Below, in pieces: positions 1 to 64,000 of a stretch of DNA of 64,000 nucleotides. Position numbers and translations under genes: made by a program. Source of the DNA: Dasania sp. GY-MA-18. GTDB lineage: Bacteria; Pseudomonadota; Gammaproteobacteria; Pseudomonadales; Dasaniaceae. The notes under the pieces were generated by a model. That model did not search any database, was not told the origin of the DNA, and worked only from the letters and a program-made list of their open reading frames with translations. Position 1 is the stretch's first letter; each line of letters begins with the position of its first letter. The stretch covers positions 1 through 64,000 of the forward strand of contig NZ_JANHAP010000016.1 in assembly GCF_024734385.1 (NCBI RefSeq), read 5' to 3'.

Positions 1-86
1 TCGATCTGTTCGACTACGGCTAATTTAAAGCCCAAGTTGTAATCGCGCTGAGTGCGCTTCCGGCGTTTAGGTGTAGAGTTGTCCAT
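1..86 (-). CDS. IS3-family transposase OrfA, N-terminal fragment cut by the window edge
   Basis: Reading leftward from an ATG at 84-86, the frame gives 28 residues starting MDNSTPKRRKRTQRDYNLGF and continuing KLAVVEQI to the window edge. The basic start followed by a YNLGFKLAVVEQI-like segment is typical of the helix-turn-helix OrfA of IS3-type elements, which binds the element ends. The rest of the gene lies outside the window, so intactness cannot be judged. The element end lies immediately upstream at about 127. The family call rests on a short stretch and recall, so it is moderate. Confidence 0.55.
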   Translation of the reverse strand, partial: MDNSTPKRRKRTQRDYNLGFKLAVVEQI

Positions 87-127
87 TAATAGGTCCTCAA
101 TGTGTAAACCTATTTCAGGACGGGACA
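1..127 (-). mobile_element. Terminal part of an IS3-like insertion sequence
   Basis: The start codon of the OrfA fragment lies about 40 bases inside a probable element end. On the minus strand the end begins TGTCCCGTCCTGAAATAGG, with the TG start typical of IS3-family termini, and runs to the ATG at 86. The element edge is placed at about 127 because ordinary terminator and tRNA sequence begins just after it. The other end and any target duplication are outside the window. Confidence 0.5.
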
Positions 128-134
128 GCCAAAT

Positions 135-167
135 AAAAAAGGCCCACCCTTTGGGTGAGCCTTTTTT
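135..167 (-). terminator. Rho-independent terminator after tRNA-Val(GAC)
   Basis: The arms ggcccaccc (141-149) and gggtgagcc (153-161) pair with one mismatch, and an A-run on one side and a T-run on the other make it usable in both directions. On the minus strand it lies just past the CCA end of the tRNA. The IS end sits directly beyond it, so the insertion stopped short of the terminator. Confidence 0.75.
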
Positions 168-170
168 ATT

Positions 171-247
171 TGGTACGACCGAGTGGATTCGAACCACCGA
201 CCCCCACCATGTCAAGGTGGTGCTCTAACCAACTGAGCTACGGTCGT
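171..247 (-). tRNA. tRNA-Val (anticodon GAC)
   Basis: The minus strand folds as a full tRNA. The acceptor ACGACCG pairs with CGGTCGT, the D-stem is GCTC, the anticodon stem CCACC/GGTGG has loop TTGACAT (anticodon GAC), the T-loop is TTCGAAT, the discriminator is A, and CCA is encoded at 171-173. The body closely resembles the known enterobacterial tRNA-Val(GAC). It reads valine GUC/GUU codons. Confidence 0.95.
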
Positions 248-263
248 ATAAACTTTGTATCCT

Positions 264-359
264 CATCCACTCAGAGTGGATGATTCAAAACAGCTTAAGG
301 CTGTTTTGCCCCTGCGGGCTGCGTCGCTTTGCGACTTGATCAAAATGCTGTGCATTTTG
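264..359. repeat. Train of five short inverted repeats
   Basis: Five perfect small palindromes follow one another: 264-282 (arms CATCCACTC), 286-308 (arms CAAAACAGC), 308-319 (arms GCCC), 323-335 (arms GTCGC) and 341-359 (arms CAAAATGC). They lie between an intact tRNA-Val and a decayed tRNA fragment, and there is no plausible ORF. The role is unknown; it could be a mosaic repeat element or structured RNA transcribed ahead of tRNA-Val. Confidence 0.6.
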
Positions 360-363
360 GCCA

Positions 364-417
364 AACAACCGACCCTGTTTAAAGGAGTCCTCTAAACAAC
401 TGAACTACGGTTGTATA
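364..417 (-). pseudogene. Degenerate tRNA fragment resembling the adjacent tRNA-Val
   Basis: On the minus strand this reads ACAACCG-TA-GTTC, then a D-loop and TAGAG, matching the first half of the intact tRNA-Val at 171-247 with several substitutions. The next bases, tataaac, also match those flanking the intact gene. The anticodon arm is mispaired and the T-arm breaks off, so it cannot form a working tRNA. It looks like an old duplication interrupted by the hairpin train. The region from here to 543 holds nothing else I recognise. Confidence 0.6.
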
Positions 418-543
418 AACCTATAAACTGTTTATTTAGCAAGCACTTAGCTTTGCTAAACAAGGGCCGCATTATAATGAGCCGCCCTGTGATGCACAAG
501 TGCTTTTACTAGCGACTGGCGACTAATTACTAGAGACTGCCCT

Positions 544-2559
544 CTATTGTATAAAACTGTGTTGTTTGACTTCGGCCAGTTGGTCGCGGGTGGCGGCGGC
601 TTCTTCAAATTCTAGGTTTTTGGCGTGTTCATGCATTTTGTTTTCAAGGCGCTTGAGTTCCTTGGCTAATTGGCTGGGGCTCATGCTCATGTAGTTGGCG
701 CTGGGTTCGGCGACTTGGCTGGTTTTTCCTTTGCGCTTGCCTTTTTTGGCACCGGGGGCGTGGGCGCCTTCCATGATGTCTTTAACGTCTTTGTTGAGGC
801 CCTGTGGGGTGATGTTATTGGCCAGGTTAAAGGCGATTTGTTTTTCGCGGCGGCGTTCGGTTTCGCCTATGGCGCGCTCCATAGAGCCGGTGATTTTGTC
901 GGCGTAGAGTATGGCTTTGCCGTTAAGGTTACGGGCGGCGCGGCCTATGGTCTGTATCAGTGAGCGGTCAGAGCGTAGAAAGCCCTCTTTGTCGGCGTCC
1001 AGTATGGCTACTAGTGATACCTCTGGCATGTCTAGGCCCTCGCGCAGCAGGTTAATGCCTACCAGCACGTCAAACTCGCCCAGGCGCAGGTCGCGGATAA
1101 TTTCTACCCGTTCTACGGTGTCTATATCTGAGTGCAGGTAGCGTACTTTGATGCCGTGGTCGCTAAGGTAGTCGGTGAGGTCTTCGGACATGCGCTTGGT
1201 GAGGGTGGTGATCAGTACCCGTTCTTGCAGGGCTATGCGCTTGTGGATTTCCGATAGCACATCGTCTACCTGAGTACCGGCGGGGCGTACTTCTACCTCT
1301 GGGTCTAGCAGGCCTGTGGGGCGCACTACCTGTTCGGCGATATTGTCGGCATGTTCGGCTTCGTATTTGCCCGGGGTGGCGGAGACAAAGACTAATTGCG
1401 GTACTTTTCTTTCCCACTCGTCAAAGCGCATGGGCCGGTTGTCTAGCGCGGAGGGCAGCCTAAAGCCGTATTCCACCAGGGTTTCTTTACGTGAGCGGTC
1501 GCCCTTATACATGCCGCCTATTTGTGGCACGCCAACATGGGATTCGTCCACCACCACCAAGGCGTCATCGGGTAGGTAGTCAAACAGGGTGGGGGGGGCT
1601 TCGCCGGATTTGCGGCCAGAGAGGTAGCGGGAGTAGTTTTCTATGCCGTTGCAATAGCCCAGCTCGCGTATCATCTCTAGGTCGTAGCGGGTGCGTTGTT
1701 CCAGGCGTTGGGCCTCTACCAGCTTGTTGTTATTGCGTAACTGCTCTAACCGCTCTTTAAGCTCTAGCTCTATGTCGTCTATGGCGTTTAGTAGGGTGCT
1801 GCGCTCGGTGACATAGTGGCTTTTGGGGTAGATGGTGATGCGCGGTACTTTTTGGAAGACTTCGCCTGTGAGTGGGTCAAAGAGCGAGATGCTGTCTAAC
1901 TCATCGTCAAACAGGTCTAGGCGTACGGCCTGGGCCTCTTCATCGGCGGGGAATATGTCTATCACATCGCCTCTGACTCTATAGGTGCCACGGGCAAAGT
2001 CTATGTCATTGCGGGTGTATTGCAGCTCGGCCAAGCGTCTGAGCACGGCGCGTTGGTCGATTAAGTCGCCGCGATCGAGGTGCATTACCATTTTGAAATA
2101 CTGCTCGGGGTCGCCCAAACCGTATATGGCCGACACCGTGGAAACCACTATGGTGTCTTTGCGCTCTATCAGGGCCTTGGTGGCTGAAAGCCGCATTTGC
2201 TCTATATGCTCGTTAACCGAGGAGTCTTTATCGATAAAGGTGTCGGAGGAGGGCACATAGGCTTCGGGCTGGTAGTAGTCATAATAAGAAACAAAGTATT
2301 CCACCGCATTATTGGGGAAAAACTCTTTAAATTCCCCGTATAGCTGGGCCGCCAAGGTTTTGTTGGGGGCCATAATGATAGTAGGGCGCTGGATTTGCTC
2401 TATGACGTTAGCAATGGTGAAGGTTTTACCCGAGCCGGTGACCCCTAGCAGGGTTTGGCTGTGCAGACCGGCGTTAATACCGTTTACCAAGCTTTTTATG
2501 GCGTTGGGCTGGTCGCCCGCCGGCTGGTATTTAGACTGCACTTGAAAGGCTTTGGACAT
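544..2559 (-). CDS. uvrB: UvrABC excinuclease subunit B
   Basis: UvrB is the damage-verifying helicase-like subunit of nucleotide excision repair. It is loaded by UvrA and then recruits UvrC. The 671-residue protein has the expected N-terminus ([15 protein letters not shown]), the Walker [11 protein letters not shown], the beta-hairpin region with [16 protein letters not shown]-type and QTIGRAARN helicase motifs, and a C-terminal UVR motif ([13 protein letters not shown]) for UvrC contact. I start at the ATG at 2559, which matches family N-termini; a TTG two codons upstream is less likely. The length is close to that of E. coli UvrB. No clear LexA box is visible upstream. The gene stands alone between tRNA genes. 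Confidence 0.97.
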
Positions 2560-2696
2560 ACACAATTACCAGTAGTAAATGGGCAATTTTACACCAGCTT
2601 AGCCTGCATACTAAAGGTAAAACCCTAAAATCTGTTTAATGATTAATCGATAGAGGAGTTTATTACAAAAATAGTTAAAAACTCTTTGCAAAGAGG

Positions 2697-2725
2697 TTGA
2701 CGACTGCTGACTTGGGCTTTAATAT
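2697..2725 (+). promoter_or_regulatory. Sigma70-type promoter for tRNA-Asn
   Basis: TTGACG (2697-2702) and TAATAT (2720-2725) are separated by exactly 17 bases. They point at the tRNA-Asn about 90 bases downstream, implying a 5' leader of roughly 80 bases that is removed during processing. Confidence 0.7.
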
Positions 2726-2811
2726 TCGCGCCACATTGACGACATGTGATGTCGCTTCCACCTTAACTCTGTATAGAGTTAGTCAATGTTAGCAAGGGTG
2801 GTACAGTTTAT

Positions 2812-2886
2812 TCCGACGTAGCTCAGCGGTAGAGCAGTTGACTGTTAATCAATTGGTCGTTGGTTCGATCCCAACCGTCGGAGCCA
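2812..2886 (+). tRNA. tRNA-Asn (anticodon GTT)
   Basis: The acceptor TCCGACG pairs with CGTCGGA, the D-arm begins GCTC, the anticodon stem TTGA/TCAA carries loop CTGTTAA (GTT), the T-loop is TTCGATC, and the discriminator G is followed by encoded CCA. It has its own promoter upstream and terminator downstream, so it is a single-gene unit. Confidence 0.96.
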
Positions 2887-2890
2887 AATA

Positions 2891-2921
2891 AAAAAACCGG
2901 TTCATTTGAACCGGTTTTTTT
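2891..2921 (+). terminator. Terminator of tRNA-Asn
   Basis: The perfect hairpin AACCGGTTC-ATT-GAACCGGTT is followed by a run of T. The A-run on the left would also let it terminate leftward transcription. Confidence 0.9.
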
Positions 2922-2983
2922 ATGCCTGTTATTTTTACCTCTAGTTTAGTGTTTATAGCCAAGCTTATCGCCGGTTAAAAATG

Positions 2984-3820
2984 TTATTGAGCTTGTGCTG
3001 GTTCGGTGTAGATTAATCCGGCCACGCTGCTATCTAATATCTCACGGTAGTTAAGATCTACGGTTTGATATAAGCGAAATAATTCACCACTTTTAACCAT
3101 GGCTTTCATAGCCTCTTCATAGATTGCCATTAGCTTTTTGCCGCGAGCATTGTTGGTAAATATCGGGTAAAGATGCCTGTGGTTAATAACTTCAAAATGG
3201 AAATCATCTACATTAAGCCCCATCTGTTTAGTGGTAACGTTGGTGTCTGTCAGGTCATCAATAAAGCAATCAATTCTGCCAGAGCGTAACAGCCGTAAAC
3301 CCTGTAGCGTGTCGTTTACAAGAAAAATATTTTTATGAGGCAGGTCTAAACTTTTGCCGTAGCCATAGCCATTAACCCAGGCCATTTTCAGGCTGCTGTT
3401 ATTACGTATAGATTGTCAATCACTTCGTTTGTTTTTCCAGTAAATTGCAGTGACTAAGGACTGATTAAGCGGCATTAAGGGTTGTAAAATTTTAGCAGTA
3501 TTGTAGATATCTAATTTAGCGAGATAGCGCAAATTATCATCGGCCAAAAAAATATCGGTTTTAGCAAGGTTGATATAGCTGATGGCGCGGCGAAAAGGAA
3601 TAATTTGCGGTTTTATTGTGTAGCCCAGCGGTTCATAAATACGTCTTATGACTTCAAAATATAAACCCTTACCCTGTGCTTCGGTGTATGTGGGCCAGTG
3701 ATCGGCCACAACATAAATAGTTTTTAAATTCTCATCGGGGTTGCTATGGCCGTGTGGTGTAAAGCTAAAATTGAATAGTAGCCCCGCCAGAAATATTTTT
3801 ATAAAGGTGTATAAGTTCAT
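2984..3820 (-). pseudogene. Periplasmic solute-binding protein gene interrupted by one in-frame TGA
   Basis: Two fragments lie in the same reading frame, separated only by a TGA at 3416-3418. The first starts MNLYTFIKIFLAGLLF, a Sec signal peptide, and continues with VVADHWPTYTEAQGKGLYFEV, as in family 3 (amino-acid type) solute-binding proteins. The second continues with KMAWVNGYGYGKSL and ends IYTEPAQAQ. Together they give about 278 codons, the usual size for a lone binding-domain protein. Between them the frame reads KRSD-stop-QSIRNNSSLK. A TGG-to-TGA change would explain it, although the original codon is a guess. No permease or ATPase is adjacent, so the intact form was probably an orphan binding protein. 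A sequencing error is the main alternative. Confidence 0.75.
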
Positions 3821-4381
3821 AGGCGTAGCTATTCTCCCTTGTGTTAGTAAGGCAGTGGTAAGCGGGCTGATAATATTTGAAGTATAGATCACTATTGTGA
3901 TCTAGGGGCCGGCGGCGATATTCGTTTAATGTAATATCTAATGCTATATCGCTATAAGTCTGCTGAGGATTGTGATCATATTATAAAGTGGCAAGGTGCT
4001 GTGTGGCTGCCTAGCCACTTATGCTTAGCTTGGTTGTAAAGTTAGCCCGTGGTGCCGGGTCAAATGGAGCAGGGGCATAGGCGGAAGAGCTATGTATTCC
4101 AGGCCTAGGCCCTTAGTAAACAATCAGTCGTATTCTCTTCTGAGTACTATTATTGAGAACAGGCTGAACGTTTAGCGCGATTACTGCCGGCGAAAGTGGG
4201 CAAGCTGTTGGTTTTCTTTGCCTTGATACTCTAGCTTGGTAGTTACTTGTACCTATATCTAGAGCTGAGTGGTATTTTAATAGGCTAGATTATGCGTTTT
4301 TCAGGGCTTAAAGAATAACATATTTACTCGTGTTTCCTTTATGGTGGTTAACATTGTGTGAATGAGAGGCGGTGTGTATTA
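3821..4381. other. Intergenic region without a recognised gene
   Basis: About 560 bases lie between the broken binding-protein gene and the permease. I see no convincing ORF, tRNA or strong promoter pair. AT-rich patches near 3978-3990 and 4290-4330 could hold promoters in either direction, but none is assigned. Confidence 0.5.
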
Positions 4382-5683
4382 ATGAGTCAGAATAAATCCA
4401 ATATAGAAGACCTGTTAGAGGATTACGCCACCAGCCCTGTGCCCGAGGGTATAGCGGTGGGCGGTTTACGTATTTCCATGATTAATACCGCATTAACATT
4501 TTCACTGCCTGGCTTGGTTACGGGTGTGGCTATAGGCACGTCGCTGGGTTTGATTGATGCCTTAATTGCCTTTGTTGCTGGTGGCTTAATATTGGCGCTG
4601 TTTGGCTTTATTACTGGCCTAGTAGGTGTTCGTAATAGGCTTAGCTCCTATATGTTGATTCGCTTATCCTTTGGTGAAAAAGGGTCGCAACTGGTCAATA
4701 TATGTATCGCTTTTTCTATGTTTGGTTGGTTTGGCGTTAATGTCTATTTATTTGGTGATGCCGGTGCGGGCTTGTGGGCTTTATTCGCCGAGCAGGCATT
4801 GCCATCATGGATTTTTGTGCTGCTGGGGGGGGTGTTAATGACAGCGGCGGCGATAGTCGGCTTTAAATCCATACAAAAATTATCCGCAGTGGTAGTGCCA
4901 CTGCAAATAATTATTTTTTCGGTATTGGTTTTTAATACCCTCAGTCACGTTGACTTGGGCGAGCTGGTGGCTAGGCCTATAGTGGCTAATATGAGCATGG
5001 GAGCGGCAATTTCTGCCGTGGTAGGTAGTTTTATGGTGGCGGCTTTAGTGATGCCCGACTTTACCCGCTATGGCAAAACCACCGCTGATGCCGCGATGGC
5101 ATCTTTTATCCCCTATTTATTTATGGCTACGATAGTGTATGTGGGCAGTGCCTTAGCTGCTTTGTGGTTGTTGGAAACCGATATATTAAAGCTATTGGTG
5201 GCGGCTGGTTTAGGCTCCATGGCGTTTATTTTTATTTTATTTTCTAGCACGATTACCAATGCGGTTAACCTGTACGGTTGCTCGTTGAGCTTGGCAGCGG
5301 TGTTCCCAAAATTAAAAGAGTGGCATATCACCTTAGCCTCAGGAGTATTGGGCACTATCGTTGCTTTTGCCGGTATATTGGAGCACTTTATAGACTTTAT
5401 TTTTTCCCTAGGTGTTATTTTTTCACCGGTGGCGGCGATTTATGTCGCTGACTTTTTTCTGGTCAACCGTGGTCATTACGCGCAGCGCCATTGCGATTCG
5501 GTACCTGCTATCTCTTGGCCGGCAATATCAGCCTGGCTACTAGGTATATTGGTGGCCTTTGTATCCAGTGAGGGGGCGATACGCCTTACCACTATTCCAG
5601 CCTGTGATTCGTTTTTATCGGCGGTGATTATTTACGTATTGCTAATGGCGTTTAAAAAACATTGCCGTACTGTTGCTGCATAA
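4382..5683 (+). CDS. NCS1-family permease (purine-cytosine permease type)
   Basis: The 433-residue integral membrane protein has about 12 hydrophobic segments. Its N-terminal stretch (EDYATSPVPEGIAVGGLRI, ALTFSLPGLVTG) is typical of CodB-like nucleobase-cation symporters, which bring cytosine, purines, hydantoins or allantoin across the inner membrane. The ATG at 4382 is preferred over the GTG at 4358 because family members begin just before this motif and GAGAGG lies upstream. The substrate cannot be read from sequence. Its neighbours are an Lrp-type regulator and an amino-acid decarboxylase, so uptake of a nitrogen-rich amine or ring compound is plausible but inferred. Confidence 0.85.
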   Translation: MSQNKSNIEDLLEDYATSPVPEGIAVGGLRISMINTALTFSLPGLVTGVAIGTSLGLIDALIAFVAGGLILALFGFITGLVGVRNRLSSYMLIRLSFGEKGSQLVNICIAFSMFGWFGVNVYLFGDAGAGLWALFAEQALPSWIFVLLGGVLMTAAAIVGFKSIQKLSAVVVPLQIIIFSVLVFNTLSHVDLGELVARPIVANMSMGAAISAVVGSFMVAALVMPDFTRYGKTTADAAMASFIPYLFMATIVYVGSALAALWLLETDILKLLVAAGLGSMAFIFILFSSTITNAVNLYGCSLSLAAVFPKLKEWHITLASGVLGTIVAFAGILEHFIDFIFSLGVIFSPVAAIYVADFFLVNRGHYAQRHCDSVPAISWPAISAWLLGILVAFVSSEGAIRLTTIPACDSFLSAVIIYVLLMAFKKHCRTVAA

Positions 5684-5709
5684 TACTTATATAAAGTTAG
5701 CCCTAACCG

Positions 5710-6138
5710 CTAGCCTAGGTGATTAACCCATTCGCTGAGTACTATATGAGTTTTGACTTTGGCAATGCTTGCGTGGCTGGCGATGTGCTCTCTAATTTGC
5801 TGCAAGCTATCCATGGAATCGGCGCATAGATAAACCAATAAATCTATCTCACCTGAGATGCCGTGGCAGGATTGCACTTCAGGTATGCGTTTAAAAATAT
5901 CGGCAATCTCGCTGCAGCTCCTATCTCTATAAGTAATTTCAAAATAGGCTTTGATCTGGGTTGCTTGCAGTTTTCCCAGTATGGCTTGATAGCCACGAAT
6001 AACCCCGCTAGTTTCCAGCCTTTTTATTCTTTCAGATACCGCTGAGCGGGAAAGGCTAATGCTGTCAGCAATAACTGATACTGATTGCCTGGCATCTTTG
6101 CGCAGGGCGGCAACAATAAGTTGATCAAATTTATCCAC
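5710..6138 (-). CDS. Lrp/AsnC family transcriptional regulator
   Basis: The 142-residue protein has an N-terminal winged helix-turn-helix (LIVAALRKDARQSVSVIADS, LSRSAVSERIKRLE) and a C-terminal RAM ligand domain (GEIDLLVYLCADSMDSL). Such proteins form octamers or dimers and respond to amino acids. The start is taken as GTG at 6138 because GAGAG sits five bases upstream; an in-frame TTG at 6150 has a weaker site. It is divergent from the decarboxylase gene at 6370, which is the likely target, and convergent with the permease. A repeat in the shared promoter (6232-6261) could be its binding site. Confidence 0.9.
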   Translation of the reverse strand: MDKFDQLIVAALRKDARQSVSVIADSISLSRSAVSERIKRLETSGVIRGYQAILGKLQATQIKAYFEITYRDRSCSEIADIFKRIPEVQSCHGISGEIDLLVYLCADSMDSLQQIREHIASHASIAKVKTHIVLSEWVNHLG

Positions 6139-6231
6139 GTACGCTCTCAATTGTTAATTTCAATGTTCATTTTTTGATACGTCAAAACGCCAGCTAATGG
6201 CGACGTTTTCACGGTGATTACCGACAGTTTG

Positions 6232-6261
6232 CAGCGCTAAAGGCTCGTATTATTAGCGCTG
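6232..6261. promoter_or_regulatory. Candidate operator between the lrp-type gene and the decarboxylase
   Basis: CAGCGCTAA (6232-6240) and TTAGCGCTG (6253-6261) form a perfect 9-base inverted repeat. Each half contains the palindrome AGCGCT, and the half-sites are centred 21 bases apart, two turns of the helix. It lies about 94 bases from the regulator start and 108 from the decarboxylase start. Regulator binding is inferred. Confidence 0.45.
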
Positions 6262-6369
6262 TGTTAGGCGTTTGTAGTGGCTTAAGTTAAGGGAATAAGC
6301 ATGACTTTAGCAAGCCACAAAATGTCTTTGTTTGGTGTTTTTACTACGTTTTATTGAAAGGATAAGCCC

Positions 6370-7527
6370 GTGTCGACTATAGAGATTCTGCCCGCGCAGC
6401 TAGGTGAGTATTATCAGGCTATGACCAAAGAGCATGGCTCGCCGCTATTAGTATTAGATAGAAATAAGGTGCGTTCACGTTATAGGGAGTTATGCGAGGC
6501 GCTACCTAATGTTGAGCTGTACTATGCGATGAAGTCACAGTGTGAGCCCGCATTTTTAGAGGTATTAATTGCCGAGGGGGCGGGTATCGATATCGCAACC
6601 AACGGTGAAATTGCTATTTTGCAGCAACTTGAGCATCGCCCTAAGCAGTTGATTCATACTCACCCCTTTAAAAAAGATGCTGACATACGTGCTGCCTTAG
6701 ACTTTGATTGCAATACCTTTGTGGTGGATTGTGTTGAAGAGCTGGATAAGTTTGCCGCCTATGCGGATAAGGTTGAGTTGCTGCTAAGAGTGAGCTGCCA
6801 AAACTCGGCGGCAAAAATCGACTTATCGAAAAAGTTTGGCTGTCACGAGGCTAGTGTTGCCAGCGTGTTAGACGAAGCTAGGCGGCGCGGGCTAACAGTG
6901 AAGGGGTTATCTTTTCATGTGGGCTCGCAGTGTGGTTCTGCTGACATGCATGTTGATGCTATTGCCCTGTGTGCACGTTTTTTTAGCAGCCACCCCTACC
7001 TAACATGTTTAGACATAGGTGGTGGCTTCCCTGCGCCTTATGATAAAACGGTAGTGAATTTGCTAGATTTTTGTGCGCCTATACGCGCGGCATTGCAGCA
7101 GCTGGATAGCCGTATACGGATTATTGCCGAGCCAGGCCGCTGTTTATCAGCGCCGTGTTTTTATTCGGTGGCGACGATTATGGGGGTAGCGGCGGCTGAA
7201 AAAGCGCAGTGGTATTTTTTGGATGATGGTGTCTATGGTTCGTTTAGCGGTGCGTTTTATTCGGGCAATCGTTATCCGCTGCAGGTGTTTAGCGATGCCG
7301 CGCCAGAGAGTAATGCGGTATTGGCGGGGCCTACTTGTGATAGTGTGGATGTTATTTACGAAGATGTTATGTTGCCTAAATTAGCTATAAACGATGTGGT
7401 GGTGGGGCCTTGTATGGGCGCATATACCACGGTGACGGCGTCAGAGTTTAATGCCATAGCTAAGCCTAAGCTGTTAATTAGGGATGGCCATATAGAGGCT
7501 GTTAAACAATTGCAGGCTAGGTCGTAG
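6370..7527 (+). CDS. PLP-dependent ornithine/lysine-type decarboxylase (fold type III)
   Basis: The 385-residue enzyme of the eukaryotic-type ODC/DAP decarboxylase family removes CO2 from a basic amino acid to give a diamine such as putrescine. The PLP lysine is K55 in YYAMKS. HVGSQ (183-187), GGGF (217-220) and EPGR (254-257) bind the cofactor, and PTCDSVDV supplies the catalytic C323 and substrate-binding D324. The short length and the C-D-S-x-D pattern favour ODC or lysine/ornithine decarboxylase over diaminopimelate decarboxylase. The GTG start at 6370 has AAAGGAT upstream. It is divergent from an Lrp-type regulator. Exact substrate is not determinable from sequence. Confidence 0.87.
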   Translation: MSTIEILPAQLGEYYQAMTKEHGSPLLVLDRNKVRSRYRELCEALPNVELYYAMKSQCEPAFLEVLIAEGAGIDIATNGEIAILQQLEHRPKQLIHTHPFKKDADIRAALDFDCNTFVVDCVEELDKFAAYADKVELLLRVSCQNSAAKIDLSKKFGCHEASVASVLDEARRRGLTVKGLSFHVGSQCGSADMHVDAIALCARFFSSHPYLTCLDIGGGFPAPYDKTVVNLLDFCAPIRAALQQLDSRIRIIAEPGRCLSAPCFYSVATIMGVAAAEKAQWYFLDDGVYGSFSGAFYSGNRYPLQVFSDAAPESNAVLAGPTCDSVDVIYEDVMLPKLAINDVVVGPCMGAYTTVTASEFNAIAKPKLLIRDGHIEAVKQLQARS

Positions 7528-7549
7528 TAAAGCTGCAGTACTGAAAACA

Positions 7550-7592
7550 CGGTTTTTATGCTTAAGGAATGCATTGTATGCCATAAAAACCG
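7550..7592. repeat. Inverted repeat downstream of the decarboxylase gene
   Basis: CGGTTTTTATG (7550-7560) pairs perfectly with CATAAAAACCG (7582-7592) around a 21-base loop. It begins 23 bases after the decarboxylase stop. There is no clean T-run, so it may be a weak terminator or transcript-end stabiliser rather than a classical terminator. Confidence 0.5.
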
Positions 7593-7773
7593 CTGTAATC
7601 AGCAAATAATTTGTCTGCAAAACGGTACACTCTAAAACTATCAATTGTTATCAAAATTGGCTGGTGTTGTGCATTTTCCCCCTCAGGGGCTAAGGTATAA
7701 CAACATGTCTAACAACAGCGTGTTTTGATGACGTATGTTCTGATTTATTAGTGTTTATGTGGCGGAGACAATT

Positions 7774-9375
7774 ATGGCAACCTGCGGTGAAGTACTGGTT
7801 AAAATTTTAGAAAACTACGGTGTGGATACCGTATTTGGTATTCCTGGTGTGCATACCGTGGAGTTGTACCGCGGCCTGCCCGACACCCATATCAAACACA
7901 TTACCCCGCGCCATGAGCAGGGTGCAGGTTTTATGGCCGATGGCTATGCCCGTGTTAGTGGCAAGCCCGGCGTGTGTTTGATTATTACCGGCCCCGGTAT
8001 GACTAACATAGCGACTGCTATGGGGCAGGCCTTAGCCGACTCTATCCCTATGCTAGTGATTTCTTCGGTTAACCGTACTTATGAGCTAGGCATGGGCGAG
8101 GGGCGTTTGCACGAAATGCCCAACCAGCGCAATGTAATGAGCGGTGTGTCAGTATTTAGCCACACCTTATTGCGCGCCGATGAACTGCCCAAAGTGTTGG
8201 CCAGGGCCTTTACCGTGTTTAACAGCGAGCGCCCCGGCCCAGTACATATAGAAATCCCCATCGATGTGATTACCTCGCCTGCCGACCATATCGATCAAAG
8301 TATGTTTGAATTACCCGAGCCGCCTGCGCCTTCGCCGCGCTCGGTAAGTCGCGCAGCAGAGTTGTTAACTAAAGCCAAACGCCCTTTAATTGCCTTGGGT
8401 GGTGGTGCCGCTAATGCTGGGCCAGAGATTATCGCCTTAGCAGAAAAGTTAGGGGCCCCAGTGGTGAATACGGTCAATGCCAAAGGCATAGTGCCTTATA
8501 GCCACCCGTTAGCGGTGGGCGGCTCTGGCTCTTGGGAGGCCATACGCAAAGAGTTTACTGAGGCCGATGTGGTGCTGGCGGTGGGCACAGAATTTGGCGA
8601 AACCGATTATGACTTTTTCTTTTTAGGTGATATCACTATAGGTGGTGAATTAATTCGTATAGATATTGATGCCAGCCAATTAACCCGCAATGTTAAAGCG
8701 CAGGTGGCCATCTTAAGTGATGCCAAATTTGCGGTAGAGGCCATCAATAGCCAGCTGCTGGATGTGGCCGCCGATAAAGAGGCGGGTGTAGCCAGAGCTA
8801 CGGCCCTAAAAGAAGAGGTGTTTAGCGTGCGCAACGAGCAGTACGCAGCCTTTTTTGACACTGTGCGCGATGCTTTGCCCGAGGTAGTGATAGCTGGTGA
8901 TTCTACCCAGCCCACTTATTATGCCTGGGTAAGTTATGAAACCGAACACGCCAGACGCTACTTTCACTCAGCCAGTGGCTTTGGCACTTTAGGTTACGGT
9001 ATACCCGCAGCTATAGGCGCAAAGTTGGCTAAGCCTGAGTTACCGGTGGTGGCATTAATTGGTGATGGCGCTTCGCAATTTACTATAGGTGAGTTGGCCA
9101 GTGCGGTAGAGGCAGAGGTGCCGGTGATCTTTTTAATCTGGAATAACAGCGGCTACGGCGAAATAAAGCGCTTTATGGAAAACGGCAATATTGAGCAAAT
9201 CGGCGTAAATATTTATACCCCGGACTTTATCGGTATAGGTAAGGCCTTTGGTTGTGAAACCCGCCAAGTTAATAGCCATGCCGAGTTGCATGAAGAGTTA
9301 ATCGCTGCCAGCCAGCGCAACAAACCTACGCTAATAGAATTGCCACAGGCGCAGTTTGCCGATGGCTATGCTTAA
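7774..9375 (+). CDS. aruI: Thiamine-diphosphate 2-ketoarginine (5-guanidino-2-oxopentanoate) decarboxylase
   Basis: The 533-residue protein has the three-domain plan of ThDP decarboxylases. The catalytic E48 is in RHEQGAGFMADGYARV, a central domain spans about 190-330, and the ThDP/Mg site is GDG (430-432) with NN (457-458). The start TCGEVLV and GIPGVHTVELYRGLP closely match the Pseudomonas AruI type, which decarboxylates 2-ketoarginine to 4-guanidinobutyraldehyde in the arginine transaminase pathway. The ATG at 7774 has GGAG eight bases upstream; the GTG at 7759 is less likely. A matching aminotransferase lies 0.6 kb further on. An acetolactate-synthase-like enzyme of other specificity is the alternative. 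Confidence 0.85.
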   Translation: MATCGEVLVKILENYGVDTVFGIPGVHTVELYRGLPDTHIKHITPRHEQGAGFMADGYARVSGKPGVCLIITGPGMTNIATAMGQALADSIPMLVISSVNRTYELGMGEGRLHEMPNQRNVMSGVSVFSHTLLRADELPKVLARAFTVFNSERPGPVHIEIPIDVITSPADHIDQSMFELPEPPAPSPRSVSRAAELLTKAKRPLIALGGGAANAGPEIIALAEKLGAPVVNTVNAKGIVPYSHPLAVGGSGSWEAIRKEFTEADVVLAVGTEFGETDYDFFFLGDITIGGELIRIDIDASQLTRNVKAQVAILSDAKFAVEAINSQLLDVAADKEAGVARATALKEEVFSVRNEQYAAFFDTVRDALPEVVIAGDSTQPTYYAWVSYETEHARRYFHSASGFGTLGYGIPAAIGAKLAKPELPVVALIGDGASQFTIGELASAVEAEVPVIFLIWNNSGYGEIKRFMENGNIEQIGVNIYTPDFIGIGKAFGCETRQVNSHAELHEELIAASQRNKPTLIELPQAQFADGYA

Positions 9376-9404
9376 TCGCTGCGGGGGTTAAAGCCGGCAA
9401 CTAA

Positions 9405-9430
9405 ATGGCTAGTCGTTATCGACTAGCCAT
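9405..9430. terminator. Stem-loop between convergent aruI and lrp-type gene
   Basis: ATGGCTAGTCG (9405-9415) pairs perfectly with CGACTAGCCAT (9420-9430) around a four-base loop. It overlaps the last codons and stop of the leftward regulator. The T-run is poor, so it may act as a weak bidirectional terminator. Confidence 0.45.
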
Positions 9431-9915
9431 AGCAGCTCGTCTAGTGGGTATTTGGCAAAAGGCTTAGGGGTGGATAGCGCTACATGGCTGGTAATACGCG
9501 CAATACCTATGTCTTGATCTAGCAAGTTTTCGGTAATTTTTTCGTACTGTTCCAAATTCACGCAAATAAAATGCACCACATAATCTATCTCACCACCTAC
9601 CTTGTAGCATTCAACTGCGCAGGGTTCTTTTTTTATGGCCTGCTCAAAACGGCCCGCGCCATGGGAGGAGCGGTTGTCGGTTAGGGTAATGTTCGAGATA
9701 ACGGTGACGCTGACACACATTTTGGCTAAGTCCAAATTGGTGGTGTAGCGTCGTATATAGCCTTGTTCTTCTAGCTTTTTGGTGCGTTTTAAGCAAGCGC
9801 TGGGGGAGAGGTGTACTTTTTCTGCTAGTTCAAGATTACTGATGCGGGCATTGTCTTGCAGCGCCTCAATGATCTTTTTATTGATACGGTCGAACTTGAA
9901 GTTTTTATGGGGCAT
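9409..9915 (-). CDS. Lrp/AsnC family transcriptional regulator
   Basis: The winged helix-turn-helix (INKKIIEALQDNARISNLEL, LSPSACLKRTKKLEEQGYI) is followed by a RAM domain (GEIDYVVHFICVNLEQYEKI). At 168 residues from the ATG at 9915 it has the family length; an upstream ATG at 9996 would add 27 residues of low-complexity sequence and is not favoured. It lies 101 bases downstream of aruH on the same strand and converges with aruI. It probably senses arginine or its keto acid and controls aruH/aruI, by analogy with Lrp-type control of amino-acid catabolism. The effector is unknown. Confidence 0.88.
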   Translation of the reverse strand: MPHKNFKFDRINKKIIEALQDNARISNLELAEKVHLSPSACLKRTKKLEEQGYIRRYTTNLDLAKMCVSVTVISNITLTDNRSSHGAGRFEQAIKKEPCAVECYKVGGEIDYVVHFICVNLEQYEKITENLLDQDIGIARITSHVALSTPKPFAKYPLDELLWLVDND

Positions 9916-10016
9916 CAAATGGGCCTGTTGTTGCTTATTATTTCCTAACAAGCTTAAACGCCCTTGCCGTTGGGCGCAAATATCTGATGAGTCCATAAAG
10001 TTCGACCGTTTTGTGT

Positions 10017-11204
10017 TTATGCGTTAAGCGATAGGGTGTATTGCTCTACTTTATCCAGTGCTTTTTCCAATTCGCTAACACCTAGGGTGAGGGATATTCT
10101 CACAAAGCCTTTGGTCGAAGGGCCAAAGCCTTCGCCCGGTAATACTGATACCCCTTGCTTGTCTAATAGGTCGCTGGCAAAGGCGAAGCCGTCGGCCGCG
10201 ATATCGGTGACATCCACCATTAAGAACATGCCGCCCTGTGGCGCTTGGCATTTAAGGCCAGGCATGGTTTTTAGGCGCTTGTAGGCGTAGTCGCGGCGGG
10301 TTTTGTACTCTTCACGCATGCTGTTCATATACTCTTCGTCGTTTTTCAGGGCGAAGGTGGCTGCATCTTGAATAAACTGGCAGCAGCCAAAAATAATCGA
10401 TGAGCTAAATTGCAGTAATTTTTCAGTAACTGCGGCTGGGGCAACACTCCAGCCCAGACGCCAGCCGGTCATGGCATGGGATTTGGAAAGGCCGTCAATA
10501 ATAATGATGTTGTCCAGCTTGGCTGCCGCACGGCGTATAGAGGTGTGGCGCTTATCATAGGTAATCATGGAGTACACTTCATCGCATACCAACCAGATAT
10601 TGCGCTCCAGGCAGTACTGGGCCAAATCAGCCAGCACTTCGGGGGCGATCATATTGCCTGCGGGGTTACCGGGGGTGTTTAAAAACAGTACCTTGGTGTT
10701 TTCGCTAATGGCGGCCTTCACCGCATCGGCATCGAGGTTGAAGTTGTCGTGCACTTCTAAGGGGACGTTCACCACTTTCGCGCCTATGGCATCAAAAATG
10801 CCGTGGTAGCCTATGTACATGGGCTCGGGCACGACTATCTCATCGCCATCGTCCAATAAGCAGGCCATAACCGAGTAGATAGCGTGGGTAGCGCCGGGGT
10901 AGATTAACACCTCGTCGGGGCTACAGGGCTTTTGTGAGGCCTTGGCTTCTATCTCGGCAATGGTTTTTAGTAGCTCAGCTTCGCCAGCACCGGGTGAGTA
11001 GTGGGTGCGGCCTTTTCTGAGGCTTTCTATAGTGTGATTGATGGTACTGTCTAGCGTGGCTAGGTCTGGGTCGCCCACCGATAGCAGGTGTATCTCTTCG
11101 CCGGCATCTAATCGAGCACAGGCTTTGTCATGTATATCCCATACATTAGAGCTGCGTTGTGATAGGCGTTGTATTGATTTGCTAAAAGTTAGGCCGGTTG
11201 TCAT
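10017..11204 (-). CDS. aruH: Class I PLP aminotransferase, arginine:pyruvate transaminase type
   Basis: The 395-residue aminotransferase carries the PLP lysine K241 in LSKSHAMTGWRLGW, NTPGNP (N180) and CDEVY (D208). The N-terminal WDIHDKA plus GEEIHLLSVGDPD and the C-terminal GVSVLPGEGFGPS closely follow P. aeruginosa AruH, which transfers the amino group of arginine to pyruvate giving 2-ketoarginine. That product is the substrate of the AruI-type enzyme encoded nearby. The start has AGG seven bases before the ATG. It is followed by the Lrp-type gene. Other amino acids could be substrates, since class I enzymes are often broad. Confidence 0.8.
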   Translation of the reverse strand: MTTGLTFSKSIQRLSQRSSNVWDIHDKACARLDAGEEIHLLSVGDPDLATLDSTINHTIESLRKGRTHYSPGAGEAELLKTIAEIEAKASQKPCSPDEVLIYPGATHAIYSVMACLLDDGDEIVVPEPMYIGYHGIFDAIGAKVVNVPLEVHDNFNLDADAVKAAISENTKVLFLNTPGNPAGNMIAPEVLADLAQYCLERNIWLVCDEVYSMITYDKRHTSIRRAAAKLDNIIIIDGLSKSHAMTGWRLGWSVAPAAVTEKLLQFSSSIIFGCCQFIQDAATFALKNDEEYMNSMREEYKTRRDYAYKRLKTMPGLKCQAPQGGMFLMVDVTDIAADGFAFASDLLDKQGVSVLPGEGFGPSTKGFVRISLTLGVSELEKALDKVEQYTLSLNA

Positions 11205-11383
11205 GTGTATACCTGTAATAAGTGTTTAAATCTTAGTTAATGGTAGGCAATAAAAGGGAAACAGGTAGTTGAAATACTGGCTAGTTACCGAATCTTTCGT
11301 TGAAAACCCGCCCTATAATCGTTGGTTATGCACCGCGGCGGTATAGGGCTTGTATTAGTGGTAGTGATGAGGGATAACGCTAT

Positions 11384-12526
11384 TTATATATCGGCTAGCA
11401 TTTGTTGCAGTGCAATTAAGCTCGCTTGCCCCAGCGCTTTGCAGCGCTCAGTGCCCCAGCCTTTAATGGGGTCGGGTAGGTATTGGTTGTCTTTAAAAGG
11501 CATTTCTATGGTCAGTGCTAAACAATTAAAGCGATGGCCAATTTGATTGCAGGCTATGCTTAAATCGTCACTGCCGGGTTCGTCGACTGGATAGCCGTTT
11601 TCGACGCGAAAGTCGGGGTTAATTTGGTGCAGGGTTTTTCTAAATTTTTTGTCTAATTTATCTAAGTGTGCAGAGTAATTGGGGGTACCTTGGCATCCTG
11701 CGGCGAATACAAAGGGGATCTCTTCATCGCCGTGTATATCTAAAAACACATCCACACCTAGCTTGTCCATGGCCTTGCTAACAAAGGCCGACTCGGGGGC
11801 TTGTTCAGGGTTGGAGATCAACCATGAGCGGTTGAGATCGACACCAGCGCCATTGGTGCGCAGGTTGCCTGCGATGCTGCCATCGGGGTTCATATTGGCG
11901 ACGATATAAAAATTAGCGTTAGCCAGCAAGCTGCGGCTAAGGCTGTTATCTTCATTTAACAAAGCTTGTAATAAACCTTCTATATACCACTCAGCCATTG
12001 TTTCGGCGGGGTGTTGGCGGGCAATAATCCAAATATTTTTTTTGTCTTGTTGATCGCTAGAGCGGGTGTTGTTAGTGATTTTTAACAACTCTACCGGGCG
12101 GCCTTCTACCGTGCGGCCAACGCTGTGCAGTTGGCAATGCTTTTGTGATAGTGCCCAGGCGATTAAATCATTATGCCTTTCATAGCTATAAGGTATGTAC
12201 AGGGAAAAATAAATTATGGGTTGTGTGGGTGTTAGCGAAAAATGTAATTGCTGCTGTTGATAGTCGGTGCTGATACGAAACCAGTTTTGGCGGTCGTATG
12301 AGGCGACTATAGTGCCGGCATCCCAGGCTTCTGGGTAGGAAACCTGGCCAGCATTAATAATGGTAAAGCTGCATTTTTCTAGCGTGTTTAGCTGTGCTCT
12401 AAAATAAAACCACTGGCTGTAGTCAGCGTGTTTGTCTTTTTTAATTTCCAGTTTTATAGCATTGCTATCACTGCTATCAACTACCTGTATGTTGCCGCCA
12501 TCAAAGTTGCAATCTATATTCATCAT
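11384..12526 (-). CDS. M14-family zinc carboxypeptidase, cytosolic (AGBL/CCP-like) type
   Basis: At 380 residues it has an N-terminal beta-rich domain (about 1-120) ahead of an M14 catalytic domain, the arrangement of the cytosolic carboxypeptidase subfamily. The zinc ligands are H172 and E175 in RQHPAE and H265 in DIHGDE. NRSW (232-235) supplies the substrate-binding N-R pair, and E341 in TIEMPF is the likely catalytic glutamate. No signal peptide is seen. It would trim C-terminal residues from peptides or small amides. AAGG lies six bases before the ATG. It lies upstream of aruH on the same strand with a 179-base gap, so linkage to arginine use is possible but inferred. Confidence 0.87.
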   Translation of the reverse strand: MMNIDCNFDGGNIQVVDSSDSNAIKLEIKKDKHADYSQWFYFRAQLNTLEKCSFTIINAGQVSYPEAWDAGTIVASYDRQNWFRISTDYQQQQLHFSLTPTQPIIYFSLYIPYSYERHNDLIAWALSQKHCQLHSVGRTVEGRPVELLKITNNTRSSDQQDKKNIWIIARQHPAETMAEWYIEGLLQALLNEDNSLSRSLLANANFYIVANMNPDGSIAGNLRTNGAGVDLNRSWLISNPEQAPESAFVSKAMDKLGVDVFLDIHGDEEIPFVFAAGCQGTPNYSAHLDKLDKKFRKTLHQINPDFRVENGYPVDEPGSDDLSIACNQIGHRFNCLALTIEMPFKDNQYLPDPIKGWGTERCKALGQASLIALQQMLADI

Positions 12527-12549
12527 TAAAGGCCTTTGCCGTGTTTGCC

Positions 12550-12572
12550 AAAAAAGCCTGCGCTAGCGAGGC
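12550..12572 (-). terminator. Terminator-like hairpin just upstream of the M14 gene
   Basis: On the minus strand GCCT-CG-CTAG-CG-c-AGGC is followed at once by six T. It sits 24 bases before the M14 start codon and faces the same way, where no annotated gene needs a terminator. It could attenuate a leader transcript or end a short RNA from 12573-12800. Confidence 0.4.
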
Positions 12573-12800
12573 AGTGTAAGGTCTAATCCTAGGTGATGGT
12601 TTATAGATAGATCAATACCAAAAAGCGCTGGTCAGTTAATTGTGCAGAATATTCACTTTCTGGTGCTGTTAAGACATAAGCGAGCGCTGTGGCTGGGTAA
12701 AATGTGATTATATTTGCAGTGTCTCAGGTAGCCTAGATAGTAAGTTATCGGTTTATTAAGCGATACCAATCGCAGTGATTAATTATTATAGAGGTGTACT

Positions 12801-13916
12801 TTGGCAATCTTATTAAGCAAACAAAATCTAACCGACATTCTATACGGCTGTACTATCTTAGGCACTGGTGGTGGTGGCGATTTAAGTGAGGGATTTGCCT
12901 ATATAGAGCAGGCGCTGGCTGCAGGTAAAGAATTCAAACTGCTGGATATTAATGATGTGCCAGCGGGTGAGGTTCTTTGTACGCCCTATATGTTAGGCGC
13001 TATTTCTGAGTTGCCGCCCGAGCAAGAAAAACTCTATGAAGGGCTGCCCAGTAATAACGAGCCCGCCATAATGACTGCCTATAAGCGTTTAGAAGCTTAT
13101 ATGGATTCTTCATTTTACGGCACTATATGTTGTGAAATGGGTGGGGCGAATACCGCTATCTCTTTTTATGTGGCGGCTATGGCTGGTGGCTATATTATCG
13201 ATGCCGATCCTGCCGGCAGAGCAGTGCCAGAGATCACCCATTCAACCTATTATTTCAATGATTTACCCGCTGCACCGATAGTGGCGTCCAATAGGTTTGG
13301 TGAATGTTTTATATGTGAAAACGTCAAAGACGATCAGCGGGCAGAAACCTTGGTGCGAGCGCTGGCTAAAGTTAGCCGTAATGATATAGCAGCGATAGAT
13401 CACGCTTTACCCGTCGAGCAATTAAAAGGCGCGGTTATAGAAGGGACTATATCCAAGGCGATGGCCCTAGGTGAGGCTTATAGACTAGCCAAAGCGCAAG
13501 ATGATGATATTGCCGAGGCCATAGCTAAAAAGGGTGGCGGTAAAGTGGTATTTAGAGGTAAGACCAGAAGCTTTGACTGCCGCACTGAAGAGGGCTTTAC
13601 CGTAGGTTACGTCGACATTAGCGGTGAGGGTGAATATCAAGGTGGCGACTACCATATAGATATTAAAAACGAAAATATGTATGCCACTTTAGATGGTGTA
13701 GTGCAGGTGACGATTCCTGATCTTATTTGCTTAATTGATATGGATAGCCAAGAGCCTGTGACTAATCCTAATCATACCGTGGGTATGAATGTAGCGGTTG
13801 TTATTTTACCGGCGCCCAAAGCGTTTACCGGTGAGCGTGGCTTGGCTGCTTTTGGGCCTGCTTACGTGGGCCTAGATTGCGATTATATACCAGCTATTTC
13901 ATCAAGTAGTGAATGA
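12801..13916 (+). CDS. DUF917 family protein (PF06032, S-methyl-thiohydantoin desulfurase type)
   Basis: The 371-residue cytoplasmic protein has the glycine-rich N-terminal motif LGTGGGGDLSEG, ICCEMGGANTA and DADPAGRAVPEI that mark the DUF917 family, a relative of hydantoinase/oxoprolinase-type proteins. The family is now named after an S-methyl-thiohydantoin desulfurase, but most members are uncharacterised. It starts with TTG at 12801, supported by GAGG six bases upstream and by the motif beginning close to this codon. It is transcribed divergently from the M14 gene. No hydantoinase partner lies beside it, so it works alone or with distant genes. Confidence 0.83.
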   Translation: MAILLSKQNLTDILYGCTILGTGGGGDLSEGFAYIEQALAAGKEFKLLDINDVPAGEVLCTPYMLGAISELPPEQEKLYEGLPSNNEPAIMTAYKRLEAYMDSSFYGTICCEMGGANTAISFYVAAMAGGYIIDADPAGRAVPEITHSTYYFNDLPAAPIVASNRFGECFICENVKDDQRAETLVRALAKVSRNDIAAIDHALPVEQLKGAVIEGTISKAMALGEAYRLAKAQDDDIAEAIAKKGGGKVVFRGKTRSFDCRTEEGFTVGYVDISGEGEYQGGDYHIDIKNENMYATLDGVVQVTIPDLICLIDMDSQEPVTNPNHTVGMNVAVVILPAPKAFTGERGLAAFGPAYVGLDCDYIPAISSSSE

Positions 13917-14147
13917 TTGCCATTGCCTGAAAAGGCGCAAATAGCTGGCTACAAAATTATGAGTGGCTTTGGCGAATAATTCGACATTTTATGCTTTGAA
14001 AGCACTGCTACTTGTAAATTTATTGTTTGATGGCTGTGTTAAATTATTTTGGTAGGTCTAACCATTATAAAAACAACAGCTTTTAATATACCACTTAAGT
14101 CGTATCACTTAAGGCTTAGGTAGCTTAATAGAACCGAAGGGGACGTT

Positions 14148-16319
14148 ATGAAAATCAAATCACTCAGAAAGCCATTAGTCGGTATCACCCTGCTCAGTGC
14201 CGCTGTTTCCGGCCAGGTGCAAGCCCAGTCGTTGATAGAGGAGCTGGTGGTCACTTCGCGTAAACGCGCGGAAACCTTACAAGAAGTCCCGGATTCCATT
14301 ACCGCCTTTGGCCGTGATCAAATCGAGTCAGCGGGTATTAAAGGTTTTGGCGACTTTGCCAACCTAACTCCCAACTTGTCTATGAACGAAGGCTATCGCC
14401 CAGGTGTTGCCAAAATCACTATACGCGGCATGATTACGCCACAGGTTGGTGATCCTCCGATTGCCTATGTTATCGACGGTATTACTGCTCCCAGTATCGA
14501 TTTTATTAACCAAGATTTATTCGCCATAGAGCGTATAGAAGTATTGCGCGGCCCGCAGGGCGCACTATACGGTAAAGGTGCGGTAGGTGGTGCGATTAAT
14601 ATAGTCACTCGTCAGCCTGGCAATGAGGTTGAAGGTCAAGTGAAAGCTACCGTAGGCAACGGCGGCACTACTAGCCTCAATGGCTATGTGTCTGGCCCCA
14701 TAATCGAAGATAAGGTGCTGTACCAAGTAGGCGCCAGCTACAGTGACAGAGACGGTTTTAACGACAACAGTTTCTTAAATGAAGAAACAGACTTTAGCGA
14801 AAGAACAACGCTACAAGCCATGTTGCAAACCATGGTTAGCGATGACTTAACCGTAGACTTTCGCGCTAAGTATGCCGACAGCGAAGATGGTATAGGTAAC
14901 TATACGCTAGCGAGTTTTGATGAAATTGATGCCAATAAAAATATAGACGATATTGATGCCACAGCCAATATTATGGGGGTGTCAGAGCGTGATATTTTAG
15001 AAGTGTCGGTTAAAGCGGATCTATTTACCGAGCTGGGTGAAGCTACTTTTGTATTAGGTTATAACAAAGTTGAGGAAGAAGCTTTCTCAGATGGTGAATA
15101 TACAAATATGCCAGATGACTTAGTCAATTTTACTTTTTTTGCCGGAGCACAAGAAACCTTATACGACGTCGATTCCTATACTGCCGAATTCCGCTTTACT
15201 GGTGACAGCGAAGTACTAGAGTGGCAAGTAGGAGCCTATTACCAACACCGTAAAATCAACTCTGAGTTTTCTTGGTTTTCCGATTGGGTAGGCACCGCAG
15301 AAAGAGATCGGGGTAGTTTTACTATACCTAGAGATGAATATAATTTAGCCGTTAGTGCTGCTGATTTCGATGCTGATTTTGGCACTGAATACGCCTACTC
15401 AGTGGTAGATGAAAACACCAGTGATTCATGGGCGGTCTTTGGTCAAGCCGATTATGATGTTAATGATGAGCTATCTATCGCTTTCGCCTTACGTTACGAC
15501 GAAGATAAGCGTGAATCATTTGACGAACGCCAAAAAGGCGCATCAAAAGCTTCAGAAACGTTTAGTGAAACACAGCCAAAATTACAGATTACCTATAACT
15601 GGAGCGAAGATATGATGACGTATCTTTCTGCTTCTAAAGGTTTCCGTAGCGGTGGTTTTAATGAGTATGACCCAACTATCATTAGAGTATTTGATAAGGA
15701 AGTGTCTGAAAATATCGAACTAGGTTTCAAATCGGTATTATGGGGCGGAGCAATGACCTTAAGCGGTGCAGTGTTCCATATCGATATAGAAAATACGCAG
15801 TTTACTCGACTTAACTTATCAACATTTACCTTGGAAAACTTAGGTATAGATGAAAGCACCTCGAAAGGTATAGAGTTGGAAGCGGTTATTCAGCCTATGC
15901 AGGGTTTACGCTTTAACTTGGGTTATGGTTACGCAGATTCGGAAATTGATAAATTTACCGCGACTGAAGATTACGGCGATATCACGGGTAACAAAGTGCC
16001 TGGTGTTCATAAGTACAATATCAATGCTGGCGTAGAATATTCAACGCCTGTAAGTGATGTCATGGATGCAATGGTGCGACTAGATCTTATTCGCAAAGGG
16101 CCATTAGCTTGGGAGCTGGATAATGTTATTCGCTCTGATACCTCAAACTTTGTAAACCTTCGTACCGGTATACAAACAGAAAACTATGACGTAACCCTGT
16201 TTGTTGAAAATGTCACTGATGAGCGTGTGGCGACGGAAGCATTTTATGGTACTGCGGGTGTGGCCCGTATGCCTAATATGCCTAGGTTTTACGGTATAGA
16301 AGCCAGCTACAACTTTTAA
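14148..16319 (+). CDS. TonB-dependent outer-membrane receptor
   Basis: The 723-residue protein has a signal peptide (residues about 1-27, ending VQAQS), a TonB-box-like segment (EELVVTSRKRAETLQEVP), a plug domain with VLRGPQGALYGKGAVGG, and a long beta-barrel ending in the terminal aromatic SYNF. These receptors take up scarce ligands such as siderophores, vitamins or complex organics with energy from TonB-ExbBD. GAAGGGG precedes the ATG. It is followed by its own terminator. It lies between a DUF917 gene and a periplasmic binding protein gene. The ligand is unknown; nothing specifically indicates iron. Confidence 0.93.
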   Translation: MKIKSLRKPLVGITLLSAAVSGQVQAQSLIEELVVTSRKRAETLQEVPDSITAFGRDQIESAGIKGFGDFANLTPNLSMNEGYRPGVAKITIRGMITPQVGDPPIAYVIDGITAPSIDFINQDLFAIERIEVLRGPQGALYGKGAVGGAINIVTRQPGNEVEGQVKATVGNGGTTSLNGYVSGPIIEDKVLYQVGASYSDRDGFNDNSFLNEETDFSERTTLQAMLQTMVSDDLTVDFRAKYADSEDGIGNYTLASFDEIDANKNIDDIDATANIMGVSERDILEVSVKADLFTELGEATFVLGYNKVEEEAFSDGEYTNMPDDLVNFTFFAGAQETLYDVDSYTAEFRFTGDSEVLEWQVGAYYQHRKINSEFSWFSDWVGTAERDRGSFTIPRDEYNLAVSAADFDADFGTEYAYSVVDENTSDSWAVFGQADYDVNDELSIAFALRYDEDKRESFDERQKGASKASETFSETQPKLQITYNWSEDMMTYLSASKGFRSGGFNEYDPTIIRVFDKEVSENIELGFKSVLWGGAMTLSGAVFHIDIENTQFTRLNLSTFTLENLGIDESTSKGIELEAVIQPMQGLRFNLGYGYADSEIDKFTATEDYGDITGNKVPGVHKYNINAGVEYSTPVSDVMDAMVRLDLIRKGPLAWELDNVIRSDTSNFVNLRTGIQTENYDVTLFVENVTDERVATEAFYGTAGVARMPNMPRFYGIEASYNF

Positions 16320-16341
16320 GGTAATACGTTAGACTTCACTT

Positions 16342-16377
16342 GCCGTGTCATGTTTATTCATGGCGCGGCTTTTTTTT
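16342..16377 (+). terminator. Terminator of the TonB receptor gene
   Basis: gccgtgtcatg (16342-16352) pairs with catggcgcggc (16359-16369) allowing G-U pairs, followed by eight T. Confidence 0.8.
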
Positions 16378-16410
16378 GGGCTGCTAGTTTTTGTAGCTGG
16401 ATGATGTTGT

Positions 16411-17385
16411 TTATTTGGCTGGAGGCGTTAAAAAGCTTGAGTTAATAATGTCGCCGGCATTTAAATTATTAGTGATGACATTTTTTTGAGTAAAAAATTC
16501 GATGTAGCGATTGAGTACTCTGCTTAGGGATCTGGCCGAATTGGGGTTGTTAAAGGCATCTAGGTTATCTTCATAGCTCATTAGCTTGATGTCTTTTAAG
16601 TTTATAGCTTTGTCTAGTTTTAGTGCTTTTTCAATCATTGCATTGCCAGCAATAGGGTTGTTAAGCCACCATTCAACCGCTTCAAACCAGGCTTTAGTAA
16701 AATTTTTGGCGGCTTGCGGCTGCTGATTTAAAAAATCACCATGAAAGGCAACAACATCAGGCAGTAAGCCGGGAGTCTGCCGGCTGGTATATAAAATCCT
16801 AGCGCCCGCATTTACGGCATCGGTCACAAAAGGTTCCCAGCTATGGATGATATCCACTTGCTTACTTAGCAGTAGTTGGGTCGTTTGCGATGCATCGACA
16901 TTAACGAGAGTTATATCTTCTATCTGATAATTGTAGTCGTTCAGAAACTCGCGAATAAACAATTCACCAAAACCATTAACGTTAATGCCTATACGTAAAT
17001 TGCTGCGATTTTTAGCTAGCGGTGATAGCGATAGTAAGGCATCACCGCCAGCTGATAAGTCGGCAATTAAAATAATACGTGCGTTGGGCTGTTGTTCTAG
17101 TAAAGAAAATATATCCCCCAATGCTATACATACGGCATCAAATTGTTTGTGGATAAAGCGTGTTTGTAGATTGCTGACACTGTCGAAGTACGTGGATTTA
17201 ACATTGAGTTGGTATTTTTGAAAATACCCTTGTTGCTCGGCGATAATAAGCGGGTAGTACCCCGGCCACAAATCAAAAGCAATATTGATCTCAGTTTCGG
17301 GAGGAGGGGGGGCATCTTGGGTATATGCAGGCCCAGCGCTTAAGAGTAAAGGTATCAAACAGCGTAGAAATAGATCTCTAATCAT
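16411..17385 (-). CDS. ABC-type substrate-binding protein, NMT1/SsuA (NitT/TauT) type
   Basis: The 324-residue exported protein starts with a signal peptide (MIRDLFLRCLIPLLLSAGPA) and continues INIAFDLWPGYYPLIIAEQQGYF, the hallmark of NMT1-like periplasmic receptors for sulfonates, nitrate or thiamine precursors. Later segments (RIGINVNGFGELFIREFL, DIIHSWEPFVTDAV) fit the same fold. No permease or ATPase gene is adjacent, so it is an orphan in this window, or it may feed a sensor. It converges with the TonB receptor gene and lies downstream of an AraC-type regulator on the same strand. The ligand cannot be inferred. Confidence 0.85.
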   Translation of the reverse strand: MIRDLFLRCLIPLLLSAGPAYTQDAPPPPETEINIAFDLWPGYYPLIIAEQQGYFQKYQLNVKSTYFDSVSNLQTRFIHKQFDAVCIALGDIFSLLEQQPNARIILIADLSAGGDALLSLSPLAKNRSNLRIGINVNGFGELFIREFLNDYNYQIEDITLVNVDASQTTQLLLSKQVDIIHSWEPFVTDAVNAGARILYTSRQTPGLLPDVVAFHGDFLNQQPQAAKNFTKAWFEAVEWWLNNPIAGNAMIEKALKLDKAINLKDIKLMSYEDNLDAFNNPNSARSLSRVLNRYIEFFTQKNVITNNLNAGDIINSSFLTPPAK

Positions 17386-17479
17386 CAGCGTGGCCGCTTT
17401 ATATGGGGTGTGAGTACGAAAAATAATCTTGTTGTGCTTGTTAGTATAGCTAGCAATAGGCTTATATAAAGTTTTGATA

Positions 17480-18469
17480 TTACACGCTAACCTGAAATAA
17501 CTTGCCCCTAACGCTTTTTCTATAGGCCAGCGGCGTTTGCCCAGTCAGTTTTTTAAAGCGCGAGCAAAAATAGCTGCTGTCGTGATAGCCCGATTGTTCC
17601 GCCACCTCGGCGATACTTAAGTTGCTGGTGCGCAGTAGCTCTTTGGCGGCATTAACCCGTAAGTTTTGCAGGTAGTCCGAGGCGGTAACCGTAGTGGCTT
17701 GTTTAAAGCGGCGGTTAAAGGTACGCATGCTCAGCCCCAGCGAGCTGGCCAGTTCACTAATGCTGATGTCTTCCAGGGCATGGTGCTGCAGCCACTCCTG
17801 GGCTTGAATAATCAGTTCATCCTGATGCAGATTACTGGCGTATTCATCATAAGCGTGGCTGGAAAAGGAGCGGCGTATTTCCGGCGAGAACTGGCCTTCT
17901 ACTAAATGGGCGATTTCGGGCCCGAAGTTGCGCTCTATCAAATGCACCATTAAATCCGCTACCGAGTTGACGCTGCCCGCGCAATAGAGGTTGTCGGCTT
18001 GGGTGATTAAATAGCGGGGTTTTAAATTCACCTTGGGGTATTGGCGCTGAAATTGTTCGCAAAAATACCAGTGCGTGGTCGCGGGTTTGCCATCGAGTAA
18101 GCCTGCCTCGGCGAGTAGGCAGCTGCTGGTGCCCACAGCGCAGATGGTGGCATCTTGGCTGGCCATTTGCTGCAACCAGCTCAACAGCTGAGGTTGTTTG
18201 CGCAGGGTTTTGAGCGGGTTGCGCCACAGCGAGGGTAAAATAATTAAATCGCTGTGTTTAACATCCCCTAACTTACAGCTGGCCAGTAGCTGCAGGCCGC
18301 CAGCTGTAGTGATGCTTTCCCCTTCGGTGCTCACTATGTTGACCTGTAGCGTCTGGCGGCTGCGGTTGTGGCTGCGATGGTAATGGTCGGCTGCGTGCAG
18401 CATTTCCAAGGGCAGGCTGATGCTGGTGGCTAGGCATTGGGGCAGGGCAATAAAGCTAACGGTATACAT
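17480..18469 (-). CDS. GlxA-type AraC family regulator (DJ-1/PfpI-like domain plus HTH)
   Basis: The 329-residue protein has a class-I glutamine-amidotransferase-like N-terminal domain, with CAVGTSSCLLAEAGLLDGKPATTHW around the usual nucleophile elbow, and a C-terminal AraC double helix-turn-helix (ISISELASSLGLSMRTFNRRF, SIAEVAEQSGYHDSSYFCSRFKK). GlxA-type regulators often control catabolism of quaternary amines, arginine or similar compounds; Pseudomonas ArgR is one example. The ATG at 18469 with GAGG upstream is chosen over a TTG nine codons earlier. The target is probably nearby, the binding-protein gene being the closest candidate. Confidence 0.88.
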   Translation of the reverse strand: MYTVSFIALPQCLATSISLPLEMLHAADHYHRSHNRSRQTLQVNIVSTEGESITTAGGLQLLASCKLGDVKHSDLIILPSLWRNPLKTLRKQPQLLSWLQQMASQDATICAVGTSSCLLAEAGLLDGKPATTHWYFCEQFQRQYPKVNLKPRYLITQADNLYCAGSVNSVADLMVHLIERNFGPEIAHLVEGQFSPEIRRSFSSHAYDEYASNLHQDELIIQAQEWLQHHALEDISISELASSLGLSMRTFNRRFKQATTVTASDYLQNLRVNAAKELLRTSNLSIAEVAEQSGYHDSSYFCSRFKKLTGQTPLAYRKSVRGKLFQVSV

Positions 18470-18625
18470 GCGTGGCCTCACAACAGGCTTTGGCAAAAAA
18501 GAGATATTTTATGTCTTTTTTATTATGTTTTAAACCCGGCCTGAGGTCTACAATAGCTGCCAATTATGACTATTAGTCACTTTTCTGGTGATTTATCAAT
18601 ATTTAGACAATTGAGCGTAGGTGTT

Positions 18626-20488
18626 ATGACAAGTATTCCTCTTATTGTGGGTTTTGGCGGCGTGAACTCTGCCGGGCGTAGCTCGGGCCACCATGGGTAC
18701 CGCCGTATGATTATTGATAGCTTATCTCAAGCCGAGGCGCAGCATACCTACCAAAATCTTGCTGCGTTGATGAATATGAGTTCTGAGGGGCAAGCCCTTA
18801 GCGAGGCCCAGCGTCAGCATATACTCGATCACAGTTTAGTGAGGCGCATAGAAGATGCCTGGTATAACCCCGATGCGGTAATGTTTAACAAGCGCATGCC
18901 CATGCAGGTTGACGCGGCTACGCCACTCACCTTTGAAACCAAAAAACGCAACCTGCCAGATACCTTGCCTGCAGGCTGGGTGGTGACAGAATTAGCTGGT
19001 GCTACGGTTAAGGTAGAGATACACCAAGCCACTGAAATGTTAGTGCCCGACCCTAGGGCCACAGCGGTGAGCTCGGCAGGGCAGCTGCCCAGCGGCTTTG
19101 CACCGGGTAAGTTATATCCCTCGCGCAGCCATCCCCGCGGCTTACAAATGACCGTGTTTGGTGCCTCCGATGCGCTAGGTAACTTGGGTATAGACTGGGA
19201 GTTGGTGCGCCAGCATGTGGCGGCCGACCAAATCAGCGTATTTGCCGGTAGCTCTATGGGGCAATCTGACGCCGATGGTCATGGCGGCATGATAGGCTCA
19301 CGTTTTGACGGCAAACGCGTCACCTCTAAAAACTGCGCGCTGGGCTTTGCCGAAATGCCCGCCGATTTTATTAATGCCTATGTGATAGGCGGTGCTGGCA
19401 CTACCGGAGCCACTTTGGGCGCCTGTGCCAGCTTTTTATACAACCTGCGCCAAGGGGTTAATGAAATCCGGGCTGGCCGCTCGCGGGTGGTGATAGTGGG
19501 CGGCAGTGAAGCACCTATTAATCCCGATGTGGTTGCAGGCTACGCCGCCATGGGAGCCTTGGCCACTGATGCCGAGCTGATGGCCTTGGATGGCACTGAT
19601 ACCCCGGATAACCGCCGTGCAGCTAGACCCTTTGGTCACAACTGTGGTTTTACTATTGCTGAGTCCGCTCAGTTTGTGGTGCTGTTTGACGACGCCTTAG
19701 CCATGGAGCTGGGCGCTACCGTGTATGGCGCAGTTACCGATGTGTTTATCAACGCCGATGGCTACAAAAAGTCTATCTCCTCACCGGGCATAGGCAATTA
19801 CTTAACCGTGGCCAAGTCTATGGCCGTGGCCAAGGCCATCTTGGGTGAGCAGGCGATACAGCAGCGCTCTTATATACACGCCCACGGCAGCAGCACACCG
19901 CAAAACCGGGTGACGGAATCTCGTATTTTAAATGAAGTGGCCAAGAAGTTTGGTATTAGCCAGTGGCCAGTAGCCGCGATTAAGGCTTATATAGGTCACT
20001 CTTTGGGAGTTTCCTCAGGCGACCAGCTGATTAACAGCTTAGGGGTGTGGGATAAGGGTATTATCCCCGGCATTAAAACCATCGATGCGGTTGCTGAAGA
20101 TGTACATCGCAGCAATTTGTCTATTAGTGCCGAGCATAAAGAAGTGGGGGCAGAGGGCATGGATGTTGCGCTGCTTAACTCTAAAGGTTTTGGTGGCAAT
20201 AACGCTTCAGCCCCTATATTGGCGCCGCACATAGCCCGCAGAATGCTGGCTAAAAAATATGGCGACAAGGCCTATCAGCAATATTTAAAAAGCAATGAGG
20301 CGGTTAAGGCGCAAACTGCCGCCTATGATACTTTGGCCACCCAAGGTGCAGCCGAGTTGATTTATAAGTTTGATAATAATGTCTTGGGCGGTGAAGACTT
20401 GAGCTTAGATAGCCACGCTATAGGCGTGCCGGGTTATGGCCGAGATGTAGATTTAGAGATAGATTCGCCCTATAAAGACTTTTTGTAA
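18626..20488 (+). CDS. fabY: Beta-ketoacyl-ACP synthase FabY
   Basis: The 620-residue condensing enzyme matches the Pseudomonas FabY type (PA5174): VGFGGVNSAGRSSGHHGYRRM at the start, HPRGLQM, EAPINPDVVAGYAAMGALAT and SKGFGGNNAS. The catalytic triad reads C267 in GACASF, H420 in HAHGSS and H458 in IGHSLG. FabY condenses acetyl-CoA with malonyl-ACP to begin fatty acid synthesis, replacing FabH. I start at the ATG at 18626, which matches the family N-terminus; the upstream ATG at 18566 would add 20 residues. It is a single gene ended by two hairpins. Confidence 0.93.
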   Translation: MTSIPLIVGFGGVNSAGRSSGHHGYRRMIIDSLSQAEAQHTYQNLAALMNMSSEGQALSEAQRQHILDHSLVRRIEDAWYNPDAVMFNKRMPMQVDAATPLTFETKKRNLPDTLPAGWVVTELAGATVKVEIHQATEMLVPDPRATAVSSAGQLPSGFAPGKLYPSRSHPRGLQMTVFGASDALGNLGIDWELVRQHVAADQISVFAGSSMGQSDADGHGGMIGSRFDGKRVTSKNCALGFAEMPADFINAYVIGGAGTTGATLGACASFLYNLRQGVNEIRAGRSRVVIVGGSEAPINPDVVAGYAAMGALATDAELMALDGTDTPDNRRAARPFGHNCGFTIAESAQFVVLFDDALAMELGATVYGAVTDVFINADGYKKSISSPGIGNYLTVAKSMAVAKAILGEQAIQQRSYIHAHGSSTPQNRVTESRILNEVAKKFGISQWPVAAIKAYIGHSLGVSSGDQLINSLGVWDKGIIPGIKTIDAVAEDVHRSNLSISAEHKEVGAEGMDVALLNSKGFGGNNASAPILAPHIARRMLAKKYGDKAYQQYLKSNEAVKAQTAAYDTLATQGAAELIYKFDNNVLGGEDLSLDSHAIGVPGYGRDVDLEIDSPYKDFL

Positions 20489-20513
20489 TAAGACTTGTTG
20501 TAAAGCCAGTGTT

Positions 20514-20580
20514 AAGGCCGTGTTTAAGCACCGGCCTTTCCTTTTATCCCCTTAATGCCGCGCACAGCGGCATTTTCTTT
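20514..20580 (+). terminator. Two successive terminator hairpins after fabY
   Basis: The first pairs AAGGCCG (20514-20520) with CGGCCTT (20532-20538), followed by TCCTTTT. The second pairs AATGCCGC (20554-20561) with GCGGCATT (20567-20574), followed by TTCTTT. Together they isolate fabY from the PilZ gene. Confidence 0.75.
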
Positions 20581-20645
20581 ACCCTAGCTAGAAGCAAACT
20601 ACACTTATAGCAACACCTGCTTAGTTTTAGGTGTGGAGGTAGTTT

Positions 20646-21107
20646 ATGCGTAAGTACATACGCCACCCCGTAGATGTACCCATACAAATCTCACTGGATT
20701 TAAATGGCAGCAAGGCTGATGGCAATGCTGTTAATGGCAGCGCTACACTTTCGGCTGCTGATGTGACTTGTGACATGGTGGATGTGAGTCAGGGGGGCAT
20801 AGCCTGTGATGTTAAAAATTGTTTGGCAGTGGGTTGTAAGGTCAGGGTAGATATCAACACGGTGTCGCCAGAGTATCATGGCCTAGGGCAAGTGGTATGG
20901 TGTAAACCTAAAAATGATAGTTACGAAGTTGGGGTGTGTTTTTTAAATCAGGAAGAGGCCTTTCGTTCTCGCATGGTGCAGCAGGTATGCCAAATAGAAA
21001 TGTATAAAAATATGGTTTACGAGCGCGAAGGTCGAGTCTTGGATGGTGAGGAAGCCGCGGCGGAGTGGATAAAAAAATATGCGGCTGATTTTTTTACGGG
21101 CACCTAG
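20646..21107 (+). CDS. PilZ domain protein (c-di-GMP receptor)
   Basis: At 153 residues it shows the two c-di-GMP contacts of PilZ domains: the basic RKYIRHP start (RxxxR) and DVSQGGIACD (D/NxSxxG). It would bind cyclic di-GMP and pass the signal to motility or surface functions by protein contact. TGGAGG lies ahead of the ATG. It converges with an HD-GYP phosphodiesterase gene, so signal reader and signal remover are side by side, although on opposite strands. Confidence 0.9.
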   Translation: MRKYIRHPVDVPIQISLDLNGSKADGNAVNGSATLSAADVTCDMVDVSQGGIACDVKNCLAVGCKVRVDINTVSPEYHGLGQVVWCKPKNDSYEVGVCFLNQEEAFRSRMVQQVCQIEMYKNMVYEREGRVLDGEEAAAEWIKKYAADFFTGT

Positions 21108-21135
21108 CTTGGTGGTGCGGTAAGCGAGTCTCAGG

Positions 21136-22404
21136 CTACTCTATGGTGAGGCCGCGTTTAATATATTTTTCTATGCGTATGCCGTGGCTGCCATTAGGCA
21201 ATACCGTGTTGATGACATATAAATTATTTTCAGAGCCTGCTTTTTTCTCTAAATTTATCACATTTTCTTTGGTAGGCATTTTATTACTGTCGCGTACGAT
21301 TAACACTTTTGGCAAATGACGATGGCGATAATTGGTACTAATGACTATGCCCACTTCACCATTTTTAAGCTCAACAATACTGCCTGGGGGATATAGCCCT
21401 ATGCATTCAATAAATTCGGTCACCAAACGGTTATCAAATTTTGTTTCGCGGTTTTGATACAGTACTTTTAAGGCCTCCAGTGAAGACTGGCCCTGCTTAT
21501 AGACTCTTTCACTGGTAATAGCATCGTAAACATCACAGATAGTGATCATGCGCGTTATTTCAGAAATATTGCTGTCTTTTAGCCCTCTAGGGTAGCCGCT
21601 GCCATCTAAGGCTTCGTGGTGGCTATAACAAACATCAACAGCGCTGTGATGCACATCTTTGTGATTCATTAAAATATCACGGCCATCAACCGGGTGGCTT
21701 TTCATAATTTGAAATTCTTCGGCAGTAAGGCGGCCTTCTTTATTTAACACATCTAAAGGCGTTTTCATTTTGCCCACATCGTGCAATATGCCGCATAGGC
21801 CCAGCACATTAAGTTCTTCTTCACTAGCGCCCAAGTGCCTGCCAAAGGTCATGGCTAAAAAACCCACGTTTAATGAATGCTCGGCAGTATATTCATCTTT
21901 TTGGCGTATCTTACCCATCCACAACAGGGCATCGGGATTGTGCATGATGCTTTTTACGCACTCAGATACCGTGGTTTTTACTTCTTCTATATTAATACCA
22001 CGGCCCAGGCGTACATCGTCCATAAATGAGCGGGTGAGTTGCCGGGCATTTTTATGGGTGGCACCAGCAACTGCAAAGGATTGCTTATTAAGGGCATTTT
22101 GCGGATAAATTTTTCTGGGAGTGGGCTGCTCTAAAATAGTGCGCTGTTCACCTTTTAGCCATTGCTGCTCGCTCTCTTCTACATAAACATAATCGCAGTA
22201 GCCCGCTAAGGTATCGATGTCTTCCAACGACTCTATACGAAAGCCTTGCAGCAAAAAGGGGGTTTCCAGCCAGGGCCTATCCAGTTCGGCGACATACATG
22301 CCTATTTTTAAGCCTGCGACGGGTATGGGGCGCTTTACGCTGCTGCTAATGGTGCGGCCAGGTTTACTAATAGTTTTTTTCACGTGAGCCCGAGGCAACT
22401 CCAT
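21136..22404 (-). CDS. HD-GYP domain c-di-GMP phosphodiesterase with DUF3391 N-terminus
   Basis: The 422-residue protein has an N-terminal DUF3391-like part (VAGLKIGMYVAELDRPWLETPFLL) and an HD-GYP domain with the HD pair in GILHDVGKMKTP, HHEALDGSGYPRGL and the C-terminal CDVYDAITSERVYK. These enzymes hydrolyse c-di-GMP to GMP using a metal centre. No membrane segment is seen, so it is cytoplasmic. I start at the ATG at 22404 rather than a TTG 18 codons upstream, because family members begin near PVAGLKIGMYV with a short leader. It is opposite and adjacent to the PilZ gene. Confidence 0.92.
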   Translation of the reverse strand: MELPRAHVKKTISKPGRTISSSVKRPIPVAGLKIGMYVAELDRPWLETPFLLQGFRIESLEDIDTLAGYCDYVYVEESEQQWLKGEQRTILEQPTPRKIYPQNALNKQSFAVAGATHKNARQLTRSFMDDVRLGRGINIEEVKTTVSECVKSIMHNPDALLWMGKIRQKDEYTAEHSLNVGFLAMTFGRHLGASEEELNVLGLCGILHDVGKMKTPLDVLNKEGRLTAEEFQIMKSHPVDGRDILMNHKDVHHSAVDVCYSHHEALDGSGYPRGLKDSNISEITRMITICDVYDAITSERVYKQGQSSLEALKVLYQNRETKFDNRLVTEFIECIGLYPPGSIVELKNGEVGIVISTNYRHRHLPKVLIVRDSNKMPTKENVINLEKKAGSENNLYVINTVLPNGSHGIRIEKYIKRGLTIE

Positions 22405-22566
22405 GTATTTTATTGTTAAGCTGGCTAAATTATAGAGACTATTTATGATTTGTACCAAGCTCTTAAGTAAAGTTATATCATAGCCGCTAAATTCCTAATC
22501 GCTAGCTGTTCACTAGCTATTCACTAAGTTGTGTATACGCTGCATTGTTATTGAGATTTTCCTGTT

Positions 22567-23124
22567 ATGAATGCAATAGATTTATTATTAGAACGCAACT
22601 CGGCCCCCAAACTGGTTGAGCCCGCCCCCGCAGGCCAAGATTTAGCGACTATGTTTCAAGCCGCGCTGCGAGCGCCTGATCATGCCAGATTGCGACCTTG
22701 GCGTTTTTTAACGATTAGCGGTGAGGCACGCAATAAGCTGGGTGAAGTATTTGCCGAGGCTTTATTACAGCGTAATCCGGCAGCCACCGAGGCAGAGCTG
22801 GATAAGGCGCGTACTCGGCCGTTGCGAGCGCCTTTGCTGGTAGTGGTGGTGGCCAAGCAGCTACCACACCCTAAAGTACCCGCGGTAGAACAACTACTTT
22901 CAGCGGGCTGTGCGGCCCATGGCCTGCTATTAGCGGCGCAGGCTTTGGGTTACGCAGGCATATGGCGTACTGGTGACAATGCGTTTGATCAGCTGGTGAT
23001 GAAGCGTTTAGGGCTGGCAAGTGATGAGTTGATAGTGGGCTTTTTATATTTGGGCACTATAGAGGGAGGCTATAAACCCCTGCCGGTTTTAGCTGTTGAA
23101 GACTATGTGCAGCCTTGGTCTTAA
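22567..23124 (+). CDS. Nitroreductase family protein, YdjA type
   Basis: The 185-residue flavoprotein of the small YdjA group starts MNAIDLLLERNSAPKLVEPAP, with APDHARLRPWRF (FMN-binding) and GYAGIWRTG. Such enzymes use FMN and NAD(P)H to reduce nitro compounds or quinones in vitro; their natural substrate is unclear. It is followed 31 bases later by an acyltransferase gene on the same strand, so the two may be co-transcribed. Confidence 0.9.
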   Translation: MNAIDLLLERNSAPKLVEPAPAGQDLATMFQAALRAPDHARLRPWRFLTISGEARNKLGEVFAEALLQRNPAATEAELDKARTRPLRAPLLVVVVAKQLPHPKVPAVEQLLSAGCAAHGLLLAAQALGYAGIWRTGDNAFDQLVMKRLGLASDELIVGFLYLGTIEGGYKPLPVLAVEDYVQPWS

Positions 23125-23155
23125 GTGCTGGGCTGCGGCTTAGCTGGGGGGAATC

Positions 23156-23731
23156 ATGCGAGCCACTATTTTTAGCACGCCTATACTCAACAGTGCGCTG
23201 ACAGCGATATCGAAAATATTACTGCGCTTGTTGGGCTGGCGTATAGAGGGGCAGTTTCCGACGGCCCCTAAATTTGTACTGGTGGGGGCGCCTCATACTA
23301 GCAATTGGGATTTTATGTTGATGTTGCTGGTGGTATTTGCGGTGCGCGCTGATGTGCATTGGATGGGGAAGGATAGTCTCTTTCCTAAGCCCTTTGACGG
23401 GTTTATGCGCTGGCTGGGTGGCATAGCCGTAGACCGCAGCAAGGCTAATAACACCGTAGAGCAAATGATAGCGCACTACCAAGCTAACGATGAGCTTATT
23501 GTGATTATGACCCCAGAGGGTACCCGCAGTAAGGTAAGCGTCTGGAAGACCGGTTTTTACCATATCGCCAAGGGCGCCGAGGTACCCATAGTGCTGGGTT
23601 ACATCGATGGCGCTAAGAAAGTGGTAGGCTTGGGCAAAGTGTTTACCCCTGCCGGTGATTTAGAGCAGGATATGGCGGCGATTAAAGCTTTTTATGCTGA
23701 TAAGCAGGGCTTGCGCCCTGAGTTAACTTAA
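23156..23731 (+). CDS. Lysophospholipid (1-acylglycerol-3-phosphate-like) acyltransferase family protein
   Basis: The 191-residue PlsC-like protein has the acyltransferase block I GAPHTSNWDFML (HX4D), block III TPEGTRSK, and PIVLGYID. It would transfer a fatty acyl chain to a lysophospholipid or similar acceptor at the inner membrane. It is short for PlsC and belongs to the small group often found next to non-essential genes. GGGGGGAATC precedes the ATG. It is six bases from the convergent stop of the next gene. Confidence 0.88.
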   Translation: MRATIFSTPILNSALTAISKILLRLLGWRIEGQFPTAPKFVLVGAPHTSNWDFMLMLLVVFAVRADVHWMGKDSLFPKPFDGFMRWLGGIAVDRSKANNTVEQMIAHYQANDELIVIMTPEGTRSKVSVWKTGFYHIAKGAEVPIVLGYIDGAKKVVGLGKVFTPAGDLEQDMAAIKAFYADKQGLRPELT

Positions 23732-23737
23732 TACAGA

Positions 23738-24130
23738 TTATTCAGTAAGGCAGTGGTATTGATAGTGCAGCAGGTAGTCGCTAGCTTCTATATGCTGGCT
23801 CCATTCTTTTTCTTTTAGCCAGCCCTGGGGGCAGTGCTGCGCCAGTTGCCGATGCAAGGCTTCAATCACATAAAAGGCAGAGTAGGGGGTGTGGTCGCTG
23901 CGGGTTAAGCTGTAGCGTTCGTACACAACCCTGCTGGTTGGCGGTGGCTGTGTGTTGGGAGAGGCGTTGTTTGTTTTATCCTGGCTTTGCTCTATAACTT
24001 TAGCCGCCGGTTTTTTGCTGCTGTGAAAAGACGAAAAGTCTAATGAGTCGGCGTCATCCACATCAAAATCAGCTTGCGCATTTATGGCACTACTGCTGAT
24101 TAAGCTGAGTAACAATAGGCGTATTAGCAT
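23738..24130 (-). CDS. Hypothetical exported protein
   Basis: At 130 residues it has a clear signal peptide (MLIRLLLLSLISSSAINAQA). A linker rich in S, K, P and D is followed by a C-terminal part with three cysteines or histidine clusters (AQHCPQGWLKEKEW, YLLHYQYHCLTE). No family is recognised. The ATG at 24130 has GGAG six bases upstream. It is downstream of the porin gene in the same direction, separated by that gene's terminator. Probably periplasmic, function unknown. Confidence 0.7.
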   Translation of the reverse strand: MLIRLLLLSLISSSAINAQADFDVDDADSLDFSSFHSSKKPAAKVIEQSQDKTNNASPNTQPPPTSRVVYERYSLTRSDHTPYSAFYVIEALHRQLAQHCPQGWLKEKEWSQHIEASDYLLHYQYHCLTE

Positions 24131-24179
24131 TGGTGGCTCCACGGTTTATTGGCTGCTAGGTAGGGTTGTTGAAATAAAC

Positions 24180-24204
24180 GAAGAAAGGGGCGATAAACGC
24201 CCCT
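24180..24204 (-). terminator. Terminator of the porin gene
   Basis: On the minus strand AGGGGCG-TTTAT-CGCCCCT is followed by TTCTT. It lies 20 bases past the porin stop codon. Confidence 0.8.
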
Positions 24205-24224
24205 CAAGCCTGCGGCTATGTGCT

Positions 24225-25208
24225 TTAGAATTTAACTTCTAGGCCTACAGAGAAAACCGAATCGTCGTAAGTGGTATCCGTTTCTATATCGGTTTCAATG
24301 TTTGAGTAATAGGTATAAGCCTTTACCGCTTTATTGATTTTGTAATCAGCGCCAATAGTGATCTGCGTTAAGTCAGTTTCAATGGCGCCAAAATCATAAG
24401 TGCTCATGCCGTATTGAGCTTTCAATACAATTTTATCAATGGTGTATTGGCCGCTAAATATATAGCCGGTTTGCTCTACATCACCATCAGATAACTCGCC
24501 ATCTTGAAAGATAAAGCCTGCTTTGGCCTTATCGCTAAGGGTAAAGTCGGCGGCTAAGCGGGTTAAGTCCCAGCCATCAACTTCGCTGTCGTTAGCAATA
24601 GCAGCGTAAACTTGCTCGTTTTTGAAGCTTAGGGCAATAGATGTGGCATCGGCTAGGCCGTCGTTAGTTTCACCGTCTGAGTCATCAGAGTCTTCGCCGG
24701 GAATAAAGGCCACAGAAGCGCTGAAGTTTTCCGCAAACTTAGGCGAGCTATAAATTACAATATTAGACTCGCGGTTTTCGCCCTCTAACAGGTTTTTAAT
24801 GTCGCCTAATTCTAAATCGTTAAAGCGATCTACCGGCTTGCCTATGAGTTTAGTGGGGGTGTCGTGCTTGCCGCCTATAACAGTACCCCAAGTGCCTTGC
24901 AGGCCTACATAAATATTACGTTGTTTGAATTCGTCGCCATCTGAATCACCATCATCTATAGCGACTTCGTATTCCATTTTGTAGATGGCTTTAAGCTCGT
25001 CGTTAATGGCTACGCTGCCTTTTACCCCTATGCGTGAAGCATTGCTGGTCAGGTTCCACTGGTCTTCAGGGTCTGTTTCATAATCGACCTGGTTTAAGCT
25101 GAGATTGGCCTTACCGTAAATAGTGATGTCATTCTCGGCTAAGGCGGGAGTTGCTAATACTGCGCCACTTAATGCAGCTATGGCTAAAGCTAGGTTGCTA
25201 GGTTTCAT
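24225..25208 (-). CDS. Gram-negative general porin (trimeric, OmpC/OmpF-like)
   Basis: The 327-residue outer-membrane protein has a signal peptide (MKPSNLALAIAALSGAVLATPALA), then ENDITIYGKANLSLNQVD, the start of a 16-strand porin barrel. It has acidic loops (DDGDSDGDE, EDSDDSDGETND) and ends in the required C-terminal phenylalanine (LEVKF). It allows diffusion of small solutes. The ATG at 25208 has GGAGAG upstream; the ATG at 25229 would disrupt the signal peptide. It has a terminator, so it is a single transcription unit. The upstream region 25209-25500 holds an AT-rich promoter zone but no other gene. Confidence 0.93.
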   Translation of the reverse strand: MKPSNLALAIAALSGAVLATPALAENDITIYGKANLSLNQVDYETDPEDQWNLTSNASRIGVKGSVAINDELKAIYKMEYEVAIDDGDSDGDEFKQRNIYVGLQGTWGTVIGGKHDTPTKLIGKPVDRFNDLELGDIKNLLEGENRESNIVIYSSPKFAENFSASVAFIPGEDSDDSDGETNDGLADATSIALSFKNEQVYAAIANDSEVDGWDLTRLAADFTLSDKAKAGFIFQDGELSDGDVEQTGYIFSGQYTIDKIVLKAQYGMSTYDFGAIETDLTQITIGADYKINKAVKAYTYYSNIETDIETDTTYDDSVFSVGLEVKF

Positions 25209-25500
25209 TCGACTCTCCAAATGGATCATTGTAATTGTGGTAACGCTAATAACAGACCGCAGCTTTTTTATAGGTCACATAAAACTGTCTGCTCTGTAAT
25301 GCTGTGCATTTTGTGACTTTAATGTTGCAGGAATATGACAGTGGCTGAAATTATAGTGCAATTATGAAAAAAACAAATTTATCAATTGCTTAGCAATAAC
25401 TGGGGATAGCGAGTAGGCTTTATTTGTGTGGCATCAGGCCGTAGAATGTTGCCAAGCTATTAGGCAGTAGCCATCTATGACTAAATAATAAGAAGCTGTT

Positions 25501-26085
25501 ATGAATAAACCCTCAGTAGAAAGCTTAATAGAGCGAGCCACTGCGTTATTAACGCTAACCCGCCAACTTAATTACAGTAAAATACTGGCTCACGACAGTG
25601 CGGAAGTTAAAAAGCTGCACACTTTTTTAGACCGTTTAAAAAATTCTGCGCCGGGCGAGGCTGGCGCTGTTGAGTTGCATAACAGTACAGCCCAGCCTAA
25701 GCCTGATGAGGCAATGGCTGCGCCGCAAAGTGATCAAGACCAGGCTGGGCGCCAAATGGCTATCCTAGAGCAGCTGGCACTAGAGGGGTTTGCCGATAGG
25801 TTGGGGCGGGTTTATAACAGCCGTTCTGAGCAGCGCTCTATGGAGTTTCGCAAGGTTCCCCACCGCAAAAACTTACCTGAGTTCGATATGATCGTGTCGG
25901 CGGATTATGCGCCAGGCGCGGGGGTGCATGGCATTATTATCACCCAGCATCATGTGATGTCGGTGTATTTGGCATCCCCAGAAGAGCAAAATGAGTGGGA
26001 GATTTTAAAGCGCCGCCCCTATGACACCATGGCGGAAATGGGTGAATACGTAACCCTATTGGCGGCAGGCTTTGATTTACCCTAG
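25501..26085 (+). CDS. Conserved-looking hypothetical cytoplasmic protein
   Basis: At 194 residues it has no signal peptide or membrane segment. The N-terminal third is helical (ERATALLTLTRQLNYSKILA), followed by a variable P/D/Q-rich linker and a C-terminal globular part (GRVYNSRSEQRSMEFRKVPHRK, DMIVSADYAPGAG, QHHVMSVYLASPEEQNEWEI). I do not recognise the family. It has an ATG start and is flanked by the porin promoter and queD in the opposite orientation. Codon use looks like its neighbours. Confidence 0.7.
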   Translation: MNKPSVESLIERATALLTLTRQLNYSKILAHDSAEVKKLHTFLDRLKNSAPGEAGAVELHNSTAQPKPDEAMAAPQSDQDQAGRQMAILEQLALEGFADRLGRVYNSRSEQRSMEFRKVPHRKNLPEFDMIVSADYAPGAGVHGIIITQHHVMSVYLASPEEQNEWEILKRRPYDTMAEMGEYVTLLAAGFDLP

Positions 26086-26339
26086 TTTATCCACAGTATC
26101 TGTGGATAAAACTGTGAGCAACTTGTTTGCTTAACGCTGGCGGCCCTATGGCGCCTATACATTGAAATGTTGCTGTTTTTTTGCACTTGTAGTCTTTTTC
26201 TTTAAAAATCAATAATTTAAAAGTTTTAGTTAAAGCGCATCATTATCATTTGCCTATTTTATCCCCAGCTCGCCAGCAGGCTTTTGCGGTGTGAGTAAAG
26301 TTTTTGGCGGGCTTGGGGGCAACGCTGGTGTAATGGGTG

Positions 26340-26696
26340 TTATTGGCCCCTGTATATGCAGCCGCTGGTGCAGGTTTCCTTGATGTAAACCTGGCTTAAA
26401 ATGGGCAGGCTGGGCTTGAGTTTATTCCATATCCATTTAGCTAGCACTTCACTGGTAGGATTTTCTAGGCCTTCTATATCATTGAGGTAATTATGGTCTA
26501 GCTGCTCATAGAGCGGTTTGAAATGCTGTTTGAGCTCAGCAAAGTCCATCACCCAGCCTGTGTGGGGGTCTATTTCATCCTCCACATAAATTCTTACCAT
26601 AAAAGAGTGGCCGTGCAGGCGCCCGCATTTGTGGCCCTCTTCTACATGGGGCAGTAGGTGGGCGGCTTCAAAAGTAAATTCTTTGTAGATTTCCAT
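26340..26696 (-). CDS. queD: 6-carboxy-5,6,7,8-tetrahydropterin synthase (QueD/PTPS family)
   Basis: The 118-residue protein has the zinc ligands H13, H28 and H30 ([15 protein letters not shown]) and catalytic C24 in KCGRLHGHS, plus MDFAELK and LDHNYLND. QueD converts dihydroneopterin triphosphate to carboxytetrahydropterin, the second step of queuosine biosynthesis. The ATG at 26696 matches family N-termini; an upstream in-frame start would add 40 unrelated residues. No other que gene is nearby. The 250 bases downstream of its stop hold no gene. Confidence 0.93.
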
Positions 26697-26902
26697 AGGT
26701 ATAAAACTATCTAAGTGTGAATGCGGCGTCATGATAAAGGCCAGGCTAATGACTGTATATCGATTTTTAAAATCCTGATAGGGCTGAGTCCAGGCGCCTG
26801 TATAAAGGCTGTGCAAAGCGTTGCTTTATCCACCAGTTTTTGTATGTAAAACAAGCGATTAGCCTGATTTTGGAAAAAAATAAAAAAAATCCTAATCCGC
26901 GT

Positions 26903-26930
26903 TTGACAAGCAAAGTGTTTACTGTAGAAT
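26903..26930 (+). promoter_or_regulatory. Strong promoter of the tRNA-Val/tRNA-Asp unit
   Basis: A consensus TTGACA (26903-26908), a 16-base spacer and TAGAAT (26925-26930) are followed by a GC-rich discriminator GCGCC, as expected for a stringently controlled tRNA promoter. The tRNA begins 21 bases further on. A partial, degenerated copy of its downstream half lies before the second tRNA-Val at about 27195-27222. Confidence 0.8.
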
Positions 26931-26951
26931 GCGCCCCACGTTCGAAGCAGG

Positions 26952-27027
26952 GGGTGATTAGCTCAGCTGGGAGAGCATCGCCCTTACAAGGCGAGGGTCG
27001 GCGGTTCGATCCCGTCATCACCCACCA
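26952..27027 (+). tRNA. tRNA-Val (anticodon TAC), copy 1
   Basis: The acceptor GGGTGAT pairs with ATCACCC, the anticodon stem CGCC has loop CTTACAA (TAC), the T-loop is TTCGATC, and CCA is encoded. It is identical to the copy at 27223-27298. TTCGAA-containing sequence flanks both ends. Confidence 0.96.
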
Positions 27028-27049
27028 ATTCGAATGTAATGATTGTTCA

Positions 27050-27126
27050 GGACCGGTAGTTCAGCTGGTTAGAATGCCGGCCTGTCACGCCGGAGGTCGC
27101 GGGTTCGAGTCCCGTCCGGTCCGCCA
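27050..27126 (+). tRNA. tRNA-Asp (anticodon GTC)
   Basis: The acceptor GGACCGG pairs with CCGGTCC, the D-arm is GTTC, the anticodon arm CCGGC/GCCGG has loop CTGTCAC (GTC), the T-loop is TTCGAGT, the discriminator is G and CCA is encoded. It lies 22 bases after tRNA-Val copy 1 in the same transcript. Confidence 0.96.
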
Positions 27127-27142
27127 ACAAGCAATCATAAAG

Positions 27143-27167
27143 AGCCACCTGAGCGGTGGTTTTTTTA
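27143..27167 (+). terminator. Terminator after tRNA-Asp
   Basis: CCACC (27145-27149) pairs with GGTGG (27155-27159), followed by seven or more T. It separates the first tRNA pair from the duplicated tRNA-Val. Confidence 0.8.
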
Positions 27168-27222
27168 TGTCTGTTGGAAAACAGTAAATTGTTACTGTGT
27201 AGTACGCCCGTATTCGAAGCAG

Positions 27223-27298
27223 GGGTGATTAGCTCAGCTGGGAGAGCATCGCCCTTACAAGGCGAGGGTCGGCGGTTCGATCCCGTCATCACCCACCA
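27223..27298 (+). tRNA. tRNA-Val (anticodon TAC), copy 2
   Basis: Identical in sequence to the tRNA at 26952-27027, offset by 271 bases. TATTCGAA just before it and TTCGAATA just after it form a perfect 8-base inverted repeat. The upstream promoter copy is degenerate, so expression may depend on read-through or a weaker -10. Confidence 0.96.
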
Positions 27299-27339
27299 TT
27301 CGAATAATAGATTACTGGCCGCTAGCAACAATCAAAAAG

Positions 27340-27364
27340 AACCACCTGCGAGGTGGTTTTTTTA
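27340..27364 (+). terminator. Terminator after tRNA-Val copy 2
   Basis: AACCACCT-GCG-AGGTGGTT followed by a T-run. It is similar to, but not the same as, the terminator at 27143-27167, consistent with duplication of the whole unit followed by drift. Confidence 0.85.
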
Positions 27365-27434
27365 TGCCTGAAGAAAAGCCCATAGCTGCTTTCCTGTTTC
27401 TGATTGCTTTGGCGCTCTGCCTAGCTATTAATGC

Positions 27435-27454
27435 TAAGCCCTTGGGGCTTATTT
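27435..27454 (+). terminator. Small hairpin in the gap before the coiled-coil gene
   Basis: TAAGCCC (27435-27441) pairs with GGGCTTA (27445-27451), followed by TTT. The loop is only three bases and the T-run short, so it is a weak terminator at best. The rest of 27365-27597 shows no gene. Confidence 0.35.
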
Positions 27455-27597
27455 GATTAATCTGTTCAACAAGTCACAGTAAATCCCGCTATGCTCATTA
27501 AACTAAGCGAATATGGCTAGGCGAGCAGCGTAATATGCCGTTATGATTGCCACTTAATAACAGGGCTACTATTACGGATGAGTAGGCGAGATAGGGT

Positions 27598-28935
27598 ATG
27601 ACGACAGAAGCAATAATTTTCTTTGCGGATAATCACGTGATTAAGGAGATGTTATACCCAGAGTTTGAAGCGATACTCGACAGGGTGGTGGGTATTTCTG
27701 AGTTTGCCGGTCAAAAGGTGACGGCTGTTTACCTGTGCATCAATGCCCAGTTACAGCCTACCGCGGCGGTATTTTTTAATCTCAGCTTTGATGCCAAAGG
27801 CAATGCTGATGACCGCTGGAATATACCCTTGCAGCATTTGGCCGAGAAGGGTGGCCGTGGCCCAGACTTGGGCGCGGGGCCTATCAAATTATCCTGCCGC
27901 AGCCAGTGTGCGGTATCTTGGCATCAGCGTGAGCTATGGGACCCGGTTACCGATAGCAAGCCTACCACTTTTGAAAAAATCACTGCCTTATTAAAACGCA
28001 ATCGCCTAGGGTTAACGGTGCTGGCACCAGAGCCTGAGACGGCTAGCAATATTCCGGTTTTATCTGAGCAGTTAAGCGCTAAGCCAGCGCTTAATGAGGA
28101 GCTAGTGCGCAAGCAGTTGCAGACAGAGTTTAAGCAGCGCCAAGCGGCACTGTTAGATGAGCAAAAGTTGCGTATAGCCACACTCAAATCCGAGGCCAGG
28201 GAGCATGTAGAAAAGCTGCATAGGCATTACCGCGCCGAGGCTCAGGCCCTATCGATTAAGCTTAGCGAGGCAGTACAGGCTTTAGAAAACGAAAAAACTA
28301 CCAGTCGTCGCTACAAGGAGACGCTAGAGGCGCAGGCCCTTAGCCGGCACCAAGAGCGCGAGCAGTTTCAGCAAAGTATTGCGGCCGCTAAGGATGTAGA
28401 GTCTCAGCAGGTGGCAGCCCTGGAGCAAAAATTTGGCGAAGAGTTGCGCGCAACCGTAGACACTGCCACGGTAGAGTTAAAAGAGATGCTGGAGATGCGC
28501 GAAGTAGAGCTGTTTTACCGTGAGGAGCAGCTTAGCAACTTGCGAGAAGAAATCTCTCAGCTGCGCACCGAAAAGCAGGCCTTGCTCAGTGATGGTGGCG
28601 ATAAGCTGCTGTCGCGCTTGGCGCAGGCTGGCATTACCTTTGTGGCCTATCAGCCCGGCCTGGATCACCTGTCCGTACCGCAGCCTGAATTATTTGCCTA
28701 TCTAGAATCCCCCACCGCCTATGTGGCCGAGCGCTACGGGGTGGATCAATCCTTATACGAGCAATGGCTGGCTCATTATCAGCTGCCGGTGTGCCGCCAT
28801 GCAGTGGGGGACTCGGTATGCGGCGAGCCCATAGCGAAAGTAGAGCGCCCTGCGGATTTCATTCCCAATGACAGTGATCGCTGCTCGCAGCATGACTTTG
28901 CGGCCCTGCAGGTCGATAGCCAAGAGCAGGCTTAA
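27598..28935 (+). CDS. Uncharacterised coiled-coil protein with Cys/His-rich C-terminus
   Basis: The 445-residue cytoplasmic protein has three parts. Residues 1-145 form a globular N-terminal domain (ITALLKRNRLGLTV near its end). About 165-345 is a long charged coiled coil rich in E, K, Q and R (LDEQKLRIATLKSEAREHVE, REEQLSNLREEISQLRTEK). The C-terminal domain has CRHAVGDSVCGEP and DRCSQHDF, spacing that could bind one zinc ion. It lies seven bases before a PLP-enzyme gene on the same strand and is likely co-transcribed with it. I recall no function; structural, DNA-binding or partition-like roles are guesses. Confidence 0.75.
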   Translation: MTTEAIIFFADNHVIKEMLYPEFEAILDRVVGISEFAGQKVTAVYLCINAQLQPTAAVFFNLSFDAKGNADDRWNIPLQHLAEKGGRGPDLGAGPIKLSCRSQCAVSWHQRELWDPVTDSKPTTFEKITALLKRNRLGLTVLAPEPETASNIPVLSEQLSAKPALNEELVRKQLQTEFKQRQAALLDEQKLRIATLKSEAREHVEKLHRHYRAEAQALSIKLSEAVQALENEKTTSRRYKETLEAQALSRHQEREQFQQSIAAAKDVESQQVAALEQKFGEELRATVDTATVELKEMLEMREVELFYREEQLSNLREEISQLRTEKQALLSDGGDKLLSRLAQAGITFVAYQPGLDHLSVPQPELFAYLESPTAYVAERYGVDQSLYEQWLAHYQLPVCRHAVGDSVCGEPIAKVERPADFIPNDSDRCSQHDFAALQVDSQEQA

Positions 28936-28941
28936 ATTACT

Positions 28942-29871
28942 ATGTTAAGCCCCACGCAGCCCTATGCTGCCGTTGAAGCTATCAGCTATGAGCCTTGGTT
29001 GGCGAAACAGGTGGTCGTGTCGGTATTGCGTTTAGACCAATTCTTCCCGCAGCTCTCGGGCAATAAATACTTCAAGCTTAAACATAACCTCAGCCATGCG
29101 CAGGCCCAAGGCTATAGCCGGGTGATTAGCTTTGGTGGTGCCTACTCTAACCATATACATGCGCTGGCTTATGCCGCCCAACAATACGGCATGCAGGCGC
29201 TGGGGATAATTCGCGGCGATCATGGCTATGCCGCTAATCCCACCCTCAGTGATGCGCAAGCTTGGGGCATGCAGCTGCAGTTTGTTAGCCGCAGCGAGTA
29301 TAAGCGCCGTGCTGAGCCTGAATATGTGCGCAGCCTGCAACAGCAATACCCCGATGCCTGGGTTATTCCTGAGGGGGGTAGTAATGCCCTGGCGGTACAG
29401 GGCTGTGCAGAGATAGCCGAGCATATACGGCAGGGTTTGGGTGATAATTTCGATACCGTGTTGTTGCCCTGTGGTACCGGTGCCACCCTCGCAGGCGTGG
29501 CCATGGGTTTACCCCCTAGTAAACAGGTATTGGGGGTGGCGGTGCTAAAGGGCGAAGGTTACTTAGAGGCCGAAGTGCAGCGATATTTGGCACAGGTTGC
29601 TAATAACAGCCATGCTAAGTGGCAAATATGCCATGACTATCACGGCGGTGGCTACGCGAAGTGTGATGTAGCTTTGGCGCGTTTTATTAACAATTTCCCC
29701 ATCGCTTTGGAGCCTGTTTATAGCGGCAAATTATTTTTTGCCCTAGATGCTATGATTAACTCAGCGGCCATAGCGCCGGGCAGTCGTATAGTGCTAATCC
29801 ACACGGGGGGCATGCAGGGCTTAAGGGGTATGCAGGCGATAATGGATAAGCGTTTGGCGGCGGCAGATTAA
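28942..29871 (+). CDS. D-cysteine desulfhydrase / ACC deaminase family PLP enzyme
   Basis: The 309-residue fold-type II PLP enzyme has the PLP lysine in SGNKYFKLKHNL, then FGGAYSNHIHALA and PEGGSNALAVQGCAEIA, with TGATLAGVAMGL holding the phosphate. Family members release ammonia from D-cysteine or 1-aminocyclopropane-1-carboxylate. True ACC deaminases need particular residues that I cannot verify here, so D-cysteine desulfhydrase-like activity is more likely. It starts seven bases after the coiled-coil gene, suggesting one operon. Confidence 0.85.
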   Translation: MLSPTQPYAAVEAISYEPWLAKQVVVSVLRLDQFFPQLSGNKYFKLKHNLSHAQAQGYSRVISFGGAYSNHIHALAYAAQQYGMQALGIIRGDHGYAANPTLSDAQAWGMQLQFVSRSEYKRRAEPEYVRSLQQQYPDAWVIPEGGSNALAVQGCAEIAEHIRQGLGDNFDTVLLPCGTGATLAGVAMGLPPSKQVLGVAVLKGEGYLEAEVQRYLAQVANNSHAKWQICHDYHGGGYAKCDVALARFINNFPIALEPVYSGKLFFALDAMINSAAIAPGSRIVLIHTGGMQGLRGMQAIMDKRLAAAD

Positions 29872-29941
29872 TAATGATTTGCTATGCTGTGGGCAGTATG
29901 CTCATGCACTGCGTTAGCGTAAAAAGAGACAATAATAAGCT

Positions 29942-30988
29942 ATGAATAAGACTGAACATTTCGATAAGCGTTATTTAAACACCCTGGTGCCGGTAAATGC
30001 CTTAACGCTGGATCATTTAGATGCCTTGCTGCGTGAGTGCTCCATAGAGGTGGTCTGTAAAGGGCAGGTTTTATTCTCTGAGGGGGATTACGATAATAAT
30101 CATGTTTACTTATTGAGTGGTTCAGTAGGTATTTGGGCGGGCCAAGACAAGCTGCGGGTGCTCAATGCTAACGAGCCTGAATGCCGCTTTCCCTTGCTGC
30201 ATTATCAACCGCGCCGCGAAACTGTGTTGGCCGAGCAGGATTGCCATATTATCCGTTTTAATAATGACCGCTTAGACGGCATGGTCGCTTGGGATCAAGC
30301 CTGCCGATATATTGCCTTAAGCGTTTCCTCCGACCGCTCGCTGGATGAAGATGCGCAGTGGATGACGACCCTATTAAAATCCAATTTATTTTATAAAGTG
30401 CCGCCCATGAATATAGGGCAAATCCTTAACAAGTTTGAGCCCTGTTATTTTTCTGCCGGCGATACGGTTATACGCCAAGGGGAGGTGGGGGATTGCTGCT
30501 ATGTAATCAAGGAGGGCCTGGTTAAGGTGATGCAGTCCACCGATGGCAAGCAGGCACCGCAGTTGGTTAATGAGCTGGGCGAGGGTTTGTGTTTTGGTGA
30601 GGATGCACTGGTTAATGACGCGGTAAGAAATGCCTCCATTATTATGGCGACCAATGGCGTGTTAATGCGCCTAGATAAAAAAGATTTTCACTTATTACTT
30701 AAAATGCCACAGGTGCAGCGCCTAAATTTTAATCAGGCCAAGCTGGAAGAAGCGGCAGTATGGGTGGATGTGCGCAGCCAGGACGAATACGAAAACGGCC
30801 ATATAGAAGGGGCGTTAAATATGCCGCTGGATATTCTTAAGCTAAAGTCTCGTATGCTCAATAAAGCTAAGCTGCATATACTCTACTGCAACAGCGGCCG
30901 GCGCAGTGATGCGGCCGCGCATTTTTTAATGGCCGAAGGGCTTAATGTCGTATCTTTAAGTGGTGGCTTTGAGCACAGCGCCAGTTAG
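29942..30988 (+). CDS. Two cyclic-nucleotide-binding domains fused to a rhodanese domain
   Basis: The 348-residue protein has a first cNMP-like domain (about 20-120; KGQVLFSEGDYDNNHVYLLSG), a second (about 145-245; FSAGDTVIRQGEVGDCCYVIKEG, LCFGEDALVNDAVRNASI) and a rhodanese domain (about 255-345; WVDVRSQDEYENGHIEGALNMP) with active cysteine C316 in YCNSGRRS. There is no DNA-binding helix-turn-helix, so it is not a CRP-type regulator. Nucleotide binding could gate sulfur transfer or protein contact. It precedes nadK by about 100 bases on the same strand. Partner and substrate are unknown. Confidence 0.85.
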   Translation: MNKTEHFDKRYLNTLVPVNALTLDHLDALLRECSIEVVCKGQVLFSEGDYDNNHVYLLSGSVGIWAGQDKLRVLNANEPECRFPLLHYQPRRETVLAEQDCHIIRFNNDRLDGMVAWDQACRYIALSVSSDRSLDEDAQWMTTLLKSNLFYKVPPMNIGQILNKFEPCYFSAGDTVIRQGEVGDCCYVIKEGLVKVMQSTDGKQAPQLVNELGEGLCFGEDALVNDAVRNASIIMATNGVLMRLDKKDFHLLLKMPQVQRLNFNQAKLEEAAVWVDVRSQDEYENGHIEGALNMPLDILKLKSRMLNKAKLHILYCNSGRRSDAAAHFLMAEGLNVVSLSGGFEHSAS

Positions 30989-31088
30989 CGCGTTAATAAT
31001 AAATATTGGCCCGCAAGGGTAGTGATGGTGCTTGGGGCATTGTTTTTATACAATGTTCGCCCATTATCATATTGGCGTTATCACTGTT

Positions 31089-31967
31089 ATGCATCATTTT
31101 CAAAATATAGGCATTACCGGTAGAGACGGCGAAGGCGTGCCCGAGTCCTTAGCTGTGCTAGTCAATTTTTTAGTTAGCTGTGAATTGACGGTGATACTGT
31201 CCGAACAGATTGCCAATTTATTTGCCAATAAAAATTTAACCATCAGTAGCAATGAAGAGTTGGGCGAGAGCTGCGATTTAATTATTGTGGTGGGCGGCGA
31301 TGGCAGTTTATTAGGTGCTGCACGCATGCTGGCCAAGTATGGCGTGCCGGTCTTGGGTGTTAACCGCGGCCGTTTGGGCTTTTTAACCGATGTTAAACCC
31401 GATGAAATAGAGGCCTCAGTGGCTGCCGTATTGGCTGGCAATTACAGTGTAGAAAAGCGCTTTTTGTTAGATGTGGTGGTTATGCGCGATGGCTTGGTTA
31501 TGGGCCAGGGTGATGCCCTAAATGATGTGGTGGTTAACTCGGGTACCTCGGCGCGGATGATAGAGTTTGATTTATCCATAGAGGGCGACTTTGTGTATAA
31601 CCAGCGCTCGGATGGTGTCATTGTGTGTACGCCCACCGGCTCAACGGCTTATTCATTGTCTGGCGGTGGCCCTATTATGCACCCCAGTTTAGATGCCATA
31701 GGCATAGTGCCTATGTTTCCCCACACCTTAAGCAGCCGCCCCATAGTGGTAGATGGCAATAGTGAAATTAAAATCAGCATACACAGTAATAATCAAATTC
31801 ACCCACCCGTGACTTGTGACGGCCAAGTGACACTAACCGCCAGCCCTGGCGATACTGTACATATACGCAAAAAACCCCATAAATTAATTTTGATACACCC
31901 CCCTGGCCACAGCTTCTATGCCTCTTGCCGAGGCAAGTTAGGCTGGAGTACTCGCCTGGGCGATTAG
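31089..31967 (+). CDS. nadK: NAD kinase
   Basis: The 292-residue enzyme phosphorylates NAD to NADP with ATP. GGDGSLLGAAR (69-79) holds the NAD kinase GGDG motif, with GRLGFLTD, NDVVVNSG, TPTGSTAYSLSGGGPI and LIHPPGHSF downstream, all in the order of E. coli NadK. The ATG at 31089 is preferred because the family starts MxxHFxxIGI; an upstream GTG/ATG would add 19 residues with no similarity. It is followed closely by a rhomboid protease gene. Confidence 0.97.
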   Translation: MHHFQNIGITGRDGEGVPESLAVLVNFLVSCELTVILSEQIANLFANKNLTISSNEELGESCDLIIVVGGDGSLLGAARMLAKYGVPVLGVNRGRLGFLTDVKPDEIEASVAAVLAGNYSVEKRFLLDVVVMRDGLVMGQGDALNDVVVNSGTSARMIEFDLSIEGDFVYNQRSDGVIVCTPTGSTAYSLSGGGPIMHPSLDAIGIVPMFPHTLSSRPIVVDGNSEIKISIHSNNQIHPPVTCDGQVTLTASPGDTVHIRKKPHKLILIHPPGHSFYASCRGKLGWSTRLGD

Positions 31968-31991
31968 CGCAGGTGTTGGCTAGGGGTATTT

Positions 31992-32849
31992 ATGGCGGAG
32001 TATAAGGCAGTAGAGGCAGAGCTCGGTGAGGATTTAACGGAGTTTAGCCGCCTGTTATGGCAGCATAAACTGCGGCATAGAATTTTAGTGCAGGGTCACA
32101 AGCAGTATTTGTTGGTTGCCAATGCTGAGGATGCCAAGCAGGTAGCGCAGGCCTATCAGTCTATGCAGCAAGGTCAGCTGCAGTGGTCGGAGCCTGTGGT
32201 GCCGGCACCTCAGGCGCCAAGGCCGCCACTATGGCGCTATTTTTATCATCTGCCCGTTACGCTTATAGCCATAGCACTTAGCGTGTTGGGTTACCTGTTA
32301 GTGCGCTTTGATACTCAGCTAGGGCTGGCGGCGCAGTTTACTTTTTTTGCCATTGTTCGCGATGGCGCGGCCTATAGTTTTACCTTGCCTAAGGATCAGT
32401 TGTGGCGCTTGTTGACCCCTATGTTTTTGCACTTCTCCTTACTGCATATCGTTTTTAATATGCTGTGGCTGTGGGATCTAGGGCGCAGGGTTGAGATGAT
32501 TCAGGGCAGTATCAAGCTGCTGGGTTTAATTGTGTTGGTGGCCATGGGCTCAAACCTGGCGCAGGCCATGGTGGCGGGGGCTGCAATATTTGGCGGCATG
32601 TCGGGGGTGATTTATGGTTTGCTGGGTTATGGCTGGCTGTGGAGTGTGCTGGTCCCCCATAAAAGCATGCATATACCCCATGCGATTGTGGTTTTTATGC
32701 TGTTGTGGCTGGTGTTGTGCTTAATGGGCTTTACTCGCCTGCTGGGCTTGGGGGATGTGGCCAATGCCGCCCATGTGGGTGGGTTGCTAATAGGTTTGTT
32801 AATAGGCGCAGCGGCCGCCTTAATAGAGCGCTTTAGTAACAAGCCATAG
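31992..32849 (+). CDS. Rhomboid family intramembrane serine protease (GlpG-like)
   Basis: The 285-residue protein has a cytoplasmic N-terminal domain (about 1-75) and six membrane segments starting near residue 87. The catalytic dyad is S204 in GGMSGVIYG and H261 in AAHVGG, with the HIVFNM segment (about 152-157) supplying the oxyanion histidine and asparagine. It cleaves membrane proteins within or near the bilayer. It sits 24 bases after nadK and is probably translated from the same message. Substrates are unknown. Confidence 0.93.
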   Translation: MAEYKAVEAELGEDLTEFSRLLWQHKLRHRILVQGHKQYLLVANAEDAKQVAQAYQSMQQGQLQWSEPVVPAPQAPRPPLWRYFYHLPVTLIAIALSVLGYLLVRFDTQLGLAAQFTFFAIVRDGAAYSFTLPKDQLWRLLTPMFLHFSLLHIVFNMLWLWDLGRRVEMIQGSIKLLGLIVLVAMGSNLAQAMVAGAAIFGGMSGVIYGLLGYGWLWSVLVPHKSMHIPHAIVVFMLLWLVLCLMGFTRLLGLGDVANAAHVGGLLIGLLIGAAAALIERFSNKP

Positions 32850-32861
32850 CGGTAGATAGGG

Positions 32862-32870
32862 TGTTATAAT
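32862..32870 (+). promoter_or_regulatory. Extended -10 promoter element before yeaC
   Basis: TG-T-TATAAT (32862-32870) is a perfect extended -10 box with no good -35. It lies 35 bases before the yeaC start codon. Confidence 0.55.
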
Positions 32871-32904
32871 CCCGCGCTGTTATAGATTCAATGTGGTAAT
32901 TCAA

Positions 32905-33186
32905 ATGACCAAGCAAACCATGGGCTACGATGAGCTTATTGCTCAGCTCACGCCCGATGTTTATCAAAATTTTAAACGCGCCATAGAGTTAGGCAAATGG
33001 CCTGATGGCACTATTGTGAGCGATGAGCAAAAAGCCCATTGCATGGCGGCGGTAATCGCTTATGAGCAAAAGCATGTTAGCGCCGAGCAGCGCGTGGGTT
33101 ATATAGACCGGGGCAGTAAGGCCGAGGGTGAGTTGTGCGACGATCAGCCCGACCCTGCAGCTGCAAGCCCGCTTAAGTGGCAATAA
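32905..33186 (+). CDS. YeaC family (DUF1315) protein
   Basis: The 93-residue protein matches the DUF1315 pattern: YDELIAQLTPDVYQNFKRAIELGKWPDG near the start and KAHCMAAVIAYEQKHV. Function is unknown but it is widespread in gammaproteobacteria. I start at the ATG at 32905 (MTKQTMGYD) rather than the GTG four codons upstream. It lies 58 bases before the DUF2797 gene, and the pair is probably co-expressed. Confidence 0.85.
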   Translation: MTKQTMGYDELIAQLTPDVYQNFKRAIELGKWPDGTIVSDEQKAHCMAAVIAYEQKHVSAEQRVGYIDRGSKAEGELCDDQPDPAAASPLKWQ

Positions 33187-33244
33187 GCCCACCCAGATAA
33201 CCACCTGCAATAACAACAATCCGCAAATACACAGGAGAATTCGG

Positions 33245-34090
33245 TTGCCAGCATTAATTGCCGAGGGCGCTTTGCGCAAAATGCAAACCTCATTGCAACA
33301 ACACAACGGCCAGCCTATGGTGAGTTACAACTTGCCGGTAGGCGAGCAAACAGTGGCGATGAACGCCTTGCTGGGGCAGCCTATAGCCATACATTACCAA
33401 GGCAGTATTTTTTGCCAGCACTGTGGTCGCAAATCCAATAAAAGTTTCAGCCAGGGCTTTTGCTACCCCTGTTTTAAAAAACTGGCGCAGTGTGATAGCT
33501 GCATTATGAGCCCAGAAAAATGCCATTATTTTGAGGGCACCTGTCGCGAGCCCGAGTGGGCTGACCTACACTGCATGCAAGATCATTATGTTTACTTGGC
33601 TAACTCTACTGGGGTGAAGGTAGGTATCACTCGTGGCAATCAAATCCCCACTCGCTGGATGGATCAGGGAGCCATACAGGCACTGCCTATCTTTAGGGTG
33701 TCTAATCGTTTGCAGTCGGGCTTGGTAGAGGTGATGTTTAAAGATCATGTGGCCGATAAAACCAATTGGCGCAAGATGCTAAAAGGTGAGGTTGAAGCCA
33801 TAGACTTAATCGCCCAGCGTGAGCAGCTTTTTGCGCAATGCCAGGCACAAATCAATGAGTTGCAACAGCAGCATGGCGTACAAGCCATACAGCAGCTTAG
33901 CGATGCCGAGCTGGTGGATATTGATTACCCCGTGCAGGAGTACCCCACTAAAATTAGCTCGTTTAATCTAGATAAAACCCCCGTAGTTGAGGGTGTATTA
34001 AAAGGTATTAAAGGGCAGTATTTAATCTTAGATACCGGCGTGATTAATATACGAAAATATAGCGCTTACCAAATTCAATTTTTTGCCTAA
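33245..34090 (+). CDS. DUF2797 domain protein
   Basis: The 281-residue protein has a zinc-ribbon-like part (CQHCGRKS, CYPCFKKLAQCDSC) followed by DHYVYLANSTGVKVGITRGNQIPTRW, a GIY-YIG-like segment that characterises DUF2797. Function unknown. The start is set at a TTG at 33245 because AGGAG lies seven bases upstream; an ATG-type start further up would overlap yeaC by about 60 bases and add a stretch of unrelated low-complexity residues. It precedes pepN. Confidence 0.82.
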   Translation: MPALIAEGALRKMQTSLQQHNGQPMVSYNLPVGEQTVAMNALLGQPIAIHYQGSIFCQHCGRKSNKSFSQGFCYPCFKKLAQCDSCIMSPEKCHYFEGTCREPEWADLHCMQDHYVYLANSTGVKVGITRGNQIPTRWMDQGAIQALPIFRVSNRLQSGLVEVMFKDHVADKTNWRKMLKGEVEAIDLIAQREQLFAQCQAQINELQQQHGVQAIQQLSDAELVDIDYPVQEYPTKISSFNLDKTPVVEGVLKGIKGQYLILDTGVINIRKYSAYQIQFFA

Positions 34091-34129
34091 GCTAAACCGG
34101 CCCGTTTAGCTTAAACCGTGGAGCCTACG

Positions 34130-36781
34130 ATGCGCGATTCACAACCCAAAACGATTTATTTAAAAGATTATCAGGTCCCCGAGTTTTTAATCGATCATAC
34201 AGACCTGCATTTTACCTTAGCGGATGACATGACTACTGTGCGTTCGCGGTTAAGTATGCGCCGCAACCCTGAGTCCAAAACTCAGGATGCTAGCTTGGTG
34301 TTGCACGGCCAGGATATGCAGTTACAGGCCGTGACTTTAGATGGCACATTGCTGTCAGCGTCGGCCTATAAAGTCGATGAAGAGTCGCTGACAGTGGCTA
34401 GCGTGCCCGATAGTTTTGTTTTGGAATGCGAAACATTGATTAAGCCCCAGGATAATACTTCCTTAGAAGGGCTGTATCGTTCCGCCAGTATGTATTGCAC
34501 CCAGTGCGAAGCCGAAGGCTTTAGAAAAATTACCTATTACCTGGATCGTCCCGATGTGATGTCCTTGTTTACCACCACCATAGTGGCCGATAAAGCAGCA
34601 TACCCAGTACTGTTATCCAATGGTAATAATGTCGACTCAGGTGAAAACAGTGACGGTAGCCACTGGGTGAAATGGGAAGATCCCTTTAAAAAACCAGCTT
34701 ATTTATTTGCCTTAGTAGCTGGTGATTTAGAATTTATAGAAGATAGCTTTACCACTTGCTCAGGCAATGACGTGACTCTGCGTATCTTTGTAGAAGCCAA
34801 AGATTTAGATAAATGCGATCACGCCATGCAGTCGCTAAAACGCTCCATGAAGTGGGACGAAGAAACCTTTGGCCGCGAATACGATTTAAATATTTTTAAT
34901 ATCGTGGCGGTAGATGACTTCAACATGGGGGCTATGGAAAACAAAAGCCTCAATATTTTTAACACCTCCTGTGTATTGGCCAAACCAGAAACTACTACCG
35001 ATGCAGCTTTCCAAAGAGTAGAAGCCATAGTAGCTCACGAATACTTTCACAACTGGAGCGGTAACCGCGTTACCTGCAGGGATTGGTTTCAGCTCAGCCT
35101 AAAAGAAGGTTTTACTGTTTACCGGGATGCTGAGTTTTCCTCCGATATGGGCTCGCGCACGGTTAAGCGGGTAGAGGATGTAAACTTTTTACGCACGGTA
35201 CAGTTCGCTGAAGATGCCGGCCCCATGGCGCATCCCATACGGCCCGAATCTTTTATGGAAATCTCTAATTTTTATACCGTTACCGTGTATGAAAAAGGCG
35301 CCGAGATTGTGCGTATGATTGCCCATTTATTGGGTAAGGATTTATTCCGCAAGGGCAGCGATTTATATTTTGAGCGCCACGATGGCCAGGCGGTGACCTG
35401 CGAAGATTTTGTTAAGGCTATGGAAGATGCCAGCGGTAAAGACCTAAGCCAGTTCCGGCGCTGGTATTCCCAGGCCGGTACGCCACAGTTAGCGGTAAGC
35501 GGCCGCTATGATGAGGTTACCAGTACTTACAGCTTAACGGTTAAACAGTCTTGTAAAACTGTGCAAGAGACGCCAAAGGCTTTTCATATTCCCTTGGCCA
35601 TGGCGCTGTTAGGTGAAGCGGGGGCCTTGCGCTTGCAATTGCAGGGGGCTGAGCCCAACCCCGATAGCGCCGATAATACCGAGCTGGTACTGGATGTTAC
35701 CGAGAGTGAGCAGCAGTTTGTTTTTGAGAATATACCCGAGCGCCCCGTGCCTAGTTTGCTGCGTGGCTTTTCAGCGCCGGTGCAGCTGCACTTCGATTAC
35801 AGCCGCGATGAATTAATGTTTTTGATGAGCCACGACAGCGATGGTTTTTGTCGTTGGGATGCCTGTCAGCAGCTGGGGGTGTTGGCGCTTAAAGATATGA
35901 TCGCCGCCTATCAAGCCGGGCAGGACATGCAGTTGGAGCCGCGCTTGTTGTCGGCATACCAGCATTTACTCAGCGATGAAAGCTTAGATAAATCCATGGT
36001 AGCCCTGATGTTGAGCCTGCCTTCTGAAGCGTATATGGCAGGTATTATGCCCAAGGCTGATGTGCAGGCTATCCATATTGCGCGCATGACTGCAAAGGTT
36101 GAGATAGCGGATCAGTTGCAGGCTTTATTTTTGCAGGCCTATAAGGCTAATACTCTAAGTCAGCCTTACCAAGCTAACGAGCAGCAAATTGCTGCCCGCA
36201 GCCTTAAAAATACCGCCCTGCATTATTTAATGCTGTCCGAAACTGAAGAGGCTTTGGCATTGTGCTTAGCGCAATATCAGCAGGCGCAAAACATGACGGA
36301 TAGCATGGCTGCTTTGTCAGCCTTGGTTAATAGCTCATTTGAGCAGCAAAAACAGCAGGCGCTGGCAGATTTTTACCAGCGTTGGCAATCTGAAGCGTTG
36401 GTAGTCAATCAGTGGTTGTCGGTGCAGGCGGGCTGCTATTTAGCTGGTACCTTAGATAAAGTTAAGGCGCTAATGGCCCACCCAGCTTTCGATATAAAAA
36501 ATCCCAACAAGGTGCGCTCAGTGGTGGGGGCGTTTACTGCCAATGCGGTCAACTTCCACCATCAAGATGGCAGTGGCTATGAATTTTTAGCGGATCAGAT
36601 TATTACCCTGAATGCCTTGAATCCACAAATTGCTGCGCGTTTACTGGGGCCGTTAACCAAGTGGCAGCAGTACAAAGATGAGAGTGCGGCATTAATGCGT
36701 AAAGCGTTGCAGCGAATTATGGCGCAAGAGCAGCTTTCTAAAGATGTGTATGAGGTGGTCTCTAAAAGTTTAAATAGTTAG
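34130..36781 (+). CDS. pepN: Aminopeptidase N (M1 family, PepN)
   Basis: The 883-residue zinc aminopeptidase removes N-terminal residues from peptides in the cytoplasm. [10 protein letters not shown] (about 266-274) is the substrate-binding GAMEN motif, and HEYFHNW (H303, E304, H307) with a downstream glutamate forms the zinc site. Length and C-terminal helical domain match E. coli PepN. The ATG at 34130 has GTGGAG upstream; an in-frame GTG at 34118 is less likely. It lies 40 bases after the DUF2797 gene. Confidence 0.96.
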
Positions 36782-36887
36782 CGGCTAATCTATGTAAACC
36801 GAATTAGTGGGTGGCTTGCGTCTGTCTTTAATGTGGCGGCAGGCTTGGTGATGATAGCCATAAACATTCGGAGCGCGGCAGTTGAAT

Positions 36888-36917
36888 AAAAAAGCCACCT
36901 ATATAGGTGGCTTTTTT
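36888..36917. terminator. Bidirectional terminator between pepN and the PEP-CTERM gene
   Basis: AAAAAAGCCACC-TATATA-GGTGGCTTTTTT is a perfect, symmetric hairpin with A- and T-runs, serving both convergent genes. Confidence 0.9.
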
Positions 36918-36932
36918 GTGCGGGGCAGGTTA

Positions 36933-37430
36933 CTAGCGGCGAGCTTTGCGACGCGCTAAACCTAGGCCGGCTAAGCCTAAGGCCAATAAGGCAAAAGGAG
37001 AGGGCTCAGAAACATTAACGTTTAAGTTGTCTATGCCACCTTGAAAGCTGGTGAGATCAAAAGTGATTGATGATAGACCGGTTAGGTTAACAGCATGTGA
37101 GCCTATGCCGTATATAACGCCACCTATGTTCATGGCTGAGCCATAGATGTCAAAGCCGCTTAAGTTAAACAGGTTGCCGCCGTTCTCTGTCATGGTCACT
37201 ATAGCGTTGCTGGCATTGGCGCCGCCGTTGTGCCAGTCGAGTATACCGTTGGGTTGACCGCCGTCACCGAAGTGGGGAGTAGAGCCGCCATTAAGAGTGA
37301 AGGTAAAACCTGACTCGCTGAAAGAGCCGATGATAGTGCCTGTGGCGCCATCAAAAGTGATGAGGCTGGCAGAGGCAAAGCTGGAGGACATTACAAAGGC
37401 CGCCATTAAGAAGAGTTTTTTTATAGACAT
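36933..37430 (-). CDS. PEP-CTERM-type exported protein (SEP variant)
   Basis: The 165-residue protein has a signal peptide (MSIKKLFLMAAFVMSSSFASA), a Gly/Asn/Thr-rich beta body, and a C-terminal sorting signal: SEPSPFALLALGLAGLGLARRKARR-like motif, hydrophobic helix and basic tail. The usual Pro-Glu-Pro is Ser-Glu-Pro here. Such proteins are cut by exosortase and placed in extracellular matrix or floc material. No exosortase gene lies in the window. Function of the mature part is unknown. Confidence 0.85.
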   Translation of the reverse strand: MSIKKLFLMAAFVMSSSFASASLITFDGATGTIIGSFSESGFTFTLNGGSTPHFGDGGQPNGILDWHNGGANASNAIVTMTENGGNLFNLSGFDIYGSAMNIGGVIYGIGSHAVNLTGLSSITFDLTSFQGGIDNLNVNVSEPSPFALLALGLAGLGLARRKARR

Positions 37431-37586
37431 GTTATTTCCCTATTTAATTTTAATAACTTTTAACTATAAGCAGGTTTTATGCCTGTTGTGTTAACTGTTT
37501 GTTTTTATAGGGTTTTATCTATTTTTTGGGGTAAATAAACTGGTGGGGTGTAATAAAGTCCGACAGCAGTTTGTATGTGGGGAGGG

Positions 37587-38516
37587 CTAGATAACGCGGT
37601 TACGACCCTGTTGTTTGGCTAGGTATAGGGCCTTATCTGCCCTGTCGAACAGCTCAAAGGTTTTATCTTGGGCTTGTAGGGTTGCGGTGCCTATGCTGAT
37701 GGTGGTTTTGATAATCAGCTCGTCGATGGTAAATACGCTTTCTTCTATGCAGTGGCGTATACGCTCAGCGATGCGTTGGCAGCCCTCGCTATCGGTTTGG
37801 TTGAGTAGCAGTACAAACTCTTCGCCGCCAAAGCGATAGCAGTTATCGGTTTCTCTGCAGCATAAGCTTAGGCTGCGAGCCAGTTCTTTTAAAACCATGT
37901 CGCCGGCTGAGTGGCCGTAGCGGTCATTAATCTGTTTGAAGTGGTCTATATCCAGCACCAATAGCGAGAAGGGGTGTTGGTGTCTTTTGGCCAGGCTGAC
38001 TTCTCTTTCCAATGCGGTTTCCAGCGCTGCGCGATTGCCTATTTGTGTGAGTGAGTCTTTTAATGCCGCCGAGATTGCCTGTTGGTATAGCAGGGCGTTG
38101 CGTATGGGGCACACCAAGCTGCCTATCAGCCCCTCAATAAAATTGAGTTCGCGGCTGCTAAAGGCTTTGCTGCGAGTTAAGATTAAATCGCCTTGTTGGC
38201 TGCTGTTAATTTGCAGGCTGTAGTGGCAGCTGTGTGGGCGGCTATTGCCGTAATTTAAAACAATACTATGCTCTTCGTTGCGGTAGCCCAGGCTGTCTAT
38301 TGCTAAGTGTTGTTGCAACTCGCTGTGGAATAGATGCAGTACTTTTTCCAGCTCTAGGCTGGTTTGCAGTAGCTGGCTGATATGCAATTGCAGGTCTTGG
38401 CTGCTAAGGGCGTCATGGCCCTGGCCTTGCTGCCTATATGACGGGCTGGCGGGCTCTTCAAAGATAAAGCTCTCTGCTGTTTGCTCGTCGGAGTGGCTAT
38501 GTAAAGTGTTTGCCAT
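37587..38516 (-). CDS. Diguanylate cyclase with GAF-like N-terminal domain
   Basis: The 309-residue protein's N-terminal half (about 40-145) looks GAF-like, and the C-terminal GGDEF domain holds KDSLTQIGNRAALE, DIDHFKQINDRYGHSAGD and the active GGEEF in RFGGEEFVLL. It makes c-di-GMP from GTP. I see no clear RxxD inhibitory site immediately before the active motif. The start is the ATG at 38516 with AAGG upstream. It complements the PilZ and HD-GYP genes at 20-22 kb. Confidence 0.93.
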   Translation of the reverse strand: MANTLHSHSDEQTAESFIFEEPASPSYRQQGQGHDALSSQDLQLHISQLLQTSLELEKVLHLFHSELQQHLAIDSLGYRNEEHSIVLNYGNSRPHSCHYSLQINSSQQGDLILTRSKAFSSRELNFIEGLIGSLVCPIRNALLYQQAISAALKDSLTQIGNRAALETALEREVSLAKRHQHPFSLLVLDIDHFKQINDRYGHSAGDMVLKELARSLSLCCRETDNCYRFGGEEFVLLLNQTDSEGCQRIAERIRHCIEESVFTIDELIIKTTISIGTATLQAQDKTFELFDRADKALYLAKQQGRNRVI

Positions 38517-38745
38517 AAGGTAGCGCCTTTCATTGCAATAACATCGTGCCATTAGCGCTTCTGCGTCGCTTTTAATGGCTAGTTGTTACAGTAGCGAAAA
38601 TCATGCCACTTTTTTTACGGGGCTAACTCGTTGAAAATTCAGGGTTTGTGTCGTGAACGTGGCAAACTTAGTCGCGAATTTGACGCTGTGGCGGCAAGCT
38701 TGCCAGTGATCAGCCAGAATTTTGCCGCTTTGCGCTAGATGAGTA

Positions 38746-38763
38746 GCCCGGCTGTAGCCGGGC
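38746..38763. repeat. Stem-loop downstream of yciK
   Basis: GCCCGGC (38746-38752) pairs with GCCGGGC (38757-38763) around TGTA, 12 bases past the yciK stop. There is no T-run, so termination is uncertain. Confidence 0.45.
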
Positions 38764-38774
38764 GGTAATGAAGC

Positions 38775-39524
38775 TTATTGTGCGTCTATGGATAGGCCAT
38801 TAACAGCTTGGCTGTCATCGCCCATAAGATATAAATAGCAGGGCATTAAGGCTGCGGGCTGGGGGTTGTTAGTGGGCTGCTCGGCTGGGTAGGCACTGCG
38901 GCGCATATTGGTGTTGGTGGCGCCGGGGTTAATGGCGTTTACCCGTATATTACTAGTGTTGGCCAGTTCATCGGCCAGCACCTGCATGAGGCCTTCGGTG
39001 GCAAACTTGGATACCGCATAAGGCCCCCAGTAAGCGCGGCCCTGTCGGCCCACCCCTGAGGAGGTAAAGATAATAGAGGCGCTGGCGCTGCTTTCTAACA
39101 GGGGTAGCATGGCCTTGGTGAGCATAAACTCGGCATTAACGTTAACCTGCATTACTTCCTGCCAAATATCGACGTTGCTCTGGGCTATGGGTTTGCGGTC
39201 GCCCAGTACGCTGGCGTTGTGTAGTAGTCCGTCCAGGCGGCCAAAGTTTTGCGCTAGGGCTTGCTGCATATCTTCATAATCACTCATGACAGCCCCCTTT
39301 AAATCCATAGGGTAAATAGCGGCCTGTGGATAGCCTGCCTGTTCTATCTCATCGTATACCGCTTCCAGTTTTTCTACGGTTTTGCCCAGCAAAATCACCG
39401 TGGCGCCGTGGCTGGCGTAGGCTAGGGCGGCGCTGCGGCCTATGCCATCACCGGCACCGGTGACTAGGATGATACGGTCGTTAAGTAGTTGTGCGGGGGC
39501 TTGGTATTGTTGGGCAGATTTCAT
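38775..39524 (-). CDS. yciK: Short-chain dehydrogenase, YciK type
   Basis: The 249-residue SDR has the cofactor motif TGAGDGIG, HNAS, catalytic Ser with YAVSKFA (Tyr and Lys) and NAINPGATNTNMR. The last of these and the N-terminal L-NDRIILVTGAGDGIG are characteristic of YciK. The physiological substrate is unknown. It is the last gene of the mtaD-ubiG-mupP-yciK operon, 20 bases after mupP, the order also seen in Pseudomonas. Confidence 0.9.
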   Translation of the reverse strand: MKSAQQYQAPAQLLNDRIILVTGAGDGIGRSAALAYASHGATVILLGKTVEKLEAVYDEIEQAGYPQAAIYPMDLKGAVMSDYEDMQQALAQNFGRLDGLLHNASVLGDRKPIAQSNVDIWQEVMQVNVNAEFMLTKAMLPLLESSASASIIFTSSGVGRQGRAYWGPYAVSKFATEGLMQVLADELANTSNIRVNAINPGATNTNMRRSAYPAEQPTNNPQPAALMPCYLYLMGDDSQAVNGLSIDAQ

Positions 39525-39544
39525 GGGGCTCTCTAAGAATGGCT

Positions 39545-40219
39545 TTAACGTGAGAAGAGTTGAGTGTTTTGCAGCAGGGGCAGCAGCTCGCTGGCGTGCT
39601 CTACAAAATGGCTGGCTCCCCAGCTTGCCGCTGGATCGCTGTGGTCTATGTAGCCGTAATTGGCGGCTACGGTTTGCATGCCAGCCCGTTGCCCTGCCTC
39701 TATATCGCGGCGGTGGTCGCCTACATATAAAGTATTGGCGGGGGCGATGTTGAGCTGTTGGCAGGCTAAAAACAGTGGCTCAGGGTCGGGCTTGGTGGCG
39801 CTAACATCATCGGGGCAAACCACTGTGCTACAGCGTTGGCTTAATTGCAGTTGCTCTAATAATAACTCGGTGTATAGCCGCGGCTTATTGGTCACTATGC
39901 CCCAGTGTATGTTTTCGCTTTCCAGCCAATCAATAACCGCTTCCATGCCGTCAAAAAAGGTGGTTTTGACTGCAATATGATTGATGTATAGCGCTAGTAA
40001 TTCATCGCGCAGGCTTTCAAATACGGGCTCGTGGACCTCTATACCCGACACTAAGGTAATCAGTGCGCGCGAGCCGTGGGATACGGTGTTGCGTATGCTG
40101 GGGTAATCCTGCTGCGGCCAGCCGTGGCGTTGGCACAGCTGATTAACCACCACAAAAAAATCTGGGGCGGTGTCTAGCAGGGTGCCATCTAGGTCAAACA
40201 GTACGGCGTTGAGTTGCAT
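39545..40219 (-). CDS. mupP: HAD phosphatase, N-acetylmuramic acid 6-phosphate phosphatase type
   Basis: The 224-residue HAD enzyme has nucleophile motif DLDGTLLDT, motif II VTNKP, motif III lysine in KPDPEP and motif IV GDHRRDIEAG. Position between ubiG and yciK is that of Pseudomonas MupP, which dephosphorylates MurNAc-6-P in peptidoglycan recycling; older annotation would say phosphoglycolate phosphatase. Its ATG overlaps the ubiG stop by one base (TAATG), so translation is coupled. Specificity is inferred from gene order. Confidence 0.82.
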   Translation of the reverse strand: MQLNAVLFDLDGTLLDTAPDFFVVVNQLCQRHGWPQQDYPSIRNTVSHGSRALITLVSGIEVHEPVFESLRDELLALYINHIAVKTTFFDGMEAVIDWLESENIHWGIVTNKPRLYTELLLEQLQLSQRCSTVVCPDDVSATKPDPEPLFLACQQLNIAPANTLYVGDHRRDIEAGQRAGMQTVAANYGYIDHSDPAASWGASHFVEHASELLPLLQNTQLFSR

Positions 40220-40926
40220 TATGATTCCACGGGTTTGCGGCTGTGTACTAAATAGTTGACGCCTACATCGCCATCTTTTAAGCGGTATTGCTGGCTGATG
40301 GGGTTGTAGGTCATGCCGGTCATGTGGCTTAGCTGCAGGTCAGCTTCGCGTATGGCGCTGGCCAGCTCTGAGGGCTTAATAAACTTGCTGTAGTCGTGGG
40401 TGCCCTTGGGCAGCAATTTAAGTAAATATTCCGCGCCTATAATGCTGAATAAATAGGACTTGGGGTTGCGGTTAAGGGTAGAAAAATACACGTGGCCGCC
40501 GGGCTTGCACAGTTTGGCGCAGGCTTTGATGACCGAGGCGGGGTCGGGTACGTGCTCTAGCATTTCCAGGCAGGTAACCACGTCAAAGCTCTCGGGTTGT
40601 TGCTCGGCCATTTCCTCGGCGGTGCACTGCTGGTAATCGATATTGAGCTGGCTCTCTAGGGCGTGCAGTTTGGCTACAGATAGCGGTGCCGCGCCCATAT
40701 CTATGCCGGTGACTATGGCGCCGCGCTGGGCCATGGCCTCGCTTAATATGCCGCCACCACAGCCTACATCTATAAGCTTGCGCTGGGCTACCGGTGAGCG
40801 CTCATCTATATAGTTGGCGCGCAGAGGGTTGATATCGTGCAGGGGTTTGAACTCGCTGTTGCTATCCCACCAGCGGCTGGCTAGGGCTTCAAACTTGGCA
40901 ATTTCCTGTGGGTCTACGTTGCTCAC
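40219..40926 (-). CDS. ubiG: Ubiquinone biosynthesis O-methyltransferase UbiG
   Basis: The 235-residue SAM-dependent methyltransferase carries out both O-methylations of ubiquinone synthesis. The family start is present ([33 protein letters not shown]), followed by SAM motif [25 protein letters not shown] and [14 protein letters not shown]. It follows mtaD by 31 bases and overlaps mupP by one base. Confidence 0.96.
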
Positions 40927-40957
40927 GCTGTGCTCTCTTATGGTAATGGTGGCAGTG

Positions 40958-42295
40958 TTATGGCTGCGTGGGTTGAATTTTATCGCGCCATTGCTGGGCT
41001 TTTTGTACCAGGCGGGCGAGGTTTATTTGGGTAGGCTGGCGATTACGCAATACTTGTTGGCCAGCCACCCAGCTGTGTTGCACGTTGCTGGCGTTGTGGG
41101 TGTACACCATTTGCGAGATGGGTTGGTAAATGGGCTGTTGTTCTATATTGCTCATATCTATGGCGATAAAGTCGGCTTGTTTCCCCGCTTCTAAACTGCC
41201 TATTTTGTGTTGTAACCCCAGAGCTTTGGCACCCGCCAGGGTGGCCATTTCAAGCGCCTGCCAATCACTCACGGCGGCGGCATTGCCGCTAACGGCTTTG
41301 GCTAGCAGGGCGGCGGTGTGCATTTCGCTAAATAAATCTAGGTTGTTATTGCTGGCTGCGCCGTCGGTGCCCAGTGCCACGTTGATATTGTGTTCCATTA
41401 GTTGGTGAGTAGGGCAAAAGCCGCTGGCTAGTTTTAAATTAGAGGCGGGGCAGTGCACCACATGGGCGCCGGATTGCCTTACCAGCTCTATGTCGGCGTG
41501 ATTAAGGGCGGTCATGTGTACGAGTTGGGTGCTGGGCCCTAGCAGGCCTAGGCGGTTGAGCCGGGCCAGCGGGCGTTCGCCGTCTTTAGCTAGGGCGTCG
41601 TCTACTTCTTGCTGGGTTTCGTGGCAGTGTATTTGTATGCCTATATCCAGCTCGGCGGCCAGGGTGGCAATGCGAATAAAGGGCTCGTCGCTAACGGTGT
41701 AGGGGGCGTGGGGGCCAAAAGCAAAATCCAGTAATTGGTGGTGCTGCCATTTGTCGCGGGCGGCCAGGCCTTTGCTAATGTAGTCATCGGCATCGCGGCC
41801 CCAGGCGCTGGGGAAGTCCAGCACGGGAAAGCAAAACTGGGCGCGGATACCGCTATTGAGTACGGCCTCGGCGGCGGCATCGGGAAAGAAGTACATGTCG
41901 CTATAGCAGGTGGTGCCCGAGCGCAACATTTCGGCTATGGCTAGCAGCGAGCCATCTTTTACAAACTCATCGCTAATCCATTGCGCTTCGGCAGGCCAGA
42001 TATGATCTTGTAACCAAGTGTGCAGTTCTTGGTCGTCGGCCATGCCTCTAAATAAGCTCATGGCGGCGTGGCCGTGGGCGTTGACCAGCCCGGGCATGAG
42101 CAGGTGTTGCTCTAGCTCTTGGGTGTCGGCGCTGCAATATTGTTGCTTGGCTAGCTCGGTGGGTAGTAGGTCAACAATGATGCCATCTTTAATGGCCAGG
42201 CTGTGTTGTTGTAGCTGTGTTTTGGCGGGGCGTATGGGGATTATCCACTGCGCATGTATTAATGTATCGACAGTTTTTGGGCTGCTATTGTTCAT
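40958..42295 (-). CDS. mtaD: 5'-methylthioadenosine/adenosylhomocysteine deaminase (amidohydrolase)
   Basis: The 445-residue TRZ/ATZ-type amidohydrolase has metal ligands in [13 protein letters not shown] (HxH), IHCHETQ and the aspartate in [15 protein letters not shown]. Gene order (next to ubiG and gyrA) equals the Pseudomonas MTA deaminase locus, whose product deaminates 5'-methylthioadenosine to methylthioinosine. Related enzymes act on S-adenosylhomocysteine or 5'-deoxyadenosine. It is the first gene of the leftward operon; its promoter must lie in the gyrA upstream region. Confidence 0.85.
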
Positions 42296-42679
42296 TAAGT
42301 AGGCGATTTCTGTTGGGCTGCAGGTGAGCGATATTGCAGTGGCCAGTCGCCCTGCAAACGATTGCCAGCGAGTATAACGGTATTTGCCGCTAAAGGTGTA
42401 CTGCTGGGCGGAAAACTGTAGTGCTGGTAGAGGCTTAGACCCTGTACAAAAGCGATTAAGAACTGTGGGTTTGCTGGGGTTTTATGGTATGATTTCGCCT
42501 TTGTGTAAGGGGGCTTAGCCCTGTTTTTGTTTGTCTATTTTATTGGTCTTTTTATTGGTCATAATATTGATCTAGTGATAAGTCAGTACCAGCCCTGATA
42601 CCAGTGGGTATTAAGGGTGGGGTAAAGCGGCGGCAGTGTGCTGCAGTCGTTCAATTTATAATAAGGAACACCGAGTTTT
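42296..42679. promoter_or_regulatory. Divergent promoter region of mtaD and gyrA
   Basis: The gap of 384 bases has no ORF of note. An extended -10 box TGGTATGAT (42485-42493) points toward gyrA and would give a leader of about 180 bases. No good -35 is present. A GC-rich segment at 42301-42420 lies before mtaD, but I could not pick a promoter there. Confidence 0.5.
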
Positions 42680-45337
42680 ATGGGTGATATAAACAAAGAA
42701 ATCCTGCCAGTTAACATCGAAGATGAACTGAAACAATCCTATTTAGACTATGCGATGAGCGTTATTGTTGGGCGTGCTTTACCCGATGTACGTGATGGTC
42801 TAAAACCGGTTCATCGTCGTGTGCTATTCGCTATGAGCGAATTAAATAACGACTTTAATAAACCCTACAAAAAGTCTGCCCGTGTGGTGGGTGATGTTAT
42901 CGGTAAATATCACCCGCATGGCGACTCGGCGGTTTATGACACTATCGTCCGTATGGCGCAGCCTTTCTCGCTGCGCTATATGCTGGTAGACGGCCAGGGT
43001 AACTTTGGCTCGGTAGATGGCGACTCTGCGGCCGCCATGCGTTATACCGAAATTCGTATGCGCAAACTCTCCCATGAGCTGTTAGCCGACTTGGAAAAAG
43101 AAACCGTCGATTGGGTACCCAACTACGATGGCTCTGAGTTAATGCCAGCGGTATTGCCGACTAAGGTGCCTAACCTATTGGTGAATGGCTCCTCCGGTAT
43201 TGCGGTGGGTATGGCAACTAATATCCCCCCTCATAACTTAAAAGAAGTTGTGACTGGCTGCTTGGCCTTAATCGATAACGAGCAACTCACTATTGATGAG
43301 TTGATGGAATATATCCCCGGCCCTGATTTCCCAACGGCAGCGATCATTAACGGCCGTGCCGGTATACTGCAAGCATATCGTACGGGTCGAGGTCGTATTT
43401 ATATACGCGCCAGAGCAGAAGTGATTCATGACGAGAAGCGCAATAAAGACATTATTATTGTTCATGAAATCCCTTATCAGGTTAACAAGGCGCGTTTAAT
43501 TGAAAAAATCGCCGAGTTAGTTAAAGAGAAAAAAATAGAAGGCATAGCCGAGCTGCGCGATGAGTCTGATAAAGACGGTATGCGTATAGTGATAGAGATG
43601 AAGCGCGGCGAAAGCGGCGAGGTAGTGCTTAACAATCTGTATCAGCAAACTCAGTTAGAAAATGTATTCGGTATTAATATCGTGGCCTTGGTCGATGGCC
43701 AGCCCAAGCTGTTAAACCTAAAAGAATTGCTAGAGCATTTTATTCGTCACCGCCGCGAAGTGGTAACGCGCCGTACGATTTACTTGCTGCGTAAAGCCCG
43801 CGAGCGTGGCCATATATTAGAAGGCTTAGCGGTTGCTATTTCTAATATAGACCCCGTGATTGAGTTAATTAAATCCTCGGATACCACTGCTGAAGCGAAA
43901 GAAAAATTATCGGCAGCGGTATGGGAACCGGGCGATGTATTAGGTATGTTAGAGCGCGCTGGTGAAGAGGCTTGTAGACCAGATGATCTACCGGCTCACT
44001 ACGGTTTCCGCGATGGCAAATACCGTTTATCCCCCGCTCAGGTGCAAGCGATTTTAGATTTACGCTTGCAAAAGCTGACCGGCCTAGAACATGAAAAACT
44101 GTTAAAAGAATACCAAGAGAAGCTGGATGAAATTGCTGAATACCTAGGTATTTTAGGCGATTCATTGGTATTAATGTCGGTAATACGCGAAGAGCTAGAA
44201 GCTATAGTTACTGAGTATGGTGATGAGCGTCGCTCTGAAATTGTTGAGTCACAGCGCGACCTAACTACCGAAGATTTAATTGCCGAAGAAGATCGCGTGG
44301 TTACCATTTCGCATGGCGGTTACGCCAAGACTCAATCCCTTAGCGATTACCAAGCCCAGCGCCGTGGCGGTATGGGTAAGTCGGCAACAGCGGTTAAAGA
44401 CGAAGACTTTGTTGAACACTTATTGGTGACCAGCACCCACGATACTATTTTGTGCTTCTCGAATGTGGGCAAAGTGTATTGGTTAAAAGTATTCCAAATT
44501 CCTTTAGCGGGCCGCAACTCTCGCGGCAGACCTATGGTTAACTTGCTACCGCTAGAAGAGGGTGAGCGCATTACCTCTATCCTGCCGGTACGCGAATATA
44601 CCGAAGGTCATTACATCTTTATGGCTACTGCTAACGGTACTGTTAAAAAGACAGCGCTGACCGATTTTGCCAGACAGCGCAGCGTAGGTTTACGCGCCCT
44701 AGAACTGGAAGAAGGTGATGTACTGGTGGGTACCGCGGTAACCACGGGTGATTGCGATGTGATGTTGTTTAGCTCTGCAGGTAAAGCGGTGCGCTTTAAT
44801 GAAAACGATGTACGCGCCATGGGCCGTACCGCCAAAGGTGTACGCGGTATACGCATGGAAGAGGGTCAAAAAATGATTTCTCTGCTAGTGCCTAAAGAAG
44901 GCGGTCGCATCTTATCAGTGAGCGAAAATGGCTACGGCAAGCGTACGGATGTGAGTGAATACGCCACTAAAGGCCGTGGTAATAAAGGTATGATCTTTAT
45001 GCAAACCAGCGAGCGCAATGGTGCCATGGTCGGTGCGGTACAGGTGTTTGATGGCGATGAGCTAATGATGATTTCTGATCAAGGCACCATGGTGCGCACC
45101 CGTACTGATGAAATTTCTATCTTGGGTCGTAATACCCAAGGTGTGCGCGTAATACGGCTAAAAGAAGGTGAACATGTGGTCGGTATAGAGCGCATAGAAG
45201 AGCCTGACGAAATCGCCGAAATTATAGCAGAGGGCGAACCTGCGCCGGCCACTAACCCGGTAGCGGCAGATGCCGTTGCAGGCGATAGCGCGGAAGGTGT
45301 AGAGGGTGTAGATACCAGCGAGGTTGGCGAAGACTAA
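42680..45337 (+). CDS. gyrA: DNA gyrase subunit A
   Basis: The 885-residue subunit cuts and rejoins DNA during negative supercoiling with GyrB. The N-terminal domain has the quinolone region [13 protein letters not shown] with wild-type S83 and D87 and the catalytic tyrosine in [10 protein letters not shown]. The C-terminal half has beta-pinwheel repeats, including the GyrA box QRRGGMGK, and an acidic tail. It is first of a rightward gyrA-serC-pheA-tyrA run with gaps of 50, 11 and 24 bases. Confidence 0.98.
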
Positions 45338-45387
45338 GCCAGCCTTGCGCTTAAAAAGTTTATTAATCTTTATAGGTAGTAATTGTT

Positions 45388-46467
45388 ATGACACGACGTT
45401 TTAATTTTTGTGCGGGCCCCGCGGCCTTGCCTGAGTCCGTTTTACAACAGGCACAGCAAGAGTTAGTCGATTGGCAGGGCGCCGGCCTTTCCATTATGGA
45501 AATGAGCCACCGTTCTTCAGAGCTAGTAGGTATTGCGAATAAAGCCGAGCAGGATTTTCGCGATTTGCTAAATATCTCTGATGATTATGCCGTGCTGTTT
45601 TTGCAAGGCGGTGCTAGCACGCAGTTTTCAGCAGTGCCTTTAAACTTGTTGGGCGATAAAAAATCGGCTGACTATGTTAATACCGGGCAGTGGTCTAAAA
45701 AAGCCATCAAAGAAGCGCAGCGTTTTTGTGATGTTAATGTAGTGGCTAGTTCAGAAGATACTAACTTCACCACTATCCCAGCGTTTGATTCATGGCAGTT
45801 AAATAAAGATGCGGCCTATTTGCACTACACACCTAATGAAACCATCGGTGGCGTAGAGTTTTTTGATGTGCCTGATGTCGATGTGCCCTTAGTGGCGGAT
45901 ATGTCTTCTACTATATTGTCGCGTCCTATAGATGTGAGCAAATTTGGGGTGATTTACGCTGGTGCGCAAAAAAATATTGGCCCTGCCGGTTTAACCATGA
46001 CCATAGTGCGCAAAGATTTAATGGGTAATGCAAGCGCCCACTGCCCAACCATGTTGGACTATAAAACCGCTGCTGATAATGACTCTATGTATAACACGCC
46101 GCCGACTTATAGCCTGTACTTGGCTGGCTTAGTGTTTGCTTGGTTAAAAGAGCAGGGTGGCTTGGCCGCAATGGAGCAACTCAACCGTCGCAAGGCTGAA
46201 AAGCTATACAGCTATATCGATAACAGCGGCTTTTATGCTAACCCCGTTGAGCTGAGCAGCCGTTCATTAATGAACGTGCCTTTCACCTTGGCCAGCGCTG
46301 ACTTTGATAAAGCCTTCTTGGCTGAAGCTGACGAAGCCGGCTTGTTAAACCTCAAAGGCCACCGCAGTGTGGGTGGCATGCGTGCCAGCATCTACAATGC
46401 CGTGCCGGAAGAGGCTGTAGATACTTTAATCAACTTTATGAAAGACTTTGCGCAACGTAACGGATAA
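45388..46467 (+). CDS. serC: Phosphoserine aminotransferase
   Basis: The 359-residue class V PLP enzyme starts RRFNFCAGPAALPESVLQQA, with GGASTQFSAVPLNL and the PLP lysine in YAGAQKNIGPAGLT. It makes phosphoserine from phosphohydroxypyruvate and also acts in the PLP pathway. Order after gyrA is conserved in related bacteria. Confidence 0.97.
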   Translation: MTRRFNFCAGPAALPESVLQQAQQELVDWQGAGLSIMEMSHRSSELVGIANKAEQDFRDLLNISDDYAVLFLQGGASTQFSAVPLNLLGDKKSADYVNTGQWSKKAIKEAQRFCDVNVVASSEDTNFTTIPAFDSWQLNKDAAYLHYTPNETIGGVEFFDVPDVDVPLVADMSSTILSRPIDVSKFGVIYAGAQKNIGPAGLTMTIVRKDLMGNASAHCPTMLDYKTAADNDSMYNTPPTYSLYLAGLVFAWLKEQGGLAAMEQLNRRKAEKLYSYIDNSGFYANPVELSSRSLMNVPFTLASADFDKAFLAEADEAGLLNLKGHRSVGGMRASIYNAVPEEAVDTLINFMKDFAQRNG

Positions 46468-46478
46468 AACAATAAAAA

Positions 46479-47621
46479 ATGAGTGACGATAAACAGCTGG
46501 ATGAAATAGCCAGTTTAAATACCCTTGATCAATTGCGTAAGGCCATTGATCAAGTGGATGGTAAAATTCATAATTTATTAAATTACCGGGCCAGGCTGGC
46601 TGAGCGTGTAGCTGAAGTTAAGCTGGCAGAGCTGAAAGCCGAAACCGGTGAAGCCGATTTATCGAAGGTCATGTTTTATAGGCCTGAGCGTGAAGCCCAG
46701 GTATTGCAAAAAGTGATAGACAGAAACACGGGGCCGCTACCGGATAAAACGGTAGCGCACCTGTTTCGCGAGATTATGTCGGCCTGCTTGGCTTTAGAAA
46801 AGCCTATGGAAGTCGCTTATTTAGGTCCCGAGGGAACTTTTACCCAAGCCGCTGCGATGAAGCATTTTGGCCACGGTGTTATTGCTATGCCGCAGCCAGA
46901 AATTGCTAACGTATTCGCTCAGGTGGAATCAGGCCAGTGTAATTATGGTGTGGTACCAGTAGAGAATTCTACCGAGGGTATGGTTAATCACACCTTAGAT
47001 AATTTTATAGATTCCCCCTTAAAGATTTGTGGCGAAGTAGCCTTGCGCATAGAGCTGCACTTGCTGGTTTGTGAAGGCGCAAGTGCCCAAACCGTTAAAA
47101 CCATTTGTGCTCATAGGCAGGCTTTAGCCCAGTGCCGTCAGTGGCTGGATAATAACTGGCCGGGAGTAGAGCGCTTGGCAGTAAGCAGCAATGCCGAAGC
47201 TGCGCGTATGGCTAAAGATGACCCCACAATTGCCGCCGTGGCAGGGGATATTGCCGCTGAAAAATATGGCCTGATGAAGTTGGCTTCCAGCATAGAAGAT
47301 CTAGCCAATAACACTACGCGGTTTTTAATTATAGGCCGTGAGGATGTACCTGCAGGTGGTAACGATAAAACCTCATTAATTATTTCGGCTCACAATAAGC
47401 CCGGTGCTTTATTGCACTTGCTTACGCCTTTTGAACAGGCGGGTATTAGCTTAACGCGTATAGATACACGGCCCTCGCGCACACAAAACTGGGCGTATTT
47501 ATTTTTTGTAGAGTTTGAAGGTCACCAGCAAGAGCCGCGTGTAAAAGCGGTGCTGGATAATCTCATCGAGCAATCGGTGATGCTAAAAGTGCTGGGCTCA
47601 TACCCAGCGGCTGTACTATAA
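46479..47621 (+). CDS. pheA: Bifunctional chorismate mutase / prephenate dehydratase
   Basis: The 380-residue P-protein has a chorismate mutase domain (about 15-105; LRKAIDQVDGKIHNLLNYRARLAERVAEVK), a prephenate dehydratase domain (about 110-285; YLGPEGTFTQAAAMKHFG, VVPVENSTEGMVNHT, NTTRFLIIG) and an ACT domain (about 295-375; NKPGALLHLLTPF, ISLTRIDTRPSR) for phenylalanine feedback. It lies 11 bases after serC. Confidence 0.97.
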   Translation: MSDDKQLDEIASLNTLDQLRKAIDQVDGKIHNLLNYRARLAERVAEVKLAELKAETGEADLSKVMFYRPEREAQVLQKVIDRNTGPLPDKTVAHLFREIMSACLALEKPMEVAYLGPEGTFTQAAAMKHFGHGVIAMPQPEIANVFAQVESGQCNYGVVPVENSTEGMVNHTLDNFIDSPLKICGEVALRIELHLLVCEGASAQTVKTICAHRQALAQCRQWLDNNWPGVERLAVSSNAEAARMAKDDPTIAAVAGDIAAEKYGLMKLASSIEDLANNTTRFLIIGREDVPAGGNDKTSLIISAHNKPGALLHLLTPFEQAGISLTRIDTRPSRTQNWAYLFFVEFEGHQQEPRVKAVLDNLIEQSVMLKVLGSYPAAVL

Positions 47622-47645
47622 ACTATCAAGTTATAAGGTTTACCC

Positions 47646-48548
47646 ATGGCCAGCGTTAATCGCATCACCGTATTAGCGGTAGGTTTAATTGGCGGCTCTT
47701 TAGCCAAAGCCCTGCGTGAAAAAAACTATGCCAATGAAATAGTAGGCTGGGGGCGCAATGAGTCCACTCTGCAGCGCGCAATAGAATTAGGTGTGATAGA
47801 CAGCTATGAGCTGGACTTGGCTCAAGCGGTGCAGGGTAGCGATATAGTCGTTATCGCAACCCCTACCTTGATTGCGGTAGATATGCTGCAACAATTAGCT
47901 GAGCTGGTACCTGCCACCACCATTATTACCGATGTGGCTAGTGTAAAAGGCAATTTGCTGCGTGCCGCCAAGCAATTTTTTGGCGAGGTGCCTGCTAATT
48001 TAGTCTTGGGCCACCCTATAGCGGGCTCAGAAAAAAGCGGTGTGGAAGCAGTGAATGAAAAGCTGTTTATTAATCACCGTGTCATCCTAACGCCCTCGCA
48101 GGAAACCAGTATAGAAGCGGTTTCTACCATAACCGATATGTGGGAAGTTACCGGCGCTGATGTAGTCACCATGGCGGTGGACGATCACGACGAAGTGTTG
48201 GCAGCCACCAGCCACTTACCCCATATATTGGCCTACGCCTTGGTGGATGCTTTAGCCGGACAAAAAGAGCAGCAGGATATTTTTCGTTTCGCCGCTGGCG
48301 GCTTTAGGGATTTTACCCGCATCGCTTCCAGCGACCCTAAAATGTGGCATGACATCGCATTGGCTAATGACAAAGCGCTGCTTAAGATGATTGATTTGTT
48401 TTCAGCGCAGATGAATGAGTTGCGTGATGCCATTGCTAAGGCAGATAGTGAAGCTATTACCGGCTGTTTTACTAGAGCTAAAGCTGCTAGAGACCATTTT
48501 TCAGATATATTATCTAAACAGCATCAGTCTACAATTACCGATGAATAA
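47646..48548 (+). CDS. tyrA: Prephenate dehydrogenase
   Basis: The 300-residue NAD-dependent enzyme of tyrosine synthesis has an N-terminal Rossmann fold (TVLAVGLIGGSLAKAL), then TDVASVKG, GHPIAGSEKSG and DDHDEVLAATSHLPH. The first glycine of the usual GxGLIGGS motif is alanine here. It is a stand-alone protein; in Pseudomonas it is fused to AroA. Neither hisC nor aroA is found around it, so the run ends early compared with Pseudomonas. Confidence 0.92.
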   Translation: MASVNRITVLAVGLIGGSLAKALREKNYANEIVGWGRNESTLQRAIELGVIDSYELDLAQAVQGSDIVVIATPTLIAVDMLQQLAELVPATTIITDVASVKGNLLRAAKQFFGEVPANLVLGHPIAGSEKSGVEAVNEKLFINHRVILTPSQETSIEAVSTITDMWEVTGADVVTMAVDDHDEVLAATSHLPHILAYALVDALAGQKEQQDIFRFAAGGFRDFTRIASSDPKMWHDIALANDKALLKMIDLFSAQMNELRDAIAKADSEAITGCFTRAKAARDHFSDILSKQHQSTITDE

Positions 48549-48765
48549 GTTTGTTGTAGTTGTTTAGCTGAAGCTTCTTTGTAGCCCTAAACCGCTTGGC
48601 GGCGTGTGGGTTGAAATTCCTAGTGTTTACGATTCTTGTGAGTCAGCGTGTGCTGGCAAAAACTGGTGGGCTTGGCCGTGTCGTGGAAAAGCTTATGCTG
48701 TGAGAAGTGTTTGATATGACTGCGGTTGAAAGCAGATATTGCCTTGGGGAGGGGGAGCAGGCTGA

Positions 48766-48808
48766 CCAGTTGTAGCTAAAAACAAAATTTATAGCATGCT
48801 ACAACTGG
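48766..48808. repeat. Stem-loop downstream of the second PEP-CTERM gene
   Basis: CCAGTTGTAGC (48766-48776) pairs perfectly with GCTACAACTGG (48798-48808) around a 21-base loop. It lies between tyrA and the PEP-CTERM stop with no T-run. The remaining bases from 48549 show no gene. Confidence 0.45.
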
Positions 48809-48819
48809 CCGTGGTGATG

Positions 48820-49371
48820 TTAGCTATTCTTCTTTCTTCTAATAAAACCTAGAGCTGCGATGCCCAGCCCCATTAAGCCTAAGCTAGCTGGCTCAGCAAC
48901 AGCGGTGTAGTTTAAGGTATTGTAGTAGTTGGTGCCGTTACCATTGATGTCAACAAACTCCGCGCCAGAGGAGAACACTGAAGCTGTGAACGGATTAGCA
49001 CCAGTAACCCAGCCTAGGGAAGCGATGTTTGTCAGCGACAGGGTAAATTTACCGTAGCCAGATACGTTGGCAAAGTTTTCAATAAATTGATAACCATCGG
49101 CCTGGGTGTTTAAAAATGTTGTCCAAGCAGCATCTCCTATAGAGGTGAAAGAGGTGTAGTTAAAGCTTGTACCATTTATGGTGAGGCCGCTACCTAATGC
49201 CGAGGCCTGGCTACCGTGATAAGTAGAGCCGAAAAAGTCTATGGTGCCATCAATATTCTCATTCCAAGCAAATTCTTGCAGGTGGGCTGAGGCTGATATT
49301 GACGAAAGACAGGTGGCGCAAAAGGTAGTAGCAAGGGCTGTGCGGCGTAGCAGTTTGTTTTTAATAGTCAT
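48820..49371 (-). CDS. PEP-CTERM exported protein
   Basis: The 183-residue protein has a signal peptide (about 1-29, LATTFCATCLSSISASA), a Gly/Ser/Thr/Asn-rich beta body (FFGSTYHGSQAS), and the C-terminal signal AEPASLGLMGLGIAALGF followed by IRRKK. The motif is Ala-Glu-Pro. It is expected to be processed by exosortase. It lies between tyrA and a TetR regulator on the minus strand with its own spacer of about 260 bases. Confidence 0.85.
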   Translation of the reverse strand: MTIKNKLLRRTALATTFCATCLSSISASAHLQEFAWNENIDGTIDFFGSTYHGSQASALGSGLTINGTSFNYTSFTSIGDAAWTTFLNTQADGYQFIENFANVSGYGKFTLSLTNIASLGWVTGANPFTASVFSSGAEFVDINGNGTNYYNTLNYTAVAEPASLGLMGLGIAALGFIRRKKNS

Positions 49372-49630
49372 ATATCTAGTCCATTTGAAATTGATGTTTT
49401 AGTTGTACAGCACGAGCATAAATTAAGGCAAGTATCTAGCCAGTACAATTTTTTCCTTTTATATCAATACGTTGGGGTTTGGCAGCTAGGGCGGTCACAT
49501 AATATTGTAAAAAATACTGACACTATTTCGCCCGGATTATTGTGGGCAATTAGTGGGGTGAGGCTGCGCAGGTTGGCAATTCATATGCCATAAAGCGGAA
49601 ACTGCTAGCTTAACTCAGGCCTGCAATAGA

Positions 49631-50233
49631 TTAGTTGTTGCTAGCAAGGTTTAAAGCAAGCTCAACTATACCTTTCTCAAAGTTTTTTATTCCTGCGGGC
49701 CGCTTTTTACCATGGCCTATATGCAGCATGGCGCCGTCGATTAGCGAAGCTATCATATAAGCCCTTTCTTTACGGACTTGCTCAGGTAGGTCGGGGTTTA
49801 AAGGTTGCATCAGATTGGCAATGTTTTGGGTGTGGTTGCTATACATCTTGCGCATAATCTTTTGGGCATGCTCATCGCTGTGGGCCCTAGCCCATAGCTG
49901 GTAGAAGAAACCAGCAGTTTGCTTATCTTTATCGTCTACGATGAGGTAGTTGATATAGCTTTTAAAATGTTCGGTAGGGGTGCTGGATTTTAGCCTTAGT
50001 TGTTCAAAGGCCGCGCTATAGAGTGAGTCGGTATACTCTAAAATAGATTGTATAAGCTCTTCTTTACTGGGGAAGTAGTGCTGCAGTGTTTTTAAGTGTA
50101 TGCCGGCCTTGGCAGCGACTTTACGCAAAGACAGTTCTGAGTAGCCCTCTTCAGAAAGCATGATTCTACCTGCTTCTAAAATCTCTTTTATTCTTTCTTC
50201 AGAGCTCGCTCGTCTAGTTTTACTGGTGCTCAT
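49631..50233 (-). CDS. TetR family transcriptional regulator
   Basis: The 200-residue protein has an N-terminal helix-turn-helix (IKEILEAGRIMLSEEGYSELSLRKVAAKAGIHLKTLQHYFPSKE-type pattern) and an all-helical ligand domain. It is divergent from the NTF2-like/flavoprotein pair starting at 50466, with 232 bases between, and is probably their repressor. No clear palindrome could be assigned as its operator. Ligand is unknown. Confidence 0.92.
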   Translation of the reverse strand: MSTSKTRRASSEERIKEILEAGRIMLSEEGYSELSLRKVAAKAGIHLKTLQHYFPSKEELIQSILEYTDSLYSAAFEQLRLKSSTPTEHFKSYINYLIVDDKDKQTAGFFYQLWARAHSDEHAQKIMRKMYSNHTQNIANLMQPLNPDLPEQVRKERAYMIASLIDGAMLHIGHGKKRPAGIKNFEKGIVELALNLASNN

Positions 50234-50465
50234 AGTGCTAGTCCTAATCTAATTGCAGGGGGCATTATATTAAATATGCCACTAGATTTCCTCACTTATA
50301 ACCTTTTGTTTAAACGGTAATAGTCTATGTATTTAGCTGCTAATTATGTCGCCATCATCTATATCAATGATCGGGTTTTCGTTGACATGCTAAGGCGCTG
50401 CGTATAAATTAGCGATACGCCGTCGGTTGACGGGTAAATTGATAATATTGTATCGAGGTTCAAAT

Positions 50466-50969
50466 ATGAAGGCTTTTATTAAGTGTTTAACGGCTAATCT
50501 AATTAGCGTAATGATGATAGTGGGGTTAAGTATGAGCGCAGCTAACGCTGACAGTAAGACAGTTGATATTAAGGGCGGAGCTAGTGATAAAGCTTTGCAA
50601 GCGTTTAAACAAGCAATACGTAAAAAGTATGACTTAAAGGAACGTGCCTTTAAAGAGAATGACGTAATGGGCTTAGTCGACGGTTTTTACGCTAAAAATG
50701 CCTTGTTAGTGGAAGAGAAAAAAGTTGTTAATGGCTATGAGCAAGTCGTTAAAATGTATGAAGAGCTGGTGCCTGGTGCGAAATCTGTAGGTATACAATC
50801 TAATTACACGTATTTATCGAAAGAAGGCAGCGTGGGTTACGATTACACCACCTTTCATGTGAGCCTTGTCGATGGTAATGAGTTTGATTTAAAACTACTG
50901 TTTATTTGGGAAAAAATTAACGGTGAGTGGTTCTGCATCAGTGATATGTACATCCCTGGTAAGTTTTAA
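50466..50969 (+). CDS. Exported NTF2-like (SnoaL/DUF4440-type) protein
   Basis: The 167-residue protein has a signal peptide (CLTANLISVMMIVGLSMSAANA) and an NTF2-like domain (YDLKERAFKENDVMGLVDGFY, ALLVEEKKVVNGYEQVVKMYEEL, LLFIWEKINGEWFCISDMY). Such small cone-shaped proteins bind or turn over hydrophobic or small ligands. The ATG at 50466 has GAGG upstream. It lies 45 bases before the flavoprotein gene, so both probably act on the same compound in the periplasm. Confidence 0.8.
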   Translation: MKAFIKCLTANLISVMMIVGLSMSAANADSKTVDIKGGASDKALQAFKQAIRKKYDLKERAFKENDVMGLVDGFYAKNALLVEEKKVVNGYEQVVKMYEELVPGAKSVGIQSNYTYLSKEGSVGYDYTTFHVSLVDGNEFDLKLLFIWEKINGEWFCISDMYIPGKF

Positions 50970-51014
50970 GGACAGTTAATTTAGAGCCTGATTAAATACA
51001 GTAAGGGGCAGAAA

Positions 51015-52985
51015 ATGAGCACTATAGACGAAAAAAAATTGGGTATGGATAAAGATATCACCCGCAGGGATTTTACCTCGGGGGTATTAAAAGGAGCTGG
51101 CTTGGGTTTGTTGGCTACAGCAGTGCCTTTAACATCCGAAAAAGCAAGTGCACAAGGCTTGGGCCTTGATTGGACTGGGCCTGGAGGTGTAGGGGATTAC
51201 TCCAGATCTAATGGCAATACCCATGAAGTCGTCAATGGTGCTCACTCTATTCGTGATGGTAAATGGAAGTCTATACCAGCCGCCAAAATGGATATTAATG
51301 AAGAGTATGACTTGGTTGTTGTGGGCGGTGGCTTTGCCGGTTTAATGACGGCTTATACTTTTTTAAAAGAGAAGGGCGGTAAAGTTCTTATTGTCGAAAA
51401 TCATCCTATTTTTGGCGGTGAGGGTAAACAAAATGAATTTGAAGTGGATGGCTACAGATTACATGCGCCACAAGGTTCAAACGGTACGCTGTGGCCGCCG
51501 GAAGAAGCAGAACGGGCCGGTTTTTTCTATCATCCGGTATGGCATGAGTTAGGTTTACCAGGAAAAGATAGCCCCGATGCACTGAAGTTTGTTTATAAAG
51601 CCAATGGCACAGATAAAGAGCTAAAGTTTAGTGAAGATAACTATGATGCCATGCAGTTGTTTAAAGAAACGGCAACTCTAGGTTATTACTATAAGGATAG
51701 AAAAGGTAAAGGGAAGTGGGCGCTAGATCCTTGGGGAACTAACTTTAAAGACGCGCCTATAGATCAAGAAGCCAAAGATCAGCTAATCAAGTTGGAAAAT
51801 TTCTCAGGTGGCAAAAAACGGGCTGACTGGGAAACTTGGCTGGATTCAATGACCTATAAAGAGTTTTTAGAGAAAGAAGTCGGCATTAGCCACCCACATG
51901 TTTTTAACTACCTAAACCCAATGATGGCCGCACATGGCCCTGGTTTGGGTACCGATGTCATATCTGCATTTGGTGCGCTTTCTTTCGGTATGCCAGGTGT
52001 GAGAGATGTGCCACGAGCCAATGGCCACTCTAATCCATTTGAAGATTATGACCTTAACCTGATTAGTTTTCCCGGTGGCAATGCTGCTATCGCGCGTCAT
52101 TTTGTTAAGAAAATGATCCCTGCATCCATCTCCGGTAAAGACACGCTCAACGATATTGTTTACGGCGATATAAACTGGGATGCGCTGGATAAAGCGGGAC
52201 AAGACTTACGTATACGGGTTAATTCTACCGTAGTAGCTGTTGAGCACGAAGGCGATGTCGCTAGCGCTAAGCATGTTAATGTAACGTATATTGATAATGA
52301 AACCCATACACCTAAGCGCGTTAAAGCTAAATCGGTAGTGATGGCCAGTGGCCAGTGGGTCAATAAATATATCTTGCGTGATACCCCCGAGCAATTATCG
52401 CAGGCCATGGGTGAGTTTCATCATGCGCCTATGTTAGTGATCAATGTTGCGCTACACAATTGGCGTTTTATGGAAAAGTTAGGCATTACCGCTGCACGTT
52501 GGTTTGAGGGCTTTGGCTGGTTTACCAATATACGTGCGCCTATGAGTATAGAAGGCAAGCACATGCCGCTAGACCCTAATTTGCCCACTACGCTAACGTT
52601 TTACAATGCTTTTACCGATGCGGTTTCGGATAAAGGCTTACCGCTTAAGGCGCAAGGTGCCATAGGCAGGGCTTCACTATTTGCCATGAGCTATAGGGAT
52701 ATAGAGTACAGGATCAGAAAGCAAATGACGGAAATGTTTGCTGACTATGGCTTTGATGCTAAGCGCGATATTGCCGGTATAGTTACTAACCGTTGGGGCC
52801 ATGCTTATGTGGCACCGCAACCGGGGTTTTTCTTTGGTGAGAACGGTCAGCCTGCGCCTAGAGATATTGTTAGAGAAGGTTATGGTCGCATACGCTTTGC
52901 TCATTCCGAATTAACCGGTGAGCAGTTGTGGACTAATGCCTGCCATGAAGGTGAGCGTGCAGCTAAGCAAGTGCTGGCGTTGTAG
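51015..52985 (+). CDS. Tat-exported FAD oxidoreductase, spermidine-dehydrogenase-like
   Basis: At 656 residues it has a twin-arginine signal (R17-R18 in TRRDF, then GVLKGAGLGLLATAVPL), an FAD-binding motif DLVVVGGGFAGLMTAY (about 99-115), and PIFGGEGKQNEFEVDGYRLHAPQ and GRIRFAHSELTGEQ. The G-M-x-x-x-I-T-R-R-D-F leader and overall plan resemble Pseudomonas SpdH, which oxidises spermidine to diaminopropane and aminobutyraldehyde. Specificity is inferred. It is likely co-transcribed with the NTF2-like gene and controlled by the divergent TetR protein. The TAAAGCC repeat and a terminator follow. Confidence 0.8.
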   Translation: MSTIDEKKLGMDKDITRRDFTSGVLKGAGLGLLATAVPLTSEKASAQGLGLDWTGPGGVGDYSRSNGNTHEVVNGAHSIRDGKWKSIPAAKMDINEEYDLVVVGGGFAGLMTAYTFLKEKGGKVLIVENHPIFGGEGKQNEFEVDGYRLHAPQGSNGTLWPPEEAERAGFFYHPVWHELGLPGKDSPDALKFVYKANGTDKELKFSEDNYDAMQLFKETATLGYYYKDRKGKGKWALDPWGTNFKDAPIDQEAKDQLIKLENFSGGKKRADWETWLDSMTYKEFLEKEVGISHPHVFNYLNPMMAAHGPGLGTDVISAFGALSFGMPGVRDVPRANGHSNPFEDYDLNLISFPGGNAAIARHFVKKMIPASISGKDTLNDIVYGDINWDALDKAGQDLRIRVNSTVVAVEHEGDVASAKHVNVTYIDNETHTPKRVKAKSVVMASGQWVNKYILRDTPEQLSQAMGEFHHAPMLVINVALHNWRFMEKLGITAARWFEGFGWFTNIRAPMSIEGKHMPLDPNLPTTLTFYNAFTDAVSDKGLPLKAQGAIGRASLFAMSYRDIEYRIRKQMTEMFADYGFDAKRDIAGIVTNRWGHAYVAPQPGFFFGENGQPAPRDIVREGYGRIRFAHSELTGEQLWTNACHEGERAAKQVLAL

Positions 52986-52987
52986 TC

Positions 52988-53008
52988 TAAAGCCTAAAGC
53001 CTAAAGCC
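52988..53008 (+). repeat. Three tandem copies of TAAAGCC
   Basis: TAAAGCC occurs three times head to tail just after the stop codon of the flavoprotein gene. It is a slip-prone micro-repeat with no evident role. Confidence 0.6.
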
Positions 53009-53013
53009 TTACA

Positions 53014-53046
53014 CGCCCGGTGTTCTATACCGGGCGCTTCTTTTTT
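53014..53046 (+). terminator. Terminator of the flavoprotein gene
   Basis: CGCCCGGT (53014-53021) pairs with ACCGGGCG (53029-53036), followed by CTTC and six T. Confidence 0.88.
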
Positions 53047-53058
53047 AAAACAACTCAA

Positions 53059-54078
53059 TCAAAAAATCTCAAAAGACTGCGCCAGTAACTCATAGCTGCG
53101 CAGTCTTTGTTCAAAAGTGTGGGTCACATTCACCACAGATACTTCATCGGCTTGGCAGCTAGCGACTAAGTCTTCTATGCGCTGCCGGCAGGCTTCTCCT
53201 GTACCGGCAATAATATCGGCCAGGCATTTATCAAAATAGCCTTTTTCACTGTGCGACATTTTTTTGATGGCATCCATAGTCTGTTGCGGTGAGGGAAAGC
53301 CATCGCGTATGCCGTGCATATGAGCCAGCACTTTGGAGTAGGCGCGTATAGAGGCAATTTGCAGGGCTTCTTCGGCGTTGTCGGCACAAACCACTGCTAA
53401 GGCGAGCATGGTCTGTGCGGGGTGTTTATGGCCTGCTGCATGATGGGCAGCGCGGTAAGCGTTAAAAATTTTATTGGCGGGCGTGGTGCTATCGATAAAC
53501 TGTGCCAGTACAAAACCCATGCCCAGTTCACCCGCAAACTGACAGGAGCCGCTGCCTGAGCCCAGCATCCACAAGCTGGGACTGGTGTCGATTTCAGGCG
53601 TAACTTTTAATTGGCTGTAAGGGTGATCGGCAGGCATGCTGCCCTGCAGAAAGTGTTGTAAATACTCGGCCTGCTGCGCATAGGTTTGGCCGTGCGCGGC
53701 TTGTGCGGGGAAGGCCAGTGCCTGGCTGGCGAGTTCATCGCCACCGGGAGCGCGGCCTATGCCTAGGTCTACGCGATTAGGGTACAGCGCTTCCAGCATG
53801 CGAAATTGCTCGGCCACTTTATAGGGGCTGTAATGGGATAACATTACACCGCCAGTGCCCACTCTGATGCGCTGGGTTTGGCTGGCGATATGGGCTATTA
53901 AAATTTCTGGGCAGGGGCAGGCAAAAATGCCAGAGTTATGATGCTCGGCCATCCAGTAACGGTGATAGCCCCAGCGCTCACAGGCCTGCGCTAATTTAAC
54001 GGAAAGTAGCGGTGATTCAGCAGAGCTGGAATTGGCGTGTATAGGGGCTTGATCGGTAACGCTGATACGTAAAGTCAT
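53059..54078 (-). CDS. LLM-class (luciferase-like) flavin-dependent oxidoreductase
   Basis: The 339-residue enzyme of the bacterial-luciferase fold shows RYWMAEHHNSGIFACPCPEILIAHIA, GTGGVMLSHYSPYKVAEQF and LYPNRVDLGIGRAPGG, typical of the single-subunit group often annotated MsnO8-like. It would use reduced flavin (FMNH2 or F420) and oxygen. It lies downstream of the hydroxyphenylacetate hydroxylase gene on the same strand but behind a strong terminator, so it is a separate unit. Substrate is unknown. Confidence 0.87.
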   Translation of the reverse strand: MTLRISVTDQAPIHANSSSAESPLLSVKLAQACERWGYHRYWMAEHHNSGIFACPCPEILIAHIASQTQRIRVGTGGVMLSHYSPYKVAEQFRMLEALYPNRVDLGIGRAPGGDELASQALAFPAQAAHGQTYAQQAEYLQHFLQGSMPADHPYSQLKVTPEIDTSPSLWMLGSGSGSCQFAGELGMGFVLAQFIDSTTPANKIFNAYRAAHHAAGHKHPAQTMLALAVVCADNAEEALQIASIRAYSKVLAHMHGIRDGFPSPQQTMDAIKKMSHSEKGYFDKCLADIIAGTGEACRQRIEDLVASCQADEVSVVNVTHTFEQRLRSYELLAQSFEIF

Positions 54079-54190
54079 AAGATTAAATTATTTGTTAAAG
54101 CGGGTGAAAAAGGCAGGCTAATGGTGACATAAATCTGTTCATACTTCAGCAGCGACTATGGCGCCAATGCTATGAAACAAATGCTTAAAC

Positions 54191-54235
54191 AAAAAAGCCA
54201 ATGACTTAACTGCTTACGCAATGTTAAGTCATTGG
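54191..54235 (-). terminator. Terminator of the hydroxyphenylacetate hydroxylase gene
   Basis: CCAATGACTTAAC (54198-54210) pairs perfectly with GTTAAGTCATTGG (54223-54235); on the minus strand C and six T follow. The 13-base arms make it one of the strongest hairpins here. Confidence 0.85.
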
Positions 54236-54267
54236 AAAAGGGTTGAACTTCAGGATATGAAAAAAGC

Positions 54268-55503
54268 TTAGATAACTTTGGGGTCTGGCTCTAAGCCTAC
54301 CAAGTGCCTGCCGAATATTTGTGCGCACACATCATAATCGGTGTAGGCGTGTGCGGCAGTCATATGAGAATCCCTGAACAAGCGCTGGGCCTCGTTGTGA
54401 TTAAACCAGGCATTAGCACCGCTGGATTCAAACAGACGATCTACAGCTTGTATGCACATTTTAACGGCGTAGGCCTGGTTGGTCCGCCAGTTAGCTAGTT
54501 GGTCGGCGCTGGGTAGTACTTGCGATTTACTTTGTTGAGTAAGGTCGTTCCAGTCTTTTTCCAGTAAGGCTCTGGCGGCATTAACCTGATGACGGGATTC
54601 AGCCAAGCGCATATAGGCGGGCACATCTTTGCCAACTTCGGCGCCAGTGTAGGCACGTACGCGGGTTTTACTGCGTACAATAAACCACTTTATCATTTGC
54701 TCGGCTATGCCCAAGCTAATCGCCGAGAAACCACAGGCGAAGTAGGGGCGATAGGGTGAGAAAAATATTTCGCTGTCAGGGTATAAACCATAGCCAGAAG
54801 ATTTTCCTTCCATTAAGGCTTTTGCTGATTCTATGCGGTAGTTGGGTACAAAAACATCGCGTACTTTTAAGGTTTTAGTACCGCTGCCTTTCATAGCACA
54901 GGCATACCAGTCATCTATGATTTCATAATCGCTGCGGGGCACTACCGCAAAATGGGTGTGTGGCTCGGGGAAGTGCTCATTGCCTTTGCGTATAAAGCCC
55001 AAGATGGCCCACTCGGCATGGTCACAGCCGCTGCTCCAGGTCAGGTCACCGCTAATGCGTATGCCGCCTTCTACTTCTTCAATTTTGCCCAGTGGCGCAA
55101 CACTGCTGCTAAGAGTGGCTAGTGGGTCTTGGCCCCATACCTCTTCCTGTAATTTGGGTGAAAACAGAGCTAGTTGGTGGCTGTGGGTAGCCAGCAAGCT
55201 AGAGGCCCAGGCGGTGCTGGCACAGGCACCAGCCAAGGTGGCAACACATTCGCCAAATTCAGCCAAGGTCACTTCTAGGCCGCCATAGGCTTTAGGTTGA
55301 AACGCTCTGGTAAAGCCGATTTTTTTAAGAAGTTCGATGTTTTCTTTGGGAACCTTGCGCTCTTCTTCGGCCAGCTGCGCATTGTTGGCAATAATTGGCA
55401 GTATGACCTGTACTTTTTCAGTGAGTGATTGACAGGCATCGAGATTCGATGCTATTTCTGCCGGTGACGTGGTGGCTGCTGTATTTTCTGTTTTAGTATT
55501 CAT
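54268..55503 (-). CDS. 4-hydroxyphenylacetate 3-hydroxylase, oxygenase component (C2 type)
   Basis: The 411-residue acyl-CoA-dehydrogenase-fold flavin monooxygenase adds a hydroxyl to 4-hydroxyphenylacetate to give homoprotocatechuate, using reduced FMN supplied by a reductase. It closely matches the Acinetobacter C2 enzyme: RAFQPKAYGGLEV, THSHQLALFS, WSSGCDHAEWAILGF, YRPYFACGFSAISLGIAE, RVRAYTGAEVG and AHAYTDYDVCAQI. It is unrelated to the E. coli HpaB type. It is divergent from hpaA, with 140 bases between, and ends in a strong terminator. The reductase (C1) is not in the window. HsaA-type steroid hydroxylases are relatives and an alternative. Confidence 0.88.
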   Translation of the reverse strand: MNTKTENTAATTSPAEIASNLDACQSLTEKVQVILPIIANNAQLAEEERKVPKENIELLKKIGFTRAFQPKAYGGLEVTLAEFGECVATLAGACASTAWASSLLATHSHQLALFSPKLQEEVWGQDPLATLSSSVAPLGKIEEVEGGIRISGDLTWSSGCDHAEWAILGFIRKGNEHFPEPHTHFAVVPRSDYEIIDDWYACAMKGSGTKTLKVRDVFVPNYRIESAKALMEGKSSGYGLYPDSEIFFSPYRPYFACGFSAISLGIAEQMIKWFIVRSKTRVRAYTGAEVGKDVPAYMRLAESRHQVNAARALLEKDWNDLTQQSKSQVLPSADQLANWRTNQAYAVKMCIQAVDRLFESSGANAWFNHNEAQRLFRDSHMTAAHAYTDYDVCAQIFGRHLVGLEPDPKVI

Positions 55504-55643
55504 TTTAAGCCCTTCTGTAACCTGTAGTTGGTCTGTTTGGTTACTATAATCTGCCAGTGTAGAGGATTAATCCATAGACAAACTTAGCAAAAACTTGTAC
55601 TTTTTGTAGTTGTGTACTCCTAGATGAAAGTAGGCCTTAAGTG

Positions 55644-56582
55644 ATGGCTAACCCCAGTAAACCACCATTGATACCCAATATAGACATAGGAAAAACCTAT
55701 GATCAGCGCTATAAAGGCGCCGATATTCATGTAGATACCTTAGCTAATCTAGCAGATTTTTTTGGTGCTGATATGCCGGGTCACCGCCATGATCGCTTTT
55801 ATCAAATTCATTGGCTGAAGTCTGGGGCCGTAAAAGTGCAGCTGGGGGAGCAATCTTATAGCGGCAGCGCGCCGTTGTTTTACTTTACCCCGCCTGCTAT
55901 TCCGCACTCATTTCAATTGGATGCACAGCCCGCCGGTTTAGTATTAACCGTGCGCAGAGAGGTGGTGCACAGGCTGGTGTCTGGCAATGAAGATGCTGCC
56001 TTAGAGAGACGTTTTACGGTGCCAGTATTTTCTGAGTTGCACGCCGTAGCAGGTAGCTTGGCTAAGGAGGCCAAGCGTTTTGAGCAGCTAATGGAAATGT
56101 TGGCCGAAGAGTTTTTTGAGCGCCGCCCGGGGCGTAAGCATACCTTGCCCGCGCTGGTTAATTTGGTATTGGTTTGTGTGTTTCGCCTGTCGCAGTTGCC
56201 AGCCAGGCAGTTGGAGTCGGGGCATGAAGAGATGAAAATTTTTCAATCTTTTCATGAGCTCATAGAGAAAAATTATAAAAAACATTGGCCGCTGTCAGAG
56301 TATGCGGCAGCTTTAAATGTTTCCCCTAGCCGTTTAGCCGATATCTGTCGACGCCTTTCTGGTGGTTCATCGAAAAGCTTAGTCTACGAGCGGCAAATAG
56401 AAGAAGCAAAATGGCAGCTGATTTATACGGCTGAGTCCATCAACGTCATATCTGATGAGCTGGGTTTTAAAGATCCTGCTTATTTTTGTCGTTTTTTCAC
56501 TAAAAAAACGGGCTCATCCCCCAGAGAGTTTCGCCGTCGCATACTGTCAGGTTTAGATGGCAGTGCTGAGCAAGATGGGTAA
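55644..56582 (+). CDS. hpaA: 4-hydroxyphenylacetate catabolism activator HpaA (AraC family)
   Basis: The 312-residue protein has an N-terminal cupin-type sensor (NIDIGKTYDQRYKGADIHVD, GHRHDRFYQIHWL, FYFTPPAIPHSF) and a C-terminal AraC double helix-turn-helix (ADICRRLSGGSSKSLVYERQ, DELGFKDPAYFCRFFTKKTG). This matches E. coli HpaA, which activates the hydroxylase genes in response to 4-hydroxyphenylacetate. It is divergent from the hydroxylase gene. A TATAAT at 55545-55550 in the shared region faces hpaA. ATG at 55644 is used; an adjoining GTG is possible. Confidence 0.92.
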   Translation: MANPSKPPLIPNIDIGKTYDQRYKGADIHVDTLANLADFFGADMPGHRHDRFYQIHWLKSGAVKVQLGEQSYSGSAPLFYFTPPAIPHSFQLDAQPAGLVLTVRREVVHRLVSGNEDAALERRFTVPVFSELHAVAGSLAKEAKRFEQLMEMLAEEFFERRPGRKHTLPALVNLVLVCVFRLSQLPARQLESGHEEMKIFQSFHELIEKNYKKHWPLSEYAAALNVSPSRLADICRRLSGGSSKSLVYERQIEEAKWQLIYTAESINVISDELGFKDPAYFCRFFTKKTGSSPREFRRRILSGLDGSAEQDG

Positions 56583-56603
56583 ACGCGACGAGTTTAGCTA
56601 AGC

Positions 56604-57824
56604 TTATGCGGCCTGTTTGGCCTCAAGCAGACGCCAGAGTGTGTAACAGCTAGCCGAAGCGGCAAAGCCCACAGCGATCATGATGGCCATGGTATAGGGG
56701 CTGTAATCGGTAAAGCCGCCAATAATAATTGCAGTAACACCACCCATACCTAGGCTGAATGCGCCAAATAAGGCTGACAGTGTGCCTGTGCGGCTGGGTA
56801 GATACTGTAAGCCTAGAGCCACATAGTTGGGGCGTATTGCACCGCAGGGCAATAAACAAAACCACAGCGTAATAACCACTAGCAGTAGCTGCTCTGGATT
56901 GTGTTTAGTTAGATACAGCAATAGGGCGCTACTACAAGCGGCCAGTATTAAACCGCCAGTAATAATCTTGTGGGTACCCAGCTTGGCGACATAGTGTTTA
57001 CTCAGCCACGACCCCGCCAAAATTCCGCTGGCCATCAGTGAAAAAAGCAGGCCGTAGTGCTGGGCGCTAAGCGCATAGTAATGACTAAAAATGCGGGCAG
57101 AGCCAGTGACAAACGTCAGCAAAGAGATGGACGCTGCAATCTCGGCAAACAGCAACAGCATCACAGATTTATTTAAGCAAGTTTCCCAGTAGCCCTTAAC
57201 AATATTAAACGGGTGTATGCTTTGGCGCTTTTCCGGTGGATGGGTTTCTTTTATCCACAAGTGGGCGGCGACTATGCATATGAGGCCGTAGATTGTTAGG
57301 GTGTAAAAGGTGGCGGGCCAGGGGCCAAACAACAGTATTAAGCCACCGATGGTTGGCGCAATAAGAGGGCCGATCTGTATCACCGTCATGACCCCGGCCA
57401 TGGCTCTGGCGGTTTCTTCGCCTTGGGTGCAATCGCGAATAATTGCCCGCGATGTTACCGCTGCCGCACAGCCACCTAGGGCCTGTAGCAGGCGATTGGC
57501 AATGAGAAAATTAATATCGCTGCTTAGCGCGCATAGCAAGCTAGAGGCGGTATAAATATATAAACCAGCCAGTAATACTGGTCGCCTGCCTAAGCTATCT
57601 GAGAGTGGCCCAAAAAATAATTGGCCAAAACCATAACCTAAAAAGAATATACCTAGCGTCAGCTGTACCTGATCTTGGCGAGCGCTCAAAGACTCGGCCA
57701 TGCTGGCGGTGGCGGGCAAATAAATATCGGTAGAAATTGCTGCTAGGGCCGATAGGGCACCTAGCAGAATGATAAGGCTAAAAGAAATACTGTTAGCCGC
57801 GACGCTATGCATGGGTTTTGGCAT
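56604..57824 (-). CDS. Bcr/CflA-type MFS transporter
   Basis: The 406-residue protein has 12 hydrophobic segments. The Bcr/CflA signature is seen in STDIYLPATASMAESL, GQLFFGPLSDSLGRRPVLL and the conserved R in NRLLQALGGCAAAV. Family members export drugs or small organics. Here it is the last gene of the hpa operon, eight bases after hpaI, where other hosts place the importer HpaX. It may import or export an aromatic acid; direction is unproven. Confidence 0.88.
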   Translation of the reverse strand: MPKPMHSVAANSISFSLIILLGALSALAAISTDIYLPATASMAESLSARQDQVQLTLGIFFLGYGFGQLFFGPLSDSLGRRPVLLAGLYIYTASSLLCALSSDINFLIANRLLQALGGCAAAVTSRAIIRDCTQGEETARAMAGVMTVIQIGPLIAPTIGGLILLFGPWPATFYTLTIYGLICIVAAHLWIKETHPPEKRQSIHPFNIVKGYWETCLNKSVMLLLFAEIAASISLLTFVTGSARIFSHYYALSAQHYGLLFSLMASGILAGSWLSKHYVAKLGTHKIITGGLILAACSSALLLYLTKHNPEQLLLVVITLWFCLLPCGAIRPNYVALGLQYLPSRTGTLSALFGAFSLGMGGVTAIIIGGFTDYSPYTMAIMIAVGFAASASCYTLWRLLEAKQAA

Positions 57825-57832
57825 TGCTGAAT

Positions 57833-58630
57833 TTAATAACCGGCTAGTGGTTGATCGTTGTCAGAGTCTATAAAGCGGCTGGCCAATTGGCGGGTAGCAT
57901 TACTTAGCAGGGCGGCATCTACTCCTACGCCTACAAAGCTAGCTCCTTTTTCCACATAGGCTTTGGCTAGAGCTTCATCTACAGCGAGTACACCGGCGGC
58001 TTTGCCAGCAGCCAAGATGGTTTTAAACCCTGCCTCTATAGCGCTAACTACCTCGGGGTGCCCAGGGTTACCTATATGGCCCATGGAGGCTGATAAATCA
58101 GAAGGGCCTATAAAAACACCATCGACGCCATCAACGGCAACGATTTCCTCCAGGTTTTTCATGGCGGTGGTGGTTTCTGCCTGCACGATAAGGCAGATCT
58201 CTTTATTGGCGTGTTCTAGGTAGCCGTTCACACGATTCCAGCGCGCGGCTCTGGCCATAGAGGTGCCTAAACCGCGTATGCCCTCTGGCGGGTAGCGTAC
58301 GGCTTGCACTAACTGTTTAGCTTGTTCTGCAGTATCTACCATGGGGATAAGCAGGGTTTGCGCACCTACATCCAGCAGTTGTTTTAACAGTGCGGTGCTG
58401 CCTTCGGCGGGCCTGACAATGGCGGGAACTTTATAAGGCTCTATTGCTGATAAATGGTTTTGCACATCGCGCACGCTATAAGGGGCGTGCTCGGCATCTA
58501 TCAATAGCCAATCAAAGCCGGCACCGGCACCAATCTCGGCGCAGATAGTGTCGGGCAGGCCCAGCCATAAACCGAATTGGGCTTTACCGCTACTGAGGCG
58601 GCGTTTGAATTGATTTAAAGGTAAATCCAT
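57833..58630 (-). CDS. hpaI: 4-hydroxy-2-oxoheptanedioate aldolase
   Basis: The 265-residue class II aldolase cleaves 4-hydroxy-2-oxoheptanedioate to pyruvate and succinate semialdehyde, the final ring-derived step. Conserved parts are QFGLWLGLPDTICAEI, DWLLIDAEHAPYSV (metal and base), QTLLIPMVDTAEQA and VDGVFIGPSDLSASMG. It lies 11 bases after hpaH and eight before the MFS gene. Confidence 0.95.
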   Translation of the reverse strand: MDLPLNQFKRRLSSGKAQFGLWLGLPDTICAEIGAGAGFDWLLIDAEHAPYSVRDVQNHLSAIEPYKVPAIVRPAEGSTALLKQLLDVGAQTLLIPMVDTAEQAKQLVQAVRYPPEGIRGLGTSMARAARWNRVNGYLEHANKEICLIVQAETTTAMKNLEEIVAVDGVDGVFIGPSDLSASMGHIGNPGHPEVVSAIEAGFKTILAAGKAAGVLAVDEALAKAYVEKGASFVGVGVDAALLSNATRQLASRFIDSDNDQPLAGY

Positions 58631-58641
58631 AGCAGCCTCTC

Positions 58642-59445
58642 TTATACAAAGCGGCAGGCGATGCCGCCCAGTGGGCCGTAATCGGCATGTACGGTATCAC
58701 CGGCTTTAACGGGGATGGGCCTGGTGAATGAGCCTGATAAAATCACTTGCCCAGGCTCCAGTGCTATACCGTGTGGTGCAAAGCGCTTGGCTACCCAGCA
58801 TATACCATTGGCGGGGTGATTGAGCACGCCAGCGGCTAAGCCAGTTTCTTCCAGCACACCGTTTAAGTAAAACAGCGAACCGCACCAGCGTAAATCCATT
58901 TCCGTGGGTTTGATGGGGCGGCCACCCATAATAATGCCGGCGTTGGCAGCGTTATCAGAAATAGTGTCTAACACGGTGCGGGTATAGCCCGTTTCGGGGT
59001 GTACGCGGTGGCTGCGTGCCGCAATAATTTCTAGGGCGGGTACTACATAATCGGTGGCGTTAAGCACGTCAAAAATCGTAACGTTTTCGCCTTCCAATCT
59101 ATCTTTTAATACAAAGGCCAGTTCCACTTCTATGCGTGGGTCACAAAATTGTGAGACGTCTATATCTATGCCGTCGGCAAAAACCATATCATCCAACAGC
59201 ACGCCGTAATCGGGTTCGTTGATTTTCATGGCGTCTTGCATGGCGCGTGAGGTCAAGCCAATTTTATAACCGACAATGCGGTGGCCGTTGGCAATTTTTT
59301 TATCTACCCATTGTTTTTGTATGGCGTAGGCGTCATCCATGGTCATATTGGGGTGGGTGAGGGTGACGGGGTCTATTTGCTTACGATTAATTTCAGCCTG
59401 GTAAAGGTCATCGGCAGCTTGTTGTATCTCTTGTTCATTTAGCAT
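58642..59445 (-). CDS. hpaH: 2-oxo-hept-4-ene-1,7-dioate hydratase
   Basis: The 267-residue hydratase of the FAH-related MhpD type adds water to 2-oxo-hept-4-ene-1,7-dioate. Motifs include MTMDDAYAIQKQWV, GYKIGLTSRAMQ, PRIEVELAFVLKD, the PALEIIAARS segment and the C-terminal VHADYGPLGGIACRF. The start codon is one base after the hpaF stop, so translation is tightly coupled. Confidence 0.94.
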   Translation of the reverse strand: MLNEQEIQQAADDLYQAEINRKQIDPVTLTHPNMTMDDAYAIQKQWVDKKIANGHRIVGYKIGLTSRAMQDAMKINEPDYGVLLDDMVFADGIDIDVSQFCDPRIEVELAFVLKDRLEGENVTIFDVLNATDYVVPALEIIAARSHRVHPETGYTRTVLDTISDNAANAGIIMGGRPIKPTEMDLRWCGSLFYLNGVLEETGLAAGVLNHPANGICWVAKRFAPHGIALEPGQVILSGSFTRPIPVKAGDTVHADYGPLGGIACRFV

Positions 59446-59446
59446 G

Positions 59447-59851
59447 TCATTTCTCTTGGGCTGACTCTAGTGATAGGTGTTCACGTAAGTTATTTAAATT
59501 ATATTTCAGGACCTCAGGCAGTTCGTTCAATTCGAAAGAAATACCCAGGCCCTGTTGTTGCTGTATAGGTGCCAAGTGTTCGCTTAGTACCTTAAAAAAA
59601 GCCTGCGCGGAAGACTGTTTTTCTTCATCGCTGCGGCCAGCACCTATCTTCACTTGTAAGTGAAGAAAGGCATAATTAGGGTTGCCATTGGCTACCCTAA
59701 ACTTGTCACAACGATGCGCGCGGCTGCGTATGCCAGCCAGCGGATACAGCCCTGTGTCCAGGGCGGCGTTGTGTAATTTTTCAAACAGCTGATCTAAGGC
59801 GAGTAGCTCGTCATCGATATTGCTGGAATGTTCAAGTATAAAGTGAGGCAT
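59447..59851 (-). CDS. hpaF: 5-carboxymethyl-2-hydroxymuconate delta-isomerase
   Basis: The 134-residue protein of the tautomerase (4-OT/CHMI) group has proline as the first residue after Met (MPHFILEHSSNID), the catalytic base, plus GLYPLAGIRSRAHRCD. It isomerises 5-carboxymethyl-2-hydroxymuconate in homoprotocatechuate breakdown. It follows hpaD by 20 bases. Confidence 0.94.
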   Translation of the reverse strand: MPHFILEHSSNIDDELLALDQLFEKLHNAALDTGLYPLAGIRSRAHRCDKFRVANGNPNYAFLHLQVKIGAGRSDEEKQSSAQAFFKVLSEHLAPIQQQQGLGISFELNELPEVLKYNLNNLREHLSLESAQEK

Positions 59852-59871
59852 ATCCCCTCCGCGTTGCTGGG

Positions 59872-60720
59872 TTAGGTTAGAGGGAATACGGCGTTAACTT
59901 GGCCTGTGCCTGAGCTGGCAAAGTACTCGCCTAAAATCTCAGCCTTGCCTTGGTATTTATCCCAGCCCAACATGCCTAATAGCATGGCGGTGTCGTGCAT
60001 GCCGCCTTCGCCGTGACAGGTTTCGTTATATGTGCCTAGCATATCGGTAAAGGTTTTCCACTGGCCTTGCTGCCACAAGTTTAAAACATGCAGGTCGACC
60101 TGACGGTAAAACTCATCGCTGATTTCAAACATGCTTTCTTTAGCCGAGCCATTGTCGTTAAAACGGTGCGATAAAGAGCCGCTGGCTAATACCATGACTT
60201 TGCTGTCACTTTTTTCTATGGCTTCTTTAACGGCTTCGCCAAAACGGCGTGATTCTTCGTGGGTATGCCAGGCACACCAGCCAGCTATAGAAACCACTTT
60301 AAAGTGTGAGTCTTCATTCATATAACGGCAGGGTACTAGGGTGCCGTATTCTAATTCCAGCGAATCAACTTCGTGAGCCAGAGTGTTAACCCCTTTGGCA
60401 TTGGCGCACTCAGCAATTAATCGACCCAGCTCGGGGTTGCCGGAATAGCTGTATTCCATATCTTTAATAAAGTGCGGCAATTCATTACTGGTGTAAATGC
60501 CTTTAAAGGCGCTGTTGCAGTTAATGTGGTAGCCCGCATTAACCAACCAGTGCACATCAAACACCACTATAGTATCTACACCTAATTCACGCGCGCGACG
60601 GCTTAATTCTTTGTGGCCGGCTATAGCTTGGTCACGACAGCCTTGGTGTGGCCCTGGCAGCTCTGATATATACATAGATGGTACATGTGTAATCTTGGCC
60701 GCTAATGCAATCTCTCCCAT
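59872..60720 (-). CDS. hpaD: 3,4-dihydroxyphenylacetate 2,3-dioxygenase
   Basis: The 282-residue extradiol dioxygenase opens the ring of homoprotocatechuate using Fe(II). It follows E. coli HpaD closely: ALAAKITHVPSMYISELPG, VDTIVVFDVHWLVNAGYHIN, SNELPHFIKDMEYSYSGNPE, LASGSLSHRF and GGMHDTAMLLGMLGWDKY. It belongs to the LigB-type class. AGGAT precedes the ATG. It lies 26 bases after hpaE. Confidence 0.96.
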   Translation of the reverse strand: MGEIALAAKITHVPSMYISELPGPHQGCRDQAIAGHKELSRRARELGVDTIVVFDVHWLVNAGYHINCNSAFKGIYTSNELPHFIKDMEYSYSGNPELGRLIAECANAKGVNTLAHEVDSLELEYGTLVPCRYMNEDSHFKVVSIAGWCAWHTHEESRRFGEAVKEAIEKSDSKVMVLASGSLSHRFNDNGSAKESMFEISDEFYRQVDLHVLNLWQQGQWKTFTDMLGTYNETCHGEGGMHDTAMLLGMLGWDKYQGKAEILGEYFASSGTGQVNAVFPLT

Positions 60721-60746
60721 AATCCTATCCTCTTAATACTTTATGA

Positions 60747-62264
60747 CTATCGACCTAAAACTGGAACTTTGTGGGTGCCGTGTGCGATACAAACGTTTTT
60801 AGTTTCCATGTAAAAGTCAAAGCTGTAATCACCGCCATCGCGGCCTATGCCAGACATTTTTACGCCGCCAAACGGTGAGGGCAGGTTACGGTTGTTTTCG
60901 GAGTTAACCCACAGCATGCCAGCTTCTACATGCTTAGCCATGCGCATGGCACGACCGGTGTCATTGGTCCAGATGTAACCAGATAAGCCATAGATGGTGT
61001 CATTGGCAATGCTGATGGCCTGCTCTTCGGTATCGAAGGGGATGGCGGTTAATACTGGGCCAAAGATTTCTTCCTGAGCTATGCGCATGCTGTTATTGGC
61101 ATCGGTAAACAGCGTGGGCGCTACGTAGTTGCCAGCGCCTAAATCTGTTCTGCGCTCACCGCCAACTGCAATGGTGGCGCCGTCATCTTTGGCTATGTCC
61201 ATATAGCTCATAACTTTTTCAAAGTGACCGGTATGTACCAGTGGGCCCACTTCGGTGCTAGGGTCCAAGGGGTGGCCAACTTTTAGGTTTTGAACGCGTT
61301 TTTCCAGAGCGGCTAAAAACTTCTCTTTAATACCGTTTTGGATTAGCAGGCGGCTTGAAGAGGTGCAGCGCTGGCCGTTAAGGCTGTAAATCATAAACAC
61401 AACTGCATCTAGGGCGCGATCAAAGTCGGCATCGTCAAAGACGATAACCGGGTTTTTACCACCCAGTTCAAAATGTACCCGCTTCAAGGTTTCTGCGCCC
61501 TGGCGCATGATGTGGCTGCCGGTAGCGCCTTCGCCAACTAGAGCGATGGCCTTAATGGCAGGGTGCTCGGTAAGGCGTTTGCCTGCAACTTCACCAAAGC
61601 CATTGACTGTGTTCCAGACGCCATCGGGTATACCAGCTTCGCGGGCAATTTCGGCGAGTAACATGCCGGTTAGTGGTGTTAGCTCGGCGGGTTTGTGCAC
61701 TATGGTGCAGCCAGCAGCTAGGGCGGGGGCTATCTTCCAAGTGGCTAGCATAAAGGGCGTGTTCCAGGGGGTAATAATTCCCACGGGGCCCATAGGAGTG
61801 CGCATGGTGAAATTGGTGTGCTCGTCTTGGTGTAAGGCCTGGCCGTTTTGGGCCTCGGGCGCTTTATCGGCAAAAAAGCGGAAATTAGCTGCGCCACGTA
61901 TGGCTGCTTGTTTCATAAAGCGTATAGGTTGGCCGCAATCCATGGACTCAACCAGGGCAATCTCGTCGGCACGTTCTACAATTTTATCGGCAAAGTGGTT
62001 GAGCAGTTTTTTGCGCTCAGCACCGGGCATGTCGCGCCAGGCGGGGAAGGCTTTTTCTGCGGCTTCGCAGGCTAGGTCTACATCGGCGGCGGTGCCTATT
62101 ACCACGTCACCCAAGGAGCTGTTATCAGATGGGGTGACATTGATGTAAGTCTTTGAATCGGCAGGTAGATAGGGCTGACCATTGATGTGGTGGCCGGTGG
62201 TGTTGGCTTTAAAGCGGGCTAAAAATTTTTCGGCGTTAGCAGTATTTTCATCGAAAGTTGACAT
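60747..62264 (-). CDS. hpaE: 5-carboxymethyl-2-hydroxymuconate semialdehyde dehydrogenase
   Basis: The 505-residue NAD-dependent aldehyde dehydrogenase has the glutamate base in FELGGKNPV, the active cysteine in NGQRCTSSSR, TPWNTPFMLATWKIAPALAAG, and the C-terminal FGGVKMSGIGRDGGDYSFDFY. It oxidises the ring-opened semialdehyde. It is the first gene of the leftward hpaE-D-F-H-I-MFS operon, with GGAG before the ATG. A palindrome lies 31 bases upstream of the start. Confidence 0.95.
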   Translation of the reverse strand: MSTFDENTANAEKFLARFKANTTGHHINGQPYLPADSKTYINVTPSDNSSLGDVVIGTAADVDLACEAAEKAFPAWRDMPGAERKKLLNHFADKIVERADEIALVESMDCGQPIRFMKQAAIRGAANFRFFADKAPEAQNGQALHQDEHTNFTMRTPMGPVGIITPWNTPFMLATWKIAPALAAGCTIVHKPAELTPLTGMLLAEIAREAGIPDGVWNTVNGFGEVAGKRLTEHPAIKAIALVGEGATGSHIMRQGAETLKRVHFELGGKNPVIVFDDADFDRALDAVVFMIYSLNGQRCTSSSRLLIQNGIKEKFLAALEKRVQNLKVGHPLDPSTEVGPLVHTGHFEKVMSYMDIAKDDGATIAVGGERRTDLGAGNYVAPTLFTDANNSMRIAQEEIFGPVLTAIPFDTEEQAISIANDTIYGLSGYIWTNDTGRAMRMAKHVEAGMLWVNSENNRNLPSPFGGVKMSGIGRDGGDYSFDFYMETKNVCIAHGTHKVPVLGR

Positions 62265-62295
62265 GTGAGGCTCCGTGTTTACTGACGTAGGTATG

Positions 62296-62305
62296 TAACA
62301 TGTTA
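62296..62305. promoter_or_regulatory. Palindrome TAACATGTTA, candidate HpaR operator near hpaE
   Basis: Perfect 10-base palindrome in the hpaE/hpaG divergent region, 31 bases before the hpaE ATG. It is identical to the copy at 62393-62402. MarR-type proteins bind such sites, and hpaR is the third gene away. Confidence 0.6.
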
Positions 62306-62392
62306 AGTATTATAGGGCCCAGCTTATGGAAATGTAAATCGATTTGTCGCTATTTTTGCCTTTTAATAGCCATGGCTTTGGTTTATTATGCA

Positions 62393-62402
62393 TAACATGT
62401 TA
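62393..62402. promoter_or_regulatory. Palindrome TAACATGTTA, candidate HpaR operator near hpaG
   Basis: Second identical palindrome, centred 97 bases from the first and 63 bases before the hpaG ATG, preceded by the AT-rich TTATTATGCA that could be a promoter -10 zone. Confidence 0.6.
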
Positions 62403-62465
62403 ACTAAATTTAAGGGTTGGCTGGGCTGCTGGCCTACCAGTCGTGGCTATAGTGGAGAAGAGTAG

Positions 62466-63326
62466 ATGAAATTTTTAAGCTTTGAGAAAGATGGTAAGCA
62501 ATCTTGGGGTGCGCTCAAGGATGACGGCATAGTCGATCTGGGCAGCCGAGTTGATGGTGATCTGCATGAGGTATTAAAGCAGGGCAAGCTAGAGGCCATG
62601 AAGCAAATGGCAGCTGAGTTGGCGGCGGATTTTTCCGCTGAGGGTATTAAGTATCTAGCCCCTATCACGGCGCCTGAAAAAATTGCCTGTGTAGGGGTTA
62701 ACTACGCCAACCGCAATGCTGAGTATAAAGACGGCTCTGAAGCGCCCAAATACCCCAGCTTATTTATACGCACCCCCGATTCATTAACTGGCCATGATCT
62801 GCCCTTAATACGGCCGCCAGAATCTCATCAATTAGATTACGAAGGTGAAATTGTATTAATCATAGGTAAAGAGGGGCGCCGTATTGCAGAAGAAGATGCC
62901 TACGATCATATTGCCGGTATAACCATTATGAATGAAGGCACATTGCGCGATTGGGTACGCCACGCCAAGTTTAATGTGACCCAAGGTAAAAACTTTGTGC
63001 ACTCAGGTTCTATAGGCCCGTGGATGGTTACTATGGACGAGTTTACTGAGCAACAATTAGAAAATATGCGCGTCACTACCCGTGTTAATGGCGAGGTTCG
63101 TCAAGACGACACCACAGCCAGTATGATGTTTCCTTTCAAATATATTATTAGTTATTTTTCCAAATTCTTTCACCTTAAGCCCGGTGACGTGATTGCTACA
63201 GGTACACCTAACGGTGCCGGTGCGCGTTTTGAGCCGCCTATTTATTTGGTGCCTGGCGATGTGGTAGAGGTAGAGGTAGAAGGTGTAGGTGTTTTATCTA
63301 ACGGGATTGCTGACGAGGTTTTGTAA
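62466..63326 (+). CDS. hpaG: Fumarylacetoacetase-fold decarboxylase/isomerase, HpaG-like
   Basis: The 286-residue FAH-family protein contains CVGVNYANRNAEYKDG, LDYEGEIVLIIGKEGR (metal-binding E-x-E), NEGTLRDWVRH and GDVIATGTPNGAGARF. In this pathway HpaG decarboxylates 5-oxopent-3-ene-1,2,5-tricarboxylate and isomerises the product. E. coli HpaG is a double-length fusion; this is single-length, so it may do only one of the two reactions. It is divergent from hpaE and overlaps hpaR (TAATG). Confidence 0.85.
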   Translation: MKFLSFEKDGKQSWGALKDDGIVDLGSRVDGDLHEVLKQGKLEAMKQMAAELAADFSAEGIKYLAPITAPEKIACVGVNYANRNAEYKDGSEAPKYPSLFIRTPDSLTGHDLPLIRPPESHQLDYEGEIVLIIGKEGRRIAEEDAYDHIAGITIMNEGTLRDWVRHAKFNVTQGKNFVHSGSIGPWMVTMDEFTEQQLENMRVTTRVNGEVRQDDTTASMMFPFKYIISYFSKFFHLKPGDVIATGTPNGAGARFEPPIYLVPGDVVEVEVEGVGVLSNGIADEVL

Positions 63327-63766
63327 TGAACAAAGCTAAGCTCCGAGGGTTTAATCGCTCCTTGCCTATGTCACTATTAAGGGCGCGTGAGGCAGTAATG
63401 AAAAAATTTGCTCCTTCTTTGAAGGAGCATAATCTTTCTGCTCAGCAGTGGCGGGTAATTAGGGCGTTAAAAGAGGAGGACGGTTTAGATATGTCTGAGC
63501 TGTCTGAGCGTTGTTATTTATTAATGCCCAGCCTGTCTAGGATTGTTCAAAATTTGGTGGTGCGCGGCTTAGTAGTGCGCAAACTGGTCGAAGGTGATCA
63601 GCGCCGTTCTGCCATTGTTATTACTGATGAAGGCATAAAGCTGTTTAATATCATTGCGCCTAAATCAGCTGAGCGATATGAATATATTGCGGAAAAATTT
63701 GGCCCGGGAAAGTTAGAACTGCTGTACGAGCTATTAGACGAATTAGTTGAAAAGATTGATGAATAG
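63326..63766 (+). CDS. hpaR: Homoprotocatechuate operon repressor HpaR (MarR family)
   Basis: The 146-residue MarR protein matches HpaR: RGFNRSLPMSLLRAREAVM, LSAQQWRVIRALKE, the helix-turn-helix MSELSERCYLLMPSLSRIV and wing EGDQRRSAIVITDEG. In E. coli it represses the catabolic operon until homoprotocatechuate-type compounds are present. Start overlaps the hpaG stop by one base; its end overlaps the next gene by eight bases. Confidence 0.94.
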   Translation: MNKAKLRGFNRSLPMSLLRAREAVMKKFAPSLKEHNLSAQQWRVIRALKEEDGLDMSELSERCYLLMPSLSRIVQNLVVRGLVVRKLVEGDQRRSAIVITDEGIKLFNIIAPKSAERYEYIAEKFGPGKLELLYELLDELVEKIDE

Positions 63767-64000
63767 CTCTATAGGCACAGGCTTGAATAAGCCGTTAGTA
63801 AAAAGCGGCAGTTATATTAATGGCTGTTGGCTGGCTAGCGGTGAGCAGCGCTTGGCGGTAACCAACCCCGCCACGGGTGAATTGCTCACTAATCTAAGCT
63901 CGGCAACAGCTGCCGATGCTGAGGACGCAGTGGCCGCTGCTACAGCGGCATTGCCAGCCTGGCGCGAAATGCCCGCAAAAGCGCGTGCGCAATTATTGCG
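63759..64000 (+). CDS. Aldehyde dehydrogenase (probable succinate-semialdehyde dehydrogenase), partial
   Basis: ATG at 63759 inside the end of hpaR opens a frame running off the window. It reads MNSSIGTGLNKPLVKSGSYI, then GCWLASGEQRLAVTNPATGELL and AALPAWREMPAKARAQLL, the N-terminus of an NAD(P)-aldehyde dehydrogenase of the GabD type. Since HpaI yields succinate semialdehyde, oxidation to succinate is the expected role. Only 80 residues are visible, so specificity is inferred. Confidence 0.8.
   Translation, partial: MNSSIGTGLNKPLVKSGSYINGCWLASGEQRLAVTNPATGELLTNLSSATAADAEDAVAAATAALPAWREMPAKARAQLL

Follow-up and report, generated by a model that had tools for sequence, protein, structure and literature searches.

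In E. coli, the tyrT locus carries repeats that were described decades ago, and RtT has been reported there as an RNA processed from the pre-tRNA transcript; the E. coli record is annotated 'rtT sRNA, processed from tyrT transcript'. In strain K-12 the 178-bp repeats of tyrT/tyrV (Rfam RtT, RF00391; 133-138 bits with the Rfam model) consist of an intact tRNA, a spacer, an inverted T-arm piece GGGGAAGGATGAGAAGCTTCG, GGTTCGA, hairpins and ATCC followed by the tRNA 3′ end and CCA, all in tandem. The tyrT-tyrV spacer measures 33 bp in E. coli 1450 and ST80 and 209 bp in K-12 and Ec-050, the difference corresponding to one unit of 176 bp that keeps register with the 3′ end of the tRNA. A query for the filled junction is covered to at least 80% in 1921 of 5426 genomes. 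A BLAST count of alleles without the unit gave 4480 of 5426 genomes but cannot be used, as tRNA-Tyr itself makes up 53 of the 77 query letters.

The DNA considered here, called the window, is a stretch of 64,000 nucleotides from Dasania sp. GY-MA-18. G000 denotes the genome of this organism, other G numbers the compared genomes and L numbers retrieved loci; R1 is a model of the repeat family. The window begins where contig C7 of G000 does, and near its start the minus strand runs from uvrB through a TATAAT box, a decayed tRNA-Val copy, four hairpins (HP1-HP4) and a fifth palindrome to an intact tRNA-Val(GAC) with its likely terminator:

2565-544, minus: uvrB, identified by Pfam UvrB domains
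471..476, minus: TATAAT, located upstream of the decayed copy and presumed to serve the tRNA-Val promoter as -10 box; read from the sequence, with no good -35
360..414, minus: remnant of a second tRNA-Val copy, a decayed 5′ part that breaks off in the T-loop; aligned to tRNA-Val nt 1-56
341..359, minus: HP1, adjoining the T-loop junction; palindrome and covariation analysis
323..335, minus: HP2, GTCGC/GCGAC here and GGAGC/GCGAC or GCCGC/GCGGC in other copies; sequence and alignment
308..319, minus: HP3, CCC-GCA-GGG on the minus strand; sequence
286..308, minus: HP4; R1 match 273-371, minus, 82.8 bits
264..282, minus: fifth palindrome, a T-arm 3′ half plus an inverted T-arm piece; GAGTGGATGAG, also in L010 and L032; sequence
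248..263, minus: second pre-tRNA flank (gtttat) before the intact tRNA, resembling the flank before the decayed copy; sequence
171..247, minus: intact tRNA-Val (GAC); ARAGORN, and 69.5 bits with the Rfam tRNA model
129..173, minus: inverted repeat behind tRNA-Val with 21-nt arms and a T-run, likely its intrinsic terminator; repeat search

The original prediction spoke of five perfect palindromes without spacing. The arms of all five are indeed fully complementary; the spacing is nearly as claimed, with gaps of 0-5 nt between units. Folding of 256-361 gives -41.8 kcal/mol (z -4.4) and that of 248-420 on the minus strand a z of -5.9, with none of 200 shuffles equally low in either case, and the palindromes exceed chance. 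The fifth palindrome lies outside the repeated block; one of its arms is the T-arm 3′ half ATCCACT and the other the inverted copy AGTGGAT. The decayed tRNA-Val copy had been noticed beside the hairpins together with its flank tataaac, and this is confirmed: 51 letters form a gapped alignment with the 56 of tRNA-Val nt 1-56, the flank is common to the decayed and intact copies, and the starts of the two are 167 bp apart. TATAAT stands upstream of tRNA-Val in five genomes (the window, L137, L007, L010 and L015), and a strict promoter scan reports no promoter at the tRNA-Val of the window. With the conserved TATAAT on one side of the block and tRNA-Val on the other, the hairpins could have a role as RNA. 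A terminator scan reports the inverted repeat at 129..173 for the plus strand only and finds HP4 terminator-like on the minus (tRNA) strand, at 312-297. A CRISPR had been dismissed from the start, and rightly: the direct repeats in 1-1500 are only short families of two to four copies.

A DNA search with 248-420 matches 7 of 37 genomes, own genome included, with four places in the latter, and a tRNA gene is present in 16 of the 18 loci retrieved. Fifteen copies were aligned (A1), and R1 was made from the copies so aligned. R1 has 36 matches in its own genome and matches in 24 of the 37 genomes (own included); G004, which belongs to the window's family, has 22. Across the order at least 87 of 293 genomes are matched (up to 13 candidates per genome scored), and across the class, at E<=1e-6, at least 29 of 369, own included (10 candidates per genome scored). 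The whole-genome search that the original prediction had proposed therefore returns many copies at many tRNA genes, a repeat family and not a single-copy sequence lacking conservation. Covariation, also proposed, is present as well. Of the 26 pairs in A1, 16 have both partners changed in one copy or more, and the covariation score is 0.279 versus 0.108 in shuffled alignments (0 of 500 as high) and 0.03-0.07 with the partner slid. The A1 structure was drawn on the same sequences that were tested, and hairpin-templated correction could mimic covariation, so at the level of the aligned copies this shows that stem folding is kept, not why. Perfect hairpins with a stem of at least 5 average 2.1 per block and 0.4 in shuffles; no more than 1 of the 154 cores has four of them, HP3 being short and a mismatch being present in many stems. 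A CCC-NNN-GGG hairpin is present in 121 cores, and 97 of these have C(GNA)G as the HP3 loop. This loop is unusually stable in DNA minihairpins; the copies are related, and the argument is weak.

Some blocks contain an extra hairpin module (ATACCCAA...GTGGGGCATGCT or similar) that is absent from others, even within one array (L049 3781-3912, L050 3406-3544, L052 2357-2490 and L128). A second class of related blocks comes without a tRNA in the retrieved stretch (L061 and L063 in G000; L160, L161, L166 and L173-L175); many of these end in TTTGAATCAAA or similar, and some are chained head to tail. Contigs end or start within about 500 bases of blocks in G000 (C6, C7, C12 and C13), G018 (C2), G021 (C4) and G164 (C3), where the breaks are probably those of the assembly.

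The family is tied to tRNA genes. In the own genome, 33 of the 36 copies could be placed. For 28 of these a tRNA gene is found no more than 1 kb away, in every case on the same strand, against an expected 0.49. The placed copies form 17 clusters, 13 of them with a tRNA, and 13 of the 25 tRNA loci have a copy of the block. The ends of R1 include some T-arm letters, a slight bias to T-arms that hardly explains linkage to whole tRNA genes. The analysed set comprises 161 rows, some places being represented twice, or 154 distinct cores. A same-strand tRNA is found in the retrieved stretch for 113 of the 161 rows, upstream of the block in 98, and the other 48 are without one. The first copy of each series (n=67) begins a median of 69 nt (24-101) behind the tRNA end, and the 67 first copies stand behind tRNAs of 18 anticodons. 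At 52 of them a terminator-like hairpin separates tRNA and block, by a loose test with no control. tRNA genes also accompany 18 of 19 newly retrieved loci at class level and 14 of 15 RtT loci.

The block, about 85 nt long and made of HP1-HP4, interrupts the T-loop of a tRNA after nt 59 (TTCGA^ATCC), and its flanks are T-arm or 3′-end pieces of the neighbouring tRNA. Together with the partial copy of its host tRNA it forms a unit of about 160-230 bp. GTTCG?A stands on the left in 92 and ATCC on the right in 89 of the 113 tRNA-linked copies, the model itself containing these ends. Read in tRNA sense, the commoner layout is an intact tRNA, a terminator, an inverted T-arm piece, GGTTCGA, HP1-HP4, and ATCC with more of the same tRNA's 3′ end. 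The centre of the inverted piece is changed to 'tga', as in GAGTGGATgaGAACC behind tRNA-Val in L032. After the block, CCA and terminator are complete in some loci (L072, L022, L032 and L103). In this layout the functional tRNA stays whole, since what the unit contributes is a 3′ piece of tRNA lying downstream of it, in some cases with terminator. The inverted T-arm agrees with its own tRNA at 10.3 of 17 positions and with other tRNAs at 9.1 (own strictly best in 15 of 67, best or tied in 32), and the 3′ tail at 10.6 of 16 compared with 8.3 for non-cognate tRNAs (best or tied in 57 of 113). Judged by these identities, the match to the own tRNA appears modest for the inverted T-arm and better, though still moderate, for the 3′ tail.

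In a second layout a tRNA 5′ part cut in the T-loop is followed by the block and then by an intact tRNA. It is seen in the window and at L149/L010, L154 and L178. Nucleotide 59 is the last of the left tRNA part in L149 (Val), L154 (Arg-TCT, identical at 59 of 59), L178 (Arg-TCT) and L081 (Arg-CCG); in the window the alignment of the decayed copy reaches nt 56. The window copy is atypical in that its left side is a tRNA 5′ part and its right side is without acceptor end. L059 and L129, an orthologous pair from G000 and G001, have the block in an anticodon loop (TTCCGA^A), again a hairpin tip. A tRNA intron does not fit, intact copies standing beside the split ones (Val in the window; Arg-TCT in G004, 77 of 77). 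Tandem arrays are formed as well, with five copies in L049 and three in L072, and the start-to-start distance is 161 in L076, 173 in L072 and 231 in L070.

This is the anatomy of the E. coli tyrT repeats and Rfam RtT, so the statement that the arrangement matches no known family does not hold, although Rfam nonetheless misses the window copy. Inverted T-arm, GGTTCGA, ATCC and the 3′ end of the neighbouring tRNA are found in L072, L076, L103 and L032 as in E. coli L089, and the E. coli tyrT-tyrV unit contains GAGGAGCGAAGCGACGAA, the core of the window family. The hairpin sequences differ, and R1 scores the E. coli unit at 9.4 bits. RtT has no match on the window copy at the Rfam gathering threshold (45 bits) or at E<=5, and none in the own genome at E<=1e-4; Rfam reports only sub-threshold matches to unrelated families on the block. 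By Rfam's rule the window copy is not a member of RtT. The units of L076 reach 35.8 and 34.2 bits on the RtT model, below the gathering threshold. In G141 the units marked by R1 are also those that RtT matches, again below cut-off. Among 194 genomes of the order to which the window belongs, 14 have RtT above cut-off, and the loci retrieved have Arg, Lys, Ser, Gln or Tyr-cluster tRNAs. Unlike RtT, the window family extends over the many anticodons given above, often behind a terminator-like hairpin.

Other described systems share single features with the block. REP/BIME elements, which are associated with RAYT (Y1) transposases, are also short conserved palindromes in intergenic DNA, but the block's position is the tRNA T-loop. 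At E<=1e-5 Y1 transposases have no match in G002, G004, G006, G007, G010, G021, G022 and G032, all of which have R1 matches; G000 itself has one. REP/RAYT as a requirement is rejected because G004, rich in copies, is without a Y1 match. Integron attC sites likewise keep a folded structure despite sequence variation and form tandem arrays, but their target differs. Integrative elements at tRNA 3′ ends also duplicate the tRNA 3′ half and restore the gene; the block unit differs from them in being short, without genes and built around one conserved hairpin block. A strict pattern has no match in IMG/VR, which is weak evidence against a viral origin; a similar pattern found five stretches in named genomes and is thus far less sensitive than R1. 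In the titles and abstract openings of the literature consulted, no description of the hairpin-block family was recognised.

Sites with and without the unit can be compared. G001, a genome of the same genus, is without the unit: there tRNA-Val follows directly on uvrB and the promoter region. The 100 nt before this tRNA match the sequence upstream of the decayed copy in the window at 92 positions and that upstream of the intact tRNA at 48. The upstream unit at tRNA-Val is absent from G002 and G005 and present in G004, and a downstream unit is found in G004 and G005. At unit-less sites a deletion between direct repeats, the repeated tRNA parts, looks the same as a site never occupied. Behind tRNA-Arg(CCG) in another genus, 7 of 10 retrieved loci have the block; in the remaining three, other DNA has replaced what follows the tRNA, in one of them from within the terminator onward. 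This points to loss, and the whole looks like old inheritance and loss.

Spread between loci is old or slow. When the tRNA loci of a genome are compared with one another (594 pairs; 74 tRNA-linked copies, five genomes), no pair is near-identical and the best identity is 0.861. Recent hopping between tRNA loci, considered as a route, is not observed in these pairwise identities. The nearest neighbour of a copy is at another tRNA of another genome for 35 of the 74, at the same tRNA of another genome for 19 and in the same genome for 20, a pattern that, on sequence identity, gives no clear route of spread. The suggestion of a mosaic mobile repeat is borne out in so far as the copies form a family, stand at many tRNA genes and have exchanged hairpin modules; movement itself is not observed. 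In G005 a longer non-coding repeat ends in the HP1-HP4 block at five places, near-identical and with different right flanks, and a composite that carries the block thus seems to have dispersed recently. It is a few hundred bp long, with the block flanked by GGGTCA (L187-L191; also L167 and L169-L172), and may be read in L189 at about 300-800 (plus-strand coordinates) on the minus strand. Possibly it is a MITE-like element that took up the block. Elsewhere in G005, at L068 2400-10650 (C7), the downstream unit of tRNA-Arg occurs twice, at a distance of about 8 kb. The enclosed DNA contains an ORF of 522 aa, which has HTH domains and an rve match below threshold, as well as ORFs in which ExbD, Peptidase_M56 and Penicillinase_R domains are recognised.

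Several explanations have to be weighed. By analogy with RtT in E. coli, the hairpins may be a functional RNA processed from the pre-tRNA transcript. Covarying stems and the place of the window block between TATAAT and tRNA would agree with this, as would the Thr-Tyr-Gly-Thr or Tyr-Gly-Thr tRNA clusters held by the RtT-match loci L092, L095, L098, L101 and L104. Against it stand the terminator-like hairpin that, by the loose test, so often precedes the block and the terminator-like HP4 of the window itself; E. coli 1450 has no RtT annotation at tyrT/tyrV, and the prevailing HP3 loop is one that stabilises minihairpins of DNA. An RNA function is unlikely. It is still harder to credit that the units are scars left at attachment sites where tyrosine recombinases integrated islands or prophages into tRNA 3′ ends. 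In favour are a duplicated tRNA 3′ half and terminator, a restored intact tRNA and another terminator at the distal copy, as seen by eye in L050, L079, L083 and L027, and the further copy about 8 kb downstream of tRNA-Arg in G005 C7. But six ORFs of that stretch, compared with Pfam, have no tyrosine-recombinase match, and one has a weak rve match (22 bits against a cut-off of 32.6). One conserved block at many tRNA species is also unlike a set of unrelated scars, and the strict pattern is without a match in IMG/VR.

A more serious competitor, if still an improbable one, dispenses with a mobile element. Replication would stall at tRNA-arm palindromes, the inverted T-arm, the duplicated tRNA end and the perfect stems would be built by template switching and hairpin-copying repair, and the block would spread by gene conversion through the conserved GGTTCGAATCC. 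The inverted T-arm pieces before many blocks, which fit their own tRNA best or equally well in 32 of 67, the junctions at hairpin tips (the anticodon loop included) and the tandem arrays are all in keeping with it, as is the lack of an enzyme for the block in the searches for Y1 transposases and in Pfam on the six G005 C7 ORFs. The difficulty is that a single block sequence across the class needs a donor, for which template switching alone is insufficient. T-loop junctions, filled and unfilled sites, arrays, kept stems, the G005 composite and the terminator-like hairpins favour a repeat acting at the DNA level over these three alternatives.

The 96 bases of the window are thus probably, by a modest measure of confidence, one copy of a non-coding palindromic DNA repeat that interrupts the T-loop between nt 59 and 60 and forms a unit with part of its host tRNA, the E. 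coli tyrT/RtT repeats having arisen by the same process. What the copies themselves demonstrate is their number, their linkage to tRNA genes and to the tRNA strand, the position of the junction, the existence of sites with and without the unit, the covariation of the stems and the tandem arrays. The unit would enter the T-loop at the DNA level, either by T-loop-directed recombination or by a template switch on an extruded hairpin. In the second layout (the window, G004 and G005) it places a 5′ part of the tRNA before the intact gene. The repeat would multiply by tandem duplication, and arrays would grow and shrink through recombination between the repeated tRNA ends. The tyrT/RtT repeats of E. 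coli would be products of the process that made the window family. A bolder and doubtful extension is a putative dedicated recombination system, in which the universal T-loop of tRNA genes, GGTTCGA^ATCC, would be the insertion site, the block a folded recombination site, the spare tRNA half the means of restoring the host tRNA, and the tyrT repeats a relic.

What is new here is a family missed by Rfam, present at many tRNA species, together with a unifying reading of RtT. With it, the oddity of the E. coli tyrT locus becomes one case of a gammaproteobacterial arrangement at a fixed position of tRNA genes. Since alleles with and without the unit exist within E. coli, its gain, its loss and its effect on tRNA maturation are testable in laboratory strains.
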